This document shows positions 1 through 64,000 of a DNA stretch of 64,000 bases, one piece after another. Within the stretch, counting starts at the first letter, position 1; every line of letters begins with the position of its first letter. The stretch spans positions 1-64,000 of the forward strand of contig NZ_WEZT01000040.1 of assembly GCF_009863985.1 (NCBI RefSeq), written 5' to 3'. This stretch comes from Furfurilactobacillus milii. GTDB taxonomy: Bacteria; Bacillota; Bacilli; Lactobacillales; Lactobacillaceae. The position numbers were made by a program, and so were the translations under genes. The notes beneath the pieces are model-generated. The model searched no databases. It had not been told where the DNA came from and saw only the letters and a program-made list of their open reading frames with translations.

Positions 1-1
1 A

Positions 2-85
2 ATTAACCAGCGACCGCTTAAAATACTCGACTGGCAAACACCGTATCAGGTTATGCTGACAAATTTGTCCAAAAATTCGGATTAA
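2..85 (+). CDS. IS30-family transposase, C-terminal end (partial)
   Basis: An open frame enters from the left edge and stops with TAA at 83-85. Its 27 residues include RPLKILDWQTPYQV and end LTNLSKNSD. The pattern RPxKxLxWxTPxxV is the usual C-terminus of IS30-family transposases in lactobacilli (known family pattern). The rest of the element lies outside the window. The right inverted repeat probably falls in the AT-rich stretch just after the stop (about 86-110), but I cannot place it without the left end. Confidence 0.75.
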   Translation: MNQRPLKILDWQTPYQVMLTNLSKNSD

Positions 86-120
86 ATTTGCAATCTACCA
101 TATAACAGAATAAAATTCAA

Positions 121-176
121 AAAAGTTGGGTAACAGTATCACCACGGGATGTGGCGGCGCTGTTACCCAACTTTTT
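121..176 (-). terminator. Rho-independent terminator of the LysR gene
   Basis: Sixteen-base arms, AAAGTTGGGTAACAG against CTGTTACCCAACTTT, enclose a loop of about 23 bases. On the minus strand the hairpin is followed by a T run. It begins at the stop codon of the LysR gene and separates it from the IS30 end. Confidence 0.8.
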
Positions 177-1047
177 AATTACGCCAATTGCTCAATGTGA
201 CGTTCACAAAAGCATCAATCAGTGTCTGTTGGCGTGCTTGTTTATGTGTCAGCATGTGGGCATGAATTTCGTTGTGGATTGGACTGTCAATGGCGACTAA
301 CTGACCATTTTGAAGTTCCTTTGTAATGGTTGCTGTTGGCAGATACGAGTAGCCAATGCCGCTTTCGACCATTTCTTTAATGGCGGCGATGCTCCACAGT
401 TCCATGATTTGTGGGCGGCGATGAAAGTCACCCCATAGTGAGCGTTCAAATTGATTACGATAGCTGCAGTCGGGCTCATTGATAATAAATGGTTCATGGC
501 GCTCACTGATGAGTTGCGCAAACGTTTTATGTTTGTCAGCGGCTGTGACCAAAGTTAGAGATTGTTCTCCCAAGTCATGTTCCACCAGTGCCGTAGTGGT
601 TAAAGACGGCCACATCATGAAAGCAATATCGGCCTCGCCATCTTGTAGCCGCTGTTGATTATAGGAACAGGTGGCATTGGCGATTTGTAGGTCAACGTCA
701 GGATATTGTTGACGGAAGTTTTGGATAATGGTGGGTAGGTGAGTGACAGTCAGGGATTCTGGAGCAGCGATGCGTAGTGTACCGGCAACCGATGACTGGT
801 CGGTCAAATGTTTAACCTGTTGGAAGTCTGCTAACAATTGGTCAGCCAGTGGTCGCAAACGTTTGCCAGTATCTGTTAAGAAAAGTTGGCGTCGTTCATA
901 TTTAAAAAGACTGCCACTTAGCTCTTGCTCCAACGCTTTCACTTGAGCTGACACCGTTGATTGGGTGTAGCCGAGCGTTTTGGCAGCCTTGGTAAAACTG
1001 CCTGTATCAAGAATGGTTTTAAAAGTCGTCAGTTGGCGAATTTCCAT
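175..1047 (-). CDS. LysR-family transcriptional regulator
   Basis: A 290-residue protein of normal LysR length. The N-terminal winged helix-turn-helix spans about residues 3-60 (GSFTKAAKTLGYTQSTVSAQ), followed by the linker helix and a periplasmic-binding-like effector domain from about residue 90. It is divergent from the GNAT acetyltransferase gene. The 110-base gap holds a palindrome (1078-1101) of the kind LysR proteins bind, so it probably controls itself and possibly the acetyltransferase gene. The effector is not predictable from the sequence. Confidence 0.9.
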   Translation of the reverse strand: MEIRQLTTFKTILDTGSFTKAAKTLGYTQSTVSAQVKALEQELSGSLFKYERRQLFLTDTGKRLRPLADQLLADFQQVKHLTDQSSVAGTLRIAAPESLTVTHLPTIIQNFRQQYPDVDLQIANATCSYNQQRLQDGEADIAFMMWPSLTTTALVEHDLGEQSLTLVTAADKHKTFAQLISERHEPFIINEPDCSYRNQFERSLWGDFHRRPQIMELWSIAAIKEMVESGIGYSYLPTATITKELQNGQLVAIDSPIHNEIHAHMLTHKQARQQTLIDAFVNVTLSNWRN

Positions 1048-1077
1048 GTTTGTTTACACGCTCCATCGTTATTTTCG

Positions 1078-1101
1078 ATTGATAGTATTTAAAATATCAA
1101 T
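1078..1101. promoter_or_regulatory. Candidate LysR operator palindrome
   Basis: ATTGATA and TATCAAT are perfect arms around a 10-base AT-rich spacer, midway between the divergent LysR and acetyltransferase genes. The spacing fits the T-N11-A type sites of LysR regulators. Binding is inferred. Confidence 0.5.
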
Positions 1102-1157
1102 TTTACGAATGAATAATTCACGTGTAAGCTTAAATCATCTTGAAGGGAGTCACAAGC

Positions 1158-1646
1158 ATGAATATTGAACCGTATCATACAAACGCTCGGCTAACGGCGG
1201 GTCTAGTAGATTTGATTGAATTTTGTCAAAACGATGAAGCTCATCTTGGTATCAAAATGATTGAACAACCAGATGTTTTTGAAATTGAGCATCATTATCA
1301 GGCCAATGGCGGCAATTTTTGGGTTGCGCTAGATGGCGATAAAGTGGTCGGGTCGATCGGTTTACTGAAAGTTGGTCAACAAACAGCCGTTTTAAAGAAG
1401 CTATTCACCTATCCAGAATATCGTGGTGAACCACATCGGTTAGGGCGCAAGCTTTTCCAAACATTGCTGACGTATGCGCAGGCACAGCCTGACATCGACA
1501 AGCTGGTCCTAGACACACCAATGGGAGAGCACCGTTCGCACTTCTTTTATGAAAAGCAGGGTTTCAAACGTATTTCCCGGGAAAAGTTGACGGTTGATTA
1601 TGAATTTCCTGATCGCGATTCGCTCATTTATGAACGTGAACTCTAG
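1158..1646 (+). CDS. GNAT-family N-acetyltransferase
   Basis: About 162 residues with a GNAT fold. The acetyl-CoA pyrophosphate loop is seen as RGEPHRLGRKLF (motif A), preceded by the strand VLKKLFTYPEYRG and followed by a C-terminal FYEKQGFKRI strand-helix typical of motif B. The ATG at 1158 is chosen over an upstream TTG because GAAGGGAG lies 7 bases before it. The substrate (small molecule or protein N-terminus) cannot be told. It is divergent from the LysR gene and ends head-on to the sirtuin-like gene. Confidence 0.85.
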   Translation: MNIEPYHTNARLTAGLVDLIEFCQNDEAHLGIKMIEQPDVFEIEHHYQANGGNFWVALDGDKVVGSIGLLKVGQQTAVLKKLFTYPEYRGEPHRLGRKLFQTLLTYAQAQPDIDKLVLDTPMGEHRSHFFYEKQGFKRISREKLTVDYEFPDRDSLIYEREL

Positions 1647-1696
1647 GCGTTAAATAGCTGTTCAATCAGTGTTAGCGATAGTAAAAATTGCAGATG

Positions 1697-2488
1697 TTAA
1701 TTTAAATTGAGCCGCAACTGCATTGCTAAAGCGGCGAATGCTTCATCAGCTGTTGATGATATTCTGAAGTCTGCGAACTGTGTGAACCAGGTGGCATGGG
1801 GATTGATTTCGATAACATGTTGCGGCGAGCAATGGCGATAATATCCGTTTGACCCAGTCACAATTGTGAGGTCGCTTTGAGACAGCAATTCATCGGCCAA
1901 TTGATCGTTTAAGGGTACGCGCCATGCGCCATCGGTCAAACGTTGGCGTACATAAGCATTGGCTTGTTTAAGGTTGGGCGGTAAGGTACCACCGAGATGA
2001 CGGAATGCGGGTTCTGGGGACAAAAGGCCATGGCAAACGGGGCAACGTGGAATATCTGAATGCAGTGCCTGAAGATTAAAGACACGACCACATTGAAGAC
2101 AAAAGTTAACGTTAATGCTGCCCCAAACTTCAATTACATGATAGCTACCAGCGAGTTGGTGCAAGTGATCAACGTTGGTGGTGACAACGCCGTCAATGAG
2201 ATGTTGTTGTTCTAACTGAGCAATAATTCGGTGAGCTTTAGTGGGACCATATTTGTGAATCGGATCCAGCATTTCCCGATGAAAACGCTGATAAAAGGCG
2301 GCAGGGTCTTCTTCCAACCAAGTTTGGGAGAACAAACCAAACTGGTTGACGGCGGATTCCATGTCGGGAATATGGCTTGGCACAGAGATCCCAGCCCCAG
2401 TTAGGAATGTTGGGTGGTGAGCCGCAGTCAGTTGTCTTGCGAGTTGGTCGATTTGTCGATCAAATACTGTTTGTTCTGGTTCCAGCAT
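1697..2488 (-). CDS. Sir2-family (sirtuin-like) protein with altered active site
   Basis: About 263 residues with the sirtuin order of motifs: the NAD-binding GAGISVPSHIPD (usual GAGIS..SGIPDFR), TTNVDHLHQLAG (usual TQNID.LH..AG), and a four-cysteine zinc knot (CLQC and CPVC). The catalytic histidine, normally in an ELHG-type motif after the AG box, is replaced by tryptophan in VIEVWGSI. The downstream GTS motif reads TGSNGYY. Classical deacetylation therefore looks unlikely; NAD binding or ADP-ribosyl transfer remain possible. The ATG at 2488 has AAGGAAGG upstream and is preferred to the ATG at 2515. No macrodomain or lipoylation partner is adjacent. Confidence 0.8.
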   Translation of the reverse strand: MLEPEQTVFDRQIDQLARQLTAAHHPTFLTGAGISVPSHIPDMESAVNQFGLFSQTWLEEDPAAFYQRFHREMLDPIHKYGPTKAHRIIAQLEQQHLIDGVVTTNVDHLHQLAGSYHVIEVWGSINVNFCLQCGRVFNLQALHSDIPRCPVCHGLLSPEPAFRHLGGTLPPNLKQANAYVRQRLTDGAWRVPLNDQLADELLSQSDLTIVTGSNGYYRHCSPQHVIEINPHATWFTQFADFRISSTADEAFAALAMQLRLNLN

Positions 2489-2569
2489 AAGCTCACCTTC
2501 CTTACTTAGTCTCATACTGTCAGTGTAGCGAAATTATTCTGCAGAGCGAGTGAACTCGTTTAAGTCGAC

Positions 2570-2606
2570 AAAAAAATGATATTTACGTGCAAACGCAAAT
2601 ATCATT
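2570..2606 (-). terminator. Terminator after the DUF2252 gene
   Basis: AATGATATTT pairs with AAATATCATT, and a run of seven T follows on the minus strand. It lies between the DUF2252 gene and the downstream sirtuin-like gene. Confidence 0.75.
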
Positions 2607-2613
2607 AGCAACA

Positions 2614-3999
2614 TTATTTTGTTGTGTCGATTGGTGTCTGTTCTTTGGGGTGGTTTTTTAAGAAGATAGCGTAGTCCTTTTCCACTTGTGGAATATAAGC
2701 TTCGGCCCAATCTGTCATTGCCCGGTCAAATTTCTTAGAGTCACCGATATAACCGGCAATCATTGGACCAGTTGGTGTTTGACAATGATCTACTGCCAAC
2801 AAACGACCACACGATTCAGCATAGACGTGAAACTGGTCTTCATTTAGTGTGTCAAGGTCGACAGATGTTTTCATGTCTCTGAATTGGCGAACATAAAAAC
2901 TGTGCTTTTTACTTTGGAAATAACCTAAAAAAGGATCAGATGCGGATTGTAGAATTTTCTGGCTGTCAATAATTCGGCGGCCTTCGTTTTCCTCAAATGT
3001 TGAGGTCAGCGCCAGTTGACGTTCGGCACCAGTCTTTCTAGTTGGCAAAGCTTCCTTGATCTGTAATACAAGATGGCTGCCATCAATACTAGTGAGCAGA
3101 ACCAAATAACAACGTGAGCCAAAGCTACCGACACCCACACAGTGACGTGCGACATCAGTGACGTGATATTGCGATAATAACAATGCAATGTCGGTCCGCA
3201 CGGTGGAACGATAATCGGCAAGGTAATCGATAATATTACGCGTGACATCATCATTGGTGTGACGCGTAATTTTTGCGTTATCCACGAAACGTAAACCGGC
3301 GTCGGTCGTTTGCGTGAACTTTTTAACGACTTGTTCCGAGTTCCGTTTGCCAGCTTTATCCAAGAAGTATTGAATCATGTCGGCCGTTGGATCGCCTTCT
3401 GGAACAGCCCGAAGAATGCTGGCAACATCGTTTGCTGGATAGAAACGGTCAATTGTCGACCGTTTGATACTGGCTTCAATGCCCGCCCGATAACTTTTGG
3501 CCACGTTCCGTGTGATTTTATGAATCTTTTTATCTGTGTAACCATTCTCGCGGCCAGCTAAAATAACGCTCACTAACAGTCGTTTGACGTCGCGTTCCCA
3601 GGAGTTCACGCCAGCTTCATCGAAATCGTTCAAGTCAAACACTAATCGTCGTTCGGGAGAGGCGAAGAAGCCGAAATTTCCAAGGTGTGCATCGCCTGAA
3701 ATGATGACGGGAATGTGAGTACTAGCTTGGTGGTTGAGGTCAAACGCCATTAGCTCGGCAGTACCACGAAAGAACGTAAAAGCTGATACGCCCATTCGCC
3801 GATACCGTTCAGGCAGTAATTCAGGAACTAGCATATCTGAAATCCGCCGCATTAAGAGCGTTGGATCGCGTTGCGTTTGTTTGAATGTGCCGAGTGCATC
3901 AAAGGGGACCTTTTCACGTAATTTGTCGCCCATGTGCTCTAAGTCCGTTTGGCTGCTATTGACGATGATGTTATTGATGTCTAGACCGCGATTTGCCAT
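2614..3999 (-). CDS. DUF2252-family protein (kinase-fold-like, function unknown)
   Basis: About 461 residues matching DUF2252 proteins. The diagnostic motif is GDAHLGNFGFFASPERRLVFD followed by LNDFDEA, which resembles the HxD and DFD signatures of aminoglycoside phosphotransferase-like kinases (family knowledge). A second conserved block is GVGSFGSRCYLVLL with LQIKEA, resembling a glycine loop and ATP-binding lysine arranged in permuted order. The start is set at ATG 3999 with AGGAGG upstream; an in-frame ATG at 4086 lacks a ribosome site. Some members sit in stress or surface-modification loci. Substrate unknown. Confidence 0.8.
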   Translation of the reverse strand: MANRGLDINNIIVNSSQTDLEHMGDKLREKVPFDALGTFKQTQRDPTLLMRRISDMLVPELLPERYRRMGVSAFTFFRGTAELMAFDLNHQASTHIPVIISGDAHLGNFGFFASPERRLVFDLNDFDEAGVNSWERDVKRLLVSVILAGRENGYTDKKIHKITRNVAKSYRAGIEASIKRSTIDRFYPANDVASILRAVPEGDPTADMIQYFLDKAGKRNSEQVVKKFTQTTDAGLRFVDNAKITRHTNDDVTRNIIDYLADYRSTVRTDIALLLSQYHVTDVARHCVGVGSFGSRCYLVLLTSIDGSHLVLQIKEALPTRKTGAERQLALTSTFEENEGRRIIDSQKILQSASDPFLGYFQSKKHSFYVRQFRDMKTSVDLDTLNEDQFHVYAESCGRLLAVDHCQTPTGPMIAGYIGDSKKFDRAMTDWAEAYIPQVEKDYAIFLKNHPKEQTPIDTTK

Positions 4000-4091
4000 G
4001 AAAGTTAAGGATGCCTCCTGAGTAAATATTGGTTTGATTATACTCCGTGGTTCGGTATAGAAACAAACATTGCTAAATTTCGCCACTAAAA

Positions 4092-4123
4092 AGGGCTATC
4101 CAACTAGTGGCGGTTGGATAGCC
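4092..4123 (-). terminator. Terminator after map
   Basis: A perfect 10-base stem, GCTATCCAAC with GTTGGATAGC, is followed on the minus strand by CCTTTTTA. It lies just after the methionine aminopeptidase gene. Confidence 0.8.
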
Positions 4124-4148
4124 TCAAAACGAAATTATAAATACTTCT

Positions 4149-4931
4149 TTATAGATACTTAGCGTCAGCTTCATGATCCTGACTCGACAAGATCTTTGGA
4201 CCATCTTTGGTAATAGCTAAGGTGTGTTCATACTGGCAGCTCAGGCTGCCATCAGCTGTACGAACAGTCCAGCCATCGTCTGCGACGGGTGCACAGCGCC
4301 AGTCACCAACGTTAACCATGGGTTCGATGGTAATGGTCATGCCATCACGTAAACGTAATCCTTTACCAGCTTCACCGTATGCAGGAACCATTGGATCTTC
4401 ATGCATTGTAGGCTGAATGCCATGGCCGACGTATTCGCGAACGTCACCGTAGCCCATTTCGTCTTCAACGTAGTGTTGAATAGCATAACCGATGTCACCG
4501 ATCCGGTTACCAACAACTGCTTGGTCGATACCAAGATACAAAGCCTTCTTAGTAACTTCCATCAACTTTTTAACTTCATCGCTGACATCGCCAACCGCAA
4601 AAGCCCAGCAAGAATCTGACATGTAACCATCCACACTAATAACTGTGTCGACTTTGACCAGATCACCGTTCTTTAATAACAGGTCTTTACGTGGGAAAGC
4701 GTGACAAACTTCGTCGTTAACACTGACACAAGTAGCAAAGTCATACCCTTCGAAGCCCTTTTCTTCGGGCTTGGCGTTGTGTTCTTCAAAGTAACGTACG
4801 GCAAACTTTTCGATGTCCCAGCTAGAAATACCGGGCTTGATGATGTCACGTAAACCGATGTGCATACCGGCCAACACAGCGCCAGCTTTACGCATACCCT
4901 CGATTTCACGAGGTGATTTCAATGTAATCAT
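4149..4931 (-). CDS. map: Type I methionine aminopeptidase
   Basis: Removes the initiator methionine from new proteins in the cytoplasm. The 260 residues carry the five metal ligands of the pita-bread fold: the aspartates in KVDTVISVDGYMSD, the histidine in GHGIQPTMHE, and glutamates in TIEPM and QYEHT. The ATG at 4931 (MITLKSPREIEGM) has AAGGAAGAG upstream, and the longer frame to 4985 lacks a good ribosome site. It is monocistronic with its own terminator and divergent from an aldo/keto reductase gene. Confidence 0.95.
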   Translation of the reverse strand: MITLKSPREIEGMRKAGAVLAGMHIGLRDIIKPGISSWDIEKFAVRYFEEHNAKPEEKGFEGYDFATCVSVNDEVCHAFPRKDLLLKNGDLVKVDTVISVDGYMSDSCWAFAVGDVSDEVKKLMEVTKKALYLGIDQAVVGNRIGDIGYAIQHYVEDEMGYGDVREYVGHGIQPTMHEDPMVPAYGEAGKGLRLRDGMTITIEPMVNVGDWRCAPVADDGWTVRTADGSLSCQYEHTLAITKDGPKILSSQDHEADAKYL

Positions 4932-5049
4932 GACTATTTTCTCTTCCTTTTGTCTTTGATAACTATACTTATTTAGTATAACCATTTTAGGATAAAAAGA
5001 GTAGCGTCTCGCTTGAAAAGGCTTGTCGCTCTTACCTTTTGCATTTCTG

Positions 5050-5063
5050 TAGTGAGTTCACTA
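5050..5063. promoter_or_regulatory. Candidate operator palindrome upstream of aldo/keto reductase
   Basis: TAGTGA and TCACTA are perfect 6-base arms separated by GT, 33 bases before the aldo/keto reductase start. This resembles an operator of a small inducible-redox regulator, but no regulator gene is adjacent. Inference only. Confidence 0.35.
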
Positions 5064-5095
5064 TGATGAATATTGAGAGAACAAAGGAGCGAATA

Positions 5096-5971
5096 ATGAT
5101 GAGTAGTGAAATTTCAGGAATTAATGATACGACGACATTGTCAAACGGCGTTGAGATGCCACGTTTGGGATTGGGTGTCTGGCAAGCTGAGCCGAAGGAT
5201 GCTGTGAATGCCGTGAGTTCGGCCATTCAAATGGGCTATCCAATGATTGATACCGCTAAGGCTTATGGCAATGAACAACAAGTTGGTGAGGGAATCAAAC
5301 AGGGGTTGGCAGCCGCCGGTAAAAAGCGGGAAGACTTATTTGTAACGACCAAACTTGCCAACTCTGATCAAGGGTACGAGTCCACGTTGACTAACTTCGA
5401 TGCCAGTTTGAAACGCCTAGGCTTGGATTATGTGGATTTATATCTCATTCACTGGCCAGTTGCCGGTAAGTGGGCCGAAACTTGGCGTGCGTTTGAAAAA
5501 ATTTATCAAGATGGTAAGGCACGTGCCATTGGGGTCTGCAATTTTTCTGAACAGACGATGAAGTCATTGATCGCGTTAAGTGATATCACGCCAATGGTTG
5601 ACCAAGTCGAATTTCATCCATGGTTGCAACAGCCGTCTCTGAAGAAGTACTTAGCTGATACAGGTATTCAACAGGAAGCATGGTCGCCACTCGGTGGGAC
5701 TGGTGGTTCCTTAATGAAAGAACCAGTAATTCAGGCCATTGCTAAGAAGCACGGTAAATCAGCTGCTCAAGTGTTGATTCGTTGGGATTTACAGAATGGA
5801 TTGGTGACGATTCCGAAATCTGTTCATCCAGAATACATTAAGCAAAACGCCAATGTGTATGATTTCAGTCTGGACGATGATGACATGAAACAATTGGCTG
5901 CTATGGAGCAGAACAAACGGACTAGCTACTGGCTAACCAGTTTCGATTGGTACTTTGGTGATGAAAAATAG
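5096..5971 (+). CDS. Aldo/keto reductase (2,5-diketo-gluconate reductase type)
   Basis: NAD(P)H-dependent carbonyl reductase of the AKR superfamily, about 291 residues in a TIM barrel. The catalytic tetrad is visible: Asp in IDTAKAYGNE, Tyr in AKAYGNE, Lys in VTTKLANS and His in YLIHWPV. The coenzyme phosphate loop reads IPKSVHPEYI. The ATG at 5096 follows AAAGGAG; a second ATG directly after it is equally possible. It ends with its own terminator. It is one of three AKR genes in the window; the physiological substrate is not evident. Confidence 0.9.
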   Translation: MMSSEISGINDTTTLSNGVEMPRLGLGVWQAEPKDAVNAVSSAIQMGYPMIDTAKAYGNEQQVGEGIKQGLAAAGKKREDLFVTTKLANSDQGYESTLTNFDASLKRLGLDYVDLYLIHWPVAGKWAETWRAFEKIYQDGKARAIGVCNFSEQTMKSLIALSDITPMVDQVEFHPWLQQPSLKKYLADTGIQQEAWSPLGGTGGSLMKEPVIQAIAKKHGKSAAQVLIRWDLQNGLVTIPKSVHPEYIKQNANVYDFSLDDDDMKQLAAMEQNKRTSYWLTSFDWYFGDEK

Positions 5972-5983
5972 TTTGTAGATATT

Positions 5984-6019
5984 ACGTGCCACATTCGTTA
6001 AGCGGGTGGCGCGTTTTTG
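5984..6019 (+). terminator. Terminator after aldo/keto reductase
   Basis: ACGTGCCAC pairs with GTGGCGCGT (one G-U pair), followed by TTTTTG. Confidence 0.75.
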
Positions 6020-6062
6020 TTTGCAGTTCAAAAAAGGTATTGTGGATTTAGTACGGTGGATG

Positions 6063-6254
6063 CCGCTTGCGGTTGGTAACATTGACACACTTGCCGTGGG
6101 ACCGGTTCAAGCCGGAAGTACGCCGTCTATCACCTCGCCGCCAAGCCTCGTGAAGACCGCGAGTCTTGGCGTCCGTTCGTGTTGTAAATCCGAGAGAACC
6201 ATTCGGATTAGCAACACCTTCACGGCTCGGTGTCAATGTTGCCGCCCTCCAGCC
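6063..6254 (+). repeat. Structured intergenic element, subfamily A, copy A1
   Basis: Shares with A2, A3 and A4 the blocks GCTTGCGGTTG, GCCGTGGGACCGGTTCAAGCC, CACCTCGCC, GTCCG..GTAAAT, ACCTTCACGGC and CGCCCTCCAGC. Three helices are visible. P1 joins 6075-6088 with 6230-6243 (GGTAACATTGACAC with GTGTCAATGTTGCC). P2 is GCCAAG...CTTGGC. P3 is AATCCGA...TCGGATT. Arms differ from other copies but stay complementary. It lies after the aldo/keto reductase terminator and before the unknown gene at 6452. No conserved reading frame runs through it. Confidence 0.85.
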
Positions 6255-6451
6255 GATGAAGTAATAGTCTCCGAGAAAGCAGTATTTATCAGTAAGTGCA
6301 GACAATGCACCTGTTATTATGGTGGTGGGTCAAGACCGCTTTTCCTTGCTATAAAGATGTGGCCAGATGATTTATTGGCTGCCGACTTGTTTACAACCAC
6401 AGCAGACAGCTGTTTAATGAAAACTATCATTTCTAGGACTGGGGTTCTTTT

Positions 6452-7192
6452 ATGTTCAAAACACGGATTGGTTTAATTAGCACGATTGATCGGCTTAGAC
6501 TTCCTGCTAAACAGCTTAGTCAGGTCTTAACGATAATTGAACGAGAATTTGACAGTGCCGTTATCACGGTTACAAACACTACGAATCCGAGTGTGTTGAC
6601 GCTCATTCAAGAAACTACCGTGAGCTCATTTTCGGTTCCTCGTAACGGTGCAGCCAATGGTCGTCGTTTAGCGGTTTCAAAGTTTCTCGAAGTTAGTAGG
6701 CTATCTGATAACTCATTGATTCTACATATTGATTTCGACAAGCTCGCCACAATGATTATTCGAAGACCTGATGCTTTTCACCAACTGATTAGGAAGATGC
6801 GACTTGGGGTTTCATTTGATTATGCCTGTGTTAATCGTTCATCAGAAACTATGCAAACGTATCCGAAGGCATGGACAGACACGGAAACGTGTACGAATAA
6901 GTGTGCCCAGGCATTCTTTGAGTTATCAGATTTCACCGACTTTACATCTGGTGCTGCAATTATCAGGCAGAAATTTTTATCATTTATAAGTGAAGCATCA
7001 AACGCCAAGATGATTGATGCTGAGTGGCCACTTATTGTTAAGCGGCATAATGGGGAAATAGGCAGCGTAGAAACTTCAGGTTTGCCGTTTACCCAATTGA
7101 ATCGCGAGGTGACGCAAAAGCCTCTTTGGCAACGCTATGCTGACCGAATCAGGTTAGTTCAACAGATTATTGAACCGTTAACTCGAGAATAA
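6452..7192 (+). CDS. Conserved-looking hypothetical protein, possible GT-A-like fold
   Basis: A 246-residue cytoplasmic protein I do not recognise. It has no signal peptide or membrane segment. Features that recall nucleotide-diphospho-sugar transferases are a DFD near residue 93 after a hydrophobic strand (SLILHIDFDKL) and a later SGAAIIRQKF block, similar to the acceptor loop of GT-A enzymes; these are weak resemblances only. The start ATG has a poor ribosome site. It is preceded by element A1 and followed by a strong hairpin terminator, so it appears monocistronic. Confidence 0.6.
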   Translation: MFKTRIGLISTIDRLRLPAKQLSQVLTIIEREFDSAVITVTNTTNPSVLTLIQETTVSSFSVPRNGAANGRRLAVSKFLEVSRLSDNSLILHIDFDKLATMIIRRPDAFHQLIRKMRLGVSFDYACVNRSSETMQTYPKAWTDTETCTNKCAQAFFELSDFTDFTSGAAIIRQKFLSFISEASNAKMIDAEWPLIVKRHNGEIGSVETSGLPFTQLNREVTQKPLWQRYADRIRLVQQIIEPLTRE

Positions 7193-7194
7193 AA

Positions 7195-7252
7195 AATAGA
7201 CGCTTGAAATTGAGAAGTAGTTATACACTACACTCAATTTCAGGCGTCTATT
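7195..7252. terminator. Bidirectional terminator between convergent genes
   Basis: A 20-base imperfect inverted repeat beginning AATAGACGC and ending GCGTCTATT, between the unknown plus-strand gene and the MarR gene on the minus strand. A and T tracts flank both sides. Confidence 0.75.
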
Positions 7253-7271
7253 TAGTTAAAATGTTGGTTAA

Positions 7272-7730
7272 TTATTTTTTGCGATTAAACTCTGTAAAAC
7301 CGTTATCTTTAGCAGTTTCGATTGTTTTGACCAATGTTGGCATAAAACCGTCACCCAGCTCTTTGTCGAGAGAGTCGATGATTTCCTTTTCGTGTTCACG
7401 AAAATCGATAACTAGCTTTTCACCCTTTGAGGTTGGCGCTAAGAAATGACGACGGCGGTCTTTAGTATCGGTCTCCGAACGTATGTGCTTTTTTTTCATC
7501 AGCCCAGTGATTGCTTGAGAAACGGCTGATTCAGAAACGTTAACACGGTCTGACAAATCAGTCAGGTTTGTTTTAATGTCAGTTACGATTGCTACTAAAA
7601 CACCCAATTCACTGTTGTTTAAATCATATTTAGCTGCGTATGCACTGAAACGTTGATACAAAATACGAAAATCACGAATGACAACAGTTTCAAATTGAAT
7701 GAAAGTGTCATTATTGTCTAGTTCACTCAT
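7272..7730 (-). CDS. MarR-family transcriptional regulator
   Basis: About 152 residues with the MarR winged-helix core. The recognition region is LTDLSDRVNVSESAVSQAITGLMKKKHI (about 65-92), and the wing contains RSETDTKDRRRHFLAPTSKG with the usual DxRxxxxxLT pattern modified. Start at ATG 7730 with GGAGGGA upstream. The target is not evident: the gene stands alone, facing away from the long region upstream of ldh. Confidence 0.88.
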   Translation of the reverse strand: MSELDNNDTFIQFETVVIRDFRILYQRFSAYAAKYDLNNSELGVLVAIVTDIKTNLTDLSDRVNVSESAVSQAITGLMKKKHIRSETDTKDRRRHFLAPTSKGEKLVIDFREHEKEIIDSLDKELGDGFMPTLVKTIETAKDNGFTEFNRKK

Positions 7731-9253
<1,523 letters not shown>

Positions 9254-9599
9254 AAATAATTTTTATGAAACGTTGCCGTATATGGTGACGTTTTTTAGTT
9301 TGCACAATGAAGTTTGTCCAAAAAATTTGTAAACATCATTTTCGTTTCGATTTTCACAATGCTTACTAGCTAATGTAAATGGGCGAAAACAAGTCCTTTC
9401 GGCAATTGTAAAGCACTCATCAGCAAGCTATTAATGTTTTTAATGGCAACCGCTTCGTTTGACTATAATTATTTGCACCTAGTAAACTTACAAACGTTAA
9501 GTGAATGAGGTCACAAACTGGATTAAACGTTACACCGACCTCGCTTTTTATTTGTTTATGCTTGTTACTAAATACACAAAGAACTGGAGGCACATTTTG
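9254..9599. other. ldh-fumC gap with terminator and candidate fumC promoter
   Basis: Holds the ldh terminator (9268-9297; AACGTTGCC with GGTGACGTT and T6). It also holds a TATAAT at 9464-9469 in TTTGACTATAAT, the same 10-base string TGACTATAAT as upstream of ldh. A leader of about 120 bases then leads to fumC. Nothing else recognised. Confidence 0.5.
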
Positions 9600-10985
9600 A
9601 TGTCAGATTATCGTGTTGAAGAAGATACCATTGGGCCAGTTAAGATTCCTAGCGAAGCACTATGGGGACCACAAACCGAACGGAGTCGCAACAACTTCCC
9701 AACAGGGCAATTCATGCCAATTGCAATTATTCGCGCCCTGTTACAAATCAAAAAAGCTGCTGCCGAAGCCAATCAGGAATTGGATCAAATTAGTGCAGAA
9801 AAGGGTCAACTCATCATTCGCGCCATCGATGAGTTACTGAGCTTGAGCGACGAAGACTTACGTAAAGACTTCCCACTTCGTGTTTACCAGACTGGTTCTG
9901 GTACGCAAACGAACATGAACACAAACGAAGTCGTGGCCCACGAAGCTGCTAAGTTGGATGACTCAATTGAAATCCTCCCTAACGATGACGTGAACCATGG
10001 CCAGAGTTCAAACGACATTTTCCCAACGGCGATGAATATCACCGCTAGTGTTGCCGTTAAAGAATTGGAAGATTCTGCACAACACTTGATCGACGAACTG
10101 AAGGTTAAGCAGGACAAGTACTGGCGGACAGTTAAAATCGGCCGGACTCACTTGCAAGACGCAACGCCATTGACGTTTGGACAAGAAATCAGTGGTTGGG
10201 TCAGCATGTTGGAACATGATCTTGGCTACTTGAAGAGTTTAGACGGTACATTGCTTGAATTAGCGATGGGTGGTACTGCGGTTGGTACTGGTTTGAACGC
10301 TGCGCCTGGTTTCGCCGATGACATTGCTGCCCGGATGAGCAAGGTTTACGGGCCTGCTTTCACAGCTAAAACAAACAAGTTCTATGGTTTGGCTGCACAC
10401 TCCAACCTTGACGTTGTTCACGGTGCGATGAAGACCTTGGCTGCTGATCTGATGAAGATTGCTAACGATGTACGTTTCTTAGCTAGTGGCCCACGTGCTG
10501 CCTACGCTGAATTGAACATCCCTGCTAACGAACCTGGTTCATCAATCATGCCTGGTAAGGTTAACCCAACGCAGGCTGAAGCAATCACGATGGCCGCCGT
10601 TCGAGTAATGGGTAACGATGTCGTTGTGACCATGGCTTCTTCACAGGGTAACTTCGAAATGAACGTGTACAAACCAGTACTGATCGACGCTTTCCTTGAA
10701 TCAGCTGAATTGTTACGTGGTACGATGACCGGCTTTGCTGACAAGATGATCCATGGCTTGACAGTTAACGAAGAACGCATGGAAGAATTGGTCGACAATT
10801 CATTGATGACGGTTACGGCTTTGTCACCACACATTGGCTACCACGACAGTGCCAAAATTGCTCAGCAAGCTGACCAAGATGGAACCACATTACGTGTTGC
10901 TGCCTTGAAGTCTGGCAAAGTTACTGCTGAACAGTTCGACGAATGGGTTGATCCATTGAAGATGACGAACATCGACCGCAAGTAA
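9600..10985 (+). CDS. fumC: Class II fumarate hydratase
   Basis: Interconverts malate and fumarate. The 461 residues carry the superfamily signature GSSIMPGKVNPTQ, the substrate contacts TGSGTQTNMNTNEV, and HPNDDVN-type IEILPNDDVNHGQSSND; IGRTHLQDATPLTFGQE holds the catalytic-histidine block. ATG 9600 has CTGGAGG upstream; the longer frame from 9501 is unsupported. With the DASS carrier downstream and citrate lyase nearby it fits a reductive C4 route (oxaloacetate, malate, fumarate), though malate dehydrogenase is not in view. Confidence 0.95.
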   Translation: MSDYRVEEDTIGPVKIPSEALWGPQTERSRNNFPTGQFMPIAIIRALLQIKKAAAEANQELDQISAEKGQLIIRAIDELLSLSDEDLRKDFPLRVYQTGSGTQTNMNTNEVVAHEAAKLDDSIEILPNDDVNHGQSSNDIFPTAMNITASVAVKELEDSAQHLIDELKVKQDKYWRTVKIGRTHLQDATPLTFGQEISGWVSMLEHDLGYLKSLDGTLLELAMGGTAVGTGLNAAPGFADDIAARMSKVYGPAFTAKTNKFYGLAAHSNLDVVHGAMKTLAADLMKIANDVRFLASGPRAAYAELNIPANEPGSSIMPGKVNPTQAEAITMAAVRVMGNDVVVTMASSQGNFEMNVYKPVLIDAFLESAELLRGTMTGFADKMIHGLTVNEERMEELVDNSLMTVTALSPHIGYHDSAKIAQQADQDGTTLRVAALKSGKVTAEQFDEWVDPLKMTNIDRK

Positions 10986-11056
10986 ACGACAGTCGAGTTA
11001 TTCGTTTGAACAAAGTACTATCAGTATTAAAAAACATTTCTTGATTAACAATGTGT

Positions 11057-11092
11057 TGTACAACTCCTGAGGACTAGATTTCAGGGGTTGTC
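11057..11092 (+). terminator. Possible hairpin after fumC
   Basis: CAACTCCTGA pairs with TCAGGGGTTG around a 9-base loop. No strong T run follows, so termination is uncertain. Confidence 0.4.
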
Positions 11093-11227
11093 TGCGCGTT
11101 TAGGGATATACCGTAAATATCCATGTTGGTTAGGTTGGCGCTGACATCGCAAGATGCACGCACCTTAGAATGTGAAGAAACGGCTTTCGTCGATTAAGCG
11201 TCGGTGAGGGCACGAAAGGGATAAAAC

Positions 11228-12646
11228 ATGAAGCTTGAAAACGTTAAGTACAAAAATTTTCTGTGGCCAGTGTTAGTTGGACTGATCATTTGGTTCCTTG
11301 CACCAATTCGCCCAGACGCTGTTAGTTTAGCAGCTTGGCATATGCTCGCCATCTTCGTTGGGACGATTATTGCCTGTATCACTCAGCCAATCGCAATTGG
11401 TGGGGTTGCTTTAATCGGGGTTACACTGACAGTCCTGCTTGGCATCGTGCCAATGAAGGATGCCACAACGGCCTTTGGTAACAACACGGTTTGGTTGATC
11501 GCGATGGCGTACTTCTTGTCACGCGGGTTCATCAAGACTGGTTTTGGTCGGCGGGTAGCGCTGATCTTCGTGCGTTTGTTTGGTAAACGGACATTAGGCT
11601 TGGCCTACTCACTAGTCGGTGTTGACTTGGTTACTGCCCCTGCCACACCAAGTAACACGGCCCGTGCCGGTGGGATTATTTTCCCAATTATCGAATCACT
11701 AGCAACAACGTTTGGCTCTCATCCTAAAGATGGAACTGAACGTAAGATTGGTTCTTTCCTTGTTTATACTGAATTTCAAGGGGACATCATTACTTCAGCA
11801 ATGTTCCTGACTGCGATGGCACCAAACTTGGTTGCTGTTGCAATGGCTGGTAAAGCTGGCGTTCACATTACGTGGATCAGCTGGTTCTTAGCCGCTCTGG
11901 TGCCTGGGATTATTAGTTTGATTTGTGTGCCATACATTATTTACAAGTTATATCCACCAGAGGTTAAGGAAACACCAAACGCCAAGGACTGGGCTGACAA
12001 AGAATTAGCTGACATGGGACCAATGAGCACGCCTAAAAAGATCATGATGAGCGTCTTCTTGATTGCCTTGCTACTTTGGATCGCATCAAGTTTCATCGGT
12101 TTGGATGCAACCTTGGTTGCCTTTATTGCAGTTTCACTATTGTTACTGACGGGTGTGTTATCCGTTCAGGACATCTTGAAGGAAACTGGTGCTTGGAACA
12201 CATTGATTTGGTTCTCAATCCTGATCTTTATGGCAAACGAACTGACTCAATTAGGTTTAATCAAATGGTTGTCTTCATCAATCGGTACGGCACTGCATGG
12301 TGTTAGCTGGATGATGGTGCTGGTCATTCTGTTTATCTTCTACTTCTACACACATTACTTGTTTGCTTCTGGTACTGCCCACGTTACGGCAATGTACGCT
12401 GCACTTCTAGCTGTTGCATTGGCTGCTGGAGTGCCTCATATGTTAGCCGCAATTATGTTGGCCTTTGCAGGTCCACTGTTTAGTTCCACTACGCACTATG
12501 CAAGTGGCCCAGCCACGGTACTGTTTGGTTCTGGCTTCGTGAAGCAGTCCGATTGGTGGCGTCTAAACGCCATCCTAGGTGTCTTCTACATCGTCGTATG
12601 GCTAGGCGGTGGTCTGCTTTGGACCAAAGTATTGGGTATGTGGTAA
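11228..12646 (+). CDS. DASS-family anion transporter (citrate/dicarboxylate)
   Basis: A 472-residue inner-membrane carrier with about 12 hydrophobic segments. The family motif SNTARAGGIIFPI, with TPATPSNT before it, marks the DASS/SodiT group that moves citrate, malate, fumarate, succinate or 2-oxoglutarate. A second half-repeat carries SGTAHVTAMYAALL near residues 380-395. ATG 11228 follows GAAAGGGA. The position between fumC and the citCDEF cluster suggests citrate or C4-acid uptake or exchange; the exact substrate cannot be read from sequence. Element C1 follows its stop codon directly. Confidence 0.88.
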   Translation: MKLENVKYKNFLWPVLVGLIIWFLAPIRPDAVSLAAWHMLAIFVGTIIACITQPIAIGGVALIGVTLTVLLGIVPMKDATTAFGNNTVWLIAMAYFLSRGFIKTGFGRRVALIFVRLFGKRTLGLAYSLVGVDLVTAPATPSNTARAGGIIFPIIESLATTFGSHPKDGTERKIGSFLVYTEFQGDIITSAMFLTAMAPNLVAVAMAGKAGVHITWISWFLAALVPGIISLICVPYIIYKLYPPEVKETPNAKDWADKELADMGPMSTPKKIMMSVFLIALLLWIASSFIGLDATLVAFIAVSLLLLTGVLSVQDILKETGAWNTLIWFSILIFMANELTQLGLIKWLSSSIGTALHGVSWMMVLVILFIFYFYTHYLFASGTAHVTAMYAALLAVALAAGVPHMLAAIMLAFAGPLFSSTTHYASGPATVLFGSGFVKQSDWWRLNAILGVFYIVVWLGGGLLWTKVLGMW

Positions 12647-12651
12647 AAATT

Positions 12652-12772
12652 AGAGCGTGAACACCCCCGCTTTAGAGCCGAGAAATAACGTAAGACGTCT
12701 CATGTGAAGGTGTACTTTGCCTTTGCATGAGACGTCTTGGGTTATGCACAGGCTCTAGGGGTGTGAGCGCGT
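12652..12772 (+). repeat. Structured element family C, copy C1 (3' of DASS carrier)
   Basis: Begins five bases after the stop codon. Conserved with C2: AGAGCGTGAACACCC, TTTAGAGCCGAG.AATAAC, TTATGCACAGGCTC and GGGGTGTGA.CGCGTTT. A central hairpin pairs 12692-12704 with 12726-12738 (AAGACGTCTCATG, perfect 13 bp). Its sequence is unlike the stem of C2, yet both are complementary. Nested outer pairs are AGAGCC/GGCTCT and ACACCC/GGGTGT. A separate terminator follows at 12831, so it would lie in the 3' untranslated region. Confidence 0.8.
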
Positions 12773-12830
12773 TTGCGTTGTAATAGTAAAGAAGTTATCC
12801 AAAATCTTTTGAACTTAATACCAATCAAGA

Positions 12831-12868
12831 AGAACCGAAATTGTGCTTTTGACGATTTCGGTTCTTTT
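12831..12868 (+). terminator. Terminator after DASS carrier and C1
   Basis: AGAACCGAAAT pairs perfectly with ATTTCGGTTCT, then TTTTC. Confidence 0.8.
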
Positions 12869-12906
12869 CGTCCAATGAACCTCAACTCAATCTGCTGGAA
12901 ATTTGC

Positions 12907-12920
12907 AGCATAACGATGCT
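12907..12920. promoter_or_regulatory. Candidate autoregulatory operator of toxin-antitoxin pair
   Basis: AGCAT and ATGCT flank AACG, within a wider CATAAC...GTTATG inverted repeat and next to a TACAAT -10-like box, 37-50 bases before the antitoxin start. Type II antitoxins of the Phd/YefM family usually bind such sites; binding here is inferred. Confidence 0.45.
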
Positions 12921-12956
12921 ACAATGCTGTTATGAATAAGCAAGGAGGCAACAGCG

Positions 12957-13202
12957 ATGACAAAATCACTTCCAATGTCGGCATTGCGAAACTATAACAA
13001 CGTGTTTGACGAAGTGCGCGATGGCACAACAATTCGGTTTACGAAAAATGGTAAAGACGCGGGCGGTGTCTTGGTCAATACGCAAGAGTGGGAACATGTA
13101 CAAGCTGAAATAAGACTTTTAACAGAATTAAATAGAGCGGATCGTAATTTTGGCACGGGAATTTCTCGTGATAAGTTCCGTCAGGAGCATCGACATGAAT
13201 AA
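12957..13202 (+). CDS. Type II antitoxin, Phd/YefM family
   Basis: An 81-residue DNA-binding antitoxin. The N-terminal fold matches Phd/YefM: SALRNYNNVFDEVRDGTTIRFTKNGKDAGGVLVNTQEW, then a helix and a charged, probably unfolded C-terminus (RDKFRQEHRHE) that would neutralise the toxin. AAGGAGG lies 8 bases upstream. Its last 8 bases overlap the toxin gene start, the usual translational coupling. Confidence 0.88.
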   Translation: MTKSLPMSALRNYNNVFDEVRDGTTIRFTKNGKDAGGVLVNTQEWEHVQAEIRLLTELNRADRNFGTGISRDKFRQEHRHE

Positions 13203-13521
13203 TGCTTATGCGCTCTTTTTTTCTCAGTATTATGACGATGATTATCAACAAATTGAATCGGGTTTGGCGATGTTTGGCTATCAACGCGCGTCGATTAATA
13301 CGATTTTAAATAAGATCGATCATACTATCGATCTGCTGCAAAGCAATCCATTTTTAGGGCCTAGATTAGATAAAAACACAACGATACCAAATAATTACAG
13401 ATACCTAGTGAGCGGGGACTATTTACAGTTTTATCAAGTCTTTCCAGGGACTAAAACAATTCGTGTTTATCGTCTCTTGAATGTACATACTGATTACTTA
13501 GCAACACTGGGCTTAAATTAA
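13195..13521 (+). CDS. Type II toxin, RelE/ParE superfamily
   Basis: About 108 residues with the RelE/ParE layout: two N-terminal helices, LLQSNPFLGPRLDKN, the strand NNYRYLVSGDYLQFYQVF and a terminal strand KTIRVYRLLNVHTDYLATLG. The YRYLVxGDYLxFYxV block with the basic IRVYRLL strand is typical. Start ATG 13195 overlaps the antitoxin; the longer TTG frame is not supported. Whether it cleaves mRNA or poisons gyrase is not decidable. Confidence 0.85.
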   Translation: MNNAYALFFSQYYDDDYQQIESGLAMFGYQRASINTILNKIDHTIDLLQSNPFLGPRLDKNTTIPNNYRYLVSGDYLQFYQVFPGTKTIRVYRLLNVHTDYLATLGLN

Positions 13522-13691
13522 TTCGGGTAAAATGTCCCCAGGAAGACGCACTATTGTCAGCGAGAAGGTATTTGTCGAAGTATATAAACCGGCTATATGG
13601 CAGTTTGAGCCCAATCAAATTGTTTTACCTTCACCGCAAACTCCCTTATGATGACCGTGTATATATCACACAGCAAGGAGGACGTTTACAC

Positions 13692-14612
13692 ATGGCAAAA
13701 ACAGTCACAATTGGCAAAAGTAACGTTACGACAACTAAGTTAGGTTTAGGCACAAACAAAGTCGGGGGTCATAACCTGTTTCCTGGTTTAAAGGATGAGG
13801 ATGGCGCGGCTGTCGTTAAGGCCGCTTTAGACAGTGGCCTTACATTACTCGACACAGCATTTATGTATGGCCTTGGCCGGTCAGAAGAAATTATTGGCGA
13901 CGTTTTACAGAACTACGATCGCAGTAAGGTTGTCCTGGCAACGAAGGCCGCTCAAGACAGCGATAATGATTTAAAGAATAACAATACCCCGGCATTCCTG
14001 AAGAAGTCCGTTGATATTGCGCTGAAACGTTTGAAGACTGACTATATTGATATTTTCTATATTCATTTTCCAGACGAAACGACACCAAAGAACGAAGCAG
14101 TGGCGGCGTTAAACGAGGTCAAACAAACTGGTAAGATCAAGGCAATCGGTGTTTCCAACTTCAGTTTGGATCAGATCAAAGAGGCTAATAAAGACGGATT
14201 AGTCGATATCGTGGAGGATAATTACAGTCTGGTCCACCGAGAGGCAGAAAAGGAATTGTTCCCATATCTGGAGGATAACAAGATTTCATTTGTCCCATAC
14301 TTCCCGCTAGCATCTGGTTTGCTGACTGGTAAGTACGGTCCTGACGATGCGGATAAGTTCAAACAATTCTCGGCTGAACAATATCAACTGATTATGAAAG
14401 GGTTGGATGTTGTCCGCGGGATTGCTGACAAACATGACGCGACTGTCGCTCAGACGATTTTGGCATGGTACATCGCCAATCCGGCTGTTGGTGTTGTGAT
14501 TCCGGGTGCTCGCAAACCTGAACAAGTCGACAGTAATGCGAAGGCGTTGACCGTTGTTTTGTCTGACGAAGAATATAAAGCAATTGATGACGCCTTTAGT
14601 GCGTTTAAATAG
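13692..14612 (+). CDS. Aldo/keto reductase
   Basis: A 306-residue AKR of the longer, YvgN/Tas-like type. The tetrad residues are Asp and Tyr in LLDTAFMYGLG, Lys in LATKAAQ and His in FYIHFPDE. A C-terminal coenzyme-binding stretch reads VVIPGARKPEQVDSN. ATG 13692 has AAGGAGGA upstream; the longer frame from 13554 has no ribosome site. It ends in a terminator and is monocistronic. Substrate unknown. Confidence 0.9.
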   Translation: MAKTVTIGKSNVTTTKLGLGTNKVGGHNLFPGLKDEDGAAVVKAALDSGLTLLDTAFMYGLGRSEEIIGDVLQNYDRSKVVLATKAAQDSDNDLKNNNTPAFLKKSVDIALKRLKTDYIDIFYIHFPDETTPKNEAVAALNEVKQTGKIKAIGVSNFSLDQIKEANKDGLVDIVEDNYSLVHREAEKELFPYLEDNKISFVPYFPLASGLLTGKYGPDDADKFKQFSAEQYQLIMKGLDVVRGIADKHDATVAQTILAWYIANPAVGVVIPGARKPEQVDSNAKALTVVLSDEEYKAIDDAFSAFK

Positions 14613-14623
14613 AGCATAGTGAA

Positions 14624-14650
14624 AAAGTCTTTCGAATAAGACTTTTTTTC
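14624..14650 (+). terminator. Terminator after aldo/keto reductase
   Basis: AAAGTCT pairs with AGACTTT, then seven T. Confidence 0.75.
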
Positions 14651-14695
14651 TTACTATTTTTGGACAATGTTTTGCAAAGGGGAGGGACAGTTTAT

Positions 14696-14944
14696 ATGAA
14701 AAATGTGCAGCGCAATGACACGACAATAACGATTAGGATTGCAAAAAATGATAAGGATTTTTTAGAAGCGTATGCTAACTCAAAAGGAATTGGCGTCGGT
14801 AAATTTATGCGCGACTTAGCTTCAGAAAAAGTAGAAGATGAGTATGATTGCGAAGCGTTTGTTGAAGCTGAAAAAGAATTTAAAAAGGATGCAGTCGTTT
14901 ATTCTCAAGAAGAAGTGGAAAAAGAGCTGGGGTTTACTGACTGA
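14696..14944 (+). CDS. Orphan ribbon-helix-helix antitoxin-like protein
   Basis: An 82-residue acidic protein. The N-terminus TTITIRIAKNDKDFLEAYANSKGIGVGKFMRDL is a ribbon-helix-helix motif (a strand then two helices) as in RelB/DinJ-type antitoxins (DUF6290-like). The C-terminus is rich in Glu and Lys. GGGGAGGG precedes ATG 14696. No intact toxin follows; a short fragment that could be the start of a RelE-type toxin lies directly downstream. Confidence 0.75.
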   Translation: MKNVQRNDTTITIRIAKNDKDFLEAYANSKGIGVGKFMRDLASEKVEDEYDCEAFVEAEKEFKKDAVVYSQEEVEKELGFTD

Positions 14945-15015
14945 TAGAACTCAATGACAATAAGCATTTTAGGCTGGTTTATACGGACAAAAAAGTGAAC
15001 GAACATCGTTTCTAA
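14941..15015 (+). pseudogene. Possible RelE-type toxin remnant
   Basis: Directly after the orphan antitoxin a short frame reads DNKHFRLVYTDKKVNEHRF then stop, with no standard start codon. FRLVYTDKKV resembles the N-terminal strand of RelE/ParE toxins. The frame runs into a terminator hairpin. With only about 20 residues the match is weak. Confidence 0.3.
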
Positions 15016-15037
15016 AACGATAGTCGTTCACTCTTTT
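14995..15037. terminator. Bidirectional terminator
   Basis: GTGAACGA.CATCGTTT pairs with AAACGATAGTCGTTCAC, flanked by A and T tracts, between the antitoxin (+) and the citI-like gene (-). Confidence 0.75.
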
Positions 15038-15077
15038 GTGTTTTAATAATTTTTCAAATGAAATAGCAAATTTACCC

Positions 15078-16019
15078 TTAATCCATTTCCAACAGAACAC
15101 GATTAGCCACAGCTTCGTTTGTGATAACATCAGTCAAAAAGCCACCGCGTAATGCGCCCAGCAATGCGCGACTCTTAAATTTGCTTTTCACAATACCGAC
15201 ACGGCGGGGAACTGTTAGTAGTTCGTCCATTGACACGCCCATGGTTTTATCGTGGTTATTCAGTAAATTACCGTCGACGTCATATGGCCGTCCAAACAGT
15301 ACGCCGGCAATCTGTTGATCATCCACGTTTTCAAATAGGTCGCTGAAATGCTGCTTCCAAACGGGGATGGTGTTGATTGAGGCAAGTGTGCCAATGCCGG
15401 CAAACACCATGTCCATCCGGGCAGCGGATGATAACGCTGGCACTAAGGCAGGTTCACTTCGTAAAGTTTCACGAATCTCATCGTTGTTGACATAAAGCGG
15501 CGCTGGCAGGGTGACGTACTGAGCATCAAACTTGGCAGCTGCTTTCAGGACAAGCGGCACCGTACTGGCGGCCGTGTTCAGCTTTAGGTTTTCACCAACA
15601 AACTGTGTGAAGATAAGGTTTTCGCGAACTTCCGTTTGAAACCGGTCAATGATGTTCCACACGGTGTCACCCCACGTCATCCCGACAACGTGACAGTGAC
15701 GGATTAGTTCCTGAACTTCAGCCGCAGCAAAGTCAATGACGTTCGCTGAGTCTTTGTCCGGTGAGTCGCTGTCTTTTAGAATCATCATGTTACGGATGTT
15801 GAATTTCTGCTTGAAGGCAAGCTCCATTTCGACGTTGCGGGAAACGGGGGTATCGATACTGATTTTCACCAACCCTGAGGCCAGTGCCTCATCCAGCGAT
15901 TTACTGATGAGGTAACGACTGAGGTGGTATTTTTCCGAGATATCTGTAATAGGCAGTTTGGATAGGTAATAATCCTGCGCAATCCCGGCTAATTGTTCAC
16001 GATGTTTGACATCATCCAT
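15078..16019 (-). CDS. citI: SorC/DeoR-family regulator, probable citrate regulator CitI
   Basis: A 313-residue SorC-type regulator. The N-terminal helix-turn-helix is ITDISEKYHLSRYLISKSLDEA (about 22-45), followed by a sugar-isomerase-like effector domain with GMTWGD and FAGIGTL, typical of the family. It is divergent from citCDEF. In Weissella a SorC protein called CitI, encoded divergently, activates the citrate operon in response to citrate (known for that system). The symbol rests on family plus position. ATG 16019 has GGAG upstream. Confidence 0.85.
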   Translation of the reverse strand: MDDVKHREQLAGIAQDYYLSKLPITDISEKYHLSRYLISKSLDEALASGLVKISIDTPVSRNVEMELAFKQKFNIRNMMILKDSDSPDKDSANVIDFAAAEVQELIRHCHVVGMTWGDTVWNIIDRFQTEVRENLIFTQFVGENLKLNTAASTVPLVLKAAAKFDAQYVTLPAPLYVNNDEIRETLRSEPALVPALSSAARMDMVFAGIGTLASINTIPVWKQHFSDLFENVDDQQIAGVLFGRPYDVDGNLLNNHDKTMGVSMDELLTVPRRVGIVKSKFKSRALLGALRGGFLTDVITNEAVANRVLLEMD

Positions 16020-16149
16020 GTGCGGTTACTCCGTTCTATAGACTTCTATTGTCTATCTCATCACAGAATTTTAAAAAATGCAAGTGCGGTTTAAAATGTG
16101 CAAAAGGTTAAATTGATGTTTTTAAGTATTTCAAAAAAAGGCTTTCAAT

Positions 16150-16178
16150 TTGCAATATTAACACGATCCGAGTAAAAT
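16150..16178 (+). promoter_or_regulatory. Promoter of citCDEF
   Basis: TTGCAA (16150-16155), exactly 17 bases, then TAAAAT (16173-16178), about 80 bases before citC. The AT-rich stretch between it and citI (16075-16145), with two GTGC..GGTT-like repeats, is the likely CitI operator region; this last point is inferred. Confidence 0.7.
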
Positions 16179-16259
16179 AGCACTTGTAGAACACGATATC
16201 TGGTTCGTTACTTTTTCATGGCATGTGACGAACTGCACGAAAAGGGTGGTACATGGCGA

Positions 16260-17318
16260 ATGAATAATGAAATTGTTGATTTGCACTTGAATGACCCACA
16301 GGTTCGCAAAACGTGGGAGGATTTTCTGACCTCGTTAGGCATTACGGATTTTCAGTCGCAGGAAACAGATGCGATTGACTTCACGCTTGGCATTTACGAA
16401 GGCGACAAGTTAGTGGCAACTGGGTCTGCTGCCGGAAATATTTTAAAATACATCGGCGTTTGCAACAAAGGTGTCGATCAAGGATCGCGGTTTAACACAA
16501 TTGTCTCTGCACTCATCAGTCGTTTGTTCCAACAGCAGATTTTCCATCTGTTTGTCTTCACTAAGCTCAAGTACTCCGACAGCTTCCAACACGTTGGGTT
16601 CCATGAGCTGGCACATTCAGATGTTGCCGCGTTGTTGGAAACTGGAGACAGTAGCATCGATGACTATCTCAAGGCGATACCACGAGTGGATGACCAAACG
16701 AATAAGCGGGTAGCCGGCATCGTAATGAATGCCAATCCGTTTACTCGGGGTCATCGTTATTTGGTCGAACAGGCAGCCGGTGAAAATGACGTTGTTTATG
16801 TTTTTGTCGTTAACACGGATGCTTCTCTGTTCACAACGGCCGAACGGTTTGAACTGGTCAAACAGGGAACAGCCGATTTAAAGAACGTCATTGTTGTGAA
16901 TGGCGGCGACTACATGGTTAGTTACGCCACGTTCCCGGCTTACTTTTTACCGACGCCCGACCAACAAGTGGACTATCAAACGACCCTTGATGCGCGCATT
17001 TTCCGTGATCGAATTGCGCCAGCGTTGAACATTAAGACCCGTTATTTAGGAACGGAGCCGCTGTCGCGAACGACCGGGATCTATAACCAGGTTTTGCAAC
17101 GTGAACTTCCGCCGCAGGTAGCTGTTAAAATCGTCGATCGAAAAACGACCGATGACGGGACGATTGTCACCGCAACAGCCGTTCGTAAGGCAATTGCAGA
17201 TGATCAACTTGATTCATTAGCTGCCCTGTTACCACCTAGCACGACTAACTTTATTAACCAACATTTAGACTCACTACAGTTTCGTATCAAGAAAGGAATG
17301 AACATTAATGGAAATTAA
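16260..17318 (+). CDS. citC: [Citrate (pro-3S)-lyase] ligase
   Basis: Acetylates the prosthetic group of the citrate lyase acyl carrier protein using acetate and ATP. The 352 residues have an N-terminal GNAT-like domain (to about 130) and a C-terminal nucleotidyltransferase domain with the HIGH-like motif NPFTRGHRYLVEQAA. The start is ATG 16260; a frame to 16218 exists but has no ribosome site. First gene of citCDEF; its end overlaps the citD start. Confidence 0.93.
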   Translation: MNNEIVDLHLNDPQVRKTWEDFLTSLGITDFQSQETDAIDFTLGIYEGDKLVATGSAAGNILKYIGVCNKGVDQGSRFNTIVSALISRLFQQQIFHLFVFTKLKYSDSFQHVGFHELAHSDVAALLETGDSSIDDYLKAIPRVDDQTNKRVAGIVMNANPFTRGHRYLVEQAAGENDVVYVFVVNTDASLFTTAERFELVKQGTADLKNVIVVNGGDYMVSYATFPAYFLPTPDQQVDYQTTLDARIFRDRIAPALNIKTRYLGTEPLSRTTGIYNQVLQRELPPQVAVKIVDRKTTDDGTIVTATAVRKAIADDQLDSLAALLPPSTTNFINQHLDSLQFRIKKGMNINGN

Positions 17319-17601
17319 GCAGACCGCACTTGCGGGCACGCTGGAATCTTCCGACATTCAAATTATGTTGTCGAAGGGCACAGACGGTATCACCATTGAT
17401 TTGGAATCGGACGTTGAAAAGCAGTTTGGTGATCAAATTCGTAAGGTGATTACGGATACGTTAGCTGAATTCAACATTGATAATGTCAAGGTCAAGGCTG
17501 TCGACAAAGGCGCTTTGGATTGTGTTATCAAGGCACGGACGATTGCCGTTGCCCAACGCGCATTACAAACTCAAGATCAACCAGCATGGGAGGCATTCTA
17601 A
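17308..17601 (+). CDS. citD: Citrate lyase acyl carrier protein (gamma subunit)
   Basis: A 97-residue carrier. The serine that holds the phosphoribosyl-dephospho-CoA arm lies in GTLESSDIQI near residue 14. The start overlaps the citC stop by 11 bases, with AAAGGAATG upstream. Subunit of the alpha/beta/gamma lyase that splits citrate to oxaloacetate and acetate. Confidence 0.95.
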   Translation: MEIKQTALAGTLESSDIQIMLSKGTDGITIDLESDVEKQFGDQIRKVITDTLAEFNIDNVKVKAVDKGALDCVIKARTIAVAQRALQTQDQPAWEAF

Positions 17602-17602
17602 T

Positions 17603-18517
17603 ATGGCTGAAACTGAAGAACGCTTACGCCGGACAATGATGTTTGTTCCCGGTAATAACCCCGCAATGGTTAAGGATGCTGGTATTTACGGTGCTGACTC
17701 CATTATGTTTGACCTTGAAGATGCCGTTTCGATGGCTGAAAAGGATGCCGCTCGTGCATTAGTTTACGAAGCATTGAAATCACAAGATTATGGCAACGCT
17801 GAACTGGTTGTCCGGATCAATGGCGACGACACGCCTTATTACCACAATGATATTAAGGCAATGGTTAAGGCCGGCATCGACGTTATCCGTTTGCCAAAGA
17901 CCGAAACTGCTGAAATGATCAAAACGTTGGAAGCAGATGTTTTAGCTGCTGAAAAGGAATTTGGTCGTGAAGAAGGTTCAACTCACTTGATGGCCGCTAT
18001 CGAAAGTGCCAAGGGTGTCTTAAATGCTCCAGCAATTGCTGCCGCTTCTGACCGCATGATTGGGATTGCATTGTCTGCTGAAGACTACACGACCGACATG
18101 AAGACACACCGTTACCCAGATGGTGCCGAATTAGAGTTCGCCCGCAACATGGTTCTGCATGCTGCTCGTGCGGCTGGCATTGCTGCGTTCGATACTGTCT
18201 TCACCAACATGGATGATACTGAAGGATTCTACCGTGAAACGCGTTACATTCACCAACTTGGTTTCGACGGTAAGTCACTGGTTAACCCACGGCAAATTGC
18301 TATGGTTAACGAGGTCTACCAACCAACGGCCAAGGAAATTGCAAACGCTAAGAATGTTATTAACGCCATTGAAGAAGCTCGGATCAAGGGTTCCGGCGTT
18401 ATCTCAATGAATGGTCAAATGGTTGACCGTCCTGTTGTTCTCCGGGCACAACGGGTTATGCGTTTGGCAAAAGCTTCGAACTTAGTGGATGAGGAGGGCA
18501 ATACCATTGAAAAATAA
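17603..18517 (+). CDS. citE: Citrate lyase beta subunit (citryl-ACP lyase)
   Basis: A 304-residue TIM-barrel HpcH/CitE protein that cleaves citryl-ACP to oxaloacetate and acetyl-ACP. Visible motifs are [15 protein letters not shown] (start of the barrel), MFDLEDAV with the metal-binding acid, and [12 protein letters not shown] with a second ligand. ATG 17603 lies just after the citD stop, with GGGAGG upstream. Its end overlaps the citF start. Confidence 0.95.
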
Positions 18518-20045
18518 TGTAAATCGCGAGTTGCCAGATGATGTGATGAGCGCCTTAGACTACAAGCCATATGAAACAACTAATATCGGTAACCCAGATA
18601 TTCAACGGGTTGCGCCTTCTGTTCACGTGCAAACGGGTGACGACAAGTTGGTCGACTCCATCGAAGACGTTGTTAAAGCAACGGTCAAAGATGGAATGAC
18701 GATTTCATTCCATCACCACTTCCGTAATGGAGACTTTGTGTTTAACAAGGTGATGCGGGTTATCATCGATGCCGGCATTAAGAATCTGACATTGGCGCCA
18801 TCTTCATTGACTGGTGTTATGAACGACATGGTTATTGAGGCCATCAAAGCTGGCACAGTGACCAACATCACGAGTTCAGGGATGCGTGGCTCATTGGGTG
18901 ACTTCGTGTCACACGGTAACTTGAAGAACCCAGTTATCTTCCGTTCACACGGTGATCGTGCCCGTGCGATTGAACATGGTGACATTAAAATTGACGTTGC
19001 TTTCCTTGGTGTGCCAAATGCCGACAAGCTAGGTAATGCCAACGGGATGGACGGTAAAGCTGTCTTTGGTTCATTAGGCTACGCTTTGATGGACGCACAG
19101 TATGCCAACAAAGTGGTGCTGTTAACGGATAACTTGATGCCATACCCGAACACGCCAGCTTCAATCAAACAGACGCAAGTCGACTACGTGGTTCAAGTGG
19201 ACCAAGTAGGTGACCCAGACAAAATTGGTTCTGGAGCAACTCGTTTCACAAAGGATCCTAAGGAATTGAAGATTGCGTCAACAGTTAATGATGTGATCGT
19301 TAACTCCCCATACTTTAAAGATGGCTTCTCATTCCAGACTGGTTCTGGTGGTGCTGCCTTGGCAGTTACCCGTTACCTGCGTCAGGCTATGATTGACAAC
19401 AAAATCAAGGCATCGTTTGCCTTAGGTGGCATCACCAAGCCAACGACAGACCTGTTAAACGAAGGTTTGATTGACCGCGTGATGGATGTGCAGGACTTTG
19501 ACAAGGGTGCTGCCGATTCCATGCACACCAACCCTAAACAACAGGAAATCGACGCTTCATGGTATGCCGATCCTGATAACAAGGGTGCAATGGTTGATCA
19601 ACTGGATGTTGTTATCCTGAGTGCTTTGGAAATCGACACGAAGTTCAACGTTAACGTTATGACTGGTTCAGATGGTGTCATTCGTGGCGCCGTTGGTGGC
19701 CACCAAGATGCTGCGACTGCCAAACTGACGATTATCTCTGCACCGTTAGTTCGTGGCCGGATCGCAACGGTTGTGCCAGATGTAACGACGGTTGTAACGC
19801 CTGGTGATTCTATTGATGTTCTGGTTACCGAATACGGCATCGCCATCAACCCTAAGCGCAAGGACCTACAAGAATCATTAGGTCATTTAGCTGGCGTGCC
19901 TGTGTACACAATCGATGAATTACAAAAGATGGCCGCTGCCAAAGTCGGTACGCCAAAACCACTTGAATTTACCGACCGCACAGTTGCCCTTGTGGAATAC
20001 CGCGATGGTAGTGTGATTGACGCGATTCATGAGGTAAAAGATTAG
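18507..20045 (+). CDS. citF: Citrate lyase alpha subunit (citrate:acetyl-ACP transferase)
   Basis: 512 residues, the CoA-transferase-like subunit that swaps acetyl for citryl on the carrier protein. Motifs include [14 protein letters not shown] and [11 protein letters not shown], with [15 protein letters not shown] in the second half. The start is TTG 18507, with GAGGAGGG 7 bases upstream, inside the end of citE. No citX, citG or oxaloacetate decarboxylase follows; element C2 starts at the stop codon. Confidence 0.94.
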
Positions 20046-20164
20046 AGCGTGAACACCCTGGTTTAGAGCCGAGCAATAACATAAAACAAGCGTTGCAAAG
20101 GTGAACTTTCCTTTGCGGCGCTTGTTTTGAATTATGCACAGGCTCGTGGGGTGTGAACGCGTTT
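20044..20164 (+). repeat. Structured element family C, copy C2 (3' of citF)
   Basis: Starts on the citF stop codon. Same conserved outer blocks as C1. The central stem pairs 20083-20101 with 20110-20128 (AAAACAAGCG..GCAAAGG with CCTTTGC..CGCTTGTTTT), a different sequence from C1 but again complementary. The apical AAGGTG.ACTTTCCTT segment is shared. Possible 3' untranslated RNA element or hairpin-type insertion. Confidence 0.8.
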
Positions 20165-20199
20165 TGGCTATGTAACAGTGTCAAACGACCATTTTAGAT

Positions 20200-20390
20200 C
20201 GGCTTCGCACCGTTCCGTCACCCAAGGATGCCGTTCCATGGGACTGGGTTCAACCTGCTAGCGCAGTTTTCGCCCTCGATTCAAAGCCGGAATGCACGTC
20301 TTTGGAGTCGTCCAGCAATTCTAAGCGGTCAAACCCACCGCCAAGAATTGCTTTCACGGAACTCTGTCCTTAGCTGACTGCACGCCGTTT
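20200..20390 (+). repeat. Structured intergenic element, subfamily B, copy B1
   Basis: Conserved B blocks GCCGTTCCATGGGAC, CCTCGATTCAAAGCCG, ACGTCTTT, CGTCCAGCAATTCTAAGCGG and TTTCACGGAACTCTGTC. P1 is weaker here: GTCA plus AAGGAT (20217-20229) pair with GTCCTT plus TGAC (20366-20378), with an internal loop. P2 is ATTCAAAG with CTTTGGAGT. P3 is AATTCTAAGCGG with CCGCCAAGAATT. It lies after C2 and before a LysR gene. Confidence 0.8.
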
Positions 20391-20546
20391 GCGACAGTTT
20401 TGCTGAGTTGACACCTAACTTTTTCACGAAACTGTGTACAAAATCGTATTTTCCCACCAGCCATGCGAAATGGCTAACCGACATTTGAGAAGTATGGTAG
20501 TCTTTAGATATTGTGATTAACATTCAACGGAAGGGGCGCAAACGAC

Positions 20547-21437
20547 GTGAACACGCGCGACTTGGCCTATTTTTCATCATTAGTAGAATTGAGAAACTTT
20601 ACGGTGGTTGCGAGCCGGTTTAATGTCAGTCAACCGACCATCACGGTGGCTATTCAGCGCCTCGAAGGTGAGTTTGGCGCGCCATTAGTTCAACGTGATC
20701 GCGCTCATAATAAACTGGCTATTACGCGTGCGGGAATCTTGCTGTATCAACGTGCTCAACGCATCTTAAAGGACTTAGACCTGGCACACAGCGAGGTTTC
20801 TCGCGCCAATCAATCGACCATTCAGTTTGGTATGCCACCAATTATCGGCACGATGTGGTTTCCATTAATTGCAGGCCAGTTGTTTTCAAAAGGGCTGCTA
20901 AATTACACTCAAACGTTGGAAGTTGGCTCTGATCAGCTGTTGAAGGAGTTAGAGTCCGGCAACATTGACGTCGCGCTGCTCGGATCGGTTCGCCCACTTC
21001 ACGAGGAAAATCTCGATATTACATTGTTGGCATCGCATCCGTTTAAAGCAGTTGTCAGCAAGGAACATCCGTTGGCAGATGCTGGCCATATTTCGTTTGA
21101 ACAATTGGCACGGGATAATTTTATTACAATGACAGGGAAGTTTGTTCACCCACAAGCGTTGAAGGCCTACAGTGAATATGCTGGTTTCAAACCGAATGTC
21201 ATTTATAGCACGCCAACATTGTCGTTAATTAAAGGGTTGGTTAGGGCTAATTTAGGTGTTAGTTTACTGGTTGACGATGCGGTTCAACCTAGCGACGACG
21301 TGGATGCGTTGACGTTGGACGATCCATTACCTGAGCGGTTTAACATGTCGCTAGTCGTGCGCAAAGCGTTTTTGCCGAACAAAATTCAGCAAGAATTCAT
21401 CAGCACACTGTTTGCGCTCAAACAAACGGTGGCATGA
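20547..21437 (+). CDS. LysR-family regulator, MleR-like
   Basis: A 296-residue LysR protein. The helix-turn-helix region is NFTVVASRFNVSQPTITVAIQRLEGEFG, and the effector domain starts near residue 90. The opening MNTRDLAYFSSLVEL resembles malolactic regulators (MleR) of lactic acid bacteria, from memory of the family; a role in malate, citrate or C4-acid control would suit its place beside the citrate genes but is not shown. GTG start 20547 with AAGGGGC upstream. Inverted copies B1 and B2 flank this gene. Confidence 0.85.
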   Translation: MNTRDLAYFSSLVELRNFTVVASRFNVSQPTITVAIQRLEGEFGAPLVQRDRAHNKLAITRAGILLYQRAQRILKDLDLAHSEVSRANQSTIQFGMPPIIGTMWFPLIAGQLFSKGLLNYTQTLEVGSDQLLKELESGNIDVALLGSVRPLHEENLDITLLASHPFKAVVSKEHPLADAGHISFEQLARDNFITMTGKFVHPQALKAYSEYAGFKPNVIYSTPTLSLIKGLVRANLGVSLLVDDAVQPSDDVDALTLDDPLPERFNMSLVVRKAFLPNKIQQEFISTLFALKQTVA

Positions 21438-21481
21438 GAAGGCTAACAGCTTAAATGTCGTCTACGGCTGTAAAGAACTTA

Positions 21482-21525
21482 ATTGGCTACTGAACATTTA
21501 TGCATGTTCAGTAGCCAATTTTTTA
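21482..21525 (+). terminator. Terminator after LysR gene
   Basis: ATTGGCTACTGAACAT pairs perfectly (16 bp) with ATGTTCAGTAGCCAAT around a 6-base loop, then TTTTTT. Confidence 0.9.
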
Positions 21526-21547
21526 TAGTTTACCTGTTATACGAGTG

Positions 21548-21715
21548 AAGCGGACTAGAGACAGAGATCTGTGTCGACAACACTTATGGCCTGGTTTGGG
21601 GCCATTTAGTGTTGTGGGACGAGTTCTGAAACGGGTTTTGGCTCAGAATCGAGGTTGAAAACCGCGTTTTTGGCGGGCCGAGACTGGTCCTCACGGAACG
21701 GCGTCTCTGGTCTGC
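21548..21715 (-). repeat. Structured intergenic element, subfamily B, copy B2 (minus)
   Basis: Reverse-oriented B copy. P1: 21553-21562 GACTAGAGAC with 21703-21712 GTCTCTGGTC. P3: CAACACTTATGGCC with GGCCATTTAGTGTTG. P2: TTCTGA with TCAGAA. The conserved core reads, on the minus strand, GCCGTTCCGTGAGGACCAG. It lies 3' of, and in sense with, the flavoprotein gene on the minus strand. Confidence 0.8.
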
Positions 21716-21763
21716 GCAACGTCATTATATACTGGTAATACACTGAATCAGTAATAAATCGAA

Positions 21764-21808
21764 ACCGCCGCAACACTCGTCTTATTTGAGTATTGCGGCG
21801 GTCTTTTT
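21764..21808. terminator. Terminator between B2 and the flavoprotein gene
   Basis: ACCGCCGCAACACTC pairs with GAGTATTGCGGCGGT (one G-U pair), with CTTTTTAG on the plus side and a short T-rich tract on the minus side. Confidence 0.75.
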
Positions 21809-21826
21809 AGATTAAAAATCGGAAAA

Positions 21827-23677
21827 TTAATGAGTTACTTTTGAGAGTGCATCCTTCACGGCGTCTTTAATAGCGCGGCTAGATACTGATGCACCCGAAA
21901 CAGCGTCAACATCATAAGTGTTGTTAGCGACCATGCGTTGAGGCAAAACCTTCACAGCCTCGCCGCCAACTTCACCGGTTTCACTTTGTTGAACGACTTC
22001 AACGTTCTGCAAGCGATCACTATTATAAGTGATGCGAACGACGACCTTGCCACCAATACCGGTTGAACTGCTGCCAAGGTATTGGTTGGCGCCAACTTTG
22101 ATATCCTGAGGCGTTTCGTCAGCGACTAGGTCGTTACTGCCAGTTAATTGGGGTTTACTTTCGGTTTGACTAGCACTAGTAGAAGCATCGGTTGCGGATG
22201 CGGTTGTTGTATCGTTGCTATCAGATTTAGGTTTAGCCGCATTTTCACCGGCAATTTTTCCGAAAATCAAACATTCAGCAAGGTTTCCGCCGCCTTGATA
22301 CTGGTTAGCTGAAATGCCACCCAGTTCACCAGCACCGTACAAATGAGGAATTGGTTGCTGATTGGCGTCCAAAATCTCAGCATTGACGTTACGACGTGGA
22401 CCACCTTGTGTATTTAACACGTCGTGAGTTAGTTCAATGGCGTAGTAGGGACCATCATCAAATGTTCGCATGGTTTTAGGATCACGGTTGAATGCATAAT
22501 CTCTGCCCTGTTTGGCAAACGTATTAAAGTCATTGACGGTCGCGGATAAGATTTCAGGATCAGCATTGATCTTATCTGCTAAGTCCGCTACGGAATCTGC
22601 GCTTACGAGGTCGTCTAAAAATTTAGGGTATGGCAGTTTTTCTACATCTTTAAATTGATCATACTGAGATTGGTCAAAGACTAGGTGCGGGTGGACGTTG
22701 GTCCGTGGAATTCGCCATGTGCCGTGGTCATAAATGTGGCCGTGACGGTTCGGTTCATCTTCTTTAAAGTAACGGCTACCATCATCTGCAACAGTAATAA
22801 TACTGCCGGAAAACATGCTGTCACCGGGTGTAAGCAACAATCGAGCCCGTTCGCCTTGTTTAGGTTTGAATGCCATACCACTGAGAAAACCAAGTGCTTC
22901 GTAATTATTCATATGCCACATATCGGCACCGACTTCCTCAGCCATACGTAAGCCGTCACCACGGTTGTACAAAGTACCTAGCACGCCAAGATGACTGGCA
23001 CCTAAGTAGTCTTGAATATCTTTTTGACTGTTTTCAAAACCACCAACAGCTAGTACGACACCATTCTTGGCTTGAATATTGTATGTGTGCCCTTGGCGTT
23101 TGATTTGTGCTCCTGTGACAACTTTAGTTTCTGGATCTTGCAACAAATGCAATGCTGGTGACTCAAGCCAAACGTCGATTTTATCAGCGCGGTCCATAAC
23201 TTTTTGGCGTAAAATTTGCCAAAGTGCGGCGTCAAACATGCCTTTATGAACTGTTGTGAAATCGTATGAATGGACACCTTCGTATTCCGGGTATTCAAAC
23301 ACTGCTTTATCCAAAGGCAATGGTGCAATCTTTGCCAAATCTTTCTTAGCACTGACTGGTTCAACGCCAAGGTATTTGCGGACATAGTCACGCATGTGGA
23401 CCATACCGTCGACATAAGTATCAATCATATCTTCGTCAAGTTTCATCGGTGCTGTTAATGCTTTGTAGTATTTTTTAGCTCCGTCAAAATCATCGCCAGT
23501 GCCAAGAAGTTGGGCAGAATAACGGGTGTTACCACCTTCATGTCCGTTTGGAGCGGCGTCGGTTAGCAAAACTCTGGCACCAGCGTCGGCAGCAAAACGT
23601 GCGGCAGTGGCACCTGCACCGCCAAATCCGAGAACAATCGTGTCATATGTGGCATCCCATGAAGTCGCGTTAGTCAT
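21827..23677 (-). CDS. FAD-dependent reductase with C-terminal FMN-binding domain
   Basis: About 616 residues, cytoplasmic (no signal peptide). Residues ~8-480 are an FAD_binding_2 domain of the fumarate reductase/ketosteroid dehydrogenase superfamily (TIVLGFGGAGATAARFAA, EGGNTRYSA). A Ser/Thr/Ala linker follows, then an FMN-bind domain (~520-616) ending DAVSGASVSSRAIKDAV, the ApbE flavinylation box with Ser in place of Thr. The usual fumarate reductase His and Arg sites read NTQGGP and ANQYQGGGN, so fumarate is probably not the substrate. Likely a reductase of an unsaturated organic acid or enone. ATG 23677 has AAAGGATG upstream. A LysR gene is divergent. Confidence 0.85.
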   Translation of the reverse strand: MTNATSWDATYDTIVLGFGGAGATAARFAADAGARVLLTDAAPNGHEGGNTRYSAQLLGTGDDFDGAKKYYKALTAPMKLDEDMIDTYVDGMVHMRDYVRKYLGVEPVSAKKDLAKIAPLPLDKAVFEYPEYEGVHSYDFTTVHKGMFDAALWQILRQKVMDRADKIDVWLESPALHLLQDPETKVVTGAQIKRQGHTYNIQAKNGVVLAVGGFENSQKDIQDYLGASHLGVLGTLYNRGDGLRMAEEVGADMWHMNNYEALGFLSGMAFKPKQGERARLLLTPGDSMFSGSIITVADDGSRYFKEDEPNRHGHIYDHGTWRIPRTNVHPHLVFDQSQYDQFKDVEKLPYPKFLDDLVSADSVADLADKINADPEILSATVNDFNTFAKQGRDYAFNRDPKTMRTFDDGPYYAIELTHDVLNTQGGPRRNVNAEILDANQQPIPHLYGAGELGGISANQYQGGGNLAECLIFGKIAGENAAKPKSDSNDTTTASATDASTSASQTESKPQLTGSNDLVADETPQDIKVGANQYLGSSSTGIGGKVVVRITYNSDRLQNVEVVQQSETGEVGGEAVKVLPQRMVANNTYDVDAVSGASVSSRAIKDAVKDALSKVTH

Positions 23678-23706
23678 TAATGTCATCCTTTCGAATCCTT
23701 GTGCAG

Positions 23707-23812
23707 TTATTAACAATAACCACATTATGTAACCGATAACATTGAAAGTGAAATGCCAAAATCAGACGTGGGCTATTACAAAACAGTAATGATTTACCAC
23801 TTATCATGATAA
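23707..23812. promoter_or_regulatory. Divergent control region with three palindromes
   Basis: Between the flavoprotein and a LysR gene lie TTATT-AAC-AATAA (23707-23719), ATTAC-N6-GTAAT (about 23775-23790) and TTATCATGATAA (23801-23812). All suit a LysR dimer or tetramer site. Which one is used is inference. Confidence 0.4.
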
Positions 23813-23846
23813 AATAAACGAAACACAGTCATGAAAGTGAGCAACG

Positions 23847-24773
23847 ATGAAGAAACGATTGGTTGATCTTTTAGCGGCAGTTAACCGGTATGACACGATG
23901 ACGGCGATTGCCCAAGGACTATACATGAGTCAGCCGTACGTCAGCCGACAGATTGGTGAGGCTGAAAAAGAGTATGGCGTTCGGTTGGTTGATCGAACAT
24001 TGCCGATTCATTTAACGTATGCTGGTGAGCGATTGCTGTCGTATTTGCAACAGGAACAACAGTTACATCGAGCGATGGATACTGAAATGGAAAGCTTAGG
24101 AAAGTTTGAGTATGGTTCACTCTCGTTGGGTATCAATCAACCTTTAGCGTCCAGTTGGTTTGCCGAACTACTTCCCGAGTTTTACAAACGGTTTCCACAG
24201 ATGCACTTATCTATTCAGGAAGTTACCACTTCGCGCGCAGAAAATATGTTGCCAGATGGGCAGTTGGACATGTTTATTGGCAAAACATTTTATCAGCCGC
24301 GAGTGGTGACGAAGCCATTAGGCACTATGAAATTGGCGTTATTGGTGCCAGCCACGTCTCGGCTTTATTGCAAGGACACATTTTGGCGGCAGGCCACCGC
24401 GGACACGATTAGTCAGTTAAATGGTGAATATTTTATTCGTATCGGCGGTGAATCACGGTTTCAGGAACTGGTAGACCATGCGTTTCGCGACAATGGCATT
24501 CATGTTAATGACCGAATGGAAGTTAGTGACTCTAGGATCGCCGTCAGTTTGGCGTTGAAACAGTTAGGGTGCGTCATTGTCAATGTGAATAGTGCAAAGA
24601 AATTGTCGGCGAATTTACCCATTAACGTGTTTGAGTTTTCGCCGGAGATGATGAATTTAGATTGTAGCGTTGCCTACCGAAAAGCATTAGTACCGTCAGA
24701 ACCGTTAAAATTCTTGATTCAAACGTGCGTTAAGAAGGCTGATGTATTGATGGAACAAGGATACGAGCTCTAA
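23847..24773 (+). CDS. LysR-family regulator of the adjacent flavoprotein
   Basis: 308 residues with an unusual LysR N-terminus, MKKRLVDLLAAVNRYDTMTAIAQGLYMSQPYVSRQIGEAEKEYG, in which the recognition helix is SQPYVSRQIGEAE. The effector domain follows from about residue 95. It is divergent from the FAD/FMN reductase gene and so probably its activator. Its stop overlaps tail-to-tail by a few bases with the next LysR gene. Confidence 0.87.
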   Translation: MKKRLVDLLAAVNRYDTMTAIAQGLYMSQPYVSRQIGEAEKEYGVRLVDRTLPIHLTYAGERLLSYLQQEQQLHRAMDTEMESLGKFEYGSLSLGINQPLASSWFAELLPEFYKRFPQMHLSIQEVTTSRAENMLPDGQLDMFIGKTFYQPRVVTKPLGTMKLALLVPATSRLYCKDTFWRQATADTISQLNGEYFIRIGGESRFQELVDHAFRDNGIHVNDRMEVSDSRIAVSLALKQLGCVIVNVNSAKKLSANLPINVFEFSPEMMNLDCSVAYRKALVPSEPLKFLIQTCVKKADVLMEQGYEL

Positions 24774-25675
24774 TGTTGCGGTTGCGACTTGATAGCGCTT
24801 TGGATATAGCGCAATAGTTGCTGAACGGCGGCATTATGGCGATTGGAATCGTAAACAAACTGTAGGTGGCTTGTAACTGGCGTCGTTAGTGGCCGCATCA
24901 CTAGCTGGTCCGTCATAAAGGGGCGCACGGATTCTTTGAACAGTAGCGTGCATTGTTGGGAGTTGGCGACAACGCTTAAAATAGTTTCAATATGAGTACT
25001 TTCAAAATGAATCGACGGGGTGAAACCAGCTGCCTGACATAATTTAATAAGGGTTTCATAAACACCGGAACCCTGAGGAAGTGACGTGAACGCATTGTCG
25101 GCTAAGTCGGCAGGCGCAATCGTCGCTTTTTTTGCGAGGGGATGGTTCGCCGGCAACACGACCACTAACTCGTCGTCGAGTAGATTGACTTGACTTAAGT
25201 GATGATGCTGAAGGTAGGCCGTATTTAAATCACGAATAATGATGGCATCCAGTAATTGTGATTGCAGTGCTGAAACGATGCGCTGTCCCTCAGTTTCCTG
25301 AAGTTGGACACTGACGTTTGGATAATCCTGCATAAAATTGGTTAGGGCTTGCATGAGCCCATATTGAGACATGATCGGGACACTACCGATGCGGATGCTG
25401 CCGCGTCGCAAGTCTTCGACTGTAGTGACTGCCTCACGCATTTCATTGTACTGACTGAGCAGTTGCTGAGCGTAGCGGTAAAAAGTTTCACCACTTTCCG
25501 TGATTTGAAGGCTCCGCCGATTGGTCGTGCTGATCAGTTCTGCATTTACTTCTTGTTGGATACCCTTCAAACGTTTTGAGAGGGCTGACTGGGTCATTTG
25601 CAAACTGACGGCAGCGTTAGACACATTTTGAGCTTCATAGGTCGCAATGAATGCCCGTAAATCATCGATTGTCAT
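24770..25675 (-). CDS. LysR-family regulator, probable activator of lpd genes
   Basis: 301 residues: helix-turn-helix NVSNAAVSLQMTQSALSKRLKGIQQEV, then the effector domain. It is divergent from lpdC. In L. plantarum gallate and tannin genes are under LysR control, so this position suggests a gallate- or protocatechuate-sensing activator (inference). ATG 25675 has GAAAGGAAA upstream. Confidence 0.87.
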   Translation of the reverse strand: MTIDDLRAFIATYEAQNVSNAAVSLQMTQSALSKRLKGIQQEVNAELISTTNRRSLQITESGETFYRYAQQLLSQYNEMREAVTTVEDLRRGSIRIGSVPIMSQYGLMQALTNFMQDYPNVSVQLQETEGQRIVSALQSQLLDAIIIRDLNTAYLQHHHLSQVNLLDDELVVVLPANHPLAKKATIAPADLADNAFTSLPQGSGVYETLIKLCQAAGFTPSIHFESTHIETILSVVANSQQCTLLFKESVRPFMTDQLVMRPLTTPVTSHLQFVYDSNRHNAAVQQLLRYIQSAIKSQPQH

Positions 25676-25690
25676 GCAATTTTCCTTTCT

Positions 25691-25705
25691 ATTCCATTTA
25701 GGAAT
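25691..25705. promoter_or_regulatory. Candidate LysR box for lpd
   Basis: ATTCC-N5-GGAAT, a perfect 5-base palindrome with T-N11-A-like spacing, 15 bases from the LysR start and about 95 before lpdC. Confidence 0.5.
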
Positions 25706-25799
25706 AACAATACAACAAACGCGATTTGTTCACAACGTGTTTCCAACGTAAGCTAATCATTGTAAAACAAGGTTGAAACGTGCGAAGGGAGCGATCGTA

Positions 25800-27275
25800 A
25801 TGGCAAACGAACCATATGATTTGAGAAAAGTATTAAACGAACTGAAAAATGAACCGGGTCAGTATCATGAAACAGATGAACTGGTTGATCCTAACGCAGA
25901 GTTGTCTGGTGTCTATCGCTACATTGGCGCGGGCGGTACCGTGATGCGGCCAACTCAAGAAGGTCCAGCAATGATGTTCAACAACGTCAAAGGATTCACA
26001 GATACGCGCGTTTTAATTGGACTACTGGCCAGTCGCAAACGGACTGGATTGATGTTTCATCACGATTATCAAACATTGGGTCAATTTTTGAACGATTCTG
26101 TCGAGAATCCTGTGGCACCAGTTATGGTGAATGAAAATCAGGCGCCTGCTCATGAGGTGATTCATCGGTCAGATGAGGACGGTTTTGATATTCGTAAGTT
26201 AATTGCCGCCCCGACAAACACCGAGTACGACGCAGGACCATACATCACGATGGGACTGGTCTACGGTTCAAATATGGATAAGACCATGAGTGATGTTACG
26301 ATTCATCGGATGGTACTGGAGGATGAAGACACTATCGGTATTTTCATTATGCCCGGTGGCCGGCACATTGGAGCCTTTGCGGATGAATATGAAAAAGCCA
26401 ACAAGCCAATGCCGGTTACCATTAACATCGGATTGGATCCAGCGATTACATTAGGGGCAACGTTTGAACCGCCGACCACACCACTTGGCTATAACGAGCT
26501 GGGCGTTGCGGGGGCGATTCGCCAAGAACCTGTTCAGTTAGTTGATGGGGTTAGTGTTGATGAAAAAGCGATTGCGCGTTCTGAATTCACGATTGAAGGC
26601 TACATCATGCCAAACGAACGGATGCAGGAAGATATTAATACGCATACTGGCAAAGCCATGCCTGAATTTCCTGGGTATGACGGGGATGCCAATCCTGCAG
26701 TGCAGGTTATCAAGGTTAAAGCGGTGACACATCGTAAGGACCACCCAATTATGCAAACCGTTATTGGTCCAAGTGAAGAACATGTGAACTTGGCAGGTGT
26801 GCCAACAGAAGCCAGCATTTTATCGCTGACTAATCGTGCGATTCCGGGGAAAGTTTTGAACGTTTATAATCCGCCTGCAGGTGGCGGCAAGTTGATGACA
26901 ATCATGCAGATTCACAAAGATAATGAAGCTGATGAAGGGATTCAACGACAGGCAGCTTTACTCGCATTTTCTGCGTTCAAAGAATTGAAGACGGTTATTT
27001 TAGTCGATGAAGATGTCGATATCTTTGATATGAACGATGTGATTTGGACTTTGAACACTCGTTTTCAGGCTGACCAGGATATCGTTGTGTTACCGGGAAT
27101 GCGTAATCATCCACTTGATCCATCTGAACGGCCACAGTATGATCCGAAGTCTATTCGTATCACGGGGATGTCCTCCAAGATGATTTTGGACGGAACGGTG
27201 CCGTACGATATGAAGGATCAGTTTGTCCGGGCTCAATTTAAAGAAGTCAAGGACTGGCAGAAGTACTTGAGGTAA
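25800..27275 (+). CDS. lpdC: Gallate/protocatechuate decarboxylase, UbiD-family catalytic subunit
   Basis: A 491-residue UbiD-fold enzyme needing prenylated FMN. It decarboxylates gallate to pyrogallol (and protocatechuate to catechol in the L. plantarum enzyme). Long identity-like stretches with LpdC are recognisable, for example ELSGVYRYIGAGGTV, DVTIHRMVLED, ELGVAGAIRQEPVQLVDG and NPPAGGGKLMTIMQIHKDN. ATG 25800 (MANEPYDLRKVL) has GGGAGCG upstream; the GTG at 25773 is unsupported. First gene of lpdC-lpdB-lpdD. Confidence 0.95.
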   Translation: MANEPYDLRKVLNELKNEPGQYHETDELVDPNAELSGVYRYIGAGGTVMRPTQEGPAMMFNNVKGFTDTRVLIGLLASRKRTGLMFHHDYQTLGQFLNDSVENPVAPVMVNENQAPAHEVIHRSDEDGFDIRKLIAAPTNTEYDAGPYITMGLVYGSNMDKTMSDVTIHRMVLEDEDTIGIFIMPGGRHIGAFADEYEKANKPMPVTINIGLDPAITLGATFEPPTTPLGYNELGVAGAIRQEPVQLVDGVSVDEKAIARSEFTIEGYIMPNERMQEDINTHTGKAMPEFPGYDGDANPAVQVIKVKAVTHRKDHPIMQTVIGPSEEHVNLAGVPTEASILSLTNRAIPGKVLNVYNPPAGGGKLMTIMQIHKDNEADEGIQRQAALLAFSAFKELKTVILVDEDVDIFDMNDVIWTLNTRFQADQDIVVLPGMRNHPLDPSERPQYDPKSIRITGMSSKMILDGTVPYDMKDQFVRAQFKEVKDWQKYLR

Positions 27276-27320
27276 TTACTAACGATCAACAGAGGTTGCA
27301 AACGACAAAAGGAGGCAAAA

Positions 27321-27890
27321 ATGAAACGCATTGTGATTGGGATTACTGGCGCATCTGGAACAATTTACGCAATCGCCTTGCTCAAGGCGTTGAAGCAGTA
27401 TGCAGACGTTGAAACGCATCTTGTCATGAGCACCTGGGCTAAGAAAAATCTGGAATTGGAAACAGATTTATCGCTCAGCGAGGTGCAACATTTAGCAGAC
27501 TATACGTATAACATTAATGATCAAGGTGCAGCCATCGCAAGCGGTTCATTTTTGCATGATGGCATGGTTATTGTACCGGCCAGCATGAAGACGATTGCGG
27601 GCATCGCTTTTGGATATGGCGATAATCTGATTGCACGGGCGGCTGACGTCACAATGAAGGAGCAACGCAAACTTATCATCGTTCCACGTGAAACACCGTT
27701 GAGTGCGATCCACCTTGAAAACATGACAAAGCTGGCACGCCTCGGTGTTCAGATGATTCCACCAATCCCAGCTTTCTATAATCATCCCAAGACCATTCAG
27801 GATTTGATTGACCATCAGACCATGAAGTTACTGGATGCATTACACATTGCAAATAATGTTGATCAGCGTTGGGAGGGGATGGCAAAATGA
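27321..27890 (+). CDS. lpdB: Flavin prenyltransferase, UbiX/LpdB
   Basis: Makes prenylated FMN for the UbiD partner. 189 residues: GITGASGTIYAIALLKAL (FMN site), ASGSFLHDGMVIVPASMKTIAGIAFGYGDNLIARAADV, and PRETPLSAIHLENM, the diagnostic UbiX motifs. AAGGAGG is 5-7 bases upstream. Its stop overlaps the lpdD start (ATGA). In L. plantarum lpdB is distant from lpdC, but here it sits between lpdC and lpdD. Confidence 0.95.
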   Translation: MKRIVIGITGASGTIYAIALLKALKQYADVETHLVMSTWAKKNLELETDLSLSEVQHLADYTYNINDQGAAIASGSFLHDGMVIVPASMKTIAGIAFGYGDNLIARAADVTMKEQRKLIIVPRETPLSAIHLENMTKLARLGVQMIPPIPAFYNHPKTIQDLIDHQTMKLLDALHIANNVDQRWEGMAK

Positions 27891-28312
27891 TGCAAAGTGA
27901 TCGGCAGATATTTCAAACGACTCGGCAAAATTATACTATCCAAGCCGATGTACGTTTAATTGGCAAGGATGTGTTGATTGTAGTAACCGGTGGCGATCAT
28001 CCACATATTGGTGACGTCACAACATTGACGGCCACTACGGAGTTGCAAACAGTCAAGTTTCCCAGTCATGACGGTCGGTTTCACAAGGACAATGTTGTTG
28101 GGGAACAGGTCGCTAAGGTGATCCAAGCTGTTTTACCGGGTAGTTGCACGATTACCTCTGGTATTCACGTGGATCATATTTCACAAGTTCAAATTGACGC
28201 AGCGGTGCCGATGGGTGATGACCTGGGCGTTCAAATCAAAACGTGGCTTCAACAACAAACGATTTCGACATCCGCACCAGTTTATTATTCAGATGGTGAA
28301 AATCCTCGATAA
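27887..28312 (+). CDS. lpdD: LpdD-like small subunit of gallate decarboxylase locus
   Basis: 141 residues. The ATGATG start overlaps the lpdB stop, with GGGAGGGG upstream. The protein carries VVTGGDHPHIGDVTTLT and FPSHDGRFHKDNVVGEQVA, matching the LpdD/YclD-type accessory proteins that accompany UbiD/UbiX decarboxylases. Its biochemical role is unsettled; it was not needed for activity in some reports, from memory. Confidence 0.85.
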   Translation: MMQSDRQIFQTTRQNYTIQADVRLIGKDVLIVVTGGDHPHIGDVTTLTATTELQTVKFPSHDGRFHKDNVVGEQVAKVIQAVLPGSCTITSGIHVDHISQVQIDAAVPMGDDLGVQIKTWLQQQTISTSAPVYYSDGENPR

Positions 28313-28324
28313 GGGTTATGCTCG

Positions 28325-28505
28325 ACGTTCCGTGGAGTGGGGACGGCCGTTTCATGGGACCGGTCTTAGCCTGCAAAAACCGCAGTCTTCCACCTCGATT
28401 CGAAGCCGAAAATCACGTCTTCGAAGTCGTCCAGCTATACTAAGTGACTCAAATCGCCACTAAGTATAGCTACCACGAAACTCTGTCCCCACTCCGCTTC
28501 ACTCA
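28325..28505 (+). repeat. Structured intergenic element, subfamily B, copy B3
   Basis: P1: GGAGTGGGGAC (28334-28344) with GTCCCCACTCC (28485-28495), perfect and unrelated in sequence to other copies. P2: TTCGAAG with CTTCGAA. P3: AGCTATACTAAGTG with CACTAAGTATAGCT (13 of 14). Core TTCATGGGACCGGTCTTAGCC conserved. It starts just past the lpdD stop, in sense. Confidence 0.85.
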
Positions 28506-28608
28506 CATAACGCACAGCGTAGCCTGAAGGTCTTCGTAATATTCCACAGGTTACGGGTAAATATCTAATGTCGAATGATGTGTCAGTGTGCAAGTCAATC
28601 ACAATGTG

Positions 28609-28797
28609 AGCTGGAGGGCGTCAGTGTTGAAACTAACTGCGAAAGTGGTGTTAATTCGGTGGTTCTTGCCGAATTTACAGCACGGACGAGCTTGAAGACG
28701 TTGGTTTTGCGGCTTCAAGTCGAGACGCAAGACGGTTTATGGCTTGGGTCGGTCCACGCAGAGAGTTTCATAAACTGACAACCGGAAGCGGAAGTTA
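28609..28797 (-). repeat. Structured intergenic element, subfamily A, copy A4 (minus)
   Basis: Reverse-oriented and the most diverged A copy. It keeps AGCTGGAGGGCGTCA, GTGGTGTTAATTCG, CGAATTTACAGCACGGACG and GGGTCGGTCCAC. P1: 28620-28634 with 28764-28779 (GTCAGTGTTGAAACT with AGTTTCATAAACTGAC). P3: AATTCGG with CCGAATT. P2: CTTGAAG with CTTCAAG. It lies 3' of, and in sense with, the ABC permease gene. Confidence 0.75.
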
Positions 28798-28803
28798 ACA
28801 TTA

Positions 28804-28852
28804 AAAAATAGGATTTGACTGCCGTATATCACGACAATCAAATCCTGTTTTT
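28804..28852. terminator. Terminator after ABC permease gene
   Basis: AGGATTTGA pairs with TCAAATCCT around a central loop, with A/T tracts on both sides. Confidence 0.75.
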
Positions 28853-28862
28853 AGTAACATAA

Positions 28863-30092
28863 CTATGCACGACGTTTGCGACCAAACTGGTACCAGTGCC
28901 TGCGATTGCTGTAATCTAACACGTGCTGCTGGTATACGCGGCAGGCGATCCAAGTCATGAGAACCAGCGCAATGGCGGCGATTGCCACACTCACCCAAAC
29001 TTCTGAAAGTGCGGCGTTACCGACTGCGTAACGAACGGGCATCAGACTTTGAGAGAGAAATGGTACATAAGAACCGATTCGAATGAGTAGGCTATTACTA
29101 TTCACTGCGATGAAGGAAGCAACGTAAGCCAGCATCCCCACCGTCGTTAATGGTGACAGCGCTTGGCTAACTTCTTCTTGGCGGGTGACCATGGAACCTA
29201 ACATGGCAGCAATGACGGTGTACAACATGACACCGAGAACAAAGTAGGCTACTAGCACACTCACCATCCCCGGTTGAATCTGGCTAAAGGAAAAGTCACC
29301 TAAAAAGCTGATATTGTGGTTGAAGTATTGCATCCCAATCAAACCAGCAATTCCGGTAATGATGACTTGCAGGACGATCAGCGCCAGCATACCAGTCACC
29401 TTACCGAAGAATTGTGTCACCGGACTGACACTGCTGACCAATATTTCCATAATGTGAGAGCCTTTTTCAGTAGCAGTTTCCTGAGCAATCATGCTGGTGT
29501 ACATTGCGATAAACATGTAGATCAAAAAGGTAACGACAAACGCGACGACCAGGTTAGCCCCTTGTTGGTTGGACTTTTGGCGGCGAACGACTCCATTTTG
29601 ATAGGCGACGTTTTGTGTTTTATACGACGCTGGGGCAAACAGTTGTTGTAATTGTTTGGCAGTCAGTCCGAGCTGCTGGGCGGCCTGTCGTAGCTTTAAT
29701 GTGTTCAGGTTATTTTTAAGCGTGTCACTGTCTAGCGAATTGCCATTGGTGCGTTGTCGATAAACGGCGCTAACCGTTTGACCGGTCGTGGTGACATTGA
29801 GGTAGCCATCGATTTTTTCGTGACTCAACCGTTTCTCAGCGACTCGTTCAGAGGAAATCGCTTTATTCACCCGGTAATCGCCATGTGTGGGTGATTCTAC
29901 CAGTGCGTTACGCAAAGCCACGTTATTGCTGGTGATGGCAATGGTTGGCGTCTGATTGGTTTTATTAGTGATAAACGCAAACAACGCGATGACCGCAATG
30001 ATTAATACTGGAAAGAATAGTGAAAACAGATAGGCAGGCGACTTGATATTCTTGCGAATAACTTGGCGGGTGACGACCATAAACTTATTCAT
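28863..30092 (-). CDS. ABC-2 type exporter permease, NatB-like
   Basis: 409 residues: an N-terminal membrane helix (~20-40), an extracellular domain to ~175, then five to six helices (about 180-385), and a basic C-terminus. This is the ABC2_membrane_3/NatB layout. A QETATEKGSHIMEILVSSV motif precedes the second helix and is typical of the family. The start overlaps the end of the ATPase gene by 8 bases. Substrate may be sodium, lipid or drug; not resolvable. Confidence 0.87.
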   Translation of the reverse strand: MNKFMVVTRQVIRKNIKSPAYLFSLFFPVLIIAVIALFAFITNKTNQTPTIAITSNNVALRNALVESPTHGDYRVNKAISSERVAEKRLSHEKIDGYLNVTTTGQTVSAVYRQRTNGNSLDSDTLKNNLNTLKLRQAAQQLGLTAKQLQQLFAPASYKTQNVAYQNGVVRRQKSNQQGANLVVAFVVTFLIYMFIAMYTSMIAQETATEKGSHIMEILVSSVSPVTQFFGKVTGMLALIVLQVIITGIAGLIGMQYFNHNISFLGDFSFSQIQPGMVSVLVAYFVLGVMLYTVIAAMLGSMVTRQEEVSQALSPLTTVGMLAYVASFIAVNSNSLLIRIGSYVPFLSQSLMPVRYAVGNAALSEVWVSVAIAAIALVLMTWIACRVYQQHVLDYSNRRHWYQFGRKRRA

Positions 30093-30978
30093 GATTGGCC
30101 ACCTCGATTCTGAAGATTTCGTCTAACGACGGTGGTTCTTGCGAAAATTCCGGGATGTAACCCTGGCTGGTGGCAGCCTTGAATAGGTCATGGCCAACGG
30201 CTTCATTGTCTAGCGTTAGTTCGTAGGCATTGCCGCGTTGCTGAACATCATTAACACCAGGAAAAGCAACTAATGCGGCTCGGTCTAGTGGTGAGCGCAA
30301 ACGGACGCGGGTGTTGCCGAACTGTGACCGAATTTCATCTGGCGTACCGCTAAGTACGGTTTCACCGTTTCTTAGCATCAGTAGATGATCACTGATGCGT
30401 TCCACGTTTGCCATGTCATGAGAGGAGAAGATGATGCTGGCGCCATTTTGCTTCATTTCGATGATACTGTCTTCGAGCAGTTGGGCATTGACGGGATCGA
30501 GACCGCTAAATGGTTCATCAAGGATAATGAGTTTCGGTTGATGAATTAATGTGGCAATCAACTGAACCTTTTGTTGATTCCCCTTAGACAGGTCCTTAAT
30601 CTTATCTGTCAGTTTGCCCTTAACGTTAAATCGCGCCATCCACTGTGGGAGAGCTTTTCGTGTAACGGCAGGTTGTTGCCCACGAAGGGCAGCAAAGTAG
30701 ACTACTTGGTCCTGGATAGACATACGGGTGTAGAGGCCACGTTCTTCAGGCAAGAAGCCGACCGTATTGTAGTCAGCTTTTGTCAGGGGATGACCCTGCC
30801 ATAAAACGGTGCCACTATCAGGTTGTAGAAGGTTTAAAATCATCCGAAACGTGGTGGTTTTGCCAGCGCCGTTTTGACCGATCAGGCCCATGATTTCGCC
30901 TTGTTGAATGGTAAATGCTTCGTCCTCAACACCTTGTTTAGGGCCGAATCGTTTTGTTAAGTTTGCTACAGTTAGCAT
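30085..30978 (-). CDS. ABC transporter ATP-binding protein, NatA-like
   Basis: 297 residues. Walker A is GQNGAGKTT, the signature LSKGNQQKVQL (LSGGQ variant with KGNQQK, as in NatA), Walker B LIILDEPFSGLD, and the switch histidine lies in FSSHDM. A C-terminal domain of about 80 residues follows, as in ABC-2 exporters. ATG 30978 has CGAGGT upstream; the longer frame to 31092 is unsupported. Operon with the permease gene. Confidence 0.92.
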   Translation of the reverse strand: MLTVANLTKRFGPKQGVEDEAFTIQQGEIMGLIGQNGAGKTTTFRMILNLLQPDSGTVLWQGHPLTKADYNTVGFLPEERGLYTRMSIQDQVVYFAALRGQQPAVTRKALPQWMARFNVKGKLTDKIKDLSKGNQQKVQLIATLIHQPKLIILDEPFSGLDPVNAQLLEDSIIEMKQNGASIIFSSHDMANVERISDHLLMLRNGETVLSGTPDEIRSQFGNTRVRLRSPLDRAALVAFPGVNDVQQRGNAYELTLDNEAVGHDLFKAATSQGYIPEFSQEPPSLDEIFRIEVANHE

Positions 30979-31165
30979 GCGATTACCTCGTTTGGAGTGC
31001 GTCATTACCGTGAACATTAACACTGTCAGTATATGAAAAAATGCCACGAATGAACAGAAAATTTGTCTGTTTAGATGGGTTATGGCTTGCATTCGAGTGG
31101 GTGGAAAGCGCTAGTATATAGTCACGGTAGTTGTTAACTGCCTTTTATTAAATGGAGGTATGAAA

Positions 31166-32014
31166 ATGGCAACAGTTACAGATACTTATAAGTTAAGTAA
31201 CGGCATTGAGATCCCTAAAATCGGCTTTGGCACATGGCAGATTCCTGCTGGTGACGTTGCCTACAATTCTGTCGCAAACGCCCTTAAGGTTGGCTATCGG
31301 CACATTGATACAGCGAAGGCATACGCAAACGAAGCGAGTGTTGGCCAAGCCATCCGCGATTCAGGCATCGATCGCAAGGACATTTTTGTCACATCAAAAT
31401 TGCCCGGCGAGACGAAGACATACGACGGTACATTGGCGGATTTTGATGCAACATTTAAAGCTTTAGATATCGATTATTTAGATTTGTACCTGGTTCACGC
31501 ACCGTGGCCATGGTCACAAATTGGCACTAACCACGATAAAGAAAATGTTGATGTTTGGCGCGCCATGCAGGAAATCTACAAGAGTGGTCGAGTAAAGGCC
31601 ATTGGTGTTTCAAACTTCAATGTACACGACTTACAAAACGTGATGCAGGATGCTGAAATTGCGCCGATGGTCGACCAAATTCAGTACTACGTTGGTTTCA
31701 CGGAGCCAAAGATTGTCGACTTTGCTAAGAAAAATAATATTTTGGTTGAAGCCTACTCACCATTAGCAACTGGTGGTTTGCTGAACAACGAGGATGTGGC
31801 CGCAATGGCTAAAAAGTACGGCGTTAGCGTCGCCCAACTAGCTTTACGGTTCTGCATCCAAAACGGCTTGCCACCGTTACCTAAAGCTACGAGTGCCGCT
31901 CACATTGAGGCGAATAAAGAACTCGACTTTACGATTCAAGATGAGGACATGGACAAGTTGAACAACATGCCTGATACTGCACCATCACATTTTCACAATG
32001 CAACACAAGGTTAG
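31166..32014 (+). CDS. Aldo/keto reductase
   Basis: 282 residues, AKR5-like. Tetrad: Asp and Tyr in IDTAKAYANE, Lys in VTSKLPGE, His in LYLVHAPWPW. C-terminal coenzyme site LPKATSAAHIEANK. ATG 31166 has TGGAGG 8 bases upstream. Monocistronic, divergent from the ABC genes, with its own terminator. Substrate unknown. Confidence 0.9.
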   Translation: MATVTDTYKLSNGIEIPKIGFGTWQIPAGDVAYNSVANALKVGYRHIDTAKAYANEASVGQAIRDSGIDRKDIFVTSKLPGETKTYDGTLADFDATFKALDIDYLDLYLVHAPWPWSQIGTNHDKENVDVWRAMQEIYKSGRVKAIGVSNFNVHDLQNVMQDAEIAPMVDQIQYYVGFTEPKIVDFAKKNNILVEAYSPLATGGLLNNEDVAAMAKKYGVSVAQLALRFCIQNGLPPLPKATSAAHIEANKELDFTIQDEDMDKLNNMPDTAPSHFHNATQG

Positions 32015-32043
32015 GTTGAAACCTTGTTAACTAGTTAAATAAA

Positions 32044-32088
32044 AGGGTCGCTGCGCAAACAATTTATGTTTGTACAGCGGCTCTTTTT
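32044..32088 (+). terminator. Terminator after aldo/keto reductase
   Basis: AGGGTCGCTG.GCAAACA pairs with TGTTTGTACAGCGGCTCT, then TTTTTC. Confidence 0.85.
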
Positions 32089-32099
32089 CGTGTCTGGCG

Positions 32100-32285
32100 T
32101 CTGCCGCTCCGTCAAATTGAGACGGACCGTTCCATGGGACCGGCCTCAGCCTCCTGAAAAGCGTAGTCTTCTGCCTCGCTTCAAAGCCGAAGCCCACGTC
32201 TTTGAAGCGTCCAGCAATTCTAAGCGGCAAATTGCACCGCTAAGTATTGCATTCACGGAACTATGTCTCAATTTGCCTGCGCTAA
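32100..32285 (+). repeat. Structured intergenic element, subfamily B, copy B4
   Basis: P1: CAAATTGAGAC (32113-32123) with GTCTCAATTTG (32265-32275), perfect. P2: CGCTTCAAAG with CTTTGAAGCG, perfect. P3: CAATTCTAAGCGG with CCGCTAAGTATTG (two mismatches). Core CCGTTCCATGGGACCGGCCT and TTCACGGAACTATGTC. This is the clearest B copy. It lies directly after the aldo/keto reductase terminator, in sense. Confidence 0.87.
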
Positions 32286-32461
32286 CTTTAGGGGAACCAG
32301 TTTTTGGGCTGATAAAGAACGGATATGTGCGCTCGTTAAATGATATAAGGATGAATTTTGCATATTTATGTGGAACTCGATTTATCATCGTTGCCACTAT
32401 TTAAATTCACTCTGTTATTGCGATGCTCTTTATTCAAGCACTGTCAAAAAAAGTCTAAACA

Positions 32462-33103
32462 TCAGTAGCCGGCCGGTGAATCTGCCTCAGTGTTTGGCTG
32501 GAAGACAGCAATGCTGGCACGGTTATCACGGGTGGGATCGGTGATTAGCTTGATGACATAATCGCTGACGCTGGCGCGCGAAACAATGGTGTTTGTAACT
32601 GTAGTGCCACTGGCTGAGGTGTCATAGTCAATGGTTGTGTCATTGGTCATCCAGGCACAACGGATCAACGTATAATTCAAAGTTGAATTTTTGATCACGT
32701 CAGCCGCACGAACGGATACGGACATTAAGTCACCGACGGCCTGGTTTTCCCATTCTTTAAACACACCGGTTAGTTCGTTCTCGATACCGATGCCAGTAAT
32801 CCATAGTAATCTCGAGACGTGAGCTTTTTCCATAGCAGCAGTGATGACTTGTGCCTGCTGCTCATGTTCCGTGTCACCGCCAAGGGTTTCAAAGACAATG
32901 TCTTGATTAACCATGGCCCGATTTACCGCAACGGCGTCAGTTGCATCGCCCTCGATAACCGCTTCACGAGCAGGATCAGTAACTGTCAGGCGTGATGCGT
33001 TTCTTAAGAACAAGGTTAAGTGGGCATCCGTCTCGTTTAGCAAACGTTCGGTGATCTGGCGGCCGATCGTGCCGTTAGCCCCTAAAATTAAAACATTTTG
33101 CAT
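32462..33103 (-). CDS. NmrA-like NAD(P)-binding protein (atypical SDR)
   Basis: 213 residues with the Rossmann start VLILGANGTIGRQITERLL. The later LLWITGIGIENE and TLNYTLIRCAWMTND blocks match NAD(P)H-binding (PF13460-type) proteins. There is no catalytic YxxxK, so the role is probably redox sensing or epimerase-like; substrate unknown. ATG 33103 has GGGAGG upstream. Confidence 0.85.
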   Translation of the reverse strand: MQNVLILGANGTIGRQITERLLNETDAHLTLFLRNASRLTVTDPAREAVIEGDATDAVAVNRAMVNQDIVFETLGGDTEHEQQAQVITAAMEKAHVSRLLWITGIGIENELTGVFKEWENQAVGDLMSVSVRAADVIKNSTLNYTLIRCAWMTNDTTIDYDTSASGTTVTNTIVSRASVSDYVIKLITDPTRDNRASIAVFQPNTEADSPAGY

Positions 33104-33185
33104 CGTTAATACCTCCCAAACTCAGTTATTTCAACTAAGTGCCGTCAGTATAGAGCCTTCGAGTAACTGTAACGCAAATGAATGT

Positions 33186-34580
33186 CTAAAGTTTTTTGTG
33201 ATTTAGCCGCAGACCGTGAACCAATACAAAGAAGTTAATCAACAAGAGTACCGCCAGCACAATAAAACCACGATGCGTGCCTAACTGAGTGCGGAATGTA
33301 AAGGAGTGGGCGCTACCAGCCTGTGTCAGCGCGACTACCGCAGACACAATCGCCGTTCCGACAGCCCCGGCGAACTGCTGAACGGTGTTGTAAATAGCGT
33401 TACCATCACTTTGTTGCTGGTCTGACAGTGATTTCAGTCCGGTTGTCATGATGTTGCCGAATGCTAGGCCGGTGCCAAACATATAGAGCAGATACCAACT
33501 TAAAATGATGCCTGGAGTCAGAGAGCTTGTACCAAACATCATGCCGCCCAACGCGACTAACTGACAGAAAGCGCCTGTCAAAATCGGCCGTGTTGGACCG
33601 AAATGGTCGAGAATTGTGCCACCTAGGGGCGCAAACAACGCACCCAGCGCAGCCCCAGGCAGGACGACCAATCCAGCAATTAAGGCACTTTTACCGTTTA
33701 CGAGTTGCAGGAAGTTTGGCAGGAGAAAGGATAATCCCAGCGCACTGATTTGAACGAGGAAGAATGCCAAGAGGTACCAACTGAAAACGGGTTGACTAAA
33801 AACCGTCAACTTAATCAGTGGCTGGTCAATGCGTTTGGAACGCCAAATGAACGCTGCGAGGGCCAAACAACCAATGACGATACCTAAAATAACAGGCCAC
33901 GGTTGGGTCGTCACGTGGGCCATATTGCTGAGACCAAGGATAAAGCTGATGAAGGTTAGCGCGACTAGTCCCCAACTGAGAACGTCAAAATGGACCTTTT
34001 CTGTTTTATTGACTTGCTGAATGGTCAGTAACCCGGTAATCAGCGAGAGTAGCAATAACGGGACGAGAAACATAAAAATGTCCCGCCAGTTGAGGTTGCT
34101 GACAATCAGGCCGCCGTATGTCGGTCCTAATGCGGGCGCAACTGCAGTGACTAGGGTACCAATACCCATAAGCAGCCCAATTTTGTCCATTGGTGCCTGC
34201 TCTAAAATGATGTTAAACATCAACGGCAGTGCAATCCCAGTTGCAACACCCTGAATGAGGCGTCCTAGAAGAAGTACGCCAAATGTCGGGGCAAACGTAT
34301 CGACGAGCAGGCCAGCAATAAACAGCAAGTTGGCCGTTAAAAAGAGTGTCCGCGTTTTGAATCGTCGTTTGAGGAAGGACGAAATCGGGACAAACGTCGC
34401 AACAATGAGCAGGTAGCCAGTGGTTAACCACTGAACGGTTCCCGTACTGATGTGAAATTGCCGCATCAATACGGGAAAAGTAATATTCATGGCCGTCTCG
34501 ACAACCACACCGGCAAATGACATTAGACCAGTGGCGAAAATGGCAAGGATCAAGCGACTATTGAGCGTTCGTTGTTGCAA
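33186..34580 (-). CDS. MFS drug:H+ antiporter, DHA2 (14-helix) family
   Basis: 464 residues with about 14 hydrophobic helices. Motif A is seen as FLKRRFKTRTLFL after helix 2, and motif C-like GIGTLVTAVAPALGPTYGG in helix 5, which marks exporters of the EmrB/QacA type. TTG start 34580 with AAGGAGGT upstream. Probable efflux of toxic compounds; substrate unknown. Confidence 0.88.
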   Translation of the reverse strand: MQQRTLNSRLILAIFATGLMSFAGVVVETAMNITFPVLMRQFHISTGTVQWLTTGYLLIVATFVPISSFLKRRFKTRTLFLTANLLFIAGLLVDTFAPTFGVLLLGRLIQGVATGIALPLMFNIILEQAPMDKIGLLMGIGTLVTAVAPALGPTYGGLIVSNLNWRDIFMFLVPLLLLSLITGLLTIQQVNKTEKVHFDVLSWGLVALTFISFILGLSNMAHVTTQPWPVILGIVIGCLALAAFIWRSKRIDQPLIKLTVFSQPVFSWYLLAFFLVQISALGLSFLLPNFLQLVNGKSALIAGLVVLPGAALGALFAPLGGTILDHFGPTRPILTGAFCQLVALGGMMFGTSSLTPGIILSWYLLYMFGTGLAFGNIMTTGLKSLSDQQQSDGNAIYNTVQQFAGAVGTAIVSAVVALTQAGSAHSFTFRTQLGTHRGFIVLAVLLLINFFVLVHGLRLNHKKL

Positions 34581-34681
34581 AAAAAGACCTCCTTAAGGTG
34601 CAATTAAACGTTACTTCGTTTATATCACAGTCCCGGAAGGTCTCGCTAGAACGAATTTATAAAACCTTTTATGGCAAGCAA

Positions 34682-35371
34682 TTAATCACTGAAATGAATG
34701 TTCTTTTGATGAAGTGCAACGGAGTAGCCAACGATGATCAATAGGATGCCAACCGCAGCAAACCAAATCGCGTGAACGTTGAAGGAAAGTTGCAAGAGTG
34801 CAGAGATGATGGCACCTGCCGCAAACGCAACCACCAACTCTAGGTAAAGCAGCGCGCTTATCAGTTGGCTACGGTTATGATGAAAATGAAACTCACCGAT
34901 CGCAATCATGGTCATCTTAAGGTTACCGGTGGAATAAACGCTGTTGTAGCCGTGACCTTCAATGGCATTAAAGGCCGTCGTTTGCATGGCCATGACCATT
35001 GCTAACGGTGGTACCGCAAAAATGTTAGACACGCTCCGTGGTTCGAACCCAATGATGATACAAACCATCATTTCGAGTAAGAGGGTGGGGATGCGCCAAT
35101 AGTGTGTGTTGTGGCGATGCTTAAATAAACTGACAGCCAGTACGCCCAGTGAGAAAAAGAGGATGGCTGCTACCTTTGTCATGAGGCTAGGCAGATTTCG
35201 TTTGGCAACGTCGACACTCAGAAAAATGATGTTACCAGTCTGCATGGCCGCCAATGAGCCACCGCGCTGTTCAAATGTATAAGCATCGATAAAACCACCG
35301 ACCATTGTGAGAGCTACGGCAAGCCGGCGAAGCTGGTAAATCTGGGGAACACCGTCTTTATCTAGGGGCAT
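34682..35371 (-). CDS. DUF1275 (YoaK) membrane protein
   Basis: 229 residues with about six membrane helices. FIDAYTFEQRGGSLAAMQTGNIIFL and VYSTGNLKMTM are the two half-motifs of DUF1275. Function unknown in the family. ATG 35371 has GGAAAGAAG upstream; the longer frame is not supported. Monocistronic. Confidence 0.85.
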   Translation of the reverse strand: MPLDKDGVPQIYQLRRLAVALTMVGGFIDAYTFEQRGGSLAAMQTGNIIFLSVDVAKRNLPSLMTKVAAILFFSLGVLAVSLFKHRHNTHYWRIPTLLLEMMVCIIIGFEPRSVSNIFAVPPLAMVMAMQTTAFNAIEGHGYNSVYSTGNLKMTMIAIGEFHFHHNRSQLISALLYLELVVAFAAGAIISALLQLSFNVHAIWFAAVGILLIIVGYSVALHQKNIHFSD

Positions 35372-35676
35372 AATAAACTTCTTTCCGATTTCGTATAAGG
35401 AATAGTTTAGCACAACCGCATAAGATTAAAATTCAATGATAAAACGTGAACTAAAATGCAAAAAAATTAATTGTTAATTATTTGAACAGCTTGAGGCACT
35501 TAATCCATATGTGAGTAATGATTGACGGGGTGTATTGTTCAAAACTTAATTGTGGGAGTATCTCAAAATGTTGCAATATCAGCATTTTTCACGAGTCACA
35601 TCAATTGTTGGTAAAACTAATTATTCTTATGATTACGATAAGAACTGTAGCAAAAGCAATAGATGGAGGCGACGAA
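35372..35676. other. 305-bp region between DUF1275 and the lectin-MucBP gene
   Basis: AT-rich and divergent. No repeat of A, B or C type, no clear -35/-10 pair and no RNA recognised. An open frame extends upstream of the surface protein start but lacks a ribosome site and a signal peptide. Confidence 0.4.
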
Positions 35677-38600
35677 ATGATGATGGAAATTGGTACGCAT
35701 TCAAAATGGGTGGCCAAGATGGCTCATGGTTTTTCTGCCACACTGATTATGTTTGGAACACTTGGTGGACTAGCATGGAGCCCACCAGCGTCCGCAAAGG
35801 CGGAAACGAAGACAAAGCAACAAACTGAGCGTAACGAAGGGACAATCAATGTTTCTGCAAAGGACTTCTTGGAGCGATTTAATCTGAATGGGTCAGCGAA
35901 ATATAAGTATGATGAGGCAAGTGATACGGGAATTGTAACCCTTACTGAAAACGAACTTGAACAGGCTGGTAATTTTACGTTAAAAGATCGGATCGATCTT
36001 GATAAGAGCTTTGAACTGACTGGTTCGGTTAACCTCGGTAGTGATCCAAAGACTACAGGAGCTGACGGTATTGGGTTTGCCTTCCACCCTGGCGATACGA
36101 ATGCGGTGGGATATCGTGGCGCCAACATGGGAATCGGTGGATTGCAAAATGCCATTGGTTTTCAGCTAGATACTTTCCATAATAGCTATTCAGCCCCAGA
36201 TCCCAATGGAAAATACCCCAATTATCAGTTAGGGTGGGAAGCCGATCCAAACGTCAATCCATATGGGGCGTTTGTTACAACGGATGGTGAAAAGGGCTGG
36301 GCCACGATTGACACAGATACGGTGCAGAAGTTTGATGGTTCAAAGAATATCGATGGTAAATTTAGACCTTTCAAAATTTCTTATGATGGAAAAACACGTT
36401 TGTTAACGGTTCAGTATGATGCTGCTGAAGGCGCAAAGTATTGGACATACACGATTCCTAAGGGCGAGCAGTATCAACAGATGGCGATGGCCGTCAGCGC
36501 TTCCACTGGGGGTTCGAAAAACAAACACCAGTATAAATTTGATAATTTTAAGTATGAGTCTTGGTCTGGTATTAACGTACGATATGTTCCTGAAGATAAG
36601 GATGGTTATCATGACATCGCCGATCCTGAAAGCATGTCAGGGCCAGATGGACAAGAGTACCAAACAGAACAAAAAGACATTGCTGGTTACAAATTTAAAG
36701 AAATGGGTAAAGACAGTTTGCCCGCTAGCGGAACGTACAGCGGTACTGGTGGCACGGTCATTTACGTTTATGAATCGACTCAGTCGGACTCGGCTGGTGT
36801 TAAAGTGATTCACAAAACGGAAGATGGCAAAATTCTGAAAACTGAAAATGCCACGTACGGAGAGGATTCGAGTGGTAAGCCTTTGCCACCAATTGTTGGT
36901 AATCAATATTTTACGCAGCAGGGCACATTTGACGGGTATGTCTTCGTTAAAGTAGATGAAAGCGGCTGGGCGCCAACAGGTTTCTTGGAGAAAGACGAGG
37001 GTATCGTGACTTATATTTATCGCGATAAGAATGCGCCAGAACCCGCGATGCCAGTCACGGTTAACCACGTTGATAAGAGCACAGGCAATTTATTGAAAGA
37101 AGGATTGGCGACATTTCCAGATGGCTTGTTTGTCGGTCAACGATATACATCGGAAATTGGTGAGTTTCCTGGTTTCAAGTATGTTGGCATCGACGAAAAT
37201 GGATTGAAGCCTACAGGAATTCTGGACAACAAAGGTGGCGCTGTGACCTATTACTATGAGCCGGAACCAGAGCCTGCTGGAGAAGTGAAGGTTCACTACC
37301 AAACTGAAGATGGTAAATTGTTAGGTAGTGCGGATGCCCATTATCCAGACGGTCAACATGTCGGCAAACAATACACAACGAAGCAAAAAGAGTTTGATGG
37401 CTATGAATTCGTGAAAGTGGACGAAGAAAAGGGCCTAGCAGCAACTGGTACATTGACCGCTGACGGTGGTGACGTTTACTACGTTTACAAGGCAGTAGAG
37501 CCAGATCCCGAACCCGCTGGAGAAGTGAAGGTACACTACCAAACAGAAGAAGGCAAGACGTTAGGTAGTGCGGATGCCCATTATCCAGACGGTCAACATG
37601 TCGGAAAGCAGTACACAACGAAGCAAAAAGAGTTTGATGAGTACGAATTCGTGAAAGTGGATGAAGAAAAGGGTTTGGCGGCTACTGGTACATTAACAGC
37701 CGACGATGGTGACGTTTACTACATCTACAAGGCAGTGGATCCTGAGCCAGAACCTGCCGGCAAAGTTACCGTTCATTATCAAACGGAAGATGGTCAGTCA
37801 TTAGGTAGTGCAATGGCCGGTTACCCGGATGGTCAACATGTCGGTAAACAGTACACGACCGAGAAACGTGATTTTGATGGGTACGAATTCGTGAAAGTCG
37901 ATGAGGAAAAAGGCTTAGCGGCTACTGGTACATTGACAGCCAATGACGGAGATGTTTACTACATCTACAAAGCCACCGAAACGCCTGATCCCGATCCCGA
38001 ACCTGCTGGTAAAGTGATGGTTCGTTATGTCACCGATGATGCTGAACCTAAGGAGTTAAAGGATTCCGAAGAGGCCAAGTATTTAGATGAACAGGTTGTT
38101 GGTGGGCGTTACCAAACGACTAAGTATACGTTTGAGGGATACAGTTTCAAAGAGGTGTCCAGCGATGGCCTGCCGGAAAGTGGTTACTTGACCGTTGAGG
38201 GTGGCACAGTGACGTATGTTTATTCGAAAGAAGATGACCCAGCAAAATGTGGGCGGGTTCACGTGACTCATCAGACGGTTGATGGCGAGAAACTGGATAG
38301 TCACGAAGCAGATTATCCAAATGGTCAGGCAGTTGGTGAACGGTATGAAACCAGTCCACGTGATTTTCGGCCACTGACCTACCTGTTTACGACGGAGGAC
38401 AGTGACCCTGCGACGGGTACGTTAGAAGAAGCGGACAAACAGGTAACGTTCGTTTATGGCGACGCTGATGACAACTTGCCAAATGTGAAGGTTGAATATA
38501 AAACGGAAGATGGCGAGTTGCTCGGCAGTGCCGTAGCAACATATCCAGAGGGTCAAGAAGTGGGTAAACCGTATCAAACAGTCCAACGGGGCTTTGACGG

Positions 38601-39453
38601 ATATAGCTTTGTTAGGATAGATGCCGCTGGTCTAGCCGCTAATGGAGACATTCCAGAAGGCGGTGGCACGGTAACTTATCTTTATCGGGCTAATCCAACA
38701 GATCCAACACCGGGTGAACCGGACCCTGATCCAGATCCAACAGATCCAGAGCCATCACCCGTACCAGATCCTAAGCCAGATCCGGAACCGACACCGGAAC
38801 CATCCGATCCGACAGAACCGTCAAATCCAGGAGATGAATCCAGTTCCGGTAGTTCGGAATCAGGCAACAGTAGTTCTAACACGGATAGTTCTGATGCTGA
38901 ATCAAACGGTAACGACGTCAACAACGGTTCTAACATTGGCGGTGGAAACGGCAATGCCAGTAACTCTGATAGTTCGAGTGTAGCTGGCAATGGATCAGGG
39001 ACAACAACTTCAAATTCTTCATCGTCAGCAGGTAATCAGAATGCTGACACTGGAAAAGAAAATTCAAATAATCAGCAACAAGCAACGACCGGTAACACAA
39101 ACACTGATAACCAGTTAACTAACGGTCAATCACAAAACTATCCAGTAACCGATGTGCTGGGTGAAGTTCAACAATCGGGGCTGGTGAGTGAAGAATCAAG
39201 TACTGAACAGGCAACGTCTTCTGTTGAAGAAGCGACTGCCACAAATGATTCAGGTCAAGCACTAGCGGGTAATCAACCGGCAATGGCACAGATTGATCCC
39301 GGCGAACCAGCAACTAAATCATCAGCTAAAAAGGATTCAGGTGGTTTACCATTCGTGGGTCAACGTACAGAAGCGCTAGTTACTATTGGCGTTCTCGCAT
39401 TGCTAGTAACGTTTACAGGATTCTACATGTTTAAAAAACGGTTTAAAAAGTAA
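35677..39453 (+). CDS. L-type lectin plus MucBP-repeat cell-surface adhesin
   Basis: 1,258 residues. Signal peptide ~1-40 (cut after ASA). Residues ~58-290 are a bacterial L-type lectin domain (DGIGFAFHPGDT, IGFQLDTFHNSY). Nine MucBP-type units of about 70-75 residues follow (~299-1004), each with the pattern VxYxTEDG...LG.....YPdGq.vG..Y.T....F.GY.FV. A Pro-Asp repeat and a Ser/Asn/Thr-rich stalk lead to the C-terminal sorting region: LPFVG (1224-1228), a hydrophobic helix and KKRFKK. The sortase motif is not the usual LPxTG. Units 4-6 are nearly identical at DNA level. Probably binds glycans or mucin, or mediates cell-cell contact. ATG 35677 follows GGAGG. Confidence 0.9.
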   Translation: MMMEIGTHSKWVAKMAHGFSATLIMFGTLGGLAWSPPASAKAETKTKQQTERNEGTINVSAKDFLERFNLNGSAKYKYDEASDTGIVTLTENELEQAGNFTLKDRIDLDKSFELTGSVNLGSDPKTTGADGIGFAFHPGDTNAVGYRGANMGIGGLQNAIGFQLDTFHNSYSAPDPNGKYPNYQLGWEADPNVNPYGAFVTTDGEKGWATIDTDTVQKFDGSKNIDGKFRPFKISYDGKTRLLTVQYDAAEGAKYWTYTIPKGEQYQQMAMAVSASTGGSKNKHQYKFDNFKYESWSGINVRYVPEDKDGYHDIADPESMSGPDGQEYQTEQKDIAGYKFKEMGKDSLPASGTYSGTGGTVIYVYESTQSDSAGVKVIHKTEDGKILKTENATYGEDSSGKPLPPIVGNQYFTQQGTFDGYVFVKVDESGWAPTGFLEKDEGIVTYIYRDKNAPEPAMPVTVNHVDKSTGNLLKEGLATFPDGLFVGQRYTSEIGEFPGFKYVGIDENGLKPTGILDNKGGAVTYYYEPEPEPAGEVKVHYQTEDGKLLGSADAHYPDGQHVGKQYTTKQKEFDGYEFVKVDEEKGLAATGTLTADGGDVYYVYKAVEPDPEPAGEVKVHYQTEEGKTLGSADAHYPDGQHVGKQYTTKQKEFDEYEFVKVDEEKGLAATGTLTADDGDVYYIYKAVDPEPEPAGKVTVHYQTEDGQSLGSAMAGYPDGQHVGKQYTTEKRDFDGYEFVKVDEEKGLAATGTLTANDGDVYYIYKATETPDPDPEPAGKVMVRYVTDDAEPKELKDSEEAKYLDEQVVGGRYQTTKYTFEGYSFKEVSSDGLPESGYLTVEGGTVTYVYSKEDDPAKCGRVHVTHQTVDGEKLDSHEADYPNGQAVGERYETSPRDFRPLTYLFTTEDSDPATGTLEEADKQVTFVYGDADDNLPNVKVEYKTEDGELLGSAVATYPEGQEVGKPYQTVQRGFDGYSFVRIDAAGLAANGDIPEGGGTVTYLYRANPTDPTPGEPDPDPDPTDPEPSPVPDPKPDPEPTPEPSDPTEPSNPGDESSSGSSESGNSSSNTDSSDAESNGNDVNNGSNIGGGNGNASNSDSSSVAGNGSGTTTSNSSSSAGNQNADTGKENSNNQQQATTGNTNTDNQLTNGQSQNYPVTDVLGEVQQSGLVSEESSTEQATSSVEEATATNDSGQALAGNQPAMAQIDPGEPATKSSAKKDSGGLPFVGQRTEALVTIGVLALLVTFTGFYMFKKRFKK
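37262..37980 (+). repeat. Three near-identical MucBP coding repeats
   Basis: Units at about 37262-37500, 37510-37737 and 37752-37977 share long runs such as TTAGGTAGTGCGGATGCCC and GAATTCGTGAAAGTGGA. They are more alike than the other six units, so recent duplication or homogenisation is likely. Copy number may vary between strains. Confidence 0.8.
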
Positions 39454-39469
39454 TCTCCGAGCTTAACTG

Positions 39470-39523
39470 AAAGTACTGACTGTAATTGGTGTACCAAGTG
39501 ACAATTACGGTCAGTGCTTTTTG
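39470..39523 (+). terminator. Terminator after adhesin gene
   Basis: AAGTACTGAC.GTAATTG pairs with CAATTAC.GTCAGTGCTT, then T5. Confidence 0.8.
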
Positions 39524-39607
39524 ATAGGTTGCGTCTGAAAACGAGTTAGCGTAGAGTAAATTGCATCTCTTTTTACAAAAAAATGAACGGATAAGAAAGG
39601 AAACCTC

Positions 39608-40957
39608 ATGGCACAAACACCGCCCAAACAACTTGCTCGTAAGCTAACACATCGTCACATTCAAATGATTGCGTTGGGCGGCACGATTGGTACTGGCCTA
39701 TTCTTGGGCTCTGGTAGCGCGATTCACCAAGCTGGACCGGCCATCATTTTAGCCTATGCCATAGGTGGCTTCTTTTGTTATTTAATGATGCGTGCTCTGG
39801 GTGAGTTGTTGCTGTCTGATTTCAAGAAAACCTCTTTTTTAGACTTTATTCAAACGTATTTGGGCAAACGCGCAGGTTTTGTCATTGGCTGGATTTACTG
39901 GTTGTGTTGGCTGAGTCTGGCCATGGCCGATTTAACGGCAACTGGTATTTACTTAAAGTACTGGTGGCCGGGCTTGCCCCAGTGGCTACCGCCACTGATA
40001 ATTATTGGCCTTCTCGTTTTGATCAACCTGATGTCCGTCGGTGCGTTTGGTGAGCTAGAATACTGGTTTGCGATGATTAAGGTGGTCACCATTGTGGCAT
40101 TAATTGCCGTTGGGGTCATTTTGCTAGCAACACAAGTAAACGTTAATGGGCACACGGCTAATTTAGCGCGATTGTGGCAGCATGGTGGTTTCTTCGCCAC
40201 TGGCTGGTCGGGCTTCTTGACTTCATTTACACTGGTCATTTTTGCCTTTACTGGGATTGAAATGCTGGGGCTGACTGCAGGCGAAACAGCCAATCCACAG
40301 ACAGAATTGCCGCGTGCTATCAACAGCCTGCCGATTCGGATGATTCTGTTTTACGTTGGCGCGTTGTTTGCGATGATGATCATCTATCCATGGCAACAGT
40401 TGCCAGTTCACAGCAGTCCATTTGTACAAGTATTTAACGGCCTAGGAATTAAAGCGGCCGCTGGTGTGATTAACTTTGTGGTATTGACTGCGGCTCTATC
40501 TGCGGCCAACAGCGCCCTGTTTAGTACGAGTCGGACGTTATTTGTCCTGGCCAATATGGGTGGTGCACCGAAACGACTCAAAAAGGTTAACCGGCTTAAC
40601 GTACCTAGACCAGCGATGCTCGTTTCTGCCTTCATTCTATTGCTGACCGTACTGTTAAACTACTTACTGCCAGGAACCGTCTTTACGTTAGTGGCCAGTA
40701 TGTCGACGATTAACTTTATCGTTGTATGGATGGCACTGATTGTGTGCCATCTACGTTATCGCCGACAAACGAAGCAGCCAAGTCAATTATTTGCGATGCC
40801 GCTGTTTCCTATCAGTGATTGGATAACGTTGGTCTTTTTTGGTCTCGTCATCGTTGGACTGTTTTTCGATTCTCAGCGTTGGTGGATGGTGTTCGGTGCC
40901 GGCGCTATCATACTGGTGTTGACGCTAATCAGCCGGGTTGTCGTGAAAGAATCCTGA
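39608..40957 (+). CDS. Amino acid permease (APC family)
   Basis: 449 residues with 12 membrane helices. The APC helix-1 motif ALGGTIGTGLFLGSGSAI and the helix-6 FAFTGIEMLGLTAGE are clear, close to the D-serine/alanine/GABA and proline permease group. Imports an amino acid with H+; which one is not certain. ATG 39608 with GAAAGGAAA upstream. Monocistronic. Confidence 0.9.
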   Translation: MAQTPPKQLARKLTHRHIQMIALGGTIGTGLFLGSGSAIHQAGPAIILAYAIGGFFCYLMMRALGELLLSDFKKTSFLDFIQTYLGKRAGFVIGWIYWLCWLSLAMADLTATGIYLKYWWPGLPQWLPPLIIIGLLVLINLMSVGAFGELEYWFAMIKVVTIVALIAVGVILLATQVNVNGHTANLARLWQHGGFFATGWSGFLTSFTLVIFAFTGIEMLGLTAGETANPQTELPRAINSLPIRMILFYVGALFAMMIIYPWQQLPVHSSPFVQVFNGLGIKAAAGVINFVVLTAALSAANSALFSTSRTLFVLANMGGAPKRLKKVNRLNVPRPAMLVSAFILLLTVLLNYLLPGTVFTLVASMSTINFIVVWMALIVCHLRYRRQTKQPSQLFAMPLFPISDWITLVFFGLVIVGLFFDSQRWWMVFGAGAIILVLTLISRVVVKES

Positions 40958-41199
40958 TTATCATTGAGTTTTAGTTTATAAATTAATGTGAGACATGATT
41001 GTGACTCAGTTTGATACCGTTGTAGTGGTGGGAACCGCCAAACGGCAATCAACGAGTCGCAATTTTTTTATGGCTTTCATAGGCGTTAACTTTGCGAGGG
41101 TTCATAGGCGTTTGTTAAAATTATTGCAACGAGTCGTGCATGACAGCGGTTATGTAGCGATCGATTCCACCGAAGTTAGACTGAGAAAGGACTGAGGCG

Positions 41200-43827
41200 A
41201 TGAACCAGATTGCACACGCTAAAGAAGAACGGCGTGACTTTATCCATCAGGGATTAAGCGCCAAAGAAGTTAAGGACCGTCAAGCACTTGACGGTAAGAA
41301 TGAATTGCAGGAACAAAAACCACCGAGTATTTGGCGGAAGCTACTTCAACAGTTAACGGAAATTACAGCCATTATTTTGCTGGTTGCCGTTGGGATATCC
41401 ACCTATATGGCAATTGCGCTCGATGGCGGTTGGACTAAGCCGATCGTTATCGGAGCGATCGTCATCTTAAACGTTGCGATTGGGCTATATCAAGAGCAAA
41501 GCGCAGAAAAGGCGTTGGCAGCATTGAAACAAATGAGTGTGCCGACTGCTAAGGTGCGTCGCGATGGTACCGTCCAGGAGATTGCGGCAGCTGACATTGT
41601 CGTTGGCGACGTGGTGCTTCTCAACGCCGGTGACCGGGTACCAGCTGACGGTTTGCTGGAAAGTGTAACCGCACTAGCTGTGGATGAGGCCATTTTAACG
41701 GGTGAAAGCGAAGCGGTTGAAAAGTCACTGACCGGTAACGGTAAGGATGTCGAATCAATCGGTGATCAAGTTAACCGGGTATTTGCCGGGACGTCGGTTA
41801 CTCGCGGATCAGGGACGATGATTGTCACGGCCATTGGGATGGCGACGGAGCTCGGTGAAATTGCTGGTTTATTGAATAAGACCAAACTAAAGCAGACGTT
41901 GTTGCAAAAACGGTTGTCACGTTTAGCGCTAACCCTAACTGGTGTTGCCATTGCTGGTGGGGTGCTGATCTTTATGCTCAGCATGACACAGCAGCTGGGC
42001 AGCGTTGCTGACAATTTGATGATGGGTGTCTCACTAGCTGTAGCGGCAGTTCCGGAAACGTTGCCAGTGATTGTGACCATCAGTTTGGCGGTCGGTGTCC
42101 AGAAAATGGCCAAACGACATGCGATTATCCGTCAAATCAGTGCCGTTGAAACAATCGGGAGCATTGATGTGATTGCTTCAGATAAGACGGGGACCTTAAC
42201 CCAGAATCAGATGACAATTACGCGACTGTGGGTGCCTGGTGAGCAACCGGCCGACATTAGCAGAAATGGTGAACTCGATGTCTCTGCCACTCGACTATTA
42301 CGTTATTTTGGTCTGGCTACGAATGCCACTATCGTCACCACGGATGATGGCGAACAGACCACTGGCGATGCGACCGAACTGGCTATCGTTCGATTAATGC
42401 AACAACACGGTTTGTCGAGAAATAAATTTGAACAAGAAGCGCCACGTGTGGCAGAACGGCCGTTTTCATCGGATGTGAAGTCTATGGCAACGCTCCATGA
42501 ACTGGCGGAAGGTAAGTTTCTACTGATTGTCAAAGGGGCTGTAGATCGTTTACCGGTTAAACTTTCCCAAACAGAACGCCAACGTTTGGACGACGTACAT
42601 GATGCGTTTGCACATGACGCACTGCGGGTGCTGGCCGTTGGATACCGTGTCTTTGACAGTGATCCAGGGCGTGACTGGGAGAAGTTAGAAGGAGACCTAA
42701 CCTTTGCAGGGATTATTGGTCTGATTGACCCACCACGACCTGAAGCCGCACCAGCCGTTCAACAAGCACGTGAGGCAGGCATCAAGCCAGTGATGATCAC
42801 GGGTGACCACAAGGAGACTGCCAGAGCGATTGCCGAGCAAATTGGGATTTACCGCGATGGTGACCTAGCCGTTTCTGGCCGTGAGTTGAATGCTTGGAGT
42901 GATGAAGAACTAGCTGACAAGGTTGAACAGGTCAGCGTGTTTGCCCGGGTGTCACCTGAAGACAAAATTCGGATTGTTAACGCTTGGCAGAGTCATGGCA
43001 AAATCGTGGCAATGACCGGTGATGGGGTCAACGATGCGCCCGCATTAAAGGCTGCAGATGTTGGTGTGGCAATGGGTATCACAGGAACCGAAGTAGCGAA
43101 AGGCGCCGCCGATGTCATCCTGACTGATGATAACTTTGCTACGATTATTGACGCCGTTGATTCTGGACGGACGATTTACCAAAACATCCTTAAGGCTGTC
43201 GAATTTTTGGTCGGCGTTAACTTCGCCCAAATCTTCTTAATGATCGGTAGCGTGTTAATGGGTTGGGGTGCGCCGCTGATTGCAGAACAATTGCTACTCA
43301 TTAACGTGCTGGCCGACGGGATTCCTGGTTTCTACCTGGCCCGCGAACCAGGTGAAAGATCAGCGATGAAGCGCCCACCGATTCCAAATGAGCAGAGTAT
43401 TTTCGCGAACGGCCTTGGCAAACGAATGGCGTGGCGGGCCGGTATCTACACGGTACTTACGCTAGGCATTTACGCATTGGGCCGCTTTGGCTTAACAGAT
43501 AACAAAGCCGTCGTTGGTTCCACAATGTTGTTTCTTGTCTTGGCACTGGGGTCAATGATTGATATTTACCCAATCAAACGGCGTGAACCGATGACATGGG
43601 CATCAATTAGAGCGAACCACTCACTCAACCTCGCATTGGGCATTGCAGCCGCAATCATCATTTTGATTGCACTTATTCCAGCGTTGCAAGGGGCGTTTGG
43701 ATTGACGAGCTTAACACCCGTACAATGGCTGATCAGTCTTGTCGCTGCACTTGTGCCAACCGCGATCCTAGAAGGATTAAAGCGGCTGGATTGGCGCAAA
43801 CGTTCAGACGCAGTGGTCACAGAATAG
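41200..43827 (+). CDS. P-type cation-transporting ATPase (P2A-like)
   Basis: 875 residues. N-terminal cation-ATPase domain; TGES as LTGESEAVEKS; phosphorylation site SDKTGTLTQNQ; MITGDHKETA; hinge GDGVNDAPALKAADVGVAMG; about ten membrane helices. Helix 4 has PETLP where Ca2+ pumps have PEGLP, so the ion (Ca2+, Mn2+ or Na+/K+) is uncertain. ATG 41200 follows AAAGGAC.GAGG. A perfect terminator follows. Confidence 0.9.
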   Translation: MNQIAHAKEERRDFIHQGLSAKEVKDRQALDGKNELQEQKPPSIWRKLLQQLTEITAIILLVAVGISTYMAIALDGGWTKPIVIGAIVILNVAIGLYQEQSAEKALAALKQMSVPTAKVRRDGTVQEIAAADIVVGDVVLLNAGDRVPADGLLESVTALAVDEAILTGESEAVEKSLTGNGKDVESIGDQVNRVFAGTSVTRGSGTMIVTAIGMATELGEIAGLLNKTKLKQTLLQKRLSRLALTLTGVAIAGGVLIFMLSMTQQLGSVADNLMMGVSLAVAAVPETLPVIVTISLAVGVQKMAKRHAIIRQISAVETIGSIDVIASDKTGTLTQNQMTITRLWVPGEQPADISRNGELDVSATRLLRYFGLATNATIVTTDDGEQTTGDATELAIVRLMQQHGLSRNKFEQEAPRVAERPFSSDVKSMATLHELAEGKFLLIVKGAVDRLPVKLSQTERQRLDDVHDAFAHDALRVLAVGYRVFDSDPGRDWEKLEGDLTFAGIIGLIDPPRPEAAPAVQQAREAGIKPVMITGDHKETARAIAEQIGIYRDGDLAVSGRELNAWSDEELADKVEQVSVFARVSPEDKIRIVNAWQSHGKIVAMTGDGVNDAPALKAADVGVAMGITGTEVAKGAADVILTDDNFATIIDAVDSGRTIYQNILKAVEFLVGVNFAQIFLMIGSVLMGWGAPLIAEQLLLINVLADGIPGFYLAREPGERSAMKRPPIPNEQSIFANGLGKRMAWRAGIYTVLTLGIYALGRFGLTDNKAVVGSTMLFLVLALGSMIDIYPIKRREPMTWASIRANHSLNLALGIAAAIIILIALIPALQGAFGLTSLTPVQWLISLVAALVPTAILEGLKRLDWRKRSDAVVTE

Positions 43828-43834
43828 CCATAGA

Positions 43835-43866
43835 AACTCACTAATTTTATGATTAGTGAGTTTTTT
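43835..43866 (+). terminator. Terminator after P-type ATPase
   Basis: AACTCACTAAT pairs perfectly with ATTAGTGAGTT around TTTATG, then T6. Confidence 0.9.
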
Positions 43867-43867
43867 G

Positions 43868-43896
43868 TTGACTTTGTGTCGATAACGACATAATAT
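43868..43896 (+). promoter_or_regulatory. padC promoter
   Basis: TTGACT (43868-43873), 17-base spacer, TAATAT (43891-43896). The spacer itself is filled by operator 1. Confidence 0.8.
43877..43890. promoter_or_regulatory. PadR operator 1
   Basis: TGTCGATAACGACA, with arms TGTCG and CGACA, exactly inside the -35/-10 spacer. PadR operators in lactic acid bacteria and Bacillus are ATGT-N8-ACAT-like palindromes; this is a close variant. Confidence 0.7.
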
Positions 43897-43902
43897 GATC
43901 AA

Positions 43903-43916
43903 TGTCGTTACCGACA
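43903..43916. promoter_or_regulatory. PadR operator 2
   Basis: TGTCGTTACCGACA, with the same arms as operator 1; the centres are 26 bases apart. It covers the likely transcription start, so a second PadR dimer would block initiation. Confidence 0.7.
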
Positions 43917-43940
43917 ATAATAAAAAAGAGGCAATTAATT

Positions 43941-44477
43941 ATGACAAAAAAGTTTGTAACACTAGATGATTTCTTGGGCACTCACTTTATTTACACGTAC
44001 GACAATGGCTGGGAGTACGAATGGTACGCTAAAAACGACCACACCGTTGATTATCGGATTCATGGCGGAATGGTTGCAGGCCGTTGGGTAAGGGATCAGC
44101 AGGCTGACATCGTGATGTTAGTGCCAGGCGTTTACAAAGTCACCTGGACGGAGCCAACCGGGACTGATGTGGCGTTGGACTTTATGCCAAATGATAATAA
44201 AATGCACGGGACGATTTTCTTCCCTAAGTGGGTTGAGGAACATCCAGAAATCACGGTGACCTTCCAAAATGAGCACATTGATTTGATGGAAGAATCACGT
44301 GAAAAGTACGAAACGTATCCTAAGTTAGTGGTGCCAGAATTTGCGTCCATCACATATGTAGGCGAAGCAGGTCAAAACAACGAATCTGTTATCAATGAAG
44401 CACCATACGATGGGATGACTGATGATATTCGCGAAGGTCGCTACTTTGACGACAACTACCAGCGCATTCGCAAGTAG
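43941..44477 (+). CDS. padC: Phenolic acid decarboxylase
   Basis: Decarboxylates p-coumarate, caffeate and ferulate to 4-vinyl phenols without a cofactor. 178 residues, the exact usual length of the lactobacillar enzyme. Conserved blocks: [26 protein letters not shown] (holding the catalytic Tyr pair), [19 protein letters not shown] (with the Arg and Glu region), and [12 protein letters not shown] 43941 has AAAGAGG upstream. padR follows by 43 bases on the same strand. Confidence 0.96.
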
Positions 44478-44520
44478 TTTATAATAGTTTCAAACAAACG
44501 ATAGATTGTGAGTGTGCGTT

Positions 44521-45060
44521 ATGCCGAAACCAAGAATTTTGCCAAACGTTATTTTGGGGTTATTAGATAATCATCCCAATATGTCTGGCCGTGACATCGA
44601 AAATGAATTTCAAACAGAAATTGGCGAATTCTGGCAGGCCTCGCATAGTCAAATTTACCCAGAATTAAAACGGATGTTGACTGATGGCTGGATCAAAATC
44701 GCCACTGAGTACGTGGATGAGGATGCCAAGGTTATTCGCTACGAGATTACAGCAGATGGTCACGACCACCTGTTGGATTGGTTGCACGAACCAATTACAG
44801 CCGAAAATGATGCGTTGAGTTCATTGAAGCTCTACTTTATTCATGATCGTCACAGTCCAACATTGGCGAAAATATTGCGGACGCAGGTAGAACTGCACAC
44901 GAAAAAATTGAGCCATTTGCGACAACGACAACAACAACTTTTTTCCAAGGATGCTCAGATTGATCAACAATATGGTCACTTTTTGATTTTGACCCGCGCC
45001 ATTGAACGAGAAGAAAACAATGTTGATTGGTTACAACGAACACTAGCTGGGTTGAAGTAA
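44521..45060 (+). CDS. padR: PadR-family repressor of padC
   Basis: 179 residues: the N-terminal winged helix PKPRILPNVILGLLDNHPNMSGRDIENEFQTEIGEFW.. and HSQIYPELKRML (PadR signature), and a C-terminal coiled-coil dimerisation helix rich in Gln (~115-175). Derepressed by phenolic acids in related species (known). Lies 3' of padC on the same strand and probably acts on the two palindromes upstream. Confidence 0.94.
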   Translation: MPKPRILPNVILGLLDNHPNMSGRDIENEFQTEIGEFWQASHSQIYPELKRMLTDGWIKIATEYVDEDAKVIRYEITADGHDHLLDWLHEPITAENDALSSLKLYFIHDRHSPTLAKILRTQVELHTKKLSHLRQRQQQLFSKDAQIDQQYGHFLILTRAIEREENNVDWLQRTLAGLK

Positions 45061-45233
45061 CTAACTGGGGACTGAATCAAGGCTGATTGTTAGAACTAGA
45101 TAAGCATGTAGATAACGAAACAGACTTTATGGGGAATGTTGGTCCTCATAAAGGCTGTTTGTTTTGTTTGAAATCGTCTATGACAAGTACTTGGTTTTAT
45201 AACTGGCTAGTAACGCGGTCGCCCAGAATACCT

Positions 45234-45764
45234 CTATTTCTGCTTACGAGCCTGTCGTTGAGCTTGTTTTTGAGCCTGCTTGCGTGCTTGCTGTGTTTGA
45301 CGCTGCAAACGTGGATCCTTTTGACGCTGTTCTTTAAACCAAGATTCCCATTGTTGTTTTTGAATTTGGGTTAACCGACCGCCTTGCCGAAGTTGGTCCT
45401 GCAATTGGGGATCATCGCTTTGGTCTAGCCACTGTTGCCAGTAGTTGCGACGACGGGAATTTGAACGCGGTGTTTTCGGTGCACGGGGTGAAGGCGACGG
45501 TTTAACATTGGTTGCCTTGGCCTGTGCAGACGTTGCGGCAGGTGTTCGGACGGGCGCTTGTGTTGAAACAGGCTGGTCGATTAGGCTATCAGCGTCAGCA
45601 TCGTCGACCGGTGTTTGCAAAGCTACGTCAGCGTTGTCGACTGCTACGGGATTCTCTGCGTTTGCTTTTAGCATGGCTGTGATTTTTTCTTGCTGTTCTC
45701 GGAAGGCTTTGCGGTCAGCCGTGGAGAAATCAAGGAAGTCTTTGCGCTGATCCGGCGTTAATTG
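45234..45764 (-). pseudogene. Severed C-terminal part of the TMEM175-like gene
   Basis: An open frame of about 176 codons directly follows, in the same frame, the TAG that ends the TMEM175-like gene. It begins QLTPDQRKDFLDFSTADRKA, continues through an Ala/Pro/Thr-rich linker, and ends in a strongly basic Gln/Arg/Lys tail (QQARKQAQKQAQRQARK). No ATG, GTG or TTG occurs before the internal ATG at 45674, and that lacks a ribosome site. A CAG-to-TAG change would explain the break. Readthrough is an alternative. Confidence 0.65.
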
Positions 45765-46355
45765 CTAAACGTCGTACATTTCCTGACGATCACTGCTACT
45801 GCTCAGAAAATTCCAGATTGGGTAGGCGAGGAAGAAAATGATGGCCCATGTGGGTTTGAAGTAGGCGAGGATGATGGCCGCAATGCTGATGGCCATTTGG
45901 ATCCGGTTATTAAAGCCGAATATTTTGATGTAGACCTGCGCCATGTCCGACTTGTTGGTGTATTCAAAATGAATGATCGACTGGGTGAGAAAACGGAAAA
46001 GGACGCTGACAACTGCGGATAAGAGGCCGTAAGCCATCACGGTTACTCGGGTCGTATTAGTGGCCATCATGCTGGTGAACAGTGGCATCAATGACAATGC
46101 CGCGAGAAACACAAAGTCCATAATCAGAATGCGATAGGTCATCGAATTAATTTCGTCAAACGCCGTGGCGTGCGAGTACCACATGTTAGCGACGTAGAAG
46201 AAACTGATAAAGTAGATGCCAATTTCCTTTGCTAATGATAAATAGGCGGACGGCGAATCTGTTACGACGCCGTGCAAATCAAGTACCATGATGGTGATAA
46301 TAATGGCGATGATGGCATCACTGAATGCATCAAGTCGCACTTTAAGCTTATCCAT
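45765..46355 (-). CDS. TMEM175-family potassium channel-like protein (DUF1211), N-terminal part
   Basis: 196 residues with five to six membrane helices. The family's filter-helix motif is clear: RLDAFSDAIIAIIITIMVLDL. Bacterial members form K+-permeable channels with a second or repeated half; here only one 6-helix unit is present, as in prokaryotic homologues. GAGGAGC upstream of ATG 46355. The frame continues past its TAG stop into a soluble basic domain, so the native protein may have been about 370 residues. Confidence 0.85.
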   Translation of the reverse strand: MDKLKVRLDAFSDAIIAIIITIMVLDLHGVVTDSPSAYLSLAKEIGIYFISFFYVANMWYSHATAFDEINSMTYRILIMDFVFLAALSLMPLFTSMMATNTTRVTVMAYGLLSAVVSVLFRFLTQSIIHFEYTNKSDMAQVYIKIFGFNNRIQMAISIAAIILAYFKPTWAIIFFLAYPIWNFLSSSSDRQEMYDV

Positions 46356-46500
46356 AACTGCTCCTCGATAAGAATAGTTTAGTTTGATTGTACACGTTTA
46401 TGCTGTTCACAAATCGATAAACACAAATGTTTGCCATTTGAGATGAAGAAATTTATGGTAATCGTGTAAGTAACTAACAATTTGTAAGGAAGCGACTTAG

Positions 46501-47895
46501 ATGGCAGTATTCAGTGCATATTCACAAGATGAAATCTTAGATGCTTTAAAGCAAGCAACGCCACACGCTGACGTGTACACGGACGCAGATAGTTTGGCCA
46601 AACACAAGAACGATCCTAATGGCATTGGTGATGCAGATGGTGACTTGTTAGCCTACGTTGAGGTGGGCGATACGGATGATGTGAAGGATGTTTTGAGCGT
46701 AGCCCGCCGCTTTCATATTCCAGTCGTTCCGCAAACGACGGCGACGAGCACGGTTTCCGGCTCTGATGCAGAGGCCGGTGCCATCATGTTATCAACGATT
46801 CGCATGAATAAAATTTTGGACATCAGCCGTGAGGATTCAGTGGCAGTTGTCCAACCAGGCGTGATCAACCAAACGTTGAACGATGAAGCCAATAAAGTTG
46901 GTATGTTTTATGCACCCGACCCTGGTTCACGGCCGATTTCTGCAATTGGTGGTAATGCTTCAACCAACGCCGGTGGGATGAGCACTGTTAAATATGGTGC
47001 CACTCGTGATTCTGTTTTGGGTTTGAAGGTTGTCTTAGCTTACGGCCGTGAACTCAAGTTAGGCGGGCGGACGTTTAAACAGGCGTTTGGCTATGACCTG
47101 ACGCACCTATTCGTTGGTTCGGAAGGCACGCTAGGGATCATTACTGAAATCACAGTGAAGTTATTCCCAATTCCGCTTGGTCACGCGGTGATGGGGTTGG
47201 CTTTCTTCGATAACATGACCAAACTGTCAGAGGCAGTAACGGAAGTGCGGGCATCTGGTGTCTATCCGGCAATGTTGGAAGCTTTGGATGCTAATACTGT
47301 TGCGGCTTTGGATAAGTATGAGGGTACGCATTACGCTGACAATAGTGGTGCGATGCTGATCCTTCGTTTGGACGTCGGTGGTGATGAAGCGTTAAAGGTT
47401 ACTGAAAAAGTGTTGAACGATCATGGCGCACAACACATTCACGTGACTTCCGACGATGCCGAGATGAAGGCCATCGAAAAGTTGCGACAAGACATGTTAC
47501 CAGGGGTCTTTGCCGGACACAATCACGTTATGGAAGATATGGCCGTGCCAATGTCTAAGTTGGCACCAATGATGGATTACGTCAGCGAAGTAGCCGATCA
47601 ACTTCACGTGCAAATCTTTACCGCCGGCCATGCTGGTGATGGTAACGTTCACCCAAGTATCGTTTGGCCTAAGGAGCAAACGGAGGTGCCGGAGAATGTT
47701 ATCAAGGCACTGCAATTGATGTTTCGCAAAGCCTTGGCACTCGGTGGGACGATTTCTGGTGAACACGCGGTTGGTATGTTGAAGAACCAGTGGGTCAACG
47801 AAGAACTCGGCGATGATGTTGACATGGTTCAACACCAAATCAAGTCGTTGCTTGATCCGATGGGGATTCTGAACCCGAAACGGAAAATCAATTAG
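46501..47895 (+). CDS. FAD-linked oxidase, GlcD/D-lactate dehydrogenase type
   Basis: 464 residues: FAD_binding_4 (PCMH) domain with PQTTATSTVSGSDAEAG and GGNASTNAGGMSTVKYG, and a C-terminal FAD-oxidase C domain with HAGDGNVHPSI and the terminal LLDPMGILNPKRKIN. Oxidises a 2-hydroxy acid such as D-lactate or glycolate. No GlcE/GlcF partner is adjacent, so it is a single-subunit enzyme. ATG 46501 has AAGGAAGCG upstream. Confidence 0.9.
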   Translation: MAVFSAYSQDEILDALKQATPHADVYTDADSLAKHKNDPNGIGDADGDLLAYVEVGDTDDVKDVLSVARRFHIPVVPQTTATSTVSGSDAEAGAIMLSTIRMNKILDISREDSVAVVQPGVINQTLNDEANKVGMFYAPDPGSRPISAIGGNASTNAGGMSTVKYGATRDSVLGLKVVLAYGRELKLGGRTFKQAFGYDLTHLFVGSEGTLGIITEITVKLFPIPLGHAVMGLAFFDNMTKLSEAVTEVRASGVYPAMLEALDANTVAALDKYEGTHYADNSGAMLILRLDVGGDEALKVTEKVLNDHGAQHIHVTSDDAEMKAIEKLRQDMLPGVFAGHNHVMEDMAVPMSKLAPMMDYVSEVADQLHVQIFTAGHAGDGNVHPSIVWPKEQTEVPENVIKALQLMFRKALALGGTISGEHAVGMLKNQWVNEELGDDVDMVQHQIKSLLDPMGILNPKRKIN

Positions 47896-47929
47896 GCACA
47901 CAATTGCTACACCTTTGATGCGACTATAG

Positions 47930-47979
47930 AAAACGACCTACACAGGTAATGTTCCAAACCTCGTGCAGGTCGTTTTTTT
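47930..47979 (+). terminator. Terminator after FAD oxidase
   Basis: AAACGACCT.CAC pairs with GTGCAGGTCGTTT, then T7. Confidence 0.85.
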
Positions 47980-47989
47980 GATTTTGATG

Positions 47990-48177
47990 TTGCTTGCGGT
48001 TGTCAACAGTGACACACTCGCCGTGGGACCGGTTCAAGCCTCTTGAGAACCAGAGTCTTTCACCTCGCCGTGAAGCCTCCAAAACCGAGTCTTCACGACC
48101 GTCCGTAACCTAAATTCGGAAAACCACCGAATTAACGTTACCTTCACGGCTCGGTATCACTGTTGACGCCCTTCAGC
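47990..48177 (+). repeat. Structured intergenic element, subfamily A, copy A2
   Basis: P1: GTCAACAGTGACAC (48002-48015) with GTATCACTGTTGAC (48154-48167). P2: CGTGAAG with CTTCACG, perfect, changed from A1 and A3. P3: AATTCGG with CCGAATT. Core GCCGTGGGACCGGTTCAAGCC. It starts 10 bases past the FAD oxidase terminator, in sense. Confidence 0.87.
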
Positions 48178-48275
48178 TAGAATAACTGCAAGTCTACTGT
48201 ACCGTCTCAGTTTGCATTGAACTAATCTTTTCAATTATGGGCGTGGAACAGATTAGCTGTTTTATCATGTGCAAT

Positions 48276-48458
48276 GTGAGCGGAACTGACGTGAAACAGA
48301 GTTCCGTGTCTGTAACACTTGGCGGCGAGAATTTGGCCGCGTAGTGTTACGGGACGACTTCTGAGACGGGCTGTGGCTCAGAATCGAGGTGGAAAACCGC
48401 GGTTTGTGCGGGTTGAGACCGGTCCCAGGGAACGGCGTTTCAGGTCAGTGGAGCGGTG
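48276..48458 (-). repeat. Structured intergenic element, subfamily B, copy B5 (minus)
   Basis: P1: 48286-48297 with 48437-48448 (CTGACGTGAAAC with GTTTCAGGTCAG, one mismatch). P3: GTAACACTTGGCGGC with GGCCGCGTAGTGTTAC. P2: TTCTGAG with CTCAGAA. It faces A2 across 98 bases and lies 3' of, and in sense with, the nuclease gene. Confidence 0.85.
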
Positions 48459-48478
48459 TAATGCATTAATGACACATG

Positions 48479-49432
48479 TTAGCTTTGTGTCCAACTACCA
48501 TCGGCATAGTTGATGGTGGCGCCATTCTGAGCGTTGAATACGTAAACGTTAATGTTGAGGGCTTGGCCGTCATCCGTCGTGCTGACTGCCTGGACATGAG
48601 TGCCACGAGGAACGAGTTCGTTGCCTTGGTACAGAGGGGTGACAACGTAATAAACGGGGATGTTTGGCCGTTCTCTGACAAAGTCACGAATTGCGGTTTC
48701 AGCGTAAGCCATCCCACCAGCAGTGCTTTGGCTACGTCCGTTTGTACCAACGTTTTGAGCACGAGTGCCAGTCGTTAAGTTGTTGCGCTGCATGATGGCA
48801 TTGCTACTGGTGTCAGGCCCGCCAAGATTACCAACTAACGACCAAGCCAGTGTGTGGGAACGGTTGTAGAAATAACCGCGATAACCATTTAACTGGGCAA
48901 TGCGATTATTGCCTTCGTAGCCTGTTGGATCGGCGCTTTCAGCAAAGGAAGGTCGCTTCATTGCGGCTGTGGCACTGACACTGTTGTAAGTGACCAACGC
49001 TTGACCGGCTTGACTACGGCCCAGCGTATCCGGCGAGTCAATCGTGTACCAGGCTTGTTCATGGTTGTGCTCTAAGGCATCATGAATTTGTAAACTGGTT
49101 AAGGTTGATTTGCCCAAACTGACGTAGTTTTCTGGATACTTATTTGCGTCAAATTGTAATGCCAGTAATTGACTGTCCGTCGCGTCACGAGGCACATCGG
49201 CGGTAGTTGGCGTTGTTTGTGTGCTGCCTGAATTACTACTGAACCAGTTTTCAGCTTGCTTGGTCCAGTGACGGTAATGACGGCGCATTGTGGTGACTTG
49301 GCGGGGGCCATGGGTAAAGGCCTTGACCTCGGTGTTATTAGTCGAAAAAAGGTAACCGAACACCAACACTGCAATGGTTGCCAAGACGGTAACAAGTTTG
49401 CGTTGCTTTAGTTTGAAACGTTTCTTTTTCAT
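48479..49432 (-). CDS. Secreted DNA/RNA non-specific endonuclease (EndA-like)
   Basis: 317 residues. N-terminal basic then hydrophobic segment (~15-32) makes a signal anchor, so it probably acts at the cell surface. The nuclease core is YNRSHTLAWSLVGNLGGPDTSSN, with NRSH in place of the DRGH motif of EndA/NucA enzymes, and GTRAQNVGTNGRSQS with the metal-binding Asn region. Likely role is DNA degradation for nutrition or DNA entry. ATG 49432 with AAGGA upstream. Confidence 0.87.
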   Translation of the reverse strand: MKKKRFKLKQRKLVTVLATIAVLVFGYLFSTNNTEVKAFTHGPRQVTTMRRHYRHWTKQAENWFSSNSGSTQTTPTTADVPRDATDSQLLALQFDANKYPENYVSLGKSTLTSLQIHDALEHNHEQAWYTIDSPDTLGRSQAGQALVTYNSVSATAAMKRPSFAESADPTGYEGNNRIAQLNGYRGYFYNRSHTLAWSLVGNLGGPDTSSNAIMQRNNLTTGTRAQNVGTNGRSQSTAGGMAYAETAIRDFVRERPNIPVYYVVTPLYQGNELVPRGTHVQAVSTTDDGQALNINVYVFNAQNGATINYADGSWTQS

Positions 49433-49496
49433 GATTCAATCCTTATTTTCTTTGTTCTTGTCTGCCACTTAATAGTTTACTCGCATGGCAAACGAA

Positions 49497-49536
49497 AAGC
49501 AGTACTGTCAACAAAATTGACGGTACTGCTTCTTTT
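49497..49536 (-). terminator. Terminator after second P-type ATPase
   Basis: AGCAGTACTGTCAA pairs with TTGACGGTACTGCT, with a T run on the minus strand. Confidence 0.8.
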
Positions 49537-49551
49537 GTAAATTAAGTGTTA

Positions 49552-52266
49552 TTAGTTCATGCGTGGCTGTTTACGTTTGTGCCACTGCATCCGAATAATC
49601 TTGTCGGCTTCAGTAACGACTAACGTGACAAACCCGGAGCCAATCGCCAATCCCCATTGACTCCAACTCATTGGACCAGTCTTGAAGATATCCTGCATAA
49701 ACGGAATGTATGCTTGCGCGAGTTGCAGCAACATCAGTGCAGCAATGACGACAAATGCCATTTTGTTCGTCCAGAAGTTCTTTGAGAAGGCCAGATGTGG
49801 ACTGCGAATGTTGAACAGGTAGAACACCTTACCTAACACAATGACGTTAACGGTAATCGTGCTGGCAATGACTTGGCTGACGCCGTTATTGGTGAGCCAG
49901 TCAAACGCCCACAGTCCCATCGCCGCTATTAAGACGGACACATAGGCCATTTGGAACACGTCATGTTTGTTCATCAGGGTTGAACCAGTTTTCCGCGGAC
50001 GTCGCTGCATAATGCCTTGTTCAGCCGGTTCGAAAATGAACGCAAACTGAATTGTGACGGCTGAAACCATGTTGATCCAGAGCAATTGCGTTGGGACCAA
50101 TGGCAGTTTTTGTTGCATCAAAATACTGAATGCGACAATTAAACCTTCGGCAAAACTGGTTGGCAACAGAAAGGCGATGGTCTTCTTGATGTTGTCGTAC
50201 AGTCGCCGGCCTTCACGAATGGCTTTTGTCATCGTCGTAAAGTTATCGTCGACTAAAATCATGTCGGCCGCATCTTTTGCTACATCGGTCCCTTTGATAC
50301 CCATCGCAACACCAATATCGGCGCGTTTCAAAGCAGGCGCATCGTTGACACCATCACCAGTCATCGCCGTAATCTTCCCGTTTTCCTGGTAGGCTTTGAT
50401 GATGGCCAGTTTGTTGCTTGGCGTCGTCCGGGCAAACACATCATATCGATTGATGTTGGCACGGAGTTCGTCAGGTGACATGTCATCTAGCTCAGCACCC
50501 GTGATGGTTTGGATGTTATCTGCCAAACCAAGTTGACGGCCAATGGCAGTTGCCGTGTCAGGATGGTCACCGGTGATCATTTTAACTTTGACCCCGGCAG
50601 TTCGCATTTCTTTTAACGCATCAATAACTTCTTCACGTGGCGGGTCAATAATCCCGACGATCCCGAGAAAGTCGACACCATCGCGCAATGTTTCGTGTGT
50701 GACTTCGCTAACGTCTTTGCCCACGAGTTTACGGCCCACTGCCACAACCCGTTTGCCTTGAGTAGTTAAGTCGTGAATGACGTCGTTCCAGTGATCGACA
50801 TTAAAAGTCGGGTCAGCTGCCTGCGCCATTTCATAAAGTTTGTCAGGAGCACCCTTTACGAACACTTCATGTTGACCATCTTCACGGACACTGAGGCGGG
50901 CGATGTAACGATAGTCGGAGTCAAACGGAATGCGGTCCAACTCCTCAAACGCAGGCTCGTCCATGCCACAGCCTTTGTGGTATAGCGTGAGAAAGGCACC
51001 ATCAGTCGGTTCACCATTCAGGATCCACTGGCCATCTTCTTCTTGTAGCATGGTATCGTTGGCTTCGAAACCACTGATTAACAGTTCCTTCAAGATTGGG
51101 TCATCCTGAACGTTAACTGGTTGACCATTTGCCATAATCTGACCTTTAGGTTGATAGCCAGTTCCTGTAACTTGATACTGATGATTCTTAGTAATGATAT
51201 CCTGAGCTGTCATTTCGTTCTTCGTTAACGTCCCGGTTTTATCCGTGGCGATAATGTCGACAGCACCTAGCGTTTCTACGGAAGGTAACGTCTTAACGAT
51301 TGCTTTGTTGCGCGCCATCGTGTTCACGCCCATTGCGAGAATGACGGAAGTTGAAGCCGGCAACCCTTCAGGCAGGGAACCTACAATCATGGTGATGATT
51401 GCTAGTGCGAGGGTTGGTAACGCATATAAGTGGCGCACCCAACCAAAGATAAACAGTGCAATGGCAACGGCGATGATGAAGTAGGAAATCCAGGTTCCCA
51501 AACGATCGAGTTCCTTCATCAATGGCGTTTTGGTTTGTTTGACATCCGTTACATCATCGGCAATTTGACCAAGTTCAGTGTCGTGTCCAGTTGCCGTGAC
51601 GATCCCAGTAGCACTCCCATTAGTTACGGCAGTGCTGGCGTAGGCCATGTTTTCACGCTCAGCTAGCGGTGTTTTACTGTCTTTCAGTGGATCAAAGTTC
51701 TTAAGCACAGAATCTGGTTCACCGGTCAAAGCCGATTCTTGAATCCGCAGATTATCAGAATCGAGAATCCGCATGTCGGCAGGGACATTGTCACCCGCCT
51801 CCAGATAGACAATGTCACCGGTTACTAACTCGGTGGCCGGCACGTCTGTCCGTGCACTGTCCCGAATAACCGTGGCTTCGGTAGACAACATCGACTTGAT
51901 TTTATCAAGCGCGTTGCTGGCATTGACTTCCTGAAAGTAGCCAATCAAGGCATTAATAATGACTACCAAACCGATAACGACGGCGTCGGAATAGTGACGA
52001 ATGAAAAGGGTAAAAGCAGCCGCAAATAGCAGAATGTAGATGATTACGTTGTTAAACTGACGCAGGAATATCAACCATTTTGGTGTGACATGAGCCGTCA
52101 GTTCATTTGGCCCATTTTTTGCCAGTCGGTCGGCTGCAGTTTCGGCCGTTAGCCCTGTTTCGAGATCACTATGAAAGTGATCCAAAACCTCGGTTTCCGT
52201 TTGTACATAGACGGGACTCGGTTTGGGGTCAGGTGCATCAGGTGCGGTATTTGGGTTCTGTGACAT
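49552..52266 (-). CDS. P-type cation-transporting ATPase (P2 type)
   Basis: 904 residues. N-terminal cation-ATPase domain; ALTGEPDSVLKN (TGE loop); GSLPEGLPASTSVILA with the PEGLP ion-site motif; phosphorylation site ATDKTGTLTKNE; MITGDHPDTATA; GDGVNDAPALKRADIGVAMG. Ten helices. Probably a Ca2+ or other cation exporter; a homologue of, not a duplicate of, the ATPase at 41.2 kb. ATG 52266 with AAGGAGTC upstream. Confidence 0.9.
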   Translation of the reverse strand: MSQNPNTAPDAPDPKPSPVYVQTETEVLDHFHSDLETGLTAETAADRLAKNGPNELTAHVTPKWLIFLRQFNNVIIYILLFAAAFTLFIRHYSDAVVIGLVVIINALIGYFQEVNASNALDKIKSMLSTEATVIRDSARTDVPATELVTGDIVYLEAGDNVPADMRILDSDNLRIQESALTGEPDSVLKNFDPLKDSKTPLAERENMAYASTAVTNGSATGIVTATGHDTELGQIADDVTDVKQTKTPLMKELDRLGTWISYFIIAVAIALFIFGWVRHLYALPTLALAIITMIVGSLPEGLPASTSVILAMGVNTMARNKAIVKTLPSVETLGAVDIIATDKTGTLTKNEMTAQDIITKNHQYQVTGTGYQPKGQIMANGQPVNVQDDPILKELLISGFEANDTMLQEEDGQWILNGEPTDGAFLTLYHKGCGMDEPAFEELDRIPFDSDYRYIARLSVREDGQHEVFVKGAPDKLYEMAQAADPTFNVDHWNDVIHDLTTQGKRVVAVGRKLVGKDVSEVTHETLRDGVDFLGIVGIIDPPREEVIDALKEMRTAGVKVKMITGDHPDTATAIGRQLGLADNIQTITGAELDDMSPDELRANINRYDVFARTTPSNKLAIIKAYQENGKITAMTGDGVNDAPALKRADIGVAMGIKGTDVAKDAADMILVDDNFTTMTKAIREGRRLYDNIKKTIAFLLPTSFAEGLIVAFSILMQQKLPLVPTQLLWINMVSAVTIQFAFIFEPAEQGIMQRRPRKTGSTLMNKHDVFQMAYVSVLIAAMGLWAFDWLTNNGVSQVIASTITVNVIVLGKVFYLFNIRSPHLAFSKNFWTNKMAFVVIAALMLLQLAQAYIPFMQDIFKTGPMSWSQWGLAIGSGFVTLVVTEADKIIRMQWHKRKQPRMN

Positions 52267-52414
52267 TAAATGAAGACTCCTTCTGAATTAAGTTAGTTTT
52301 AGTGAGAAAAGTATATCATGTCAGCTTGCCATCATTAAAGCAATATCGTTTCGAAATATAATGGCTAAAGAGTAAAACCTTATTGGTGATTTAAGGTTCT
52401 GTTTGTGGTGACTT

Positions 52415-52605
52415 GTCGCTTGCGGTTGTCAACAGTGACACGCTCGCCGTGGGACCGGTTTAAGCCCGAAGTTCACGGTCTTTCGCCTCGCCACAGAGCC
52501 TCGTGACCCGCGAGTCTCTGTGCCCGTCCGTGCTGTAAATTCGAGAAAATCATTCGAATTAACACCACCTTCACGGCTCGGTATCACTGTTGACGCCCTC
52601 CAGCT
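52415..52605 (+). repeat. Structured intergenic element, subfamily A, copy A3
   Basis: P1: GTCAACAGTGACAC (52428-52441) with GTATCACTGTTGAC (52581-52594). P2: CACAGAG with CTCTGTG, perfect and different from A1 and A2. P3: AATTCGA with TCGAATT. Core GCCGTGGGACCGGTTTAAGCC. It is the only copy not in sense 3' of a gene: it lies upstream of the minus-strand ATPase. Confidence 0.87.
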
Positions 52606-52627
52606 AATCTAGCAGTAAAATTTACAA

Positions 52628-52673
52628 AAATATCCTTTCGTCCCAATATCTTGGCGGATGAAAGGATATTTCT
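52628..52673 (-). terminator. Terminator after tetR and B6
   Basis: AAATATCCTTTCGTCC pairs with CGGATGAAAGGATATTT; on the minus strand it is followed by TTTTTGT. It lies beyond B6, so a tetR transcript would include B6. Confidence 0.75.
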
Positions 52674-52680
52674 TAAAAGA

Positions 52681-52775
52681 GTGGAGCTGAGTTGAAACAG
52701 AGTCCGAGGTTGAAGACCCGGACTTTGGGGCTGAGACCGGTCCCAGGGAACGGCGTTTCAAGTCAGCGTAACGGG
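52681..52775 (-). repeat. Structured intergenic element, subfamily B, copy B6 (minus, short)
   Basis: P1: 52687-52698 with 52755-52766 (CTGAGTTGAAAC with GTTTCAAGTCAG, one mismatch). The interior is only about 56 bases: P2 and P3 are missing and an AGTCCG...CGGACT pair remains. Core on the minus strand is GCCGTTCCCTGGGACCGG. Probably an internal deletion of a full-length B copy. Confidence 0.8.
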
Positions 52776-52822
52776 TACGATGTGGTACTTTTGCCAGTGC
52801 AAAGGCAGGTCCACACAGATAT

Positions 52823-53389
52823 CTATTTTTGTGACTCATCGAACAGCCGCATCAAATTGTCGACGAAACTGTCATCGCGATCGATAGCAGGATTCGTAAA
52901 CCAGCCGACACTTTCGCTGACAACTTCACCGATGATCATGGCCCGGACACCACGGGAGATGGATAGTTGTTGTACGGGATCGCTGACAAAATCGCCAATG
53001 TATCGTTGCATCATTTCGGATAAATGACGTGTTTCGTTGAAAGCTGACAGGTGGTCGGGCAGTCCAGACGTTCGCATCACCGCTAGTGATAGGTCCAGGT
53101 TTTGGCGACCATAGTTACGGATGGTAGTGGCCATTTTGATCAGTGCCTCCCGACCATTTAAATCGAAGCAGGCCGTTTGGACTTCTTGATTAAGGGTTGC
53201 GAAAAAGTTTGTTGCCACACCAAGCAGCAGGTCGTTATGATTTTTGAAGTAGAAGTAAAGGGCCTGCGTTCGACAGTTAAGTGCCTTGGCGATGTTACCA
53301 AACGTAGCGGCGTCCGCGCCGTCAGCTTTAATTAGGTCTGTGGCCGTTTGAATGATTTTTTCAGCAGATAAATCGCGTTTTTGAACCAT
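52823..53389 (-). CDS. TetR-family transcriptional regulator
   Basis: 188 residues. Helix-turn-helix near residues 22-45: ADAATFGNIAKALNCRTQALYFYFKNHNDLL, the TetR signature. The C-terminal ligand domain includes a DUF-type TetR_C region with LSLAVMRTSGLPDHLSA. It is divergent from the PEBP-like gene. ATG 53389 has AAGGAGT upstream. Ligand unknown. Confidence 0.9.
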   Translation of the reverse strand: MVQKRDLSAEKIIQTATDLIKADGADAATFGNIAKALNCRTQALYFYFKNHNDLLLGVATNFFATLNQEVQTACFDLNGREALIKMATTIRNYGRQNLDLSLAVMRTSGLPDHLSAFNETRHLSEMMQRYIGDFVSDPVQQLSISRGVRAMIIGEVVSESVGWFTNPAIDRDDSFVDNLMRLFDESQK

Positions 53390-53495
53390 GAATTAATGAC
53401 TCCTTCATAGAAAGTGGTTTGTTTATATTTACATTTTACAACATGTAAATTATACTTACAAAGTGTAAAATAAAAAGAGATGTGAGTTTTGAATA

Positions 53496-54065
53496 ATGAA
53501 ATTACGATTTCCGTTTTCAGATAGGATAATTCCTGATCAGTATGGTGGCAATGCGATTTCTTCGGAAAAGGTCGAAGGGGTGACCCCAAAATCATTTCCG
53601 TTTGAGATTCTTGACATAAGTAGTGCTACCAAGGTGGTGGCCTGGAAGCTGATTGACTACGATACGGTGCCTATGTTTGGGTTTCCGTGGACACACTGGC
53701 TGGTCGCTGATGCGCCTGTTGAAGGTCAGTCCTTAATTGTGCCGGCAGATTTTAGTTGCCACACGAACGTGCCTCAGGGTGAAAACAGTTTGCACTCTAT
53801 CATTCAGGATTTACGGGCACCGTGGTGGAAATTGCGTGCTCAACACACGTGGTTGGAGCAGCACTACGCCGGTCCACGGCCAAAATCAGGAACACATCAC
53901 TATCAATTGACTGTTTATGGGTTCGCACAACCGTTGGGATTGCAACAAGGCTTTTCCTTAGCCGACTTGATGGCGCATGTGAACGACGAGGACATTACGG
54001 AAATGGCATTTCAAAATTTGCTGTACACCAAGGTTTCGACCAACAAACAGAGTGAGACTGATTAA
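53496..54065 (+). CDS. YbhB/YbcL-like (phosphatidylethanolamine-binding protein fold)
   Basis: 189 residues with PEBP-family features: ISSATKVVAWKLIDYDTV, PWTHWLVADAP (the DPD/HW ligand-pocket region) and HHYQLTVYGFAQPL. Family proteins may bind small anions or lipids; function in bacteria is uncertain. The ATG at 53496 has a weak ribosome site. It is 25 bases upstream of the TauE gene, probably co-transcribed. Confidence 0.8.
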   Translation: MKLRFPFSDRIIPDQYGGNAISSEKVEGVTPKSFPFEILDISSATKVVAWKLIDYDTVPMFGFPWTHWLVADAPVEGQSLIVPADFSCHTNVPQGENSLHSIIQDLRAPWWKLRAQHTWLEQHYAGPRPKSGTHHYQLTVYGFAQPLGLQQGFSLADLMAHVNDEDITEMAFQNLLYTKVSTNKQSETD

Positions 54066-54090
54066 TGTTGTTTAGAGAGAAGGATAAACC

Positions 54091-54840
54091 ATGTTGTGGA
54101 TTGAGTTAATTATTACCGGTTTTATTATTGGTACGCTGGTGATTTCGATGGGTGGCGGTGGTGCGGCCATCTATTTAGGCGTATTAACGGGCGTCTTTCA
54201 CTTGCCGGCTGCTGTAGCGGCCGCAACCTCACTATTTACGGCATTTCCATCGCTATGTGTCGGCGCCTACAGTCATTATCGCACGGGAAATGTAGAAGCT
54301 AAAGTTGGTAATCGGATGTTACTGGCAGCGTTGCCTGCGACCATTGTTGGTTCTTTGTTATCACCGTTTATACCGACCAAAATCTATACCTGGGTGATCG
54401 CGATTATCTTGGTGCTGCTCGGCGTCCAAATTATTGCACGTCAGTATTTGCCACACCGGAATAAAACGGCCAACGGTGATACCAAACGGATTCAAGCAAT
54501 CGCATTCGGTATCTTAAGTGGCCTAATGGTTGGTGTTGCCGGGTTAAGTGGTGGCGGTCCAATCTTAGCTGGCTTATTACTAATGGGGTTAGATACCGTG
54601 CATGCCGCTGCGACCTCCTCATACGTGTTAGTCGGTACGACGCTGATCGGGTTGCTCTTTCACATGTCCAGTGGCCACGTGGATTGGTCCATTGGTTTTG
54701 GTCTCATGATTGGGGCAATCATTGGTGCAGCTTTAGCCCCAATTATTATTAACCGGTTAAACAAACGGGTGCTAAACTTGGTCTTGCAGCCAATGATGGG
54801 ATTGTTATTAGTAGTCATGGGCTTGAGGATGATTCTTTAA
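54091..54840 (+). CDS. TauE/SafE-family permease
   Basis: 249 residues with about seven to eight membrane helices in two similar halves (FIIGTLVISMGGGGAAIYLGVLTGVF and GILSGLMVGVAGLSGGGPILAGLLLMG). These halves mark TauE/SafE exporters of sulfite, sulfonates or organic anions. GAGAGAAGGA upstream. Terminator after it. Confidence 0.88.
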   Translation: MLWIELIITGFIIGTLVISMGGGGAAIYLGVLTGVFHLPAAVAAATSLFTAFPSLCVGAYSHYRTGNVEAKVGNRMLLAALPATIVGSLLSPFIPTKIYTWVIAIILVLLGVQIIARQYLPHRNKTANGDTKRIQAIAFGILSGLMVGVAGLSGGGPILAGLLLMGLDTVHAAATSSYVLVGTTLIGLLFHMSSGHVDWSIGFGLMIGAIIGAALAPIIINRLNKRVLNLVLQPMMGLLLVVMGLRMIL

Positions 54841-54888
54841 TCCGTTTGCCTGAATTAAGAAAAAATAAGTTGCAAAAAATTTAAATTG

Positions 54889-54919
54889 GCCGATAGCATT
54901 GATGTTATCGGCTTTTTTC
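54889..54919 (+). terminator. Terminator after TauE gene
   Basis: GCCGATA with TATCGGC, then T6. Confidence 0.85.
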
Positions 54920-54942
54920 GTGTTTGAATTCGTGAGCGGGTC

Positions 54943-54971
54943 TTGCATCATAACTGTGCAAGTTTTACAGT
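54943..54971 (+). promoter_or_regulatory. Promoter of NADH oxidase gene
   Basis: TTGCAT (54943-54948), 17 bases, TACAGT (54966-54971). Confidence 0.6.
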
Positions 54972-54987
54972 ATGTGTGTTAGAAGAA

Positions 54988-55002
54988 TTAGAATGATTCT
55001 AA
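54988..55002. promoter_or_regulatory. PerR/Fur-type box upstream of NADH oxidase
   Basis: TTAGAATGATTCTAA, a perfect 7-1-7 palindrome, two bases off the PerR consensus TTATAATNATTATAA. It lies just downstream of the likely start point, 26 bases before the ATG. Confidence 0.7.
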
Positions 55003-55027
55003 AACATACGATGGAGGTTAACTATTT

Positions 55028-56398
55028 ATGAGTAAAACAAAAATCGTTATTGTCGGTGCATCACATGGTGGTCACGAATCAGCAATTGAACTGTTGGATA
55101 AGTATCGGGACGTGGATGTCACGATTTATGAAGCAGGTGATTTTGTCTCATTCATGTCATGCGGGATGGAATTATTCTTGGAGGACAAGGTAACCGCGCA
55201 AGAAGACGTCCGTAACTTTAAACCAGAAGACATTACCAGCAAGGGTGGTCACGTCTTCAACAATCACGAAGTTACGGCCATCAATGCTGACAAGAAAGAA
55301 GTCAGCGTGAAGGATGTTAAGTCTGGTCAGACTGAGCAAGTCGCTTATGACAAACTGATTTTGAGCTCTGGTGTAACGCCAACGGTTTTGCCAGTTCCAG
55401 GGCACGATTTAGATGGCATCTACGCAATGCGTGGTTACGACTGGGCTAGCAAGATCAAGGCGGACACTACGGATGATAGCATTAAGAACGTTGCCGTTAT
55501 CGGCGCTGGCTACATTGGGATTGAAGCTGCCGAAGTCTTTACTAAGGCTGGTAAGCACGTCACATTAATGGACATGATTGACCGCCCATTAGGCAACTAT
55601 CTCAACGAAAATTTGACTGACGTTGTCACTAAAGAGCTGACCAGCAAGGGTGTTGAATTGGCTTTGTCTCAGTCGATTAAGTCGTTTGAAGGAGACAAGT
55701 CTGTTACTGGTGTAAAGACCGCTGACAAGACTTATCCAGCTGATCTCGTTATTTGTGCAGCTGGCGTTAAACCAAATACGGCTTGGCTGTCAGGCACAGT
55801 TAACTTAACGGACCGTGGTTTTATTGACGTCAACCCATACTTACAAACGAACTTGCCTGATGTTTATGCCATGGGGGATGCGATCCTGCCATTGTCTATC
55901 CCAGCCGGCAAGCCAACGCCAATCGCGTTAGCAACCACCGCTCGTCGTGAAGCTCAGTATGTGGTTGATCACATCTTTGAAGAAACGCCTGCTGTTCCAT
56001 TCAAAGGAGTTGTTGGTGCGTCTGCATTAAGTGTGTTTGATTATCACTTTGCCGCTGCTGGTTTGAACACCACCACGGCTGCTAAAGTTGATGTGCCAGT
56101 TGCAACCAGTGCTTACAAGGACACTTTACGACCAGCCTATGTGCCAGCAAGTGCCGGCAACACGGATGTTTACACAAGCTTGACGTTTGATCCACTGACG
56201 CACCAAATCCTTGGTGGCGCCGTCCTCTCCAAGTATGACATTACTGCTCAAGGCAACGTGATTGCTTTAGCTGTTGCGCATAAACTGACATTGGAAGATT
56301 TAGCCACCGCTGATTTCTTCTTCCAGCCTGGTTTTGACCGTCAATGGAGTTTGCTTAACCTAGCCGCACAACATGCTTTGAGGCGTGCACGGTTCTAA
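55028..56398 (+). CDS. nox: NADH oxidase/peroxidase (FAD-dependent, Nox-type)
   Basis: 456 residues of the pyridine nucleotide-disulfide family. FAD site VGASHGGHESA, the single redox cysteine in SFMSCGMELF (about residue 42), NAD site VIGAGYIGIEAAEVF, second FAD motif VYAMGDA and the dimerisation domain after 330. This is the NADH oxidase (water-forming) or NADH peroxidase group. ATG 55028 with GGAGG upstream and a PerR-like box, so it likely serves oxygen or peroxide defence and NAD+ regeneration. Confidence 0.9.
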   Translation: MSKTKIVIVGASHGGHESAIELLDKYRDVDVTIYEAGDFVSFMSCGMELFLEDKVTAQEDVRNFKPEDITSKGGHVFNNHEVTAINADKKEVSVKDVKSGQTEQVAYDKLILSSGVTPTVLPVPGHDLDGIYAMRGYDWASKIKADTTDDSIKNVAVIGAGYIGIEAAEVFTKAGKHVTLMDMIDRPLGNYLNENLTDVVTKELTSKGVELALSQSIKSFEGDKSVTGVKTADKTYPADLVICAAGVKPNTAWLSGTVNLTDRGFIDVNPYLQTNLPDVYAMGDAILPLSIPAGKPTPIALATTARREAQYVVDHIFEETPAVPFKGVVGASALSVFDYHFAAAGLNTTTAAKVDVPVATSAYKDTLRPAYVPASAGNTDVYTSLTFDPLTHQILGGAVLSKYDITAQGNVIALAVAHKLTLEDLATADFFFQPGFDRQWSLLNLAAQHALRRARF

Positions 56399-56424
56399 TA
56401 TTTGAAACGTTATTTTAAATAATG

Positions 56425-56459
56425 AAAAAGCCAACGCGAGAAATTGCGTTGGCTTTTTT
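56425..56459 (+). terminator. Terminator after nox
   Basis: AAAAGCCAACGC pairs perfectly with GCGTTGGCTTTT, then T-rich tail. Confidence 0.9.
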
Positions 56460-56475
56460 ACAACCTAAATGAACT

Positions 56476-56943
56476 TTAACCCTTAATTTTCCTGATTGTA
56501 ACCTGATAATCCCCGTTTGGTGCGTTAACCGTGACAGTGTCACCGACCTTATGATTGATCATGGCGCGTCCCAACGGTGAATCAAACGAAATTTTGTTGG
56601 CATCCAAATCTGCTTCAAATTTACCGACAATCTGGTAGGCGTCAGTATCGTTTTCGTCCTCGAATTGCACATCGACATGCTTGCCAATCTCAACCTGATC
56701 CGGGGTTTGTGGGGTGACAACCTCCGCGTATTGTAGCAACTTGTTAAGATAACGCAAACGGCTTTCTAGGTGACGCAAATCACGTTTGGCGGCGCTGTAC
56801 TCGGCGTTCTCTGATAGGTCACCTAGAGCGCGGGCTTCCTGCAACTGTTTGATGCGGTTGGGACGGTCCAACTCCAAACGGGTGATTTCCTGTTCGATTT
56901 GGTGATAGCCAGCTGGCGTCATTGAATTTGCGGTTAACTGCAT
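56476..56943 (-). CDS. greA: GreA-type transcription elongation factor
   Basis: 155 residues. N-terminal coiled coil with the catalytic-tip motif LGDLSENAEYSAAKRD (the Asp/Glu pair that holds Mg2+), and a C-terminal FKBP-like domain with SFDSPLGRAMINHKVGD. It rescues backtracked RNA polymerase. Length matches GreA. A second copy elsewhere is possible, so paralogue status is open. ATG 56943 has AAGGAAG upstream. Confidence 0.9.
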   Translation of the reverse strand: MQLTANSMTPAGYHQIEQEITRLELDRPNRIKQLQEARALGDLSENAEYSAAKRDLRHLESRLRYLNKLLQYAEVVTPQTPDQVEIGKHVDVQFEDENDTDAYQIVGKFEADLDANKISFDSPLGRAMINHKVGDTVTVNAPNGDYQVTIRKIKG

Positions 56944-57004
56944 GCGACAAACTTCCTTTGGATGTGATTATTCCCCACAATTATAAGACAGTGGGCAGTC
57001 ATCG

Positions 57005-57754
57005 TCATCCTGCATTCAGGTTTTCTCGCAACTGGTCAATGTGCGCGTCAACTTCCATCTCGCCGCGGCGCATAGCCATTGATGCAGTATGGATGGTGCT
57101 ACCAGGCCGACTTACTTTGTTGTAGACGAGTGTTGGATTAAATAGAAAACGCTGTGCACCGGCTTCGTAGTCCGCAGTAAACAGCAAATCCTCAGCCAGT
57201 TTTAAATGGGTGTCAAAACGTAGCATCAAACGATTGATAACACTAACTCGGAATGCTTTATTCCAAGTATAGCCACCAATTTGGGTACCGTGTTCTGTGG
57301 CCTCGGATAACATGTCGTCTTGACTAATTTCGTGCCATCCGGTGATACCGGAAACGGCTCCGCGGGCGTAGCCACCCCAACGATAGCCGACAGTTACAAG
57401 GTCAACACCGGGTTGGCTCATACCGTCCACGAAAGTTTGCAGATAGTTTGGTTCACATAGGTCATCACCATCCACAAAGCAGATCACTGGTGCGCTCGCA
57501 TGGTCAATGCCGTAGTTGCGGGCAGCCGACACACCACTGTGCTCTGGCAAATGCGCGGCAATGAAGCGAGAATCCTTTTGCGCCCATTTTTCGATAACAC
57601 TATTTGACCCATCTGTTGAATGATCATCAACCATAATGACTTCGAAATCGCTTAATGTTTGGCGCGCTAAACTGGCCAAACAGGGATCCAGATAATTACC
57701 AAGATTATAAACGGTCACAACAGCAGTAATGGCCGATTGTTTTTGTTCGCTCAT
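57005..57754 (-). CDS. Family 2 glycosyltransferase
   Basis: 249 residues, GT-A fold. VTVYNLGNYLDPCLASLARQTLSDFEVIMVDDHSTDGS is the N-terminal nucleotide site, and the DxD motif is CFVDGDDLCEPNYL near residue 95. No membrane helix. Sugar and acceptor unknown; probably cell-wall or exopolysaccharide related. ATG 57754 has GAGGGAGG upstream. Confidence 0.88.
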   Translation of the reverse strand: MSEQKQSAITAVVTVYNLGNYLDPCLASLARQTLSDFEVIMVDDHSTDGSNSVIEKWAQKDSRFIAAHLPEHSGVSAARNYGIDHASAPVICFVDGDDLCEPNYLQTFVDGMSQPGVDLVTVGYRWGGYARGAVSGITGWHEISQDDMLSEATEHGTQIGGYTWNKAFRVSVINRLMLRFDTHLKLAEDLLFTADYEAGAQRFLFNPTLVYNKVSRPGSTIHTASMAMRRGEMEVDAHIDQLRENLNAG

Positions 57755-57875
57755 GATTTAACCTCCCTCAAGGAAATATTCACTTGGCTTGATGATACGA
57801 GGAAACTGGCAAAAAGGGGGAGATTCATACTTGGATATGACAGCTATTAGAGAGACTGATTAATTTACTAACTGG

Positions 57876-58796
57876 CTATTCGTAACCATTGATATCGGAA
57901 GCACAGTAATGTATCAAAAAATCTCGAAATCGTGTAACTGACGGTGCCATAAACTGATTAATTTTAGTAACCAAATACAATTGGTGAGCGGCATAATTGT
58001 CGGTGAGATGTAACAACTTAACGTGTTCTTGTTTAAGCTGTGGCAAATTTGGTACCAAAGCGATCCCAAAATTATGCTCTACGAATGAGACTACTGTGTA
58101 ATCTTCTTCAACTTCGTATCGGATTTGTGGGCTGATACCAGAACGTTCAAGAATTTTATCAATCAGCGGTCTTAACCCACTTGTCTTTGAATAGCTAATG
58201 AGAGGGTATTTAGCAATATCACTAACGAAAACGTTCTTCTTATGTGCTAATGGATGATTTGCAGGTACCGCTAAGACTATCTCCTGTTTCACTAGTGGTG
58301 TGAAGAGAAATTCTTTACTGGTCTCAATGTCACCCAGTTTTTGAACACGAGAGGCCAAGACAAGATCAAGTGAATCATCGCGGAGTGCCTTCAGTAATTG
58401 AAATGAGTTACCCTGCGTGAGTGCAAAAGAGATCTTGGTATTATTAGAGGCTTTCTGAAAGGCACTCATGACTGATGGCACCAGGCTTTGTCCAAGTGTA
58501 TATGTGAAGCCAAGTTCAATGTGTCCTGTGTTGGCGTCCATCAGTTGCCGAATGAGTTCTTCTCCCTGGGTTAGTTTGGCAAGACCAGTATTAACGTATG
58601 TTAAGTATGATTTGCCAAATCGAGTGAGTTTAATGTTGCGACCTTCATGCTCGAATAATGGGACGCCAAGCTCACTTTCTAACCCGTTAATGGCGTAGCT
58701 TAGAGACGGTTGCGAAATACCAAGATGCTCGGCGGCAATTGCCATATGCTGAGTTTTGGCTAATTCTTGAAAGAAAACTAAGTGGCGCAAATTCAT
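57876..58796 (-). CDS. LysR-family regulator of the aro-apbE cluster
   Basis: 306 residues. Helix-turn-helix TQHMAIAAEHLGISQPSLSYAINGLESELG, linker, then the effector domain from about 90. It is divergent from aroE and 140 bases away, so it probably activates the cluster in response to quinate, shikimate or a dehydro form (inferred from position). ATG 58796 has GAGGTGA upstream. Confidence 0.88.
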   Translation of the reverse strand: MNLRHLVFFQELAKTQHMAIAAEHLGISQPSLSYAINGLESELGVPLFEHEGRNIKLTRFGKSYLTYVNTGLAKLTQGEELIRQLMDANTGHIELGFTYTLGQSLVPSVMSAFQKASNNTKISFALTQGNSFQLLKALRDDSLDLVLASRVQKLGDIETSKEFLFTPLVKQEIVLAVPANHPLAHKKNVFVSDIAKYPLISYSKTSGLRPLIDKILERSGISPQIRYEVEEDYTVVSFVEHNFGIALVPNLPQLKQEHVKLLHLTDNYAAHQLYLVTKINQFMAPSVTRFRDFLIHYCASDINGYE

Positions 58797-58817
58797 AAAA
58801 TCACCTCTGATTAAATG

Positions 58818-58832
58818 ATAGAAGAATTCTAT
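58818..58832. promoter_or_regulatory. Candidate LysR box between regulator and aroE
   Basis: ATAGAA-GAA-TTCTAT, a perfect 6-base palindrome just upstream of the LysR start and about 105 bases before aroE. LysR binding is inferred. Confidence 0.5.
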
Positions 58833-58935
58833 TGATTGAACAAGTAAGCGTTATTTATTTGTATCTTTGTAACCGTTAACATAGCAAGTGAATTAATTAA
58901 CAAAATTAGGAACAAGAATATAGGAGTGACTTAAA

Positions 58936-59826
58936 ATGACTGAACGTATTGATGGACACACAATTTTAATTGGTTTGATGGCTTATCCGATCCGACACTC
59001 AATGTCACCAACTATGCACAATAATGCATTTGCAAAATTAGGATTGAATTACGCATACCTGGCCTTTGAAGTTGGCAACGATACTTTACCAAGCGCAATT
59101 GAGTCTATTCGAACGCTGGATATGCGTGGATCAAATATCTCAATGCCAAATAAGCAAAAAGTCATTCCATTGCTTGATAAATTGGATCCTGCTGCAGAAA
59201 TGGTTGGGGCCGTTAACACGATTGTAAATGCTCATGGGACTTTAACAGGTTACACAACCGATGGTACAGGATTCATGAAATCACTGTCTGATGAAGGTTT
59301 GGATATTCGTGGTGAAAAGATGACGTTGGCTGGTGCCGGTGGCGCTGGTACTGCGATTGCCATTCAAGCAGCTTTAGATGGTGTAAAAGAAATTGCCATT
59401 TTTGATTTGGATAGTGTTTACCAAAAGAATGCTAAGCATAACGTCGACATTATTAATGAGAAGACGAATTGTCACGCGACGTTACACACGTTAGCTGATC
59501 AAGATGACTTCAAACAGCAAATTTCTGAATCAGCAATCTACTGTGATTCCACGGGTGTCGGCATGAAGCCTTTAGAGGATGAAACCTTAGTGAGCGATCC
59601 TAGCTGGTTCCGACAGGACATGATTGTGTTTGATACCGTTTATGCGCCACGAACAACAAAACTGATGAAAGTGGCCGAACAAGCTGGCGTCAAACATGTC
59701 TTTAACGGCTTAGGCCTGATGCTTGAACAAGGTGCTGAGGCCTTTAAATTGTGGACGGGTGAAGATATGCCAGTTGATTATATTCGTGACCTTTTGTTCA
59801 ACGATGACGGTGTTACTACCAAATAG
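58936..59826 (+). CDS. aroE: Shikimate/quinate dehydrogenase, AroE family (NAD-type site)
   Basis: 296 residues. Substrate serines in PIRHSMSPTMHN, catalytic Lys in MPNKQKVIP and Asp in YTTDGTGFMKSL, and the VGAVNTIVN helix. The nucleotide loop is GAGGAGTAIAIQ, and the strand ends IFDLDSVYQKN, with an acid where NADP enzymes have NRT. That favours NAD and so a catabolic direction. GGAGTGAC precedes ATG. First gene of the cluster, 44 bases before the MFS gene. Confidence 0.9.
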   Translation: MTERIDGHTILIGLMAYPIRHSMSPTMHNNAFAKLGLNYAYLAFEVGNDTLPSAIESIRTLDMRGSNISMPNKQKVIPLLDKLDPAAEMVGAVNTIVNAHGTLTGYTTDGTGFMKSLSDEGLDIRGEKMTLAGAGGAGTAIAIQAALDGVKEIAIFDLDSVYQKNAKHNVDIINEKTNCHATLHTLADQDDFKQQISESAIYCDSTGVGMKPLEDETLVSDPSWFRQDMIVFDTVYAPRTTKLMKVAEQAGVKHVFNGLGLMLEQGAEAFKLWTGEDMPVDYIRDLLFNDDGVTTK

Positions 59827-59869
59827 TCTTTTTAAAGTTGGAGCAAAATAAAGAAATGGCTGTGAAAAA

Positions 59870-61069
59870 ATGACAAAGAAATACGTGCCGTTGGCAACGG
59901 GAATATACCTCAACTACGCCATCATTGGAATGGCAACGATTATTATTTCTCAGTACAGTAATAGCTTTCAGCAACTTTGGAATACCAACTTAAAAGGAAT
60001 CTCAACCGTTATTTCGATGATTGGGATCGGTCGGTTGTTAACGCTTCTTTTTGCAGGTTATGTATTAGATCGTTTTGGTCGAAAGTTGACGATGCTTGTC
60101 GGTATTGCTACGACGATTATTTTCTTTTTGGGATTGGTATTGAGTCGAGATGTTGTGTGGGCCTCAATCTTTGCACTATTTATGGGTGCCACCGATTCCT
60201 TCAGTGATGCGTCGAGTTATCCAGCATTGTCGGATGCTTTTACAAATCGTGCAGCTAGCATGAATTCACTTGTTAAGGCTGCAATGTCACTTGCCCAGTT
60301 TGCTTTACCGTTTATTGTGGCTGCTATCCCCGATTCAAAGGTAGCCTTGATTGGTATGACCGTTATCATGGTCGTCGATGGCGTCATTATCATGCGCAGT
60401 CAGTTCGGCCCACAAAATGAAAGCAAACCAGAATCGAAACAGACATCGGTTGACAAAGCATTGGACAATCAAAATGTTGCGAAAGCAAAGCCTAGCGTTC
60501 TCATTGATGGGACCGCATTGGTTGTTCTCGGTTTTACGATTTCCTTTACGTTTTATGTGTTTACACAGTATGTGCCAAATTTTGGTATCTCCGTTTTGAA
60601 GGTCAGCGCGGCAACCGCAAAGGGGTTGGTTTCCTGGTATGCGATTGCATCCCTAATTTCAGTATTTGTAACCTCCGTTATTGTGACAAAGGTTAAACCA
60701 ATGTATCTAGTTTTGGCTTATTCGGGCATCTCATTGATTTTCTTGGGATGGATGACGATGATGCCGAGCCTGTGGTTAGCACAGGTAACGAGCATTGTTA
60801 TTGGATTCTTTGCGGCCGGCGGCATTTGGCAACTGGGTTTGACCATCCTGTCACAGTATTTTCCACGAGAAAAGGGAAAAGTTACGGGTTACTACAGCTT
60901 CATGGCAGCATTGACTTATTTCGTTGGTCCATTTGTTTCAAGTTTTGTGATTAACAATACGGCTGCCAGTGTGTTGTGGGTGTTCAAACTTGATATTGCC
61001 GTGACTTTGATTGGGGTGTTGTTAATCGCCTTAGTGATGGTCCGTAATTTGAAGTACAAGTTTATCTAG
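59870..61069 (+). CDS. MFS transporter (probable quinate/shikimate carrier)
   Basis: 399 residues with 12 helices. The MFS motif GYVLDRFGRKLTMLVGI sits between helices 2 and 3, and a central loop of about 40 residues rich in Lys, Asp and Gln separates the halves. Located between aroE and aroD; a role in uptake of the acid used by the cluster is inferred from context. Weak ribosome site at ATG 59870. Confidence 0.85.
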   Translation: MTKKYVPLATGIYLNYAIIGMATIIISQYSNSFQQLWNTNLKGISTVISMIGIGRLLTLLFAGYVLDRFGRKLTMLVGIATTIIFFLGLVLSRDVVWASIFALFMGATDSFSDASSYPALSDAFTNRAASMNSLVKAAMSLAQFALPFIVAAIPDSKVALIGMTVIMVVDGVIIMRSQFGPQNESKPESKQTSVDKALDNQNVAKAKPSVLIDGTALVVLGFTISFTFYVFTQYVPNFGISVLKVSAATAKGLVSWYAIASLISVFVTSVIVTKVKPMYLVLAYSGISLIFLGWMTMMPSLWLAQVTSIVIGFFAAGGIWQLGLTILSQYFPREKGKVTGYYSFMAALTYFVGPFVSSFVINNTAASVLWVFKLDIAVTLIGVLLIALVMVRNLKYKFI

Positions 61070-61111
61070 ATATGATTTCTAATCGAAGCAATTTTAGAGA
61101 GGTGAAACATC

Positions 61112-61876
61112 TTGATCAATCAAGCAACAGTTAAACTCAGAAATATCACTCTTGGTGTTGGTCGACCGAAAATTGCGGTACCGATTACCGGCAAAACCGC
61201 GGACGAAATCGGTGAACAGGCCCAGAAGATCGTCACGGTCAAACCAGATGTTGTGGAATGGCGAATTGATTATTTTGATGGTGTCTTAGATGCAGGGCAG
61301 TTAACTCAAACGGGCCAGCAACTACGTCAAATTCTTGGCGACATTGCGTTGTTAACGACCTTTAGAACCAAAGGTGAAGGCGGCGAACTGACATTGGCCG
61401 ATGATGGTTATTTCAAGGTTTGCGAGACTGTTCTTCAAGGGCACTTTACCGATGCACTAGATGTTGAACGTTTTCATGATGAAACAGCCGTGAAAGGATT
61501 AGTTGGCGAGACTCATGAAGAAAATATAATCGTCATTATGAGCAATCATGACTTTGACAAAACACCAGCTGCTGATGAAATTCAGTCACGTTTAACAGGC
61601 ATGGTTGAACTCGGCGCCGATGTTGCCAAGATGGCAGTAATGCCTCATAACGCTAACGATGTCTTGACCCTATTAACGGCCACTGCTAAAACTGCAGCAT
61701 CGGTAAATCGGCCACTGATTACAATGTCGATGGGTGATTTGGGCAAAGTTTCTCGGATTGCAGGCGAAACTTTTGGCTCTGCATTAACGTTTGCAACAGT
61801 TGGTGCCGCTTCAGCACCAGGACAGATTCCGCTACAGAATTTACGTCAAGAACTAGAAGATTTGAAGTTGAGCTAG
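61112..61876 (+). CDS. aroD: Type I 3-dehydroquinate dehydratase
   Basis: 254 residues, TIM barrel. Schiff-base lysine in VAKMAVMPHN, general-base His in VIMSNHDFDKT, and EWRIDYFDG near the N-terminus. It converts 3-dehydroquinate to 3-dehydroshikimate. TTG start 61112 with AGAGGTG upstream. In this cluster the reaction probably serves quinate breakdown or shikimate interconversion rather than aromatic synthesis. Confidence 0.93.
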   Translation: MINQATVKLRNITLGVGRPKIAVPITGKTADEIGEQAQKIVTVKPDVVEWRIDYFDGVLDAGQLTQTGQQLRQILGDIALLTTFRTKGEGGELTLADDGYFKVCETVLQGHFTDALDVERFHDETAVKGLVGETHEENIIVIMSNHDFDKTPAADEIQSRLTGMVELGADVAKMAVMPHNANDVLTLLTATAKTAASVNRPLITMSMGDLGKVSRIAGETFGSALTFATVGAASAPGQIPLQNLRQELEDLKLS

Positions 61877-61898
61877 AAACTCGAATAGCATGACAGAT

Positions 61899-61938
61899 GG
61901 ACCGACCAAATGACTGATTGTTGGTCGGTCCGTACTTT
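61899..61938 (+). terminator. Hairpin between aroD and apbE
   Basis: GGACCGACCA pairs perfectly with TGGTCGGTCC. Only a weak T run follows, so partial termination is possible. An ATG at 61910 lies in the loop, which argues against it being the apbE start. Confidence 0.6.
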
Positions 61939-61975
61939 ATCATCGATCAGTCAGTGTGAGTCAGGGGGTATTGCG

Positions 61976-62911
61976 GTGTCGAACAATGTGACTACAAAAA
62001 AGTACGTTTCTCAGTCTGAGATGTTTGGCACGGTGATTTCACTGACCTTATTCAAACGTAATCCGGTTGCAGTCGAGGTCGTTTACGATTACTTACAGGA
62101 TGCGGATCGGATATTTTCGGCTAATCTAGAGGATTCCCTGTTGATGAAGATTAACCGTCAAGCTGGTATGCAACCAGTGCAAGTACCACGGCAGTTGTAC
62201 GATCTGATCAAACGGGGCGTAGTGGCGAGTCGCAAATACCGTGACAGTTTTAATGTCTTAATCGGTCCGCTTGTGAAACTATGGCGAATTGGTTTCGATG
62301 GACAGCAGTTGCCAGCTCCATCAGATATCAAGGCCCGGTTGCAGCTTATCAAACCCGATGATGTTCTGTTGAATGACGACCAGCAAACGGTTTATCTGAC
62401 TAAGCGCGGAATGGAATTGGATCTGGGTGCGATTGCCAAAGGGTATTTTGCCGATCAAATTATTGATCTGTTGCAATCGAATGGGCTGAAAACTGGCATT
62501 GTGAACCTTGGTGGTAACGTTCAATTGTTTGGCTGCAATCCGTTAACTTCGGATGGCCGGTGGCACGTGGGCATTCGCAATCCACAACAGCCAACTAGGC
62601 AGCCGTTGACGACAATAAGTACGGTGGCGAAAAGTGTTGTGACTTCTGGTATTGATGAACGATACTTCATTGTTGACGGTCACCGGTATCATCATATTCT
62701 TAGTCCGTTAACTGGTTATCCAATTGATAACGATCTTGCCTCTGTTACTATCGTGACGCCGGAATCGACATTGGCTGAAATCTTAACGACGGTCTGTTTC
62801 TTTGCAGGTAGTCGACGTGGGCTCGAATTGGTTGATCATATGACAGATGTCGAAGCCGTTTTTGTTACCCGTCAGAATAAAATATTAATGTCTCGTGGTT
62901 TGGAAAGATAA
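61976..62911 (+). CDS. apbE: FAD:protein FMN transferase (ApbE)
   Basis: 311 residues. Diagnostic blocks: MELDLGAIAKGYFADQIID (FAD site), NLGGNVQLFG, VTSGIDERYF and HHILSPLTGYPI. It attaches FMN through phosphate to Thr or Ser in FMN-bind domains. No signal peptide, so it acts inside the cell. GTG 61976 has AGGGGG upstream and is preferred to ATG 61910. Eighteen bases before the FMN/FAD reductase gene, its evident target. Confidence 0.93.
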   Translation: MSNNVTTKKYVSQSEMFGTVISLTLFKRNPVAVEVVYDYLQDADRIFSANLEDSLLMKINRQAGMQPVQVPRQLYDLIKRGVVASRKYRDSFNVLIGPLVKLWRIGFDGQQLPAPSDIKARLQLIKPDDVLLNDDQQTVYLTKRGMELDLGAIAKGYFADQIIDLLQSNGLKTGIVNLGGNVQLFGCNPLTSDGRWHVGIRNPQQPTRQPLTTISTVAKSVVTSGIDERYFIVDGHRYHHILSPLTGYPIDNDLASVTIVTPESTLAEILTTVCFFAGSRRGLELVDHMTDVEAVFVTRQNKILMSRGLER

Positions 62912-62929
62912 GTAAAGGAAGAATCCATT

Positions 62930-64000
62930 ATGAGCAATGAACAGCAAATTACCGGCCAGGCAAATGGTCACAACGGTATTATTAATTATGAAGTGGACGT
63001 TTCAAATGACCATATCGACGATTTTAAGGTGTTAAAGCATTCCGAAACGCCAGGTATTTTTAATCAGGTGGTTGATACACTTAAGCAAAATATTATTACC
63101 AACCAGTCATTTGATGTTGATACGATCAGTGGTGCGACAGTGATGACAAAAGCCCTGTTAACATCGGCCAAGTCTGCGGTTAACGCGGCTGCTGTTAAGT
63201 TACATTCGGTTCCAACGAACACGGAACATCAAGATGTCGAACTAGCCGCAGATGTTGCCGTAATCGGTGGTGGTGAAGCTGGTTTGGTTGCCGCTAGTCG
63301 GGCACTCAGTTTGGGACACAAGGTGATTTTAGTCGAAAAAAACGGCTATCTTGGTGGTGCAACTATTCTTAATGGTTCTAACGTGACGGCCACTGGTTCA
63401 AAGGTTGCGGCGCGCATTTTCCCAGAACAGCAAGATTCACCGGAACAATTGCTCAATGATGTGACAAAAGAAAGTCGTAACACGAACTTGCCTGAGTTAA
63501 CTAAGTTAATGGTAAATAATATCGGTTCAGCAATCGATTTTATCAGCGACTATGCGGATCTCGAGTACCAAAAAGCTCAAACACAAACGCCCGAGCACTC
63601 TGTGGAGCGACAGATTGAGTTGCCGAGTGCTTCTAGTTTTGAATTTATAAAAAAGGTTTCAGCGGCATTTAAACAAAACGGTGGTCAAATACTTTTAGAT
63701 GCCCGCGTTGAAAATATTTTGACCGATAATGATCGTGTAACTGGTCTTGTAGCAGAAGCTAAAAATAAAACGATTACTATTCACGCACAGGCGGTTGTTT
63801 TGGCCGCAGGTGGGTATGGTGCCAATCAGAAGATGCGTGGCACTGAAAGTGAAGGCATCGACTATTATGGCCCAATGACGTCTACAGGGGATGCGTACAG
63901 TTTTAATGACAAATTGAGTTTGAAATCACACGATCTCGGTTGGTACAAAGTTTATCCACACGGTGTTGAAGTGGAGCCAGGGATTGCCAAACTGACAACG
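62930..64000 (+). CDS. FMN-bind plus FAD-binding reductase (partial, runs off window)
   Basis: At least 357 residues in frame to the right edge, no stop seen. Residues ~10-90 are an FMN-bind domain containing the flavinylation box DTISGATVMTK. From about 105 an FAD_binding_2 domain begins with VAVIGGGEAGLVAASRA and GGATILNGSNVTATG. Same class as the flavoprotein at 21.8 kb but with domains in reverse order. Cytoplasmic, no signal peptide. ATG 62930 has AAAGGAAG upstream. A probable reductase of an enoic acid, with shikimate or dehydroshikimate as candidates given the cluster (inference). Confidence 0.87.
   Translation, partial: MSNEQQITGQANGHNGIINYEVDVSNDHIDDFKVLKHSETPGIFNQVVDTLKQNIITNQSFDVDTISGATVMTKALLTSAKSAVNAAAVKLHSVPTNTEHQDVELAADVAVIGGGEAGLVAASRALSLGHKVILVEKNGYLGGATILNGSNVTATGSKVAARIFPEQQDSPEQLLNDVTKESRNTNLPELTKLMVNNIGSAIDFISDYADLEYQKAQTQTPEHSVERQIELPSASSFEFIKKVSAAFKQNGGQILLDARVENILTDNDRVTGLVAEAKNKTITIHAQAVVLAAGGYGANQKMRGTESEGIDYYGPMTSTGDAYSFNDKLSLKSHDLGWYKVYPHGVEVEPGIAKLTT

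Follow-up and report, generated by a model that had tools for sequence, protein, structure and literature searches.

A Lactobacillaceae lineage of sirtuins with tryptophan at the position of the catalytic histidine

Class M sirtuins (SirTM), in which the catalytic His is replaced by Gln, are described as ADP-ribosylating enzymes that need Asn118, Gln137 and Arg192, and part of the class is encoded in an extended operon with GcvH-L and LplA2 (passages of PMC4518038). In passages of a 2024 paper (PMC11490716), class M appear to be the sole sirtuins with transferase activity alone, by way of the His-to-Gln exchange. For human SIRT6, passages of PMC7498349 state that the R65A mutant retains mono-ADP-ribosyltransferase activity alone, that G60A loses transferase activity and that H133Y is enzymatically inactive; the passages of PMC5115890 on R65A report just the loss of deacetylase activity. 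An H116Y mutant of the Thermotoga Sir2 (TmSir2) was crystallised with NAD, according to the title of the PDB entry.

The sirtuin gene analysed here belongs to a Furfurilactobacillus contig (minus strand), of which 64,000 nucleotides (the window) were studied. Its longest ORF, from the first ATG (1697-2515, 272 aa), supplies the residue numbering used throughout. The ATG at 2488, from which the gene had been read in the original prediction, is predicted to be the likelier start: it is preceded by a good ribosome-binding sequence (AAGGAAGGTGAG), better than that of the 2515 start, and the ortholog L006 has Val at this place, as expected from a GTG start. The protein matched Pfam SIR2 (PF02146) with 74 bits (cut-off 24) and NCBIfam deacylase models with at most 115 bits, passing none of their cut-offs (221 to 395). 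Three scanned relatives from the lineage described below likewise stayed under every NCBIfam deacylase cut-off, whereas a second, canonical sirtuin of the same genome, which has the His, passed one of them (298.5 bits against 221).

All landmark motifs listed in the original prediction were located (GAGIS, TTNVDHLHQLAG and four zinc-knuckle cysteines; table 1), and its readings of SGIPDFR as SHIPDMES and of Trp at the catalytic His (EVWGS) were borne out: Trp131 aligned with TmSir2 H116 in the phmmer alignment, with which the family alignment agreed. The top PDB match in phmmer was 2h4h, the engineered TmSir2 H116Y mutant. An AlphaFold model (pLDDT 80.3, pTM 0.80, unreliable at residues 178-200) was superposed on TmSir2 with a Z of 26.7 over 219 residues at 2.1 A, and the protein as modelled is a Sir2 fold. 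SirTM (5A3A) was absent among the 50 structure-comparison matches listed and among the best 60 of 134 profile-search rows. An insertion of about two dozen residues (window 1916-1993, minus strand) was found only in the Furfurilactobacillus window-type orthologs.

Table 1. Coordinates of the features discussed, as window positions and residues of the 272-aa ORF.
Feature	Residues	Position	Strand	Remark
W-sirtuin gene		1697..2488	-	likely ATG at 2488, 263 aa; longest ORF to 2515, 272 aa
GAGIS, dinucleotide-binding loop	40-44	2384..2398	-	G, A, G, S invariant 39/39
SHIPDMES	47-54
M52 E53 replacing Phe Arg of SGIPDFR	52-53	2357..2362	-	Arg lost 38/39 family, kept 20/20 canonical
TTNVDHLHQLAG	112-123
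T113 N114 V115 D116, TQN to TTN	113-116	2168..2179	-	N114, D116 invariant 39/39
EVWGS	129-133			includes Trp131
Trp131 codon at catalytic His position (TmSir2 H116)	131	2123..2125	-	Trp 37/39, Gln 2/39
Zinc-knuckle cysteines	139, 142, 158, 161	2033..2101	-
Arg172 at TmSir2 F162 position, acyl-lysine tunnel	172	2000..2002	-	R 29, H 5, K 1 of 39
Low model confidence, inside insertion	178-200	1916..1984	-
G221 S222 N223 replacing GTS	221-223	1847..1855	-	family alignment
Terminator-like hairpin and T run between DUF2252 gene and sirtuin gene		2575..2606	-

We take the roles of TmSir2 F33, R34, Q98, S190 and F162 to be as named here, and the correspondence between SIRT6 and TmSir2 residue numbers, including R65 as the PDFR Arg, is likewise our assumption. 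Compared with a canonical deacylase, the window protein has E53 for the PDF/YR Arg, T113 for the TQN Gln and Trp131 for the HG His. The exchange at T113, the changes of the GTS Ser and the tunnel Phe, and the conservation of Trp throughout a lineage go beyond the original prediction. At the SIRT6 G60 position the window protein has a His.

The lineage, here called W-sirtuins, was defined from these sequences by Trp (or Gln) for His, T[TMF]N and a single clade, so that its members fit by construction. Residues were read in all 39 copies and compared with 20 canonical sirtuins of Lactobacillaceae. The catalytic His position was occupied by Trp in 37 copies, Gln in two and His in none, and by His in 20/20 canonical sirtuins. 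The TQN Gln was replaced by T (22), M (15) or F (2), the PDFR Arg was kept in 1/39, and the GTS Ser was replaced by N (18), K (8), R (8), Q (3) or T (2). At the TmSir2 F162 position, R (29), H (5), S (2), N (1), G (1) and K (1) were found, so that the Phe/Tyr of the acyl-lysine tunnel was exchanged for Arg, His or Lys in 35/39. Thus at least five active-site positions are altered across the lineage relative to canonical sirtuins. GAGxS and the C-terminal Asn were kept, as was the Asn/Asp pair in the nicotinamide pocket; invariant in 39/39 were T39, G40, A41, G42, S44, N114, D116, H119, N137, G221 and N238. Zinc cysteines were missing from some members.

For distribution and phylogeny, a family profile and alignment were built from 25 of the 39 copies. 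W-sirtuins were found in 35/397 Lactobacillaceae genomes (39 places, 11/40 genera; profile matches at 1e-62 or better), and in a phylum-wide sample in 1/398, the window's own genome only. An order-wide search (295 genomes) gave no match outside Lactobacillaceae better than 7.8e-59, and HG was present in 21/21 of the best non-Lactobacillaceae loci read. The tree comprised 57 rows: 26 W-sirtuins (window included), 9 of 23 SirTM-search loci, 11 of the 20 canonical sirtuins, 3 streptococcal loci (a presumed label for another Lactobacillales family) and 8 of 73 viral loci. The W-sirtuins formed one clade in IQ-TREE (support 100/99), divided into three clades A, B and C, with the Gln branch adjoining A. 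The two Gln copies (EIQGSYAINRC and EIQGSYAINKC, Gln as in class M) have no macrodomain nearby.

Three other Furfurilactobacillus genomes carry the same Trp, and a sequencing error or isolated mutation was therefore rejected as its source; relatives carry the species names F. rossiae and F. milii. When the four orthologs of this genus were compared in pairs, dN/dS was 0.068-0.092. The window gene is thus a member of a whole lineage and not a lone dead copy. One copy elsewhere (L035) has an in-frame TAG and is probably a pseudogene. A phage or plasmid origin was also rejected, on searches of viral contigs and, by tblastn, of phage and plasmid records. The viral-contig scan with the family alignment returned 73 loci with a sirtuin ORF in each and HG in 72, the remaining one (L197) having no readable motif in the stretch read; tblastn, with matches in 27 phage records and in 81 and 68 plasmid records that were compared by identity alone, gave nothing at 60% identity or above.

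The gene order in the window is LysR, GNAT (plus strand), sirtuin, DUF2252 and an M24 peptidase (methionine aminopeptidase-like), and the same order was found at the other three Furfurilactobacillus copies. A terminator-like hairpin and the convergence of the GNAT gene on the sirtuin gene suggest that the sirtuin is probably transcribed alone. The GNAT neighbour was rejected as a deacetylase partner since the genes converge and the pair occurs only in the 4 window-type loci. In all four, the DUF2252 gene (window 2614-4086, minus strand) lies immediately upstream of the sirtuin gene. No SDR or HIT gene was found beside the window copy, and the partners recurrent elsewhere are lost from the window's own clade; the SDR partner has its nearest relative in this genome on another contig (56%), and a second at window 32468-33109 (43%).

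Outside the window-type loci, W-sirtuin genes stand in tight same-strand groups. Neighbours were clustered with a home-made ORF caller on 38 stretches and the window. As the partner queries came from W-sirtuin loci, the sole informative comparison is that with the 20 canonical loci, several of which are near-identical orthologs: 33/39 W-sirtuin loci have one or more of SDR, HIT, CMD and the MarR/HesB pair, and none of these groups was found in the flanks of the 20 canonical sirtuins. Within approximately 1.5 kb there was an NAD(P)H-binding SDR (PF13460) at 9/39 loci, a HIT protein at 7/39, a CMD protein at 13/39 (all 13 of clade B), MerR at 11/39, DUF3737 at 5/39 and TetR at 4/39; MarR and a HesB-like protein were each found in 5 of 39, in both cases all 5 of clade C. 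By automatic gene calls, the CMD gene extends over the start of the sirtuin gene (gaps between -4 and -76). A peroxidase role of the CMD partner was rejected, as the AhpD-type CxxC is missing from the five clade-B copies read. The HIT partners read have the HxHxH motif, and in the HIT-linked genomes (7 genomes, 4 genera) the linked protein is one of just 2-5 genomic HIT matches; four of them (G004, G275, G378 and G241) have two HIT genes each, one just upstream of the sirtuin (one gene further in G378). The same kind of search gave 4 to 22 SDR matches per genome, and since SDRs are commoner than HIT proteins, single SDR adjacencies are weaker evidence. In one genome (G083, L036:1303-2721, minus strand), a 473-aa ORF fuses an NAD(P)H-binding SDR with a W-sirtuin, both domains over cut-off; a relative in G018 has TAA at the corresponding junction, and as the fusion occurs in one genome only, it may be a stop loss or an error.

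The explanation that we favour, with a probability of roughly 0.4, is that W-sirtuins are a non-deacylase variant, most likely NAD-cleaving or ADP-ribosylating and similar to SirTM in working. The catalytic His was replaced by Trp and kept so, and hence the proteins probably do something else with NAD. This reading is favoured because N114 and D116 are invariant in 39/39 while the His is replaced in 39/39 and the PDFR Arg lost in 38/39, and also because of the dN/dS of 0.07-0.09, the recurrent neighbours (33/39 against 0/20) and the Sir2 fold. Further support comes from SIRT6 R65A, which without the corresponding Arg retains the transferase alone, from class M sirtuins, which share TTN and are transferases despite the loss of the His, and from the small number of HIT matches in the HIT-linked genomes. 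Lysine deacylation would have been given up by the lineage: the Gln and His that contact the ribose are replaced, as are the PDFR Arg, the GTS Ser and the tunnel aromatic, which has mostly become Arg. The protein would still bind NAD or something closely related, in a rebuilt pocket that is probably shut to acyl-lysine. With least certainty, the Asn/Asp pair might still help to break the nicotinamide bond, and ADP-ribose might be handed, as by class M, to some target that is not acyl-lysine. The setting might, as tentatively, be small modules that respond to stress and contain an NAD(P)H-binding SDR, HIT hydrolase or CMD protein under putative regulators of the TetR, MerR or MarR type, in which the HIT protein might reverse the modification as the macrodomain does for SirTM. 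Against NAD cleavage or ADP-ribosylation speak the His at the SIRT6 G60 position of the window protein, given that G60A loses transferase activity, the changed GTS Ser, with which the ligand may be something other than NAD bound in the usual way, the lack of a macrodomain partner and the absence of an SDR or HIT neighbour at the window copy. A more specific version is doubtful: that W-sirtuins form a second, independently evolved non-deacylase class, namely ADP-ribosyltransferases of lactobacilli redox-stress modules, with a HIT hydrolase or NAD(P)H-binding SDR in place of the macrodomain as the pair and Trp131-Arg172 in place of SirTM Gln137-Arg192.

Nearly as likely as NAD cleavage or ADP-ribosylation is that W-sirtuins are regulatory pseudoenzymes, which would bind NAD(H) or NADP(H) without turnover, with the Trp stacking on the ligand, and signal the redox state to an SDR or regulator nearby. 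Trp is fixed in 37/39, and the inactivity of SIRT6 H133Y together with the crystallisation of TmSir2 H116Y with NAD suggests that an aromatic residue may mean binding without turnover. The GTS Ser has become N, K or R in 34/39. NAD(P)H-binding SDRs, some of which are redox sensors, and transcription regulators are among the neighbours. However, the Asn and Asp of the nicotinamide pocket are invariant, and the HIT hydrolase neighbours suggest nucleotide chemistry.

It is improbable that W-sirtuins are themselves class M members in which Gln was swapped for Trp and the macrodomain lost. TTN is shared with class M and Gln occurs in 2/39; constraining W-sirtuins and SirTM together cost 0.97 log units (p-AU 0.383), so that, by the tree alone, the two may be kin, even sister groups. 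However, the two stood as separate, starred clades, the nine SirTM on a branch of 6.28 changes per column. In hhalign the W-sirtuin profile scored 320 to canonical, 365 to viral and 318 to streptococcal profiles, all canonical in type, against 71 to SirTM, for which canonical, streptococcal and viral profiles gave 43, 53 and 80; this comparison speaks for a derivation of W-sirtuins from canonical sirtuins. The comparison with macrodomain-linked SirTM suggested in the original prediction gave no support for such a link, W-sirtuins scoring no better to the SirTM profile than canonical-type sirtuins do. No macrodomain was found in the window's own genome, and where carrier genomes encode one (16 of 34), it is not near the sirtuin. 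When flanks of approximately 1.5 kb on each side of SirTM were compared, none of their genes matched near W-sirtuin copies except ArsR-like regulators, and neither GcvH-L nor LplA2 was found there. SirTM identity was rejected on these two grounds and on the absence of QG, the window protein having WG and only L037 and L045 a Gln, with the caveat that a common clade is not rejected by the AU test. A second His-less, class-M-like family was seen in one Lactobacillaceae genus (L115-L122), adjoining a YetF-like membrane gene and an exonuclease-like gene; six members read have a degenerate GAG loop (TAGNGFAQ or TAGNGMAK), TST or TSA for TTN and Phe for Gln (NVFGDW or similar).

That W-sirtuins are ordinary deacylases with another residue as base is hardly probable: H119 is invariant in 39/39 and the fold is close to that of TmSir2, but the tunnel aromatic is basic in 35/39, Gln, Arg and His are all lost, and a canonical sirtuin is present in the same genome. 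As improbable is a decaying or purely structural remnant, as the L035 stop and the loss of zinc cysteines in some members might suggest, against which stand the low dN/dS, the residues invariant despite 25-50% identity and the conserved operons. Of the original proposal of an NAD sensor, ADP-ribosyl transferase or dead enzyme, the departure from an ordinary deacetylase thus stood, while a dead enzyme in the sense of decay was contradicted by the Trp in 37/39, the dN/dS and the operon conservation.

No paper on sirtuins with Trp at the catalytic His was found in the open-access literature, and the branch is apparently an undescribed sirtuin variant. Its genes score as Sir2 family yet should not be annotated as deacylases. 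If W-sirtuins stand beside class M as a second lineage, with another residue fixed in place of the His, other operon partners and food-associated hosts, one could ask what becomes of a sirtuin that has lost its general base and whether NAD-linked protein modification is common in the redox control of lactobacilli.

In comparison with known systems, W-sirtuins share with TmSir2 and related bacterial deacylases the fold, GAGxS, N99, D101, the zinc Cys4 and N214 (TmSir2 numbering), whereas TmSir2 F33, R34, Q98, H116, S190 and F162 are all replaced. With SirTM (PDB 5A3A-C; passages of PMC4518038) they share the replaced His, TTN and a link to redox genes, and, in sequences compared by eye, an Arg that follows the zinc knuckle in the same stretch, near the tunnel region. 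They differ from SirTM in having Trp and not Gln, no SirTM motifs, a separate clade in the unconstrained tree, and no linked macrodomain, GcvH-L or LplA2 at their loci. The PDFR Arg is lost as in human SIRT6 R65A, which keeps His133 (passages of PMC7498349), whereas W-sirtuins lose both. Matches of the window sirtuin, scanned alone, to antiphage Sir2 models in PADLOC were short and weak (best 6.9e-06 over 30 residues); W-sirtuins, unlike antiphage Sir2, carry a zinc knuckle, and their ORF encodes no effector domain. FAM118B differs in having a His near the ribose (passages of PMC12700824). Antiphage Sir2 and SIR2_2 NADases (same passages) nonetheless resemble the W-sirtuins proposed here in that a Sir2 core is put to a non-deacylase use.
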